In this document: piece after piece, positions 1-25,990 of the stretch
Position numbering within the stretch: position 1 is the first letter of the stretch
How the letters are laid out: each line of letters opens with the position of its first letter
Source: a virus
Reading direction: 5' to 3' (one strand)
Virus record (IMG/VR): IMGVR_UViG_3300032240_001705
Span: 1-25,990 of that record
DNA: 25,990 nucleotides
The notes under the pieces: generated by a model
Told to the model about the DNA's origin: nothing
Database searches by the model: none
Seen by the model: the letters and a program-made list of their open reading frames with translations, nothing else
Made by a program: the position numbers and the translations under genes

Positions 1-1083
1 GCTGTAAAAGTCGCCAGCAGTTCCTTGATAAAGACTAGATTGAATTGTTATTACTGCGCCGCTAACTGCTGTTATTTGACCTTCAAGATAAACAGTTCCC
101 CCACCAATTGCAGGGGCTATTGCGCGTGTACGTGCTCCAACAATATAAGGATGTGTTGTTTTATTTAATGTAAATACTTTATCGCCAAAACCCATTGAAA
201 CAGTTGAGTTAGAAACAATACCCTCGTAGCCTTGACCAGCTGCTCCTGTAGGACCAGTAGCACCTGTAGCTCCTGTAGGTCCAGTATCACCTTGAAGACC
301 AGAAACACCACGAGCACCAGTAGCTCCTGTAGCTCCAACAGGTCCTAATAAACCAGTTGGACCTGTTGGTCCAGTTGGGCCTGTGTCACCTTGTGAACCC
401 TGTGGTCCAACTTGTCCTTGATTACCGCGAGGTCCTGTAGGTCCCGAAGGTCCCGCACTTCCTGTTGCACCAGTAGGTCCTTCTAAGTTACCTACATTTT
501 TCCATGCAGATGTTGGTACATCCCAAATTACTAAACTACCGTCAGCAAGAAGATATGCTTGACCAGCAGTTCCAGTTGGATGCGCTGTTTGTAAAGCAGA
601 GAGTGTTGCGTACTCTCCAAGAATATTTAAACCTTGACCAGGAGAACCTGTTGGTCCTGTAGCGCCAGCAGTTCCAGAATAACCTTGTGGGCCAGTAGCA
701 CCAGTTGGGCCAGCAGTTCCTTGATTTCCCGAAGGACCTGTAGCACCTGTTCGTCCTGTAGGACCAGTAGCTCCTACTGCGCCCGCAGGTAGTGGGATAG
801 TTTCATATACCCAAGCATTTGAACTGCGGCGGTAAATTCGTATGTTTGCAGCGTCGCCAGTAATTTGTACAAACGCCCATTGATTAGCTGTAGGGGTTGG
901 GTATGCTGCTGTTAAATTAGCAAGAGTAGCGAAGGTGCCTAAAAATTGAGCAGGAAGTCCTTGAGAGCCAGTAGGGCCTGTAGGACCTGTAGGCCCTGTT
1001 GGTCCACCTAAAATGCCAGTAGGACCTGTAGCACCTGGGTACCAAGGACCATTATCTGGTGGAACAATTATAATATCTGCCAC
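1..1083 (-). CDS. Collagen-like tail fibre, C-terminus off the window
   Basis: Probable receptor-facing fibre. I read 361 codons from a GTG at 1083 with no stop before the left edge. Gly-X-Y triplets (mostly GPT, GAT, GPQ) occupy about residues 17-42, 101-150 and 202-285. Two related globular inserts separate them, at about 43-99 and 151-200. Each has a 'G-x-(Y/F)-A-T-L' opening and a Trp-containing close (AWVYET, AWKNVG). A third non-collagen segment starts near 286. Collagen triplets in phage fibres are known to form trimeric stalks. The GTG lies one base after the TAA of the upstream connector-like gene, so translation is probably coupled; the upstream GGTGGA is only a fair ribosome site. 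Receptor binding is inferred from the architecture. Confidence 0.85.
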
Positions 1084-1084
1084 G

Positions 1085-2143
1085 TTAATCCACCGTTACC
1101 TGTTGAGTTACGAATACTTGACCTCGCAAAAATGTTTTTTCAAATGTGCTGTCTACAGTAGATGTAGCCTGCAAATCCCAAAATCCTCGCACTGGTAGAT
1201 ATCTGGTGTCATTTTTAGGTAGCGAAATTCTTATACGTCCAGTTGCGTTATCAACAATTGTAACATTGAAGGCTGCGTATCTAGTAGGTGAATTTGGATA
1301 AGTTCGAATTTCAGATTTAAATACAAGATTGGTTACAGCAGCTCCTAATACAAAGTCTTGTGAAAAACTGTCCCCTTGGTTCATAACAAGGTCATATGCC
1401 TGAATAGTTGTTGGAAAGTCTTTACGACCCATTAGGTCGTTTTGTAGATACACACGCTCTGGTTTACGAGCATCGTCAAATTCTTGAGCCATGTATACAG
1501 GGACAAGTTTATTAGTCCAACGACTTACACGACGAAGCGTGCCCATTTGTATACGCCATAGGCCAATGTTTAAAGCTGCACATAGGTTCTTATATTGTTC
1601 TGTGCGTTGAGCAATCATACTAGTTAATTGAGCAAAGCGTTCTGAACGAGGAATAACAACGCCGTCTGGGGCGGTAATATTAATGTCAAACGCAGCATCT
1701 GTAGCAAGAGCCCATAGACCTTCAATAGTTGCCAAAATAGCTAGTGGGTATTCTTCTACTGCAGGGATACTGCCAATTGTTACTAGGCTTCCGTAAGCAT
1801 CTGTTCTTTCATATGTGTGCTGTGTAACAGCAGTATTAACAAAACGGGTGATGTCATCGTCAGAAAAATAACGATAACCAATGCCGTGAACTGTAAGAGT
1901 ATCCCCATTGTTAATTGGGTTTTGAAATCTAATGATGCCCTGGTCTACCTCTAATTTGTAACCAGTAGGGGCGGGGACGTAGTTTTCTGTTACCGTTACA
2001 AGAAGTGTATATGGGTCAACAGGCTTTGTATTTAAATAAAATTCTTTTGTTCTTCCGTCACCAGTAGCTGTAAAGGTGAACTCTTTTGCGCTATCGCCAA
2101 GCTCAAGGCGTACGCGGGATATCAAATCCGATAAGAGGGCCAC
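1085..2143 (-). CDS. Head-tail connector-like structural protein
   Basis: 352 residues starting at GTG 2143, preceded by AGGAG seven bases away. The N-terminus ([17 protein letters not shown]) followed by a beta-rich segment and a helical segment near residues 95-185 resembles connector/adaptor proteins found downstream of capsid genes. The C-terminal 100 residues (from about 250, opening with a '[11 protein letters not shown]' stretch) look like a small immunoglobulin-like beta domain of the kind found in baseplate upper proteins. The position, directly after capsid genes and before the fibre, fits a neck or tail-interface role. An intrinsic terminator lies between it and the gene upstream. 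The family assignment is by resemblance only; a baseplate or neck-fibre subunit is an alternative. Confidence 0.6.
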
Positions 2144-2206
2144 TCACTTACTCCTAACGTTGCTAACACATAATGTCAGCTTTGGGAATGAAAGTCTTTA
2201 CAAACG

Positions 2207-2231
2207 AAAAAGCGGGCCACTAGTGCCCGCT
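2207..2231 (-). terminator. Intrinsic terminator between head and connector genes
   Basis: On the minus strand a seven-base-pair stem AGCGGGC/GCCCGCT (2225-2231 with 2211-2217) closes a seven-base loop and runs directly into a T tract (2207-2210). It follows the 2248-2616 gene by 17 bases. The loop sequence is itself self-complementary, so the stem may extend. Confidence 0.8.
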
Positions 2232-2247
2232 GATTCGCCCATTAATG

Positions 2248-2616
2248 CTAGATAACTCCAGCTAGGTAACCTTTTTCCAGTAGGTGTTGGGCTACATTTT
2301 TTGAAACTTTATACTTCTGTCCAGCTTTAAAGCTGTAGTAGTTGCCTACTCCGAGTGTCATATTTTCAATGTCTTCTACAACACGGATTACAACGGTCTC
2401 TTCATTAGCTGATGCAACGACTGTAGGTTCGTCAATGATTACTGTTGCTCTGTTAGGCTCTGTGTAATCTACGACTTCAGTTTCAAGTTTAATTTGGGCT
2501 TCAGCGGTTGCCATAGACATTGAGGCTGCTCGCTCAGATAAGGCTTCAGCATTTGCTGTAATCTGTGCTTCGCGTGCGCGACCTGTAACATCTTGAGGCT
2601 TTACTTTACTTGCCAT
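2248..2616 (-). CDS. Small head-region protein, function unknown
   Basis: 122 residues, ATG at 2616 with TAGGAG upstream. Residues 1-45 are Ala/Glu-rich and probably helical. The C-terminal 35 residues contain a pattern common in small phage head-region proteins: 'YSFKAGQKYKVSKNVAQHL' then 'LEKGYL', meaning a short beta hairpin and a helix ending in a glycine turn. It lies directly after the major capsid gene, the place where decoration or head-completion proteins usually sit. No catalytic motif is seen. A capsid-associated role is inferred from position and the C-terminal motif. Confidence 0.7.
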   Translation of the reverse strand: MASKVKPQDVTGRAREAQITANAEALSERAASMSMATAEAQIKLETEVVDYTEPNRATVIIDEPTVVASANEETVVIRVVEDIENMTLGVGNYYSFKAGQKYKVSKNVAQHLLEKGYLAGVI

Positions 2617-2685
2617 TTGTATTCTCCTAATTAATGTCTGTTATTGGGTGGGCAGTTTGAAGACGTACCCAGGTCTGTGTTTTAG

Positions 2686-3756
2686 TTAGTTGGTTTCTGC
2701 AATGATTACAGCCTGGTCAGTAATTAGACCAAGACCGAAGATTGAGTACCAAGCAAGAGCATGCTCACGACCGAAGTCAAGGATGCCACCATCACGAAGT
2801 TCAACAGGAAGTGAGATTGCGTGACCGAATGCGTTATCTCCAATGAAGATTGCATCGTAGCGGTCAGAACCACCGTTACCTGTGTACTGTGCAGGGGTTA
2901 CATAACCTCCGCCAGCTGTGATTGTTGGGTTAGTAACAGCTGTATCAGCTGTGTAAGAAGAACCAGCACCACCAACGACCTTGCGAACTTGTGTTGTCTC
3001 AATGAATACTGTGTCGTACAAACGACCAACTTCACCGAGCATAAAGTTGCCTGGAGCAGCGTACTTAGTGACTTCAATAAATTCTGGATTGTCACGAAGC
3101 TTACGGCTCTGGTGTGGGTGAACGAAGCCAACATAGGTTTCGCCCAAACGAGGGATGTTCTTTGTTGCTAATGTCTCTACAACGTCCTTAACAGTCTTAG
3201 GTGTCAAGTTAAATGCACCAGTCATTGTAGCACGTGATGTGCCCTTTGTGCCGTCTGCATACCAGTTGTTAACTGCTGAAAGGTTTGAGCGGTCTTCTCC
3301 GTAAACGGTTGAAGTTGCTGCGTAGAGAGTGTCGCGTGATAGCTGGTCTAGATAGATAGCCATGTTACGACCGAGAAGACGTGAGGCTGAAGCCATTACG
3401 TCATCAAATGAAGCATTGAGAAGAAGTTCTGAAACAGCAAGAGCATAACCATGCTCTGTTACTGTGATAGAGAACTGCTGTGCAGTCAATGCATTTGTTT
3501 GCATGCGTACACCTTCGACAAGCGCTGATGCGAAGCCTAGGTTGTTATAACGCATGAAGTTAATCTGTAGTCCAGGTGCAACACCTAATTCAGTCTTCTT
3601 GACTGCGAACTGCTCAAAGCGAAGAATCGGCATAGCCTGGAAAAGAATTTCCTTGCTCCAGATTACCTGAATCGCCTGAGTTAGCTGGGTGTTTGTACCT
3701 GAGTACGCTGTTGGGGCTGCGGCTAGATTGCCAGTACCCGTAATACCAGATGCCAT
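2686..3756 (-). CDS. Major capsid protein, N4-gp56 family type
   Basis: 356 residues, ATG 3756 with AAGGAG upstream. The protein resembles the N4 gp56 major capsid family (HK97-like fold). The N-terminus is flexible and Ala/Gly/Thr-rich. It is followed by 'FEQFAVKKTELG', 'LVEGV', 'TEHGYALAVSE', the helix with 'LLGRNMAIYLDQ' (the spine-helix region), 'FVHPHQSRKLRDN' near residues 215-230 and 'DAIFIGDNAFG' near 300. Length is normal for the family. It follows the scaffold gene and precedes small head genes, as expected. No separate maturation protease is evident in the window. Confidence 0.9.
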   Translation of the reverse strand: MASGITGTGNLAAAPTAYSGTNTQLTQAIQVIWSKEILFQAMPILRFEQFAVKKTELGVAPGLQINFMRYNNLGFASALVEGVRMQTNALTAQQFSITVTEHGYALAVSELLLNASFDDVMASASRLLGRNMAIYLDQLSRDTLYAATSTVYGEDRSNLSAVNNWYADGTKGTSRATMTGAFNLTPKTVKDVVETLATKNIPRLGETYVGFVHPHQSRKLRDNPEFIEVTKYAAPGNFMLGEVGRLYDTVFIETTQVRKVVGGAGSSYTADTAVTNPTITAGGGYVTPAQYTGNGGSDRYDAIFIGDNAFGHAISLPVELRDGGILDFGREHALAWYSIFGLGLITDQAVIIAETN

Positions 3757-3799
3757 TTTAGCTATTTACTCCTTGGTTGGTTGGATTTGGAATTGGGAT

Positions 3800-4579
3800 T
3801 TACCCGAACAATCCGCGAGACTTACCACGAGCAGTGCTGCCCAAGATACGTTCTCTGTATTTTGCATAATCATTCATTGACATAGACTGAATATCTTCAG
3901 CCGATAACGAGCGTTGCTCCATATTGTCGTCCATTGGTCCGAGCGGGGGCGTGGTTACCCTTGTCCCCGTCATTTCTTTTCGTGCATTCTGCATAGCAGA
4001 TTGCGCCGATTCAAGAATCCTGCTTGAACGTAACTTTAAGTTCTCAATACTTTCGTCAACTTCTTCAGCGGTATTGCCGCTAATAAGGTCGATAAGTTCT
4101 GGAATAATTGCGTCACGTTCTGTTTCTACACGCTGTTGGCGGTAGTTCTGGAGGTCAGCAAAGGCTTTCTCACGCTCCAGAAGAGCAAAGGCTCGTTCAC
4201 GCTCTTGGCGCTCACGCTCCAACTGCTCCTTCCATTCTTGCTCTTTAATTTTAATAAGGTCTTTAGCTTCAATATTAGCTTCTAGCTTTTCCTGCTCTTC
4301 TGCTTCTTTAGCTTTCTGCTTTGCTTCACGCTCAGCTTCTCGCTCTGCTCTTTCCTTACTAAGTATGTCCAGTTGTGACTTCAGGTTTTCAATCTGAGGG
4401 TACAACTTTTCTTTTTCTTGAGCTCGTACCTTAGCTAGGTCTTCTTCAGTATAAAACTTTGAAGACTTAGTAGTAGTAGGTGCGTCAGCGACAAGTGAAT
4501 TGTCTGACGACTCAGCTACGACTGGAACGGTACCTGCTTCGGCTGCAAAAGCCTCAGCGTTTCCTTGTGCTGTTTCCAT
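3800..4579 (-). CDS. Capsid scaffolding protein
   Basis: 259 residues from ATG 4579, chosen because AAAAGGA lies eight bases upstream; a longer in-frame start at 4627 has no ribosome site. The N-terminus is acidic and Ala-rich. A highly charged Glu/Lys/Arg/Gln region from about residue 45 to 150 has heptad character (runs like 'EREAEREAKQKAKEAEEQEK') and predicts a long coiled coil. The C-terminus is basic ('GSTARGKSRGLFG'), as in scaffolds that contact the capsid protein. The place between portal and major capsid genes is the classic scaffold position. Composition and synteny support the call; sequence identity cannot be tested here. Confidence 0.85.
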   Translation of the reverse strand: METAQGNAEAFAAEAGTVPVVAESSDNSLVADAPTTTKSSKFYTEEDLAKVRAQEKEKLYPQIENLKSQLDILSKERAEREAEREAKQKAKEAEEQEKLEANIEAKDLIKIKEQEWKEQLERERQERERAFALLEREKAFADLQNYRQQRVETERDAIIPELIDLISGNTAEEVDESIENLKLRSSRILESAQSAMQNARKEMTGTRVTTPPLGPMDDNMEQRSLSAEDIQSMSMNDYAKYRERILGSTARGKSRGLFG

Positions 4580-4640
4580 AACAAGATTCCTTTTCTTCCT
4601 AGAGGTCGTTTTCCGAATTAGTAACACATATGACCGAACG

Positions 4641-4667
4641 TTGTATTAATTGTCGTTCTTAATACAA
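4641..4667. repeat. Perfect 9-bp inverted repeat in the portal-scaffold gap
   Basis: TTGTATTAA (4641-4649) and TTAATACAA (4659-4667) are exact reverse complements around a nine-base loop. It sits in the 107-base gap between the portal stop and the scaffold start. The stem is AT-rich, so it is a weak RNA hairpin and may instead be a protein-binding palindrome. Confidence 0.6.
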
Positions 4668-4686
4668 AAAATGTCTGCGTAAACGC

Positions 4687-6393
4687 TTATTTTTCGTATT
4701 CTTCTGGTACACGTCTCTGTGGGAGAACGGTGCCATAAGCTTCAGTAACCAACTTGTTGCGTAGGTCTGCTTCGCCCATATCGGCGGCTGCTAGAGCCTC
4801 GTCCATTGTTGGAGGTAGTACAGCAGGCCCTACTGGACCGCCGTCAGCGCCAGGAGCGCCAGGTTTTCCACCCGTTTCAGGGTTAGGCATCGTGCCTGTA
4901 AGTTCAGCAATTTCTTGTTCAATTTGTGTTTGCAACAGTCTTAGAGAACCATCAGCAACAGCGTCATCCATAAGCTCTTGACGAATCTCATTAAGTTTCT
5001 CTGTAGGGAATGACTCTCCAAGGGTACGCAAAGCGCCTTCCTTAGATTCCAATCCAAGAGATAGCATTGTTTGAACTTCATTAAGTGCAATTAACTTGTC
5101 TAATGGAAGTGGTTGTGGAAAACGGACATAAGTTTGGTAGGTTATAGAGTCATTAGGGTCTAGCTGCTCTAATTGACCAGTTTTTAATTTAACGTTGGTT
5201 GTAGGGTTCCACGTAAAGGTTTCAGGCTCTTTAACTGCAAGGCTACGTAGAATAAGCTCATTAACACGTTCTAAACCACGTGCATACTGAATAATCTTTT
5301 GGTGGTAGCGGTTCATCAAAGGCTGAAACTGGATAGATAGTGCTACGCCTGATGTATTAGAAATAGGCTGTGCTTGACCAAGAGCGGTCTCAGGAACACC
5401 GACCATCTCGTGCATAGACTTCTTAAGCATAGCTAAGAACTCCATAGCACCTTTAAGGCCCTGTGCTCCACCTTCAAGGTTTTCTACACGAGCATCTTTA
5501 GGAAGACCACCCCATACCTTGTTAGCTCCCTTTTCTAGTTGGGAAGCTTTTGCTCCGATGATGACTGTGACTGGCGCAGCATGGTAGTTAACGATGTCTG
5601 CAATATCAGTAGCGGTCTCATTATAAGTACGGTTAATGTTAATAATATCGTAGCAATCAGCAAGACCCCAAGGACTGCCGCTAATACGAACATTAGGAAT
5701 ATGAACAATGGGAATAGTACCAAGCGGGTTAGGGCGAGAATCAATAAGTTCATCATTGATATATTCCTCAATCACGTCGTCTGTAAGAATCTCAGTATAG
5801 GTGAATACCTGACGTGTTCCTTCTAGAGATGTTCCCCAAAAACGATACTTTAACTTAAAACGTATAAGGCGCTCGCGGTCATGTGGGTGAAACTCAGGAA
5901 ATGCAAAAGAAGAGTTAAGAGGAAGTACGCGTACACGACCAGGGTGTTGCATACCAGATGGGTCTACCCAAGGTTCTTCATAAGCTACCTTAACAAAGCA
6001 GTCGCCAGATACTGTTCCTTGCTGACCAATTTCCCATAGAACTGTAGCTTTGTTGTTATCTACTTCCCACACACGCTCAAGTAGGTCTGGGACAATAGCT
6101 TCTGTTTCTTTAGGGCTGCGAAAGTCTACGCCCTTACCAAAAGTAAAGTTAATAATAAAATCTGTAAAAGCTCGGTAATAGTTTAAAACTAGCTGTGTGT
6201 CGCCTACTTGACGGCGATATGAATAGTGATGACCTAGGTACATAGCCCAGTTCATTGAGTAACGGTTTAGGCGTGGGCCATGAACTTCAAATTCTTCATC
6301 AGCCAGCTCTACTAATCCCAATGGGGAAATAGAGATAGTTAAATCGCTAGACGCCGCCCTATAACTAGGGGGCGAAAAATCAATGCCGCTCAA
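4687..6393 (-). CDS. Portal protein
   Basis: 568 residues starting at TTG 6393, with AAGGTGG four bases upstream; no ATG is better placed. It forms the dodecameric DNA gate at one capsid vertex. Portal-like features include an N-terminal segment with 'YYRAFTDFIINFTFGKG' near residue 75, 'GDCFVKVAYEEPW' near 130, 'PLGTIPIVHIPNVR' near 225 and the helical stem region 'VGVPETALGQ' near 335, followed by a long helix and 'RYHQKIIQYARGLE'. The C-terminal 60 residues are Gly/Pro-rich and disordered. Length and position between terminase and scaffold match actinophage and SPP1-type portals. Confidence 0.92.
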   Translation of the reverse strand: MSGIDFSPPSYRAASSDLTISISPLGLVELADEEFEVHGPRLNRYSMNWAMYLGHHYSYRRQVGDTQLVLNYYRAFTDFIINFTFGKGVDFRSPKETEAIVPDLLERVWEVDNNKATVLWEIGQQGTVSGDCFVKVAYEEPWVDPSGMQHPGRVRVLPLNSSFAFPEFHPHDRERLIRFKLKYRFWGTSLEGTRQVFTYTEILTDDVIEEYINDELIDSRPNPLGTIPIVHIPNVRISGSPWGLADCYDIININRTYNETATDIADIVNYHAAPVTVIIGAKASQLEKGANKVWGGLPKDARVENLEGGAQGLKGAMEFLAMLKKSMHEMVGVPETALGQAQPISNTSGVALSIQFQPLMNRYHQKIIQYARGLERVNELILRSLAVKEPETFTWNPTTNVKLKTGQLEQLDPNDSITYQTYVRFPQPLPLDKLIALNEVQTMLSLGLESKEGALRTLGESFPTEKLNEIRQELMDDAVADGSLRLLQTQIEQEIAELTGTMPNPETGGKPGAPGADGGPVGPAVLPPTMDEALAAADMGEADLRNKLVTEAYGTVLPQRRVPEEYEK

Positions 6394-6441
6394 CTATCCA
6401 CCTTTTCTAAAATAGAAACAAAGAATACCAGTAAATCTAAT

Positions 6442-6747
6442 TTAGCGAAACTGCTCGCCACGGGTGATGTTCTTACCAATGGGCTTAGTTACTTTCTTTT
6501 TTTGGTTTTCTTCTTTTTTCTCTTTTTCTTCTTCAACATAGTCACGAAAACGTGGGTCTACGTCTTTTTTAGATTTAACGTATTGTCCGCCCATTTGATT
6601 GTACTTAGCGTGAATCCAGTGACCACGTGCGGGAGAGTTTTTATTAAATTTTGTTCCTGCTTGAGCAGTAATCATGTTCCAAAGTTTAGGGTTAGCAGGT
6701 TCCTGCTTCTCCGTCTTCTTTGCTTCTTTACCTCTAATTAATGCCAT
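6442..6747 (-). CDS. Conserved phage-type small basic protein, unknown
   Basis: 101 residues. I do not recognise a named domain. Residues 1-20 are Lys/Glu-rich. The middle has an ordered-looking motif, 'SPARGHWIHAKYNQMGGQYV', then 'DPRFRDY'. Residues 70-95 are a Lys/Glu run likely to be helical or disordered. It lies between the terminase-side genes and portal, 48 bases before the portal start, and just after a strong terminator. Nucleic-acid or capsid association is possible from the basic charge but unproven. Confidence 0.75.
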   Translation of the reverse strand: MALIRGKEAKKTEKQEPANPKLWNMITAQAGTKFNKNSPARGHWIHAKYNQMGGQYVKSKKDVDPRFRDYVEEEKEKKEENQKKKVTKPIGKNITRGEQFR

Positions 6748-6766
6748 GATGATTCCTTAAATGGGA

Positions 6767-6809
6767 AAACTACCCCCGCCAGACAAGCAAGTCTGAATAC
6801 GGGGGTAGT
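6767..6809 (-). terminator. Intrinsic terminator with two-tier stem
   Basis: A ten-base-pair outer stem, ACTACCCCCG with CGGGGGTAGT, encloses a second five-base-pair stem (CAGAC/GTCTG at 6780-6784 and 6791-6795). On the minus strand it is followed by TTTTCCC. It lies between the 6818-7216 and 6442-6747 genes and should reduce transcription into the portal and capsid genes unless antiterminated. Confidence 0.75.
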
Positions 6810-6817
6810 GAACCTAA

Positions 6818-7216
6818 TTAGTCGTTTACTACGGAAGGGTTGCCAGCCTTTTGGTTACCACCGCTAAGGAATTTTTCCTCAAAGCGATTGTCGCCATGGT
6901 CAGCAAACGCACCTGCTGAAAACTCAGAAAGATGAGCTGGTGCTTCTACCCATGCTGCTGAACCAACATGTGCGCGTTCGCGCATTGTCTCTTCAGCTGT
7001 CTTTGTGTGAACAGGCTTGTTACGGTTTGGACGACCTGCAGCAGGTTCGTATCCAGACATAGCACCTGTAGTGAATTCCTGTGGAATATCAGTATCAGTT
7101 GCAAGACCTTCTTCAAAACGTAGTGGGCCACGCTGTCCTGGTGTTGCAGGTGACATCTTACGGTCGTAAGCAGTGTCTGCACTCTCAGGGAACTTAGGTG
7201 TTGGGGCAATTGCCAT
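6818..7216 (-). CDS. Disordered protein downstream of terminase, unknown
   Basis: 132 residues, ATG 7216 with a good AAGGAG ribosome site. It is rich in Pro, Gly, Ala and charged residues, with almost no hydrophobic core, so it is probably largely disordered. Short ordered-looking pieces are 'HLSEFSAGAFADHGDNRFEEKFL' (as two parts) near residues 95-118. No motif is recognised. Its place between terminase and portal in the head cluster suggests a virion-assembly role, which is inference from position only. Confidence 0.75.
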   Translation of the reverse strand: MAIAPTPKFPESADTAYDRKMSPATPGQRGPLRFEEGLATDTDIPQEFTTGAMSGYEPAAGRPNRNKPVHTKTAEETMRERAHVGSAAWVEAPAHLSEFSAGAFADHGDNRFEEKFLSGGNQKAGNPSVVND

Positions 7217-7296
7217 TTTTATTACTCCTTATAAGGGTTGAGGACCTCAAGAAAAGTATCCCCGTCCTTGAGCGTAAAGTCAGGCTAAAGTCTGGG

Positions 7297-8883
7297 CTAT
7301 CTACTGAAGAACGGTGAACTAGACACTTCAACTGATGGCATGGTTAGGTCCAAGGTTAAAGAGCAAGCAATAGCTAAAGAGTCTGCAAAGTCATCATGTG
7401 CGTGAGCTTCTTCTGGAGCATGTGCCAAAAAGTTAGGACCAGTAAATTTGGTCTCTAGGTCAACCATTTGTTGGTAAAAACGCTTCCATCTACGAAGTTG
7501 ACGCGTCTTTGCGTGTGCAGGCCAACCAACCAATCTACGGTCAATTAAAGCCTTAAGGTGTTTCCATCGTTTAGATTGTTCTGGCTGACTACTGCCTATA
7601 GCGTGAACCTCTGCTCTAGGAAGTAGAAGCTTAAGTCTTTGTGCTACTGCGTCACCAACGCCGTTAGCATCTACACCAACAGCTAGTACATCGTAAGAGC
7701 TTAAGAAGTTAATAATTTGAAAGTACTGGTCTTCCCAATCATCGCCCTGTAGTTCTAACCAATCTAAAATACGATGGTCAAAATAACCAAACTCATCTGG
7801 CCTATCCCAATCAACCCAAACAACTGTAACAACCGTAGAATCAAGCTTACGGGCGGGGTCAATGCCCACTACAACAGGTGAACGATGCCAAGCTTTTACA
7901 ACTTGTTGTGAGGTATCCCCAAGCTCATCCATAACAGCAGACGTAACAAACATTCCGCGCTCAAGTAACCAAACGCAACAATAAGACATTCTAAACTCAT
8001 CTGAGTCTTCGCCAATACGAAGTTTTTCTTTTTTGATAAACTTTTTATAATTTTCGTTGCACTTACTTACATCCTGATAATCCCACTCAAAGTGGTTCTG
8101 ACGTCTACCTCTATTTGTTTGTCTACGTTTATTAAGTTGAATAGACCGATAGAAGTTGTTTTTGTGCGTAGTGGGGGTGCCAGTCTTAACCATAGTACCT
8201 GAGTAATACGCAAGCATAGGTGAGATGGACTTAGATACTACAAAGTCATCTGCTTCCTGGCACTCATCAATAACAATAAGGTGGAAAGACTTAGATTCAA
8301 TCTTTGCACGAGGGTTAGCGGTCATCATCATTAGGCTACTGCCTGAATTTTTAAGTCTAATCTGTCGTGTAACTCCAGGCACTTTACCGAGGGAATCATC
8401 AATCTCAGGGTCGCCTAGAATTTCTAAAGCACGCTCAGAAGTAAGCCTATTAACAGTACGGCCGAAGAGAGTTTCTACCTGACCCTCAACTGGAGCAAAC
8501 ATGCCAATCCAAATGCCGTCCTTAAACTTACCTAACAAATCTGGGTACATCTTTGCAAGGCGCGGCAATAGAACCATTAGCGTAGCTACTGTGTTAGCAA
8601 TTGTTTCAGACTTACCTGACTGACGTGCAGCTAACGCAGTTATTTCTTCACCATCGTTAATAATTACAGACTCTATAATACGCCTAGAAAGAGGAAGTTG
8701 ATATGGGTGAAGTGGGTGTCCTACAAGGGCATCCATAAACTGGATGCAACGGTCAACTAGTTTTTTAACAAACTCTTTAGATAGTTCATCAAGCTCAATC
8801 TCTTCATCTTCAGGAACCTCTTCCTCAAAGACATCGGGAAAAAACTCATCCTCGTCTTCTTCTATCACAATGTTGTTTTCCAT
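7297..8883 (-). CDS. terL: Terminase large subunit
   Basis: 528 residues. It is the ATP-driven DNA packaging motor with a C-terminal nuclease that cuts concatemers. After an acidic N-terminus (residues 1-35) come a Q-motif-like 'HPYQLPLSRRI', the Walker A 'AARQSGKSE' (85-93), Walker B 'LIVIDE' (202-207) with catalytic Glu207, and the coupling motif 'TGTP' (234-237). The nuclease half has the three acidic positions expected of an RNase H-like fold: D342 in 'GIDPARKLDST', D405 in 'VGVDANGVGD', and D497/D498/D501 in 'AHDDFADSLA'. All key residues are present, so it should be active. A strong terminator lies just upstream of its start. No small subunit was recognised nearby. Confidence 0.97.
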   Translation of the reverse strand: MENNIVIEEDEDEFFPDVFEEEVPEDEEIELDELSKEFVKKLVDRCIQFMDALVGHPLHPYQLPLSRRIIESVIINDGEEITALAARQSGKSETIANTVATLMVLLPRLAKMYPDLLGKFKDGIWIGMFAPVEGQVETLFGRTVNRLTSERALEILGDPEIDDSLGKVPGVTRQIRLKNSGSSLMMMTANPRAKIESKSFHLIVIDECQEADDFVVSKSISPMLAYYSGTMVKTGTPTTHKNNFYRSIQLNKRRQTNRGRRQNHFEWDYQDVSKCNENYKKFIKKEKLRIGEDSDEFRMSYCCVWLLERGMFVTSAVMDELGDTSQQVVKAWHRSPVVVGIDPARKLDSTVVTVVWVDWDRPDEFGYFDHRILDWLELQGDDWEDQYFQIINFLSSYDVLAVGVDANGVGDAVAQRLKLLLPRAEVHAIGSSQPEQSKRWKHLKALIDRRLVGWPAHAKTRQLRRWKRFYQQMVDLETKFTGPNFLAHAPEEAHAHDDFADSLAIACSLTLDLTMPSVEVSSSPFFSR

Positions 8884-8903
8884 AATGTACCTATTCTAAT
8901 GTA

Positions 8904-8933
8904 AAACAAAAACCCTGGGCTGTTAACCCAGGG
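8904..8933 (-). terminator. Intrinsic terminator immediately before terL
   Basis: The minus strand has CCCTGGG (8927-8933), a seven-base loop, CCCAGGG (8913-8919), then TTTTTGTTTT. Only about 20 bases separate the T tract from the terL ATG, leaving no room for a promoter, so terL must be reached by readthrough or antitermination. Confidence 0.85.
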
Positions 8934-8945
8934 ATTCTTGCGCCA

Positions 8946-9008
8946 TCACACGGAAGTTGAAGAAGAAGGAGGCGCATTAAGTGTAACAGGTTCTAATTTA
9001 AACTTCAA
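8946..9008 (-). CDS. Possible 20-residue micro-ORF before terL
   Basis: A TTG at 9008 overlaps the TGA of the upstream gene (TTGA), the same coupling style as neighbouring genes. It opens a 20-codon frame ending in TGA at 8946. The peptide begins MKFKLEPVTL and ends in Ser/Pro-rich residues. It has no ribosome site of its own and fills most of the gap before the terminator. It is too short to judge by sequence alone. Confidence 0.3.
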   Translation of the reverse strand: MKFKLEPVTLNAPPSSSTSV

Positions 9009-9262
9009 ACTGGACGACCCATTCTATTATAAAGAGCATCTACTACAGCGTGAGCTGCTTCAGCTCCTTTTAAAGCTTCCTCTAAATAAATAACATCTCT
9101 GGATTTTCCATACATAGATATACATCTTCCAATTTCAGTAAGAGATTGGTCAATCCACATTTCAAGTTCTCCTGTAGGTATCTTAGATACTCTTTTTGCC
9201 ACTTTTTCAGGAAAAGGCTTAATCCAAGGCGTCTTTTTAAAAAAACTCATCATACTTCCCAT
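9005..9262 (-). CDS. Small helical protein upstream of terminase, unknown
   Basis: 85 residues from ATG 9262; starts at 9253 or 9250 are also possible, and the purine-rich GGGAAG before the last would favour 9250. The N-terminus is basic ('SFFKKTPWIKPFPEKVAKR') and the rest predicts two amphipathic helices with conserved-looking 'GELEMWIDQSLTEIGRCI' and 'EALKGAEAAHAVVDAL'. It overlaps the preceding gene by 26 bases. The position two genes before terL would suit a small terminase subunit, but no DNA-binding helix-turn-helix is evident, so I leave the function open. Confidence 0.75.
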   Translation of the reverse strand: MGSMMSFFKKTPWIKPFPEKVAKRVSKIPTGELEMWIDQSLTEIGRCISMYGKSRDVIYLEEALKGAEAAHAVVDALYNRMGRPV

Positions 9263-9527
9263 CTTCTGGGGTCCAAGCTTTTCTACCCCTCATTGCCGCA
9301 AAGTATAGCGCGTCAATAGCATCGTCGTCATCAGGCGAAATATTGGGGTTGTGATAAAAAAGCCCTAAGTAATAACCAGGCTTTGTAAAAGGAAATCTAA
9401 ACACTAAGCACTTACCTGTGCGAAAAGGCATTTCAGTCTCTTGAGTAGTTCCTACCTCTAAAAAAGGCAAAAGCTTTTTATGGTAGTACTGAAGACTGCC
9501 GACGTATAGTGGTCCGAATGTTTTCAT
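9237..9527 (-). CDS. Unknown small protein
   Basis: 96 residues, ATG 9527 overlapping the TAA of the KTSC gene (TAATG). It is rich in aromatic residues, with a beta-prone centre ('CLVFRFPFTKPGYYLGLFYH') and an acidic helical C-terminus ('DDDDAIDALYFAAMRGR'). I do not recognise it. It is part of the tightly coupled block 10513-9005. Confidence 0.75.
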   Translation of the reverse strand: MKTFGPLYVGSLQYYHKKLLPFLEVGTTQETEMPFRTGKCLVFRFPFTKPGYYLGLFYHNPNISPDDDDAIDALYFAAMRGRKAWTPEDGKYDEFF

Positions 9528-10015
9528 TATTCTCCGCGTAATTGAGTATCATCGTCTTCTAATATAAGTGTCTGCTGTAGTCTAGCTGAGGATTCCGCTG
9601 CATACGTAAGCCTTGTTTTACGTTCTGTAGGCATTGAATCAATATCTGCTGGTCCCATATCTGGCCAACTGTTTAGACCACTAGATATTAAATACCCACC
9701 AGTAGAGTCTGTAGTTGATAAGTTTTCATAATGAGATATGGGGCAATTTCGGTATTCCCACCAAGTTCCATCTCTAAAAACTACATATAGACTTCTATTA
9801 TTAAAATCATAACCTATTGCTTTAGCTCTTGGACGGCTAGGGTTGGTTGTATTAGCAGCTACTTGCTTAAAGCCCTCTGCTGGCACTGCTACTACAAACT
9901 CTTTTTCTGTCCAAGGGGTGGCGCCTATTTTTTCCGCCATGCCAATAGTTAAATTTAAACGTTTATTGGATTCTTCAGCAACTCTTTTGTAATAGTTATC
10001 AGATTTTTTAGGCAC
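9527..10015 (-). CDS. KTSC-domain protein
   Basis: 162 residues from a GTG at 10015 that overlaps the end of the previous gene by eight bases. Residues about 60-118 match the KTSC domain pattern: 'AIGYD', 'RSLYVVFRDGTWWEYRNCP', then 'HYENL' and a glycine-containing 'STGGYLISSGL' tail. KTSC domains (about 60 residues, beta-rich) are common in phages and bacteria and are thought to bind nucleic acid or protein partners, but their biochemistry is poorly defined. The flanks are helical (20-45) and disordered (from 120). The domain call is solid; the role in this operon is unknown. Confidence 0.85.
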   Translation of the reverse strand: MPKKSDNYYKRVAEESNKRLNLTIGMAEKIGATPWTEKEFVVAVPAEGFKQVAANTTNPSRPRAKAIGYDFNNRSLYVVFRDGTWWEYRNCPISHYENLSTTDSTGGYLISSGLNSWPDMGPADIDSMPTERKTRLTYAAESSARLQQTLILEDDDTQLRGE

Positions 10016-10280
10016 AGTTATGGTCCTGAGTTTCTGTTTCTTTAACCCGCACTAAACAACGAGCGCACCTTAAATACTTATCTGGTTTAAAATTATTTTG
10101 GGCGGTAGCTCCAGGTTCAAACTCATCATCCGCTGATGTGTAATCAGCAATAATTGCAGATTCGTTAAACATTTCTCTAGGAAAAGGCCCTTGAGGTGCT
10201 GTAACTTTATCTGGAATTGGGTGTGTTTGAACTGCCTGTATGCGGTCTATGCGTACTGCAAAGACTGGCTCATCAAACAT
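10008..10280 (-). CDS. Small zinc-binding-like protein
   Basis: 90 residues, ATG 10280 overlapping the previous TAA (TAATG). The first 65 residues are beta-prone or disordered. The C-terminus carries 'CARCLVRVKETETQDHNC', a C-x2-C then H-x-C arrangement suited to one zinc ion, ending one residue before the stop. Such C-terminal zinc knuckles are common in small phage proteins. The partner is unknown. Confidence 0.75.
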   Translation of the reverse strand: MFDEPVFAVRIDRIQAVQTHPIPDKVTAPQGPFPREMFNESAIIADYTSADDEFEPGATAQNNFKPDKYLRCARCLVRVKETETQDHNCA

Positions 10281-10513
10281 TACGCTTCCTTAGCTACCTC
10301 TTCAACAACCGCTTCTTCTTCTTTAGCTGGTGTGTCTTTTTTCTTAGATGGTTTTTCTTCAATAGCTTCTACAAGAGGAAAGTGACCAGCGTCTGCTCGT
10401 TCTTGTAGCCATGAAGGCAAACAGCTTTGGCAATAATTTACAGGGTTAGCACCTGGGTCCGCGCAAGTGTATACAGCGTCTCGTTGACAGTTATCGCATT
10501 TACCTTTGCCCAT
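10280..10513 (-). CDS. Small zinc-ribbon protein with charged tail
   Basis: 77 residues, ATG 10513 preceded by a strong TAGGAGG. Residues 6-31 contain C6-x2-C9, C17 and C28-x2-C31 ('CDNCQRDAVYTC' and 'YCQSC'), a treble-cleft or ribbon-like zinc site. From residue 50 the tail is a Lys/Glu/Val repeat and is probably disordered. It precedes another small zinc protein in the same operon. Function unknown. Confidence 0.8.
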   Translation of the reverse strand: MGKGKCDNCQRDAVYTCADPGANPVNYCQSCLPSWLQERADAGHFPLVEAIEEKPSKKKDTPAKEEEAVVEEVAKEA

Positions 10514-10531
10514 AATATCCTCCTAATAATT

Positions 10532-10554
10532 GGAGGCGGGGGTTACCCGCCTCC
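10532..10554. other. Strong GC-rich hairpin between two small genes
   Basis: GGAGGCGGG (10532-10540) and CCCGCCTCC (10546-10554) are perfect complements around a five-base loop. Neither side carries a clear T tract, so it may be a weak terminator or an RNA-processing/stability element in the minus-strand transcript, just ahead of the 10280-10513 gene. Confidence 0.7.
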
Positions 10555-10561
10555 CACTATT

Positions 10562-10756
10562 CTACTTACTTGCGCCGATTCCGTACGCCTTATCTTTAGG
10601 ATTTAATGCTTTAGCAAGAGGGCCAACAAGACCTGCAAGGAACGCGTTAAGAAGCGTCTTCGGGTCTGTGATGCCACTCATGTAAAGGGCTGCCACTGAT
10701 GCGGCTGAAGCACGTAAGTAGGTGCCTAGGATTGACTGTAGTACTTTGGTATCCAT
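10562..10756 (-). CDS. Small membrane protein, holin-like candidate
   Basis: 64 residues. Two moderately hydrophobic stretches, about 13-28 ('LRASAASVAALYMSG') and 35-50 ('LLNAFLAGLVGPLAKAL'), suggest a membrane hairpin or amphipathic helices, followed by a short basic tail. The size and pattern fit small phage membrane proteins, including holins. However, the endolysin cassette is 8 kb away, so a holin role is uncertain. The nearest muralytic gene is the plus-strand 11276-11815 gene. The ribosome site is AAAGGAG, placed just after a small hairpin. Confidence 0.7.
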   Translation of the reverse strand: MDTKVLQSILGTYLRASAASVAALYMSGITDPKTLLNAFLAGLVGPLAKALNPKDKAYGIGASK

Positions 10757-10768
10757 GTTTCTCCTTTT

Positions 10769-10787
10769 ACCTTGTGATGTTCAAGGT
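10769..10787. other. Short hairpin in the leader of the 10562-10756 gene
   Basis: ACCTTG (10769-10774) and CAAGGT (10782-10787) pair around seven bases. On the minus strand it ends right before AAAAGGAG, the ribosome site, so it could shape translation. It is short and could be chance. Confidence 0.35.
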
Positions 10788-10800
10788 TAGGAAAAGCATA

Positions 10801-11061
10801 CTACTTTTTTGGAACTTCTTCTATATGCTGTGAAAAACGGCCATCAAGACGCGCTAGTGATATGCGCATATCTATCATCTCACTATGAATTTTATTGATG
10901 GTATCTTTCATCGAGCTGCCCCCGTTGGGCTTAAGCTCATGTACATAATTTTTTAAGTAAGATTTTAATACCCATGATGTTGCGGCAATAATAGCAGCTG
11001 CAAAAGCTGCGAATCCTGAGAGCGTTGCTGCCCAGTCCATCGTTGACATAGATGTATCCAT
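10801..11061 (-). CDS. Single-pass membrane protein with coiled coil, holin-accessory-like
   Basis: 86 residues. One hydrophobic segment at about 9-32 ('WAATLSGFAAFAAAIIAATS') is followed by a basic stretch and a helical region from about 50 to 80 ('INKIHSEMIDMRISLARLDG') with heptad pattern. This topology is seen in DUF2746-like and XhlA-like phage membrane proteins near lysis genes. The start is uncertain: ATG 11061 lacks a ribosome site, and a second Met four codons in (11049) is no better. It is the first minus-strand gene after the divergent region, so it may be near a transcript start or leaderless. Confidence 0.7.
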   Translation of the reverse strand: MDTSMSTMDWAATLSGFAAFAAAIIAATSWVLKSYLKNYVHELKPNGGSSMKDTINKIHSEMIDMRISLARLDGRFSQHIEEVPKK

Positions 11062-11275
11062 TCTAAATTAGATTATCATCTATGTTGTCCAATATATATG
11101 CATCAAATAGGTAAATACGCGTAAATATGTACTTATATTAAATACCTAAATAGAGTATTTGTCTCAATATAAAAAATATATCTATTTAAACTTGACTGAC
11201 GCTGTAACGCTGTGGCAGTCTAGAACATGACCGAGGCGCCTTAGGGCGCCTTTGCCAACTGAGAGGAGCAATAAA
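11062..11275. promoter_or_regulatory. AT-rich divergent intergenic region
   Basis: Separates the minus-strand operon gene 10801-11061 from the plus-strand lysozyme gene and is far more AT-rich than its surroundings. It contains TAGGTA (11108-11113) and its complement TACCTA (11143-11148), the palindrome TACGCGTA (11116-11123) and two copies of GTAAATA (11111, 11121). TTGACT at 11192-11197 is a plausible -35 for the plus strand; TAGAAC at 11221 is a poor -10 at long spacing. For the minus strand, TTGAGA with TATTTA 17 bases later is a possible promoter near 11135-11165. Promoter function is inferred. Confidence 0.5.
11234..11251 (+). other. Leader hairpin of the plus-strand gene, possible attenuator
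   Basis: AGGCGCC (11234-11240), loop TTAG, GGCGCCT (11245-11251), then TT before G. The seven-base-pair GC stem ends nine bases before the GAGAGGAG ribosome site. It resembles a terminator with a short T tract, so it could end an upstream transcript or attenuate this gene. Confidence 0.55.
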
Positions 11276-11815
11276 ATGCTCAATATCAAAATCAACTTCA
11301 GTATTGACTTAAAGAAAGTAGGAGCAACATGGATGACAATGTTCTTAATGTTCTCTCACTTGATGCTTCCTCCAACTGCGGAGGCGCTAACTGTGCCTGC
11401 TCTTGCGGAGAAGCCAATAACAGTCAATCTGACGTACATGAAAGTGACAACAACAAAGTCACAAGCCAAGGAGGACTTGGCGAGTAACGGCTCGAAATAC
11501 TTCGACGCTGAAGCGCTTGCTTTTTTAACGGTCTACACAAAGGACTGGGAAATGAGCGAATGGACGTGTCTTCGTAACATATGGCAAAAAGAAAGCCATT
11601 TTAACCCTAAGGCTAAAAACAAGTCTTCAGGCGCTTACGGAATCGCACAGTTTATGCCAACGACCTGGGAAAATTACAAAGTAGTGAAAACCCCAGAGGC
11701 GAGATTGCAGATAAAATATGGGCTACGTTATATTGAAAAACGATACGGCAGTGCAAAGGACCCAAATGGGGCGTGTAACGCCTGGGCGTTCTGGCAAAGG
11801 AATAACTGGTATTAA
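11276..11815 (+). CDS. Secreted lytic transglycosylase/lysozyme-like protein
   Basis: 179 residues from ATG 11276, chosen because GAGAGGAG lies seven bases upstream; a TTG at 11252 has no such site. Residues 13-38 look like a signal peptide: KK, a hydrophobic Met/Phe/Leu core, then 'TAEALTVP' with cleavage likely after AEA. The catalytic domain covers about 90-179 and has the goose-lysozyme/SLT pattern: 'WQKESHFNP' with catalytic Glu106, 'GAYGIAQFMPTTW' (119-131), 'GLRYIEKRYG' (149-158) and 'AWAFWQRNNWY' at the end. C98 and C167 could form a disulphide. It should cut peptidoglycan glycan strands outside the cell membrane. It is the only plus-strand gene and is bounded by its own regulatory region and terminator, which suggests an acquired moron of host type. 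Confidence 0.88.
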   Translation: MLNIKINFSIDLKKVGATWMTMFLMFSHLMLPPTAEALTVPALAEKPITVNLTYMKVTTTKSQAKEDLASNGSKYFDAEALAFLTVYTKDWEMSEWTCLRNIWQKESHFNPKAKNKSSGAYGIAQFMPTTWENYKVVKTPEARLQIKYGLRYIEKRYGSAKDPNGACNAWAFWQRNNWY

Positions 11816-11831
11816 TTTGTAAAACTAAAAT

Positions 11832-11863
11832 AAAAAGCCCCAGCCATATGGCTGGGGCTTTTT
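11832..11863. terminator. Bidirectional intrinsic terminator
   Basis: A perfect 32-base palindrome: AAAAAGCCCCAGCCAT and its complement, ending in TTTTT on both strands. It lies 16 bases after the plus-strand lysozyme stop and 10 bases beyond the minus-strand structural gene stop, so it serves both converging transcripts. Confidence 0.95.
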
Positions 11864-11873
11864 GTTGCTTCTA

Positions 11874-12875
11874 TTATGAAGCGAAGTAAGGTGTAACTGT
11901 AATTGTTGCTGATAGAGCCTGTGAGGCTGCTCCAGCTGCTGTGCTTTGGGTCTTGATTGTTCCTGCGCGAGCAGCAACCTTGACAGTACCTGTATCTGCA
12001 CCTGAAGCAATTGTTCCAGAAGACACAGTGTTGTATGTCATTGTTGTACCTGAAGCTGAAACAAGGGTAAATGTTCCGTTTACAGCTGTATTTGTAACTG
12101 CTGCAATTGTAGCTGAATCATTAGCTGCGTAGCCATGGGCTGCTGCAGTAGTTAGTGTTACCAAAGTACCTGTACGAGCTACGTTAGAAACAGCTGGGGT
12201 TACAGCAGAAGCTGTTGTGATACTAGCTGCTAGGTAACCAGCATCCTTAAGAGCATCAAGAGCAAGAGCTGTTGTAAGGCCAACTACTGAAGGAACGTTG
12301 ATGTAAGCAACTGCGCTTACATATGAACCATCAGCTGCTGTAAGAGCATCTGTACGCTCTACAATGCCGTTATTGATATTAATGAGTGAACCTGTTGTTG
12401 AGGCAGTTACTGTGAAATAATCACGAGTAGCCTTAGCAATTGTAGCTGAAGTTGAGTTAAAGTCGCTACAACCTGTAATTTTTACAGTTTCTCCACCAAG
12501 GAAGAAGTTCTGGCACTGGTAGGTGACAGTTGTTCCATCTCCATCTACCTGTGTAATATTAAACTTACCTGTTGCTGGTGTATAGCCTGGGTATCCAGCC
12601 CAACCTGTTTCAACAACTTCATGACTACTGCTCTTAACGAGAACGTTAGAAATTGCATTTGAACCTGAATAAGCTGATGTACCCGCAAAATCTAAACGAG
12701 CACCTGCAACCTGTGTTGTGGCCGACCATGCGTAGTCGCCAGTTGAGCCACCAATATTTGACGCAGCGGTTTCTGTACGCTGGTCGTTTGGTTGGATTGG
12801 GATGTTGCCCCATACGAAGTCAACTGCTGGATTACCAGCGCTATCCAACGTGTGAGCGTTGTTATTTGTTGCCAT
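11874..12875 (-). CDS. Beta-rich virion protein with PASTA-like segment
   Basis: 333 residues, rich in Thr, Ala, Ser, Val and Gly, typical of phage structural proteins. Residues about 193-220 ('INVPSVVGLTTALALDALKD' then 'AGYL') follow the PASTA pattern VPxVVGxxxxxAxxxLxxxGL. PASTA domains bind peptidoglycan or muropeptides in Firmicutes and Actinobacteria. Residues about 236-300 ('LVTLTTAAAHGYAANDSATI' then 'NGTFTLVSASG') resemble the FCCH-type beta modules repeated in phage tail proteins, and 112-163 may be a diverged copy. It ends at a bidirectional terminator. Surface or tail localisation and wall contact are inferred. Confidence 0.75.
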   Translation of the reverse strand: MATNNNAHTLDSAGNPAVDFVWGNIPIQPNDQRTETAASNIGGSTGDYAWSATTQVAGARLDFAGTSAYSGSNAISNVLVKSSSHEVVETGWAGYPGYTPATGKFNITQVDGDGTTVTYQCQNFFLGGETVKITGCSDFNSTSATIAKATRDYFTVTASTTGSLININNGIVERTDALTAADGSYVSAVAYINVPSVVGLTTALALDALKDAGYLAASITTASAVTPAVSNVARTGTLVTLTTAAAHGYAANDSATIAAVTNTAVNGTFTLVSASGTTMTYNTVSSGTIASGADTGTVKVAARAGTIKTQSTAAGAASQALSATITVTPYFAS

Positions 12876-12904
12876 TTAAATGACCTTTTCTCTAGAGTGG
12901 TAAT

Positions 12905-12940
12905 TACGCCTGATATCGGGGGCGTAGATAATAGTATCTA
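12905..12940. other. Two small adjacent hairpins ahead of the 11874-12875 gene
   Basis: TACGCC/GGCGTA (12905-12910, 12921-12926) and TAGATA/TATCTA (12925-12930, 12935-12940) share two bases, so they are alternatives or stack. They occupy the 82-base gap between the six-cysteine protein gene and the PASTA-like gene. There is no T tract; the function is unclear. Confidence 0.4.
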
Positions 12941-12957
12941 AGAGAAAATGGGTTATG

Positions 12958-13227
12958 TCAGGCTGTAGGTTCTACTTCTTCTTGACCCCAATGACCGATA
13001 GGACACTCGGCATAGGCCAGCTTAACTTTAAGATGCATGAAGCAGCCGCACTTCTTGCACTGTTGGGTAAACTTTGTAAGAAAAGGGCAATCATTGCACT
13101 TAGTTAAACGCTCTTTAGCTGCTTCATCAGTAGCTCTAGGCTCAGTGGTATCTAATAAGTCCCAGGGCCGCGTATCCCCTAAGTTTTTCTTATATCGTTG
13201 CCAGAGTGAGAGGTTGGTTTCCGTCAT
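12958..13227 (-). CDS. Six-cysteine zinc-binding phage protein
   Basis: 89 residues, ATG 13227 overlapping the previous TGA (ATGA). Cysteines at 44, 47, 57, 60, 62 and 75 in 'CNDCPF', 'QCKKCGCFMHLK' and 'AECPIGHW' form a pattern I recognise from small proteins of large tailed phages, where it follows host-takeover or fibre-related genes. Four or more of these probably bind zinc. The N-terminal 40 residues are helical and charged. It is co-transcribed with the DUF6065-like and glycosyltransferase genes; the biochemical role is not known. Confidence 0.8.
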   Translation of the reverse strand: MTETNLSLWQRYKKNLGDTRPWDLLDTTEPRATDEAAKERLTKCNDCPFLTKFTQQCKKCGCFMHLKVKLAYAECPIGHWGQEEVEPTA

Positions 13228-13949
13228 TTGTACTCAAACCCCTTTCTATATCCTTTTTTGTAATGAGCCATAGGAACGGTCTGTTTTTCAGCAGCTAAAT
13301 CTACCATCCCTTTAAAAAATTCAGGGGTGGAATCAATTTCGCTAACCCAACTTTCTCTTTTAATGGGTATTAAAGACATTATTGGGGTTCCTTTAGGTAT
13401 TACTCCTTCAAAATTATTTTTTATGTGAAAACTGACATTTCCTGGCATTGGATAAACATCAGCGTCCATGTACCCAGCCACAGTTGTAAATGGCAAATCA
13501 TATCTGTTTATTGGGTGCATCATCATTAGGCCGTAGCTATCAGGAGACTTAATACCCCAATGCATTTGCCATGAATAATGTGCGTCATAATGACCGTGTG
13601 GGGTTGGCATCTCAAAAGTGTGCCTAACCGATACAGGGTGAAGGTCGTGGTCCCAAGTAATTTCAGGAAGCCCATCCGCCTTTCTAAGCACGTATACATC
13701 TGTGTGTAACCTAAAATGATAACCAAAAGTCATAGCATCAAAATATGGCATGCAATGTTTTAAACCTAAATGTACGTTAGCTCTATCAGCAGTTTTTGAT
13801 TTAAACTTCTCTGCATCCCCAATGCCATGTCCCAAAGGAAGGTTTTTCCAATAATCAGCAACCTCACCCTTTGCTGAGTGTGGGGCTACAGTTTTATTAG
13901 CGGTCTCTTCACCATTCCATGGATAAAACCTAATTACTTGGTTTTCCAT
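13224..13949 (-). CDS. DUF6065-like phage protein
   Basis: 241 residues. The sequence follows the pattern of the phage family DUF6065: 'CMPYFDAMTFGYHFRLHTDV' near residues 66-85, 'HTFEMPTPHGH' near 110, 'SYGLMMMHPINRYDLPF' near 137, 'AGYMDADVYPMPGNVSF' near 158 and 'IPKGTPIMSLIPIKRESW' near 185. Conserved His, Asp and Arg residues hint at a jelly-roll or cupin-like fold, but no activity is established for the family. It overlaps the glycosyltransferase gene upstream by 20 bases and the next gene by four, so the three are translated together, suggesting a shared modification role. Confidence 0.8.
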   Translation of the reverse strand: MENQVIRFYPWNGEETANKTVAPHSAKGEVADYWKNLPLGHGIGDAEKFKSKTADRANVHLGLKHCMPYFDAMTFGYHFRLHTDVYVLRKADGLPEITWDHDLHPVSVRHTFEMPTPHGHYDAHYSWQMHWGIKSPDSYGLMMMHPINRYDLPFTTVAGYMDADVYPMPGNVSFHIKNNFEGVIPKGTPIMSLIPIKRESWVSEIDSTPEFFKGMVDLAAEKQTVPMAHYKKGYRKGFEYK

Positions 13950-15006
13950 TGATTTCCCTATCTAAATCCATCAGTCTTTTAGCAGTGGGATATCTATCAC
14001 CATTTTGCTCAGCAACTTTATACATGTCTTCATAGAATTTGTTATAGTCAATCCCAGAAACTTTTTCATACTCAGCTAATAGTTCTTTATTGGGGGCACC
14101 CCACACACCTGTTATTTTTCCAGTTAAAATGTCTTTATTCCTCAATAAACTAATTACTATTTTTTCTTCTATAGTTTTTCCATCTAACCCAACATTACTG
14201 TATACAGACCTCCAACTGTCAATAACGTCTCTGCCACGAACCATCATCTCTCTTGTCCAAAGTGGAGGATTTTTCATTGCAAAAATCCTATATCCTCTAG
14301 TCCAAGCTCTCATGGGAGTTGTATTTTCATCGTGGTATACAAGCTCTGGGTCATAAGGAACGTCTTCTACAAAACTTCCTAAAGTAAAATTAAAATGCCC
14401 AGAGGAAAGCCATTGTTCTTGATAAGGTTTTTTACTAAAATCTGCTGGTATTGGATAAGGGCTATTTATTGCCTCTACTCCATAAGTCCAATACATAAAC
14501 ATGTCTTCTTCATGACCCCGCCAAGGAGCTTGAGATTTTGCAACTAATGTCCAACCTTCATGGTCTGTAATTGTGTCAAAATCAGTCCGCATGTTCATAG
14601 TAGTTGCTTGACTTGTCTGACTATGCCTATGCCAATCAGGTAAATATTGAGAAATCATTGGCTTATCTACAATTTTAGAAAGCTCTTTATGATGCGCCTG
14701 TAATTTAACATCCCACATTGGAGTAAAAATAGTGTGAGCGTCAATTTGTAAATAATAATCTTGATTATCATACAAAGAAGCGGCAAGGTCTCTAGTTGGA
14801 CCAATGCCTATTGGGTCTGGGTCAGTAATATGTATAGTTTTTACATTAGGAAACATGCTTAAATCTGGAAAATCACCTTTAGGATACTGCATGCCAATGC
14901 CAATATGTATATCTCCAGGGCGCGACGCTTTACCAAGAGCGGTTTTTACAGTTTGAACTACATCTTCTTCGTTATAAGCAGGAATCCCTATAAATATTGT
15001 TCCCAT
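13930..15006 (-). CDS. GT60/GlcNAc-type glycosyltransferase
   Basis: 358 residues, ATG 15006 after TAGGAG. The fold is GT-A: 'IFIGIPAYNEE' (4-14) starts the nucleotide-binding domain, 'GIGPTRDLA' (67-75) is the family helix, and 'YYLQIDAH' (84-91) supplies a D-x-H metal site in place of DxD. 'SSGHFNFTLG' (201-210) and 'TTPMRAWTRGYRIFA' (229-243) match later family blocks. This is the pattern of the GlcNAc-transferase family (PF11397/CAZy GT60), which in eukaryotes modifies hydroxyproline of Skp1 and in viruses is assigned to protein or surface glycosylation. Here it follows a fibre-like gene, so virion-protein glycosylation is a reasonable inference; acceptor and sugar are unknown. Confidence 0.85.
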   Translation of the reverse strand: MGTIFIGIPAYNEEDVVQTVKTALGKASRPGDIHIGIGMQYPKGDFPDLSMFPNVKTIHITDPDPIGIGPTRDLAASLYDNQDYYLQIDAHTIFTPMWDVKLQAHHKELSKIVDKPMISQYLPDWHRHSQTSQATTMNMRTDFDTITDHEGWTLVAKSQAPWRGHEEDMFMYWTYGVEAINSPYPIPADFSKKPYQEQWLSSGHFNFTLGSFVEDVPYDPELVYHDENTTPMRAWTRGYRIFAMKNPPLWTREMMVRGRDVIDSWRSVYSNVGLDGKTIEEKIVISLLRNKDILTGKITGVWGAPNKELLAEYEKVSGIDYNKFYEDMYKVAEQNGDRYPTAKRLMDLDREINGKPSN

Positions 15007-15021
15007 TTGATGCTCCTATAA

Positions 15022-16935
15022 TTAGTATTTAAAGTTGTGAGTAATTATACCATCTGCTAGGAATAGGTCGTTAGCCTCTACGTCAATGTCTACTACAAGA
15101 GTTTGACTAAGGAAAGGCTCTTTAGAGGTAATAGTGATTTCAACACCATCTTCTCTCTTTAGCTTGTCTCCAACAACAATTTCCTCTACGCGAGCAAATT
15201 GCCAAACTCCATTTTTTGATACAAATAGGAAATGGTCCCAAGTAATTTTCATAGTGCCATTTAGCTTGTAATAAGACTCTTCAACAACGTGGCGAACCGC
15301 TACAACTGTTGTTTCTTGGTAAGTAATGCCATCAGCGTTATCCAAAGACCAAACATTGCCTGGATACCATTTGCTGTTATCTTCTCCATTTGGATATGTA
15401 GGGATGACTGGAGCTTTTAATTGGTCACCCTTTACAATATCTTCAATTGGCTTAGTTGTTCCATCAGACATAGTAACCATAGTTCCATAAGCCCAACACC
15501 CACCACCACGTGCAGCGTAATAAGCTGTAATTGGAGCTGCGTAATAAGCTACTACAGGAGGCTTTGCATAGTAAGCTGTTGTAACTGGAGCTGCGTAATA
15601 AGGTACTACAGGAGGCTTTGCATAATAGGATTGGGTAACTGGAGCTGTGTAGACAGGGACATACACAGGGCCAGAAAAAGTGGGGGTCGTACTAACACAT
15701 TGACAATAACCATTAACTATTGTCCAATTTCCAAGACAAGGGCCGTAACAAGTAGGCGCTGAATAGGTTGGGGTGTAAGTAATTGGACAACAAGTAGTGC
15801 TATATCCTAAATCAGACGTTGAACAAACAGGTGTGCAGCCCGATGATGTGGTTCCTGTGGCAACCCCATCTGTATAGACCGTTCTTTCACTATCGTAACA
15901 CATTGTACTAGTCGCGTTACATCCACTACATCCAGTTGTTATGGTTTGGTTAGATTTAACAGTAGCCGCAGTGCAAGGACCGTAAGTGATGACTGGGGTG
16001 CTACCGCCGCCACTATAAGTAGGGACGTCACTTGTTACAATATTAGCAAATCCAGAAGCTGCGTAATACCCACTTCTTTCAGCCAATACTACAATTCCGT
16101 AATTGGTTAGGGCTGTGAGTCCTGATAAAGATATTGTGCTACCAGATAGAGAACCAGGGGTGGACAACAAAGTGTATGTATTATTACCGTCATAGTTAGT
16201 AATAACTGCAGTAATAGAGTTTGAACCAATACTAGTAGCAGAAATTGTAGGAGCAGCAAGAGTTGATTGGCTTCCACCGCCATAGTATGTTGGCACATAA
16301 ACAGGGGCAGTCGCATTACTTGGGGCAACAGTTCCTGAAGTAGTAGAGGCTATTCCAGTTCCGTTTGCGTTTTTAGCAGCTACAGTAAAGTTATAGCCAG
16401 TTCCAACAGTAAGGCCAGAAAAAGTGTATGAGGTAGAAGAGTTGCCAGTATCAACAACTGCACCAACATTTGGGGTAATAATATACCCAGTTATAGGAGA
16501 ACCACCATTAGAAGGAGCAACCCAAGAAAGTGTTATACCGCCACTTGTTTGAAGGTCAGTTCCTCCAACAGAAGTTACACGTCCTGGAACGGTAGAGACT
16601 GTAGTATTTCCGCCAGTGTAATCGTCTGAGCTATATACTAAGTTTCTAGCTTTAATTTTATATGTGTACTTTAAACCAGATTTAAGACCAGTAAGAACAG
16701 TAGAAGTTAATGTATTAATTGTTTTAGTTATAATTCCGCCAAGTTCATCAGTAGCGGTAATTGTGTAATCAAGGATAGGCAGTTTGCCATCAAATGTAGT
16801 ATCTTGAAACGTTAAAAATGTAGCACCGTCATCAAAAGAACGACCAGAACCAGAGTCTGACTGAGATACGATAGTCGGAGGTAGTGGAGGAGCTTTCTTT
16901 TGAGAGTCGCTAATTCCTACAAATACATATGCCAT
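15022..16935 (-). CDS. Fibronectin-III fibre protein with C-terminal Hint domain
   Basis: 637 residues, ATG 16935 overlapping the previous TAA. Order: FnIII-like 17-117 and 118-205 ('LSWVAPSNGGSPITGYIIT'), a third beta module 226-305, a segment with 12 cysteines at 321-413, tandem Tyr/Pro repeats 426-473, and a Hint domain at 480-634. The Hint domain has Cys480 opening 'CWAYGTMVTMSDG', a block-B 'TWDH' (T565, H568), and ends in 'DGIITHN' with Asn634. All catalytic positions of intein/hedgehog chemistry are present. Only Phe-Lys-Tyr follows Asn634, with no Cys/Ser/Thr at +1, so splicing is unlikely and self-cleavage or attachment through Cys480 is more likely. It is probably a surface or tail fibre protein. 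Confidence 0.85.
   Translation of the reverse strand: MAYVFVGISDSQKKAPPLPPTIVSQSDSGSGRSFDDGATFLTFQDTTFDGKLPILDYTITATDELGGIITKTINTLTSTVLTGLKSGLKYTYKIKARNLVYSSDDYTGGNTTVSTVPGRVTSVGGTDLQTSGGITLSWVAPSNGGSPITGYIITPNVGAVVDTGNSSTSYTFSGLTVGTGYNFTVAAKNANGTGIASTTSGTVAPSNATAPVYVPTYYGGGSQSTLAAPTISATSIGSNSITAVITNYDGNNTYTLLSTPGSLSGSTISLSGLTALTNYGIVVLAERSGYYAASGFANIVTSDVPTYSGGGSTPVITYGPCTAATVKSNQTITTGCSGCNATSTMCYDSERTVYTDGVATGTTSSGCTPVCSTSDLGYSTTCCPITYTPTYSAPTCYGPCLGNWTIVNGYCQCVSTTPTFSGPVYVPVYTAPVTQSYYAKPPVVPYYAAPVTTAYYAKPPVVAYYAAPITAYYAARGGGCWAYGTMVTMSDGTTKPIEDIVKGDQLKAPVIPTYPNGEDNSKWYPGNVWSLDNADGITYQETTVVAVRHVVEESYYKLNGTMKITWDHFLFVSKNGVWQFARVEEIVVGDKLKREDGVEITITSKEPFLSQTLVVDIDVEANDLFLADGIITHNFKY
15499..15660 (-). 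repeat. 54-base tandem repeat before the Hint domain
   Basis: The segment GGAGCTG recurs at 15533, 15587 and 15641 with an exact 54-base period. It encodes 18-residue units of the form YYAKPPVVxYYAAPVT, about three copies with a truncated last one. It forms the linker right before Hint Cys480. Confidence 0.85.
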
Positions 16936-17720
16936 TAGGCACTCAAATCACCAGATAGCCACCAAGTATTATTTGCTAATTTAATTAGCGTAGCTCCTGA
17001 CCATGTAGCGCGAAGCTTTAATCCAGGTGTTGAGTTAACGCTTGCAGGAGAGGTTGCAGCAAAGGTAACTGGACCCGCAGCACCGCGAATAATGCTAATT
17101 GTAGAACCTACTGGGAATGCTACAGAGTCTGTAGGAACTGTGATAGTGATGCCCGCTAAATCAGTATTTACGCAATAAATTACTGCGTTCTTAAGTGATA
17201 TGTCTAAAGTAAAGCTTGCTGCTTTTTGAGTAATAGTTGCATCTGCTGGAATAGCTGTTACGCTTCCTTGAATTTGAGAAGCTAAGACTTTACCTGTGTA
17301 TGTCCCATCTGGCTGGACTGCGGCTTGTATAACGCCAATAGAGTCTTGCCATTCCTGTAGGTTAGCTGTTTGATTAAGGAATCCTTGAACAATTAAGCCA
17401 CGGTTGGTTGTAGTGCCTGTTTGAATTTTGTTTGTGCTGGCACCATCAGCGGTCTTTCTTAGATACTGAGTGTGAGAGTCTGCCACAACACCTGTCTCAA
17501 TGTTAGCTAAACGAGCGCTAACTGTTGCAAATGCAGTAGAACTAGCATTAAAAGATGCGCTTGGGTTAGGTGAGGTAGATGTACTTGGATTTAGCCCAAG
17601 AGCATTCTCAATAGCAACAACTTCTTCTTGAAGACTGTTTGGATGTGAGGCATCAACCGTGTCTGTTACGTTGGCCTTTGTCGTAAATACTCTTACGCTA
17701 CTAGGATATGAAGCTGCCAT
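16935..17720 (-). CDS. Tail fibre/baseplate-like protein
   Basis: 261 residues, ATG 17720 after GAGAGG. The N-terminus ('YPSSVRVFTTKANVTDTVDA', 'HPNSLQEEVVAIENALG') is a pattern frequent at the start of phage fibre or baseplate proteins, probably an attachment helix. 'ATVSARLANIETG' may be a short trimeric coiled coil near residue 66, followed by 'HTQYLRKTADG', a common fibre motif. The C-terminal 110 residues are beta-rich and end in 'NNTWWLSGDLSA', as in small carbohydrate-facing beta-sandwich tips. Its stop overlaps the FnIII-Hint gene start, so the two are likely made together and may interact. Confidence 0.78.
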   Translation of the reverse strand: MAASYPSSVRVFTTKANVTDTVDASHPNSLQEEVVAIENALGLNPSTSTSPNPSASFNASSTAFATVSARLANIETGVVADSHTQYLRKTADGASTNKIQTGTTTNRGLIVQGFLNQTANLQEWQDSIGVIQAAVQPDGTYTGKVLASQIQGSVTAIPADATITQKAASFTLDISLKNAVIYCVNTDLAGITITVPTDSVAFPVGSTISIIRGAAGPVTFAATSPASVNSTPGLKLRATWSGATLIKLANNTWWLSGDLSA

Positions 17721-17729
17721 TTGTACCTC

Positions 17730-17888
17730 TCAAGATTGATGTTCGCCGTTTGGACCTCTACCAGGTGTATTGTACACTCCAATAGACGGCTTTTCTTTAT
17801 CTGTTAAGAACAACTTTCGTAGCCCAAAACGAGAATCAACTATTGTTACTGGTTTTACAACTGCTTTTTTAAACTCTGACTTTCTCAT
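17730..17888 (-). CDS. Small basic protein, unknown
   Basis: 52 residues, ATG 17888 overlapping the TGA of the preceding gene (ATGA). Starts MRKSEFKKAVV, middle 'TIVDSRFGLRKLFLTD', end Pro/Gly-rich. No motif is recognised. The coupling overlap and the clean fit between neighbours support a real gene. Confidence 0.7.
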   Translation of the reverse strand: MRKSEFKKAVVKPVTIVDSRFGLRKLFLTDKEKPSIGVYNTPGRGPNGEHQS

Positions 17889-18043
17889 GGAGCATATCTA
17901 TTCCATTGCTTAGCAAAAGTGTCTTTAGGCTTTATAGGGGATGTAACAAATGTTTTTCTATCTCTTGTTTTACGACTCTCGGTTCCTTTTATAGGAGAAG
18001 TAATGTCGCTTTTTATACTTGAAGAAGTTTTCTTTTTACGCAT
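17885..18043 (-). CDS. Small Lys/Ser-rich protein, unknown
   Basis: 52 residues from ATG 18043. A longer in-frame reading exists but would overlap the upstream gene by nearly 100 bases. The chosen start overlaps the upstream TAA by eight bases. The sequence contains two 'TSPIK' motifs and many Lys, Arg, Ser and Thr, so it is disordered and could bind nucleic acid. Its C-terminus ('FAKQWNRYAP') is aromatic. Confidence 0.65.
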   Translation of the reverse strand: MRKKKTSSSIKSDITSPIKGTESRKTRDRKTFVTSPIKPKDTFAKQWNRYAP

Positions 18044-18587
18044 TTTTCTTGCCCTTAGGGGGCTTTGGAGCCGCAGGCATCTTAGTCTTTGAAATGCTAT
18101 GGGTGGTTGAGCCAAATCCTGGGCCTTCATTAAGGTTTACTACAGGCTCAGCAACAAAAACAGTTCTTGTTCTTTCACGCTTAGGTGCTCCGCTTTTAGA
18201 TGCTTTAGATGAAGCCTTTGGAGCTGGAAGAGCCTTTTTTGGACCATCAACAGCTTTAGGCTTATTAGGATAAACACGAGTAGAAGATACATTAGTTGGT
18301 CCATTGCGTTTTTCTGTAGTATTAAACTGACTACCGCCGACTCTTGAAGAGCCTTTGCCACCTGCCATTTTATCTGTAGCTATTCGTTCAGACTTTATAG
18401 AAATAGGTTCTGTTTTTCCACCAGAATTTTTATCACCCTTTTTGTTTATCTCTGCCGCGACCTTCTTGGGGTCAACACTGCCGCGCTTCTTAATAGAACG
18501 AAAGGCTGAGCCTTTAGATATCTCTGAAGTTGCTGAGGCTCTTAGAGACGTATCTGAGGCGCTCTTAACTGCTTTAGTTCTCTTCAT
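18036..18587 (-). CDS. Highly basic disordered protein, unknown
   Basis: 183 residues dominated by Lys, Ser, Ala, Gly and Pro ('KKRGSVDPKKVAAEINKKG', 'PKKALPAPKASSKASKSG', 'APKPPKGKKNA'). There are no hydrophobic stretches or known domain. Its composition recalls histone-like or DNA-condensing proteins and disordered virion tails, but that is only composition. Its ATG lies inside the last codons of the 40-residue zinc micro-protein gene (14-base overlap), and the next gene overlaps its end by eight bases. Confidence 0.75.
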   Translation of the reverse strand: MKRTKAVKSASDTSLRASATSEISKGSAFRSIKKRGSVDPKKVAAEINKKGDKNSGGKTEPISIKSERIATDKMAGGKGSSRVGGSQFNTTEKRNGPTNVSSTRVYPNKPKAVDGPKKALPAPKASSKASKSGAPKRERTRTVFVAEPVVNLNEGPGFGSTTHSISKTKMPAAPKPPKGKKNA

Positions 18588-18696
18588 ACTCTGATTGTAG
18601 GTGCTTCTCTTCGCAGTCTCTGGCTAAACCAGTGACAACATAACGTTTGCCACATAGGGCGCACGTCCAGCGCTTAATGCGCTCAGCGTCATCCAC
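18574..18696 (-). CDS. 40-residue zinc micro-protein
   Basis: GTG at 18696 overlaps the TGA of the micro-membrane-protein gene by eight bases. The frame ends with TAA at 18574, inside the next gene's start. It encodes C12-x2-C15 ('WTCALCGKRYVV'), C28 and H32 ('DCEEKH'), a complete C2-x-C-H zinc set. The coupling on both sides and the intact zinc pattern argue for a real gene despite its size. Confidence 0.65.
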   Translation of the reverse strand: MDDAERIKRWTCALCGKRYVVTGLARDCEEKHLQSEYEEN

Positions 18697-18784
18697 GTTC
18701 TGCCCACCACATTCCAAGGGCAGTAATAACGACTAGCGTTACTATAAATGTCCCTTGGAACGTAAAGTGGGTCAGAAAGTACAT
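18689..18784 (-). CDS. 31-residue single-pass membrane micro-protein after endolysin
   Basis: ATG 18784 overlaps the endolysin stop (TAATG). The peptide MYFLTHFTFQGT leads into a hydrophobic stretch with 'FIVTLVVITALGMWW' and ends AERG, one clean transmembrane span (about residues 9-27). The location directly after the endolysin suggests a lysis accessory such as a holin regulator or small pinholin-like protein; that is inference. Confidence 0.65.
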   Translation of the reverse strand: MYFLTHFTFQGTFIVTLVVITALGMWWAERG

Positions 18785-19530
18785 TAAATAAGCTCCATTA
18801 GTGCTGCCCAGGTCTTTGGGCCTACAACACCATTTGAATCTAGGTTGGCGTGGTTATCTTGGAATGCTATTACCTTTGCCTTTGTAGCTGGGCCGTAATC
18901 GCCATCTTCTACAAGAGTCAACGCGTGTTGAATAGCTTTCACAGCTTCTCCTTTATCGCCAGGTTTAACCTGTCCTGGAAATGCTGGCTTAAGTGTAGGA
19001 ACAACTTCTGCTGTTACTTCGTTACCTTTGTAATTAGGGCGTCCAAAGCCTTCGATGAACACAGGGATACCCTTAGCATTCTTCTTGTAAGCGCGAATTT
19101 TCTTTACAGCTTCTCCGCCGTTTGCCTGTGAACCAGACTTCTTCTTGTCACCAGAGGTGTTTCCCTCCATGGTTGTAACAGTTCCATCTCCATTGTCCTT
19201 AACAACAATACCAACGTGCTCAATAGGAGCGCCGCCTGCCATGAAATCAAAGTAAACAATATCGCCAGGTTCTGGCTTTGCTACTGCTGCATCTGTCCAA
19301 GTGCCAAGCTTCTTAAAAGCTGCAGCTCCTGCCATTGTTGAAACGGTGTTAGGAATCTTTACGCCCGCCTGATTTGCAACCCACATGCAGAAACTTCCGC
19401 ACCATGGGAGAAAGTTAGCCTTTGTAAAAGCGCCATACTTAGTTTCGTTGTCCTTAGGACCTTCTACGTAGCCTTCTTCTTTGAGAGCAGTCTCTACCAT
19501 CAAAGCGGCTGTTCCTTTAGCTGCTGCCAT
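18784..19530 (-). CDS. Endolysin: CHAP plus peptidoglycan-binding domain
   Basis: 248 residues, ATG 19530 with AAGGAG seven bases upstream. The N-terminal CHAP amidase/endopeptidase domain covers about 5-165: Cys44 in 'PWCGSFCMW' is the nucleophile, His105 in 'IEHVGIV' the base, and 'MEGN' (121-124) the third position. 'PGDIVYFDF' (88-96) is the family beta strand. Residues 186-247 form a PG_binding_1 repeat domain ('PGDKGEAVKAIQHAL', 'DGDYGPATKAKVIAFQ', 'GVVGPKTWAAL'). There is no signal peptide, so release depends on a holin. Two membrane protein genes precede it in the same operon. Confidence 0.95.
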   Translation of the reverse strand: MAAAKGTAALMVETALKEEGYVEGPKDNETKYGAFTKANFLPWCGSFCMWVANQAGVKIPNTVSTMAGAAAFKKLGTWTDAAVAKPEPGDIVYFDFMAGGAPIEHVGIVVKDNGDGTVTTMEGNTSGDKKKSGSQANGGEAVKKIRAYKKNAKGIPVFIEGFGRPNYKGNEVTAEVVPTLKPAFPGQVKPGDKGEAVKAIQHALTLVEDGDYGPATKAKVIAFQDNHANLDSNGVVGPKTWAALMELI

Positions 19531-19540
19531 TTTTTACTCC

Positions 19541-19879
19541 TTAATTATAATCTGGGTGGTCTTCAGGCGCCTTAGCTGCCTCTGGTGCAATTGTAATAGC
19601 TGCACCTGTTTGGTTAGCCTCAACCTGAAGGTCAGCTGCTGTTTTAGAATTAACATCAACTGCGGCAAATGCAGAGTTAATTTCGTCTAGTGATAGCTTG
19701 CCGTCATTCATAAAGCCACGTGCTAGTTTCTCTACGACTGCGGCTACTGCTGTAAGGCCAGCTACTGTCACTGCTTTCATTACTGAGATACCAGCAATAG
19801 AGCCAGCTCCAATTACTCCTAGACCGCTAGCAGCAAATACTGCAACGATACGTAGAAGAATATTTCCAAACATCTTCAT
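19541..19879 (-). CDS. Holin-like membrane protein
   Basis: 112 residues. Residues 7-50 are hydrophobic with Gly/Ala ('ILLRIVAVFAASGLGVIGAG', then 'AVTVAGLTAVAAVV') and can form two membrane spans. After 'KLARGFMNDGKLSLDEIN' comes a soluble Ala/Glu tail. The motif of a membrane hairpin followed by 'DGKLSxxEINxAF' is typical of actinophage proteins annotated as holins. ATG 19879 overlaps the preceding TAA (TAATG). It lies 10 bases upstream of the endolysin gene, which supports the call. Confidence 0.78.
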   Translation of the reverse strand: MKMFGNILLRIVAVFAASGLGVIGAGSIAGISVMKAVTVAGLTAVAAVVEKLARGFMNDGKLSLDEINSAFAAVDVNSKTAADLQVEANQTGAAITIAPEAAKAPEDHPDYN

Positions 19880-20061
19880 TATTCATCTCCTGGGTTTCTT
19901 AGTCGAAGTGTTATGCACCATACAACGAATGATGCAAGTGTTACTTTTCCAATAACAGTTTTTGCTGAACCAGTAAGAACTAGCCATGCAGAGAAGAGAC
20001 CCACAAAGGTCCAGATTTCTGAGAAGAAATCTCTAGATATATCTTTAAAAAACTGCTTCAT
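19879..20061 (-). CDS. Small two-span membrane protein, second holin-like gene
   Basis: 60 residues. Hydrophobic segments near 17-31 ('WTFVGLFSAWLVLTG') and 36-53 ('VIGKVTLASFVVWCITL') flank a short loop, and both termini are charged. It overlaps its neighbours by one base on each side (TAATG twice). Paired small membrane proteins before an endolysin usually are holin and antiholin or two holin subunits; which is which cannot be told. Confidence 0.75.
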   Translation of the reverse strand: MKQFFKDISRDFFSEIWTFVGLFSAWLVLTGSAKTVIGKVTLASFVVWCITLRLRNPGDE

Positions 20062-22550
20062 TAGTTGAATCTCCTTCGGATAGCAGCAACAGCAACGGTT
20101 ATGATTAAAATCTTTTTAGCTTTTTTACGGGTCACTGGGGACATGTCGTTGCCGATATTGGCAAGAGCTACATAAGCCTGATTAACGGCCTGCGCTGCGG
20201 CTCCTACACCTGGTAGAACATCTAATGCTGCGGGTAATTCAACAGGTACTAATACTACAGGGACTGCGATATCTGGGGCATTGAAAGTGGTGCCGCCAGG
20301 CTGCCCAATAAAAGTATCTGTTGTTGTAATAGCATCTGGTGGAATAGGGTCACCAGAACCTGGTGCTGGGGCTGGTGGAGTTAATTTTCCATCCTCACCA
20401 ACTACCTGCGGTGCGTCTTGGGTACCAAAGAACTGAATACCACCGTTCTCAACGCCTTTAACGTCTACCTGCTCATGTGGCACTAATGCCTCTGCAGGGG
20501 CTGGCTTTGGAATATCTGTAGGTAGTTGTGTTGGATTATTTGGCACAAGACCAATTGCCTCATAAGACTTAATCTCAGCCTTAGTCAAATACTCTTCAGG
20601 AGCAACCGCTGGCTTCCATGTCTCAGCTGTAGTATCCTTTGTAACTTCTATTACAGCAGGAGGTTCAGGTGCAGGAGCGGGAGTTGGTTCTGGCGCAGGC
20701 ATCGGACTTACTGGTTCTGGTTGAGGGTCTGAAGGTTTTTCAGGTTCGGGTGCAGGGTCAGGTTGAGGAGTGGGTATTTCCTCTGGAGAAGGCGCTACGT
20801 CAGGTCCTGGAGCTGGTTGAGGTTCTTCAACGGGGGCAGGGTCAGGAACAGCCACAGGGGGTTCAGGAGCCGTCTCTGGGGCAACCTCAGGAGCAGGTTC
20901 AGGCTGAGGAATTGGATTTTCGGGATTTATCTGAGGAACAGTGGGAGGCTCACTTGGAGAAGGAGACACAGGAATTTCTTGAGCTGGCGGCGCAGGTGGC
21001 GTTGAAGAAGCAGCAGCAGCGGCAGCTTCAGCAGCAAGGCGAGCAGCCTCAGCCGCAGCAGCAGCCTCCTGCTGAGCCTTTAACAGAGCAGCAGCTTCAG
21101 CATCTTTCTGAGCTTGCAGCTGAAGCTGAGCGGCAACATACTGAGAAGCAGCAATGGAGACTGTCGTAGTAGCTGTCTCTAATGCAGTCTTGGCTTCATT
21201 TGCTTTTACAATAGCGGCATCTGCTAATGTATTAGCGGTAGTAACTGCTGCACTAGATGTTGATTGGAGGTTAGTTAATGTTTGAGTTTCTGTTGTTAAT
21301 GTGGACTGAGCTGTTGCAAGTACTGTCACTGCTGTTGTTTTCGCTTCTGTAACAGTTGCAAGAACGGCAGTATCAGTAGTAAGAGTTGTTTGAGCAGTTG
21401 CTAAAGTAGTTGTAGCGGTTGCAACTATGGCTTCTTTTTGAGTATTAGTTACCGCAGTTAATTGAGTTAAAACTCCATCTTGTCTAACACCGCTTCTAGG
21501 TCCACCGTATACATTAGTGTTCCCAGACATGGTTCCTATGCCAGTCCACTCACCTGTTGTTGGGTTAACTGTCATATCCCAGTTCATATTAGTAAGAGGG
21601 CCTTGACTATCTCCCCATCTATGTACATCCCAATCTACACTTAAAGTGGTTTCTGTTGTAGTAACGGTAATTTTTGCATCTTTACCACTGCTCATAAAGT
21701 CAGATTGAAATACATAGATACCGTTTGGCTTCATGTTAGGCCAGTCCCAGTATGTGTAATCTTTTCCACCAAATGAAATAATTCCTTTAGGGCTTACATA
21801 TATCTGACTTGCGGTACCTTGTCCTTCAAATACTGTTGTTCCCATTTTAATATCAAACGGGGTTGTTATTTTTGCAGCGTCATCCCCCATTGCTGGAAGA
21901 ACTGTTGTTGTAACAGTAGGAACGGCTGGAGCAACTGGGGCTACATAACCAGGTGTTGTATAGGTAATAGCGTTAGCGGGTAGCGTAGTTGCTACTTGTA
22001 AAGCAGTTGTGGCTGTTGCTACTGCGGTTGTATCAACTGCTACTACTGCTGTCTGAGAGTCAACGGCTTGAATTGCTGTAGCAACAACTGCTGTTGCTGA
22101 GTCCACCGCTGTAGTAGCAGTAGCCACTACTGCTGTTTGAGAGTCAACGGCTTGAACTGTTGCAGTTGCACTGTCTACGGCTGTCTGAGCAGCAGCAATA
22201 GCAGTAGTAGCTACTTCTATTTTGGTAGTAGCTGTAGTAACTGCTTGAACTACTTCTGGAACCGCAGCAACAGCTTGTGCTATTGCTGGAGTAGGTAGGA
22301 GTGTAGTAACAGATGTTTCTGCGTTAGTAACTGCAGTCTGTACAGTGGCTGTGGCTGTATCAATTTTTGTTTGAACAGAGGCAGTAGTTATTACAGGCTC
22401 AGCGGTAGTAGCTGTAGAGGTATCAGAATTGTTTGGAGTAGGAGTCACCCCCTGCGTGACAGCAGGTTCGTCGGCGTGAGCGGAATTTTGCCCAAGTAAA
22501 TAAAGGAGTGTTGAAAGGAATAGTGCTGCGAATAGACGCAGTTTGAAGAT
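20061..22550 (-). CDS. Exported Ala/Thr/Pro-rich envelope protein with likely ATC start
   Basis: 829 residues if begun at ATC 22550, where AAGGAG stands five bases upstream. The encoded N-terminus (FKLRLFAALFLSTLLYLLG, then 'QNSAHA' before DEP) is a textbook signal peptide with an AxA cleavage site. The first usable standard start, GTG 22448, has no ribosome site and would remove the signal. Order after cleavage: Ala/Val/Thr helical repeats (about 50-195) with 14-residue units, a beta domain (231-344, 'YVSPKGIISFGG'), a second helical Ala/Thr/Gln region (364-514), a Pro/Glu/Ala extended region (515-634, many PEP and PAP), a mixed domain with 'YLTKAEIKSYEAIG', and a C-terminal 'KKILIITVAVAAIRRRFN' that may be a membrane anchor. 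It stops at the first holin-like gene. A wall-spanning role in lysis or envelope interaction is inferred. Confidence 0.75.
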   Translation of the reverse strand: MFKLRLFAALFLSTLLYLLGQNSAHADEPAVTQGVTPTPNNSDTSTATTAEPVITTASVQTKIDTATATVQTAVTNAETSVTTLLPTPAIAQAVAAVPEVVQAVTTATTKIEVATTAIAAAQTAVDSATATVQAVDSQTAVVATATTAVDSATAVVATAIQAVDSQTAVVAVDTTAVATATTALQVATTLPANAITYTTPGYVAPVAPAVPTVTTTVLPAMGDDAAKITTPFDIKMGTTVFEGQGTASQIYVSPKGIISFGGKDYTYWDWPNMKPNGIYVFQSDFMSSGKDAKITVTTTETTLSVDWDVHRWGDSQGPLTNMNWDMTVNPTTGEWTGIGTMSGNTNVYGGPRSGVRQDGVLTQLTAVTNTQKEAIVATATTTLATAQTTLTTDTAVLATVTEAKTTAVTVLATAQSTLTTETQTLTNLQSTSSAAVTTANTLADAAIVKANEAKTALETATTTVSIAASQYVAAQLQLQAQKDAEAAALLKAQQEAAAAAEAARLAAEAAAAAASSTPPAPPAQEIPVSPSPSEPPTVPQINPENPIPQPEPAPEVAPETAPEPPVAVPDPAPVEEPQPAPGPDVAPSPEEIPTPQPDPAPEPEKPSDPQPEPVSPMPAPEPTPAPAPEPPAVIEVTKDTTAETWKPAVAPEEYLTKAEIKSYEAIGLVPNNPTQLPTDIPKPAPAEALVPHEQVDVKGVENGGIQFFGTQDAPQVVGEDGKLTPPAPAPGSGDPIPPDAITTTDTFIGQPGGTTFNAPDIAVPVVLVPVELPAALDVLPGVGAAAQAVNQAYVALANIGNDMSPVTRKKAKKILIITVAVAAIRRRFN
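22026..22151 (-). repeat. 42-base tandem repeats in the exported protein gene
   Basis: Three consecutive 14-residue units of the form AVDSxTAVVATAxx, with a related partial unit just upstream (to about 22181). Fourteen residues equals two heptads, consistent with a helical coiled-coil rod. Confidence 0.85.
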
Positions 22551-22555
22551 AGTTT

Positions 22556-22561
22556 CTCCTT
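22556..22561 (-). promoter_or_regulatory. Ribosome binding site that fixes an ATC start
   Basis: AAGGAG on the minus strand, five bases from ATC 22550. No ATG, GTG or TTG occurs within a usable distance in the frame of the 20061 gene. The next possible start, CTG at 22541, would give a spacing of 14. Confidence 0.7.
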
Positions 22562-22584
22562 AAGAAAGCTCTATCTTACTATTA

Positions 22585-22794
22585 TTAAAGGTATTTGTCA
22601 GGGTCATATACAGAGATGCTTTTCTCTAGTAACAACGTTTTTTTATCTTTTGCGTGGTGACCGCAGAACATTAATTCACCATTAAGAAAAGTTGCAATTA
22701 CACGTGCAGCAGCGCTACACGAATCACATCTGTCCACCGCCGTCAGCTCCTGTTGCTGCTGTTGCAGTTGATGTATCTCCACCGTTGCTGACAT
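22585..22794 (-). CDS. DUF7455-like actinobacterial zinc protein
   Basis: 69 residues from ATG 22794, chosen because AAAGGAG stands six bases upstream; a longer reading begins at 22815 without such a site. The sequence 'DRCDSCSAAARVIATFLNGE' followed by 'LMFCGHHAKDKKTLL' matches the small DUF7455 family of Actinobacteria (DRCD-x-C, beta strand, L-x-FC-x-HH). C24, C27, C45 and a His form the probable zinc site. The Gln run in the N-terminus ('HQLQQQQQEL') is unusual. Family members are abundant in actinobacterial genomes and phages and may be transcription-related; no function is proven. It supports an actinobacterial host. Confidence 0.82.
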   Translation of the reverse strand: MSATVEIHQLQQQQQELTAVDRCDSCSAAARVIATFLNGELMFCGHHAKDKKTLLLEKSISVYDPDKYL

Positions 22795-22924
22795 TGCTAT
22801 CTCCTTTATCATCATTATCAGAAGTATTACTTGTTACACCCCATCCGCCCCAACCATAGGTTGGAAAATAGGGAACAGCAATTCCACCAACTATAAGGTG
22901 ATGCTTACTTTTCTTTTTCTTCAT
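22724..22924 (-). CDS. Small basic/Gly-Trp-rich protein overlapping the next gene
   Basis: 66 residues from ATG 22924. It begins MKKKKSKHH, then a hydrophobic/aromatic stretch ('LIVGGIAVPYFPTYGWGGWG') and a disordered Asn/Asp/Thr/Ala tail. Its last 71 bases overlap the DUF7455-like gene in another frame, and its first 20 overlap the upstream gene. It could be membrane-associated; unrecognised. Confidence 0.6.
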   Translation of the reverse strand: MKKKKSKHHLIVGGIAVPYFPTYGWGGWGVTSNTSDNDDKGDSNVSNGGDTSTATAATGADGGGQM

Positions 22925-23057
22925 GTTCTTTTTCAGCTTGATTAAGCATCTCTTCGTGGTTTTCTACATTCCAAGAATAAAATGGGTCTTCCCCACCATC
23001 ATATGGGTCCATATTAAATTGAGCTTCAGAACGCTTATCAATGTGCTTATCAGCCAT
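22905..23057 (-). CDS. Small acidic protein, unknown
   Basis: 50 residues from ATG 23057, which overlaps the preceding TGA by eight bases (ATGGCTGA); longer readings upstream lie inside the previous gene. It contains 'FNMDPYDGGEDPFYSWN' then a Glu/Lys helix at the C-terminus. No known motif. Confidence 0.65.
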   Translation of the reverse strand: MADKHIDKRSEAQFNMDPYDGGEDPFYSWNVENHEEMLNQAEKEHEEKEK

Positions 23058-23298
23058 TGTCTCCACCCCACATGTGTGGATACTTATCTTTCCAATGTTT
23101 TGCGTTTTGACCCATGCGAATACCTTTAGCACTTACTGGCATGTCTCCCATACCTTTAAGCTCACTAACAGGCATATTTGGATTAAACCCAACAATGTAA
23201 CCGCCACTGTCTGCATCAGACATTGTGTGGCTATCTTCTTGTTCTTTAGCGCGGTTCCACAATGGGAATTGGTCATCGCCTTTGCGATAGATAGGCAT
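23050..23298 (-). CDS. Small protein, unknown
   Basis: 82 residues, ATG 23298 overlapping the previous TAA (TAATG). The sequence is polar and loop-rich with 'YIVGFNPNMPVSELKGMGDM' and a C-terminal 'AKHWKDKYPHMWGG'. Probably a small structural or accessory protein of the phage; no family is recognised. Confidence 0.7.
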   Translation of the reverse strand: MPIYRKGDDQFPLWNRAKEQEDSHTMSDADSGGYIVGFNPNMPVSELKGMGDMPVSAKGIRMGQNAKHWKDKYPHMWGGDNG

Positions 23299-23444
23299 TA
23301 GTAAGGTCTCTTCTTTTCTAAGTACTCTTGTTCTTCTTCAGAATTAGCGAGGCCTTCATTTCCATATTTAGCTACAAGTTTAGCGTTTTTTTCCGAAGCT
23401 TCTTCTTCGGCACTCATGCCAAACTGATTACCGTTGTGATTCAT
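23298..23444 (-). CDS. Small acidic helical protein, unknown
   Basis: 48 residues, ATG 23444 overlapping the previous TAA. After MNHNGNQFGM comes a Glu/Lys/Ala helix ('SAEEEASEKNAKLVAKYGNE') and a charged C-terminus ending KKRPY. TAATG junctions at both ends support it. Confidence 0.65.
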   Translation of the reverse strand: MNHNGNQFGMSAEEEASEKNAKLVAKYGNEGLANSEEEQEYLEKKRPY

Positions 23445-23620
23445 TACATTCCTCCTAAGTACTTCTTGCGACGTTCCGAAAACGCTGCTTGGTTTTTTGC
23501 TGCCTCTTGAACTTCTGGAGTCGCATTAGCCATATTATCATCAGAACTACGAGCAGACTGCACCTGTGCCATAAATTCTTCATGGCGTTTAGACTGCGGG
23601 TCTTGCTGTCGGTTAATCAT
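23444..23620 (-). CDS. Small polar protein, unknown
   Basis: 58 residues, ATG 23620 overlapping the previous TAA. Gln/Ala/Ser-rich and probably helical ('QQDPQSKRHEEFMAQVQSAR', 'AFSERRKKYLGGM'). The end (TTAGGAGGAATG) doubles as a strong ribosome site for the following gene. Confidence 0.65.
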   Translation of the reverse strand: MINRQQDPQSKRHEEFMAQVQSARSSDDNMANATPEVQEAAKNQAAFSERRKKYLGGM

Positions 23621-23838
23621 TAGTCTTTATACTTATCTGGAATACCCCAAGTGCCACCAGGTTCTGGGCGTGTAATATTTACATCTCCCATACCTGTTGC
23701 AGAACTAATTTTATTTGAAAGACGAGCGCGATAAGGCTCGCCCCAAGGTTCAGCACCATTACCTTGTGTTTTAGGCTTTGTACCTGCAGGATGAACGCCT
23801 ACTAACGCGCTAAACTGACCGCCATCTTGATAGTTCAT
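23620..23838 (-). CDS. Small Gly/Pro-rich protein, unknown
   Basis: 72 residues, starting at ATG 23838 and overlapping the end of the HNH-like gene by four bases. The composition is loop-rich ('GVHPAGTKPKTQGNGAEPWG', 'ITRPEPGGTWGIPDKY'), likely disordered or an extended virion component. Unrecognised. Confidence 0.65.
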   Translation of the reverse strand: MNYQDGGQFSALVGVHPAGTKPKTQGNGAEPWGEPYRARLSNKISSATGMGDVNITRPEPGGTWGIPDKYKD

Positions 23839-24128
23839 TTTTCGTTCTCTTTCTTGCCTGCTCGGCGTTTATTTTCTTTAGCAGTATTTTTACTGCGTGA
23901 GATAGCTCTTAAGTTTCCCTTAGAGTCATTATTGTGATTATTGTCCTTGTGGTCCACAGTAGTGTCCTTAGACTTAATCTTGCCGTTAGTAGACTCGTAA
24001 TCAGCGCGTGCTTTATTTTTGGATGTAGTTACCCACTTACCATCTACTTTTTTCTTGTAAACGTAAATAGGGCGTCCGCCATTTTCTTTAGAACCTTTAT
24101 AAGGTCCAAACTTCTTTGCCTCAGCCAT
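23835..24128 (-). CDS. HNH-like endonuclease, small
   Basis: 97 residues, ATG 24128 overlapping the previous TAA. Residues 57-88 read 'TVDHKDNNHNNDSKGNLRAI' then 'SRSKNTAKENKRR'. D59-H60 and H65, N72 in N-L and N81 correspond to the HNH_3 pattern (H-H/D-x-D, N-x-x-NL, x-x-x-N). No zinc cysteines, as is usual for this subgroup. A basic region with 'GGRPIYVYKKKVDGKWVTTS' precedes it and may be a DNA-binding beta element. It could be a free homing-type endonuclease or a packaging-linked nuclease; packaging-linked HNH genes usually sit next to terminase, which is not the case here. Confidence 0.72.
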   Translation of the reverse strand: MAEAKKFGPYKGSKENGGRPIYVYKKKVDGKWVTTSKNKARADYESTNGKIKSKDTTVDHKDNNHNNDSKGNLRAISRSKNTAKENKRRAGKKENEK

Positions 24129-24277
24129 TACTTTTTCTTAGCCGCTTTCTTTGTAGGTTTTGCAACTTTGCTTTTACCAGAGCCTGCAGGTACGCAATTA
24201 GGAACCTTCTTGCCACCCTTCATCTTCATACCTACTTGGACGTAGCCATCCCAACAAGGATTAGTTTCTTTAGCCAT
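24128..24277 (-). CDS. Small CWxGY/VPNCVP-type phage protein
   Basis: 49 residues, start and stop both in TAATG junctions. The core 'PCWDGYVQVGMKMKGGKKVP' followed by NCVP is a motif that recurs in phage proteins as a short conserved peptide with two cysteines (C8, C28). The tail is Lys/Ala-rich. Function is not established; disulphide or metal binding by the Cys pair is possible. Confidence 0.75.
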   Translation of the reverse strand: MAKETNPCWDGYVQVGMKMKGGKKVPNCVPAGSGKSKVAKPTKKAAKKK

Positions 24278-24540
24278 TAGCAGTCCCACTTTCTCAATGA
24301 TAACGCTTTACGTGTTGGTTTTCCATTATCGCCAATCATAGGCCCAGGCATACCACCCATGCGTGCACAGAATGATTTACGACGTGATGCTGCTTTAGGT
24401 GACTTACGTGCTTCTTTAGCAGATACAGGAGGCTTTAAATTAGAACCTGGGTGTGAAGCCTCGTAAGACTTACGACCCTTTTCATTAAGACCGCCTTTTG
24501 CGTTCTTACCAGCTTTCTTCTGCCATGCTTCACTAGCCAT
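24277..24540 (-). CDS. DUF6321-like phage protein
   Basis: 87 residues, ATG 24540 overlapping the previous TAG by eight bases. The N-terminal 'AWQKKAGKNAKGGLNEKGRK' then SY, the central 'RRKSFCARMGGMPGPM' and the final 'GKPTRKALSLRKWDC' match a small basic family widespread in large phages (DUF6321). It is strongly basic and may bind DNA or capsid components; no function is known. Neighbouring genes with similar charge suggest a block of packaged or DNA-associated proteins. Confidence 0.82.
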   Translation of the reverse strand: MASEAWQKKAGKNAKGGLNEKGRKSYEASHPGSNLKPPVSAKEARKSPKAASRRKSFCARMGGMPGPMIGDNGKPTRKALSLRKWDC

Positions 24541-24721
24541 TTTTCTTATGCCAATCTTTAGTAGCTTTAACGCCTTGTTTAATTGTCTTAGCGCCAGCTT
24601 TTTTTGTTAGGTTAATCTTGTCGTATTTTCCTTTGTTGCCTGCATGGTCAACAATGATTTCACCCTTTTTGTTCTTCTTAATAGTGTGGCCTTCGCCAGC
24701 AACCTTAATAGTCTTAGCCAC
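24533..24721 (-). CDS. Small basic protein, unknown
   Basis: 62 residues from GTG 24721, overlapping the previous TAA by eight bases (GTGGCTAA). Lys-rich with a beta-like opening ('KTIKVAGEGHTIKKNKKGEI') and helical end ('GVKATKDWHKKNG'). It resembles no family I can name; DNA association is possible from charge. Confidence 0.68.
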   Translation of the reverse strand: MAKTIKVAGEGHTIKKNKKGEIIVDHAGNKGKYDKINLTKKAGAKTIKQGVKATKDWHKKNG

Positions 24722-24881
24722 GTTTACTAGCCTCTCTTACCTCTGGTGCTTTTGCACAATCCATTGGGTCTTTATGAAAAACCATACCGTTACCAACTTT
24801 AGTTGGAACTGTATGTGATGCCCCAGTTATATAACGTCCACAACTATCACATGTGGAAAACTGGTCAGAACTTTTTTTCAT
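24714..24881 (-). CDS. Small zinc-ribbon-like protein
   Basis: 55 residues from ATG 24881, which overlaps the preceding TAA (TAATG); a longer reading from 24908 would start inside the previous gene. 'STCDSCGRYITGASHTV' and 'FHKDPMDCAKAP' give C-x2-C, H and H/C ligands for one zinc. Polar tail. Function unknown. Confidence 0.7.
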   Translation of the reverse strand: MKKSSDQFSTCDSCGRYITGASHTVPTKVGNGMVFHKDPMDCAKAPEVREASKRG

Positions 24882-25096
24882 TAATGCAAACCAGCACCTG
24901 GAAACCAATTATTTAAATTTTCACGGCCTTTTTTTGGAGCGCCTTCAGGTGCTTTATTACCATCATTTTGTCCCATACCAAAACTTCCAACACGACTAGT
25001 TGTACCTTCAGCTGCTGCTACTTCGCCACCTGCTGCGGCTGCTCCACCTGCTTCTACTGCTCCACCTTCAAGAATTGGTGCTAATGCTGCTCCCAT
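24881..25096 (-). CDS. Small Gly/Ala-rich protein, unknown
   Basis: 71 residues, ATG 25096 overlapping the previous TAA. The N-terminal half is Ala/Gly/Glu-rich ('EGGAVEAGGAAAAGGEVAAA'), the C-terminal half polar with 'RENLNNWFPGAGLH'. It might be weakly membrane-associated or disordered. Confidence 0.65.
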   Translation of the reverse strand: MGAALAPILEGGAVEAGGAAAAGGEVAAAEGTTSRVGSFGMGQNDGNKAPEGAPKKGRENLNNWFPGAGLH

Positions 25097-25302
25097 TATA
25101 ATCTTCCTCCATCTTTCTGGCCTTGCTTCAATTGCTCAATTCTAGTTGACGGAGCAATAACTGTATTAATAAGGTTTGCTGTTCTTTCTATAAAATCTCC
25201 AACGTGTGGCGCAAGCATTTTTCCGCCAGCTTTAAGGTCACGCTTTACTTGTGGCATAGCTTTCTTAAGCCCTTGAGGCTCCCAAAATTCTGAAGGAGTC
25301 AT
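25096..25302 (-). CDS. Small helical protein, unknown
   Basis: 68 residues, ATG 25302 overlapping the previous TGA (ATGA). Starts MTPSEFWEPQGLKKAMPQVK, then 'HVGDFIERTANLINTVIAPS', an amphipathic helix, and a polar C-terminus. No family recognised. Confidence 0.68.
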   Translation of the reverse strand: MTPSEFWEPQGLKKAMPQVKRDLKAGGKMLAPHVGDFIERTANLINTVIAPSTRIEQLKQGQKDGGRL

Positions 25303-25526
25303 TTTGTTCCTTTTCTTCCAATGGAGCGATTAAGAATGTCTGATGCTTGTTCAGATACATTGTATCTTCCGTAAGACGGGCGAGGACCATCAAACTGACC
25401 GATGTGTATATTACGGAATTCATTAACACGACTACGCTTAGCTTTTTTTGACGAAGCCTTTTTTTCGGTGTTTACACCAAACCCTGCACGTTCTGCGCGG
25501 GAGCGTCCAAGTGCGGGGTCGTTCAT
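25299..25526 (-). CDS. Small basic protein, unknown
   Basis: 75 residues, ATG 25526 overlapping the previous TGA. Arg/Lys-rich middle ('KKASSKKAKRSRVNEFRN') and 'GPRPSYGRYNVSEQASDILN' near the end. Disordered and basic, similar in style to its neighbours. Confidence 0.68.
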   Translation of the reverse strand: MNDPALGRSRAERAGFGVNTEKKASSKKAKRSRVNEFRNIHIGQFDGPRPSYGRYNVSEQASDILNRSIGRKGTK

Positions 25527-25717
25527 GAGTTACCTAACTGCATTGCTTCATCTTCATGCTTATGTGATGAACTCACTGGAATAGGGCGTAGCGTTCCTGT
25601 AATATCTTTAAATACGCGGGTAGCTGTTAAATCAATGACGCGGTTACTATCTCTGCTTCTATCTCTTATCCCTTTATTAGCGGGGTGATTAGGTCCAGGG
25701 GTAGTCATGTCATCCAT
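25523..25717 (-). CDS. Small polar protein, unknown
   Basis: 64 residues, ATG 25717 with AGGAG 11 bases upstream; a Met at codon 4 is an alternative. Contains 'GPNHPANKGIRDRSRDSNRV' and 'VFKDITGTLRPIPVSSSHKH'. No motif recognised. Confidence 0.65.
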   Translation of the reverse strand: MDDMTTPGPNHPANKGIRDRSRDSNRVIDLTATRVFKDITGTLRPIPVSSSHKHEDEAMQLGNS

Positions 25718-25731
25718 GTACTTAGTATCTC

Positions 25732-25959
25732 CTATTTACTTTTTGAAGTATTGGCATACTCCACATAGGCTAACAGAAGCATGTCTACTAATTGAGGAGC
25801 GTACTCACCGTGTTTCTCAATAAAATGAACTTTCCATGCAGTCGCGTTGAATCTAGATGAGCCACAGCCATTATCTATATCTAAAAGCACAACTTTAGCA
25901 AAGCGCGATGTACGCCCTTGGAAGTCTAAGGATTCAGTTAAAAACTCTAAAAAGCTCAC
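25732..25959 (-). CDS. Small protein, unknown
   Basis: 75 residues from GTG 25959. Mixed alpha/beta appearance with 'RFAKVVLLDIDNGCGSSRFN' and a C-terminal helix 'QLVDMLLLAYVEYANTSK'. It is better ordered than its neighbours. The GTG overlaps the stop of the partial gene at the window edge (GTGA). Confidence 0.65.
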   Translation of the reverse strand: MSFLEFLTESLDFQGRTSRFAKVVLLDIDNGCGSSRFNATAWKVHFIEKHGEYAPQLVDMLLLAYVEYANTSKSK

Positions 25960-25990
25960 AAGCGTATGATGACAGAAAGGCTACTGCCTA
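25956..25990 (-). CDS. C-terminal end of a gene entering from the right edge
   Basis: The frame ending in TGA at 25956-25958 is open to the window edge (about ten codons, ending SVIIRL). It would overlap the next GTG by four bases, the spacing used elsewhere in this operon. Too short to identify. Confidence 0.35.
   Translation of the reverse strand, partial: GSSLSVIIRL

What the first reader, a model, noticed from the sequence alone, without database searches (positions are those of the whole stretch)
15022..15498. Intact-looking Hint domain at the end of a phage fibre protein
Cys480, TWDH and the terminal HN are all present, but only three residues follow Asn634 and none is a splicing nucleophile. 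The domain would be predicted to cleave itself off or to transfer the upstream protein onto a nucleophile, as hedgehog does. It would be a self-processing fibre whose mature end is the Tyr/Pro repeat.
Basis: partly seen in the sequence, partly recalled or inferred. Interest (0 to 1): 0.65.

Follow-up and report, generated by a model that had tools for sequence, protein, structure and literature searches.

The report
Self-cleaving Hint module on phage fibres
A fibre protein of a freshwater phage ends in an intact-looking intein-like (Hint) domain of a phage-specific family whose catalytic residues have been kept across very divergent phages, so these fibres probably process their own tips after they are made, although nobody has yet tested this.

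Summary
The 637-aa fibre (15022-16935, minus strand) ends in a complete Hint fold from Cys480 to Asn634, followed only by Phe-Lys-Tyr. AlphaFold models it at pLDDT 91.9. Its best structural matches are bacterial intein-like (BIL) domains (Z 19.6 and 18.2), ahead of hedgehog (16.8).

It is not a one-off. IMG/VR and isolate phages carry a well-supported phage Hint clade, including one Bacteroidota prophage. It is always C-terminal, sits on several unrelated fibre N-termini, and has a 1-20 residue tail. Across 17 representatives at about 30% mean identity, Cys1, a Trp, the block-B His and the terminal His-Asn are invariant. The +1 residue is free and never Cys or Ser. Close orthologues in the same gene slot end in a short Cys-rich tip instead, so the Hint is a swappable module.

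Best reading: an A-type-BIL-like self-processing tip. It should make a thioester at Cys480 and cleave there, with Asn634 cyclisation releasing FKY. Splicing is excluded in practice. Hedgehog-like transfer to a nucleophile is possible but unsupported. Activity, virion fate and purpose are untested.

The parts
15022..16935 (-). 637-aa fibre-like protein with C-terminal Hint domain
   Evidence: ORF and translation; N-terminus orthologous to other phage fibre-like proteins
16321..16878 (-). SQKK N-terminus and two fibronectin type III domains (about residues 20-205)
   Evidence: Pfam fn3 6.1e-18, two stretches; 62% identical to Hint-less siblings L003/L008
15508..15663 (-). Tyr/Pro repeat stalk (YYAKPPV/YYAAPVT), then RGGG
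   Evidence: Tandem Repeats Finder: period 54, 2.3 copies at 15526-15651; translation
15025..15498 (-). Hint domain plus 3-residue tail (residues 480-637)
15496..15498 (-). Cys480, predicted N-S acyl-shift nucleophile (block A, Hint position 1)
   Evidence: invariant in 17 of 17 representatives; synonymous codons TGT/TGC both used
15349..15351 (-). Trp529 (Hint position 50), family-specific invariant residue
   Evidence: 17 of 17 in the phage clade; only 2 of 13 alignable cellular Hints
15232..15243 (-). Block B TWDH (Thr565, His568)
   Evidence: His 17/17, Thr 16/17
15067..15069 (-). Block F Asp623 (Hint position 144), where most cellular Hints have His
   Evidence: Asp 16/17 in the phage clade versus His 60/83 in cellular Hints
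15034..15039 (-). Terminal His633-Asn634 (block G)
   Evidence: 17/17 invariant
15025..15033 (-). Phe-Lys-Tyr tail, no Cys/Ser/Thr nucleophile
   Evidence: +1 residue variable in relatives

Best explanation
The last 158 residues are an autoprocessing domain of the A-type bacterial intein-like kind, from a phage-specific clade. It serves as a swappable C-terminal module of receptor-binding-type fibres. Predicted mechanism: (1) block B Thr/His help an N-to-S acyl shift at Gly479-Cys480, giving a thioester; (2) with no +1 nucleophile, no branched intermediate can form and the thioester is resolved by water or by an outside nucleophile, which frees the fibre chain 1-479 ending in the Tyr/Pro stalk plus GGG; (3) His633-Asn634 cyclise and release the FKY tail, independently or afterwards. 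Shown here: the fold (as a confident model), an intact and conserved catalytic set, purifying selection, C-terminal position, module swapping and phage specificity. Inferred from known BIL and intein chemistry: that it reacts, the order of steps, and net cleavage. Inferred and weak: why. The options I rank are maturation or uncapping of the fibre end (as S74-type chaperone domains do), then covalent transfer of the fibre end to a nucleophile.
For: Fold: AlphaFold pLDDT 91.9. Best PDB matches are Tetrahymena BUBL1 BIL2 (6y75, Z 19.6, 1.5 A over 133) and C. thermocellum BIL (2lwy, Z 18.2), with hedgehog 1at0 at Z 16.8. Profile vs PDB: BIL 2lwy at 2.7e-10. Conservation: 17 representatives below 70% identity (mean 30%) keep Cys1, Trp50, His89, His154 and Asn155 without exception and Thr86 in 16 of 17; position +1 has nine different residues. 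Cys, Thr, His and Asn codons vary synonymously; dN 0.06-0.33 vs dS 1.4-2.3. Architecture: always C-terminal, tails of 1-20 residues, on SQKK-fn3, VNGVWK-PASTA, collagen-like and other N-termini. Orthologues in the same slot lack it. Clade: the 22 phage rows plus a Bacteroidota prophage row are one branch (100/97) apart from the other cellular Hints. Mechanism precedent: A-type BILs have terminal His-Asn, lack the +1 nucleophile and mainly cleave (PMC4031507, PMC7664689, PMC7765530).
Against: No experiment: cleavage, virion content and function are unknown. A copy with changed catalytic residues exists (L019: Val-Tyr-Asn end, SxxH, Cys displaced by two), as does a stand-alone NCTB copy without Cys1, so the fold can persist without the full set. 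The block-F residue is Asp instead of the usual His, which may slow or alter Asn cyclisation. Cys1 conservation is partly helped by the way domains were cut for the alignment.
Confidence: 0.68

Rival explanations
1. The Hint makes a thioester at the fibre end that is passed to an outside nucleophile (an amine or hydroxyl on the virion, another fibre, or the host surface), so the fibre end becomes covalently attached, as hedgehog is attached to cholesterol.
For: Cys1 and the block-B residues are invariant while +1 is free. The residue before Cys is usually Gly, often GGG, as at a transferable end. The Hint occupies the place of the receptor-facing tip. The nearest fold is the Tetrahymena BIL of the BUBL1 locus. 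Trp50 and block-F Asp are clade-specific and could serve a nucleophile.
Against: No recognition domain follows the Hint, unlike hedgehog. His-Asn is retained, which pure transfer would not need. No acceptor is known. Some members have Tyr or Gln rather than Gly before Cys.
Confidence: 0.17
2. The Hint is a non-catalytic structural or receptor-binding tip that stays on the fibre.
For: It takes the position of other tips, and a few copies have lost catalytic residues.
Against: The invariant columns are almost exactly the catalytic ones, in a domain otherwise about 30% identical; a binding tip should diversify on its surface and need not keep them.
Confidence: 0.12
3. A vestigial intein that lost its C-extein.
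For: Intein fold and motifs; no +1 nucleophile.
Against: One phage clade, always C-terminal, on unrelated N-termini, under purifying selection. No homing endonuclease, and sibling fibres show no C-extein beyond the site.
Confidence: 0.03

Closest known systems
A-type bacterial intein-like (BIL) domains, e.g. C. thermocellum BIL 2lwy and Tetrahymena BUBL1 BIL2 6y75/6tmm
   Same: Hint fold, Cys1, block-B TxxH, terminal His-Asn, no required +1 nucleophile, about 140-160 aa, in variable regions of non-conserved proteins
   Different: Phage-specific clade on fibre C-termini; an invariant Trp and block-F Asp where both solved BILs have His; only a 1-20 residue tail
Hedgehog autoprocessing (Hog-Hint) domain, 1at0
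   Same: C-terminal Hint on a secreted or surface protein; thioester expected at Cys1 after Gly
   Different: Terminal His-Asn retained, no sterol-recognition region, lower structural similarity (Z 16.8 vs 19.6)
Class 1 inteins (gp41-1, RecA, DnaB)
   Same: Fold, blocks A, B and G
   Different: No +1 nucleophile, no real C-extein, not in a conserved enzyme gene
Peptidase_S74 / intramolecular chaperone domain of phage tailspikes
   Same: C-terminal module at the end of phage fibres that removes itself; an S74 fibre sits right beside a Hint protein in the Rufibacter prophage
   Different: Unrelated fold and chemistry; chaperone role not shown for Hint
PHROG 38766 'virion structural protein' (Erwinia/Yersinia/Salmonella phages) and phage NCTB Hint proteins
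   Same: Same Hint clade, C-terminal, catalytic residues kept
   Different: Collagen-like or Ig-like N-terminal parts; database labels only, no function described in the papers found

Membership tests
A-type BIL domain | Hint fold | tested here: met
   pLDDT 91.9 model; Z 19.6 to 6y75 and 18.2 to 2lwy
A-type BIL domain | N-terminal Cys/Ser nucleophile | tested here: met
   Cys480; 17/17 in the clade
A-type BIL domain | Terminal His-Asn | tested here: met
   His633-Asn634; 17/17
A-type BIL domain | No +1 Cys/Ser/Thr nucleophile | tested here: met
   Phe635 here; clade F, A, T, I, K, M, V, Y, G, with 3 of 17 Thr and no Cys or Ser
A-type BIL domain | Located in variable regions of non-conserved proteins | tested here: met
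   variable fibre C-termini; orthologues carry other tips
A-type BIL domain | Phylogenetic grouping with reference BILs | not tested
   reference BIL sequences were not in the tree
A-type BIL domain | Autocatalytic N- and C-cleavage | not testable with these tools
   needs protein expression
Class 1 intein | +1 Cys/Ser/Thr and C-extein to ligate | tested here: not met
   HN-FKY-stop
Class 1 intein | Block F His | tested here: not met
   Asp at position 144
Hedgehog Hog-Hint | Sterol-recognition region after the Hint | tested here: not met
   only three residues follow Asn634
Hedgehog Hog-Hint | N-S acyl shift at Cys followed by transfer to a lipid or other nucleophile | not testable with these tools
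   needs biochemistry
Phage virion Hint clade (this work) | Groups with phage Hints apart from cellular Hints | tested here: met
   22 phage rows plus one prophage row, support 100/97

The most novel reading that the evidence does not exclude
The phage uses Hint chemistry to end its fibres in a reactive thioester that is transferred to a nucleophile on the host surface, so adsorption becomes covalent: a hedgehog-like acyl transfer used as viral glue.
Probability: 0.1. Interest if true: 0.92.

Novelty: new variant of a known kind. Interest (0 to 1): 0.6.

Why it matters
Removal of a C-terminal domain from phage fibres is known from S74-type chaperone domains. A conserved phage clade of intein-like domains in the same position would be a second, chemically different route, with a reactive thioester intermediate at the very end of the fibre. 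It also gives BIL domains, whose biological role is still unclear, a concrete setting in which their chemistry can be tested on purified proteins and virions. It would change how fibre ends, and so receptor-binding tips, are predicted from such genes.

Tried and rejected

A co-occurring partner was looked for: the downstream glycosyltransferase and phrog_7084 gene sit beside Hint and Hint-less fibres alike, so they are not tied to the Hint.

The vestigial-intein and trans-splicing ideas were rejected: both halves of the domain are present and relatives are always C-terminal.

Nearest cultured relatives by TerL (Streptomyces phages LuckySocke, BRock and others, 55%) gave no Hint match at E 0.01.

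Literature searches found no description of C-terminal Hint domains on phage fibres; the papers concern inteins in terminase, helicase or nucleotide enzymes (PMC3556154, PMC5259590, PMC6293099). The library is open-access only, so prior work may exist.

Full report
What is there. The window is a 25,990-base virus record with terminase, portal and major head protein genes on the minus strand. The nearest cultured relatives by terminase are Streptomyces phages at 55% identity, so an actinobacterial host is likely but unproven. ORF 15022-16935 (minus) encodes 637 residues: a short N-terminus with SQKK, two fn3 domains, a Cys-rich stretch, a Tyr/Pro repeat, RGGG, and then a 158-residue C-terminal piece from Cys480.

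The domain is a Hint domain. Family models see it weakly (Pfam Intein_splicing 1.8e-5, below cut-off; TIGR01443 above cut-off when the domain is scanned alone). A profile of its relatives finds a BIL domain in the PDB at 2.7e-10. AlphaFold gives pLDDT 91.9, and structural comparison gives Tetrahymena BIL2 Z 19.6 (1.5 A over 133 residues), C. thermocellum BIL Z 18.2, mini-inteins mostly Z 15-18 and hedgehog Z 16.8. The structural alignment runs from Cys1 through the C-terminus, so both splicing halves are present.

It belongs to a phage clade. Relatives were found in IMG/VR contigs and in isolate phages: NCTB with three Hint genes close together and Erwinia, Dickeya, Salmonella and Yersinia phages, where PHROG 38766 is labelled virion structural. 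A maximum-likelihood tree places 22 phage rows and one Rufibacter row on one branch (100/97), apart from the other cellular Hints. The Rufibacter copy lies in a prophage tail module between an S74 fibre and a holin. Deep order inside the clade is unresolved, the Rufibacter row is a long branch, and BIL reference sequences were not in the tree.

The catalytic set is kept. Among 17 representatives below 70% identity (mean 30%), the five invariant positions are Cys1, Trp50, His89, His154 and Asn155; Thr86 is 16 of 17. Four of these five are the residues expected for Hint catalysis. Cys, Thr, His and Asn codons vary synonymously, and dN is far below dS in five pairs, so this is selection, not recent copying. 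By contrast +1 is F, A, T, I, K, M, V, Y or G, and the tails run from a single Lys to 20 residues. Caveat: domains were cut at the model start, which helps the Cys1 count. L019 (SxxH, Val-Tyr-Asn) and a stand-alone NCTB gene lack parts of the set.

Two clade marks stand out. Trp50 is invariant in the phage clade but rare at that place in cellular Hints (2 of 13 alignable). Block F has Asp where 60 of 83 cellular Hints, and both solved BILs, have His. What they do is unknown; they may tune Asn cyclisation or the choice of nucleophile.

It is a swappable tip. Of 71 distinct SQKK-type fibres with complete ends, 12 end in the Hint; the rest end in Cys-rich CRDFRGRC tips, FFPPFFP repeats, Gly-rich tips or other ends. 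Siblings L003, L008, L118 and L119 share the fn3 part and the PTCxGPCxGxWxIVxGxCxC motif with the window, then carry a short Pro-rich run and the Cys-rich tip instead of Tyr/Pro repeats plus Hint, in the same gene neighbourhood. Conversely, L069 has a 63% identical Hint and a similar Tyr/Pro repeat on an unrelated N-terminus. The stalk before the Hint differs widely (YYAPP, PPYVPPP, VIIATP, SPVGV, FFPPFFP), so the Hint is not matched to one repeat.

How it probably works. Published BIL chemistry: type A BILs have His-Asn, form the N-terminal thioester, cyclise Asn and mainly cleave, because the +1 nucleophile is missing (PMC4031507, PMC7664689, PMC7765530; read). Applied here, Cys480 should form a thioester with Gly479 that water or another nucleophile resolves, and Asn634 should release FKY. 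The mature fibre would end in ...YYAARGGG. A BIL-style ligation of FKY to Gly479 is chemically possible but would change little. I put net cleavage at Cys480 at about two in three. The purpose is open: uncapping or maturation of the fibre end, as S74 domains do, is the conservative choice; covalent transfer is the exciting one and has no direct support.

The prediction of self-processing stands and is strengthened by the comparative data.

Novelty. A Hint in a phage structural protein is already in databases under automatic names ('Hint domain containing protein', 'Fibronectin type III', 'PASTA' of uncultured Caudovirales; PHROG 38766). I found no paper that describes the pattern, within an open-access library. 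I rate it a new variant of a known kind.

Noticed in passing
window 13930-15006 (minus): Glycosyltransferase of PF11397 (4.4e-27), to my knowledge the family named after the Skp1 hydroxyproline GlcNAc-transferase, directly downstream of a Pro/Tyr-rich fibre; it could modify the fibre repeats. Found beside Hint and Hint-less fibres alike.
   Followed up: partly
L052 2954-3937: A Hint copy whose middle is replaced by a near-copy of the protein's own N-terminal IKENGSWRIAAKRVPN stretch: recombination or assembly error.
   Followed up: no
L239 3438-7403 (Nanoarchaeota MAG): Four tandem Hint domains in one apparently secreted protein, each ending in His-Asn-Lys and followed almost at once by the next Cys.
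   Followed up: no
L002 1-6480 (phage NCTB): Three Hint-bearing genes within 6.5 kb in a tail-fibre cluster; the middle one is a stand-alone Hint without Cys1.
   Followed up: partly
L139-L143, L154, L180, L184, L188, L136: Fibres ending in long FFPPFFPFFPP repeats (or, in L136, carrying them before the Hint), an unusual aromatic/proline stalk.
   Followed up: no
L003, L008, L114-L119, L125: A short conserved Cys-rich fibre tip, C-x-CRDFRGRC, in Hint-less siblings.
   Followed up: no
L019 1346-2371: A degenerate Hint (SxxH, Val-Tyr-Asn end, Cys displaced) on a VIIAEPP-repeat fibre: a natural inactive control.
   Followed up: no
window 11252-11815 (plus): A lone opposite-strand ORF that reads like a secreted SLT-type lysozyme, amid a minus-strand structural region; a CHAP plus peptidoglycan-binding endolysin lies at 18784-19530.
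   Followed up: no
window 1-1083 (minus): Collagen-like GPTG-repeat protein running off the window end.
   Followed up: no
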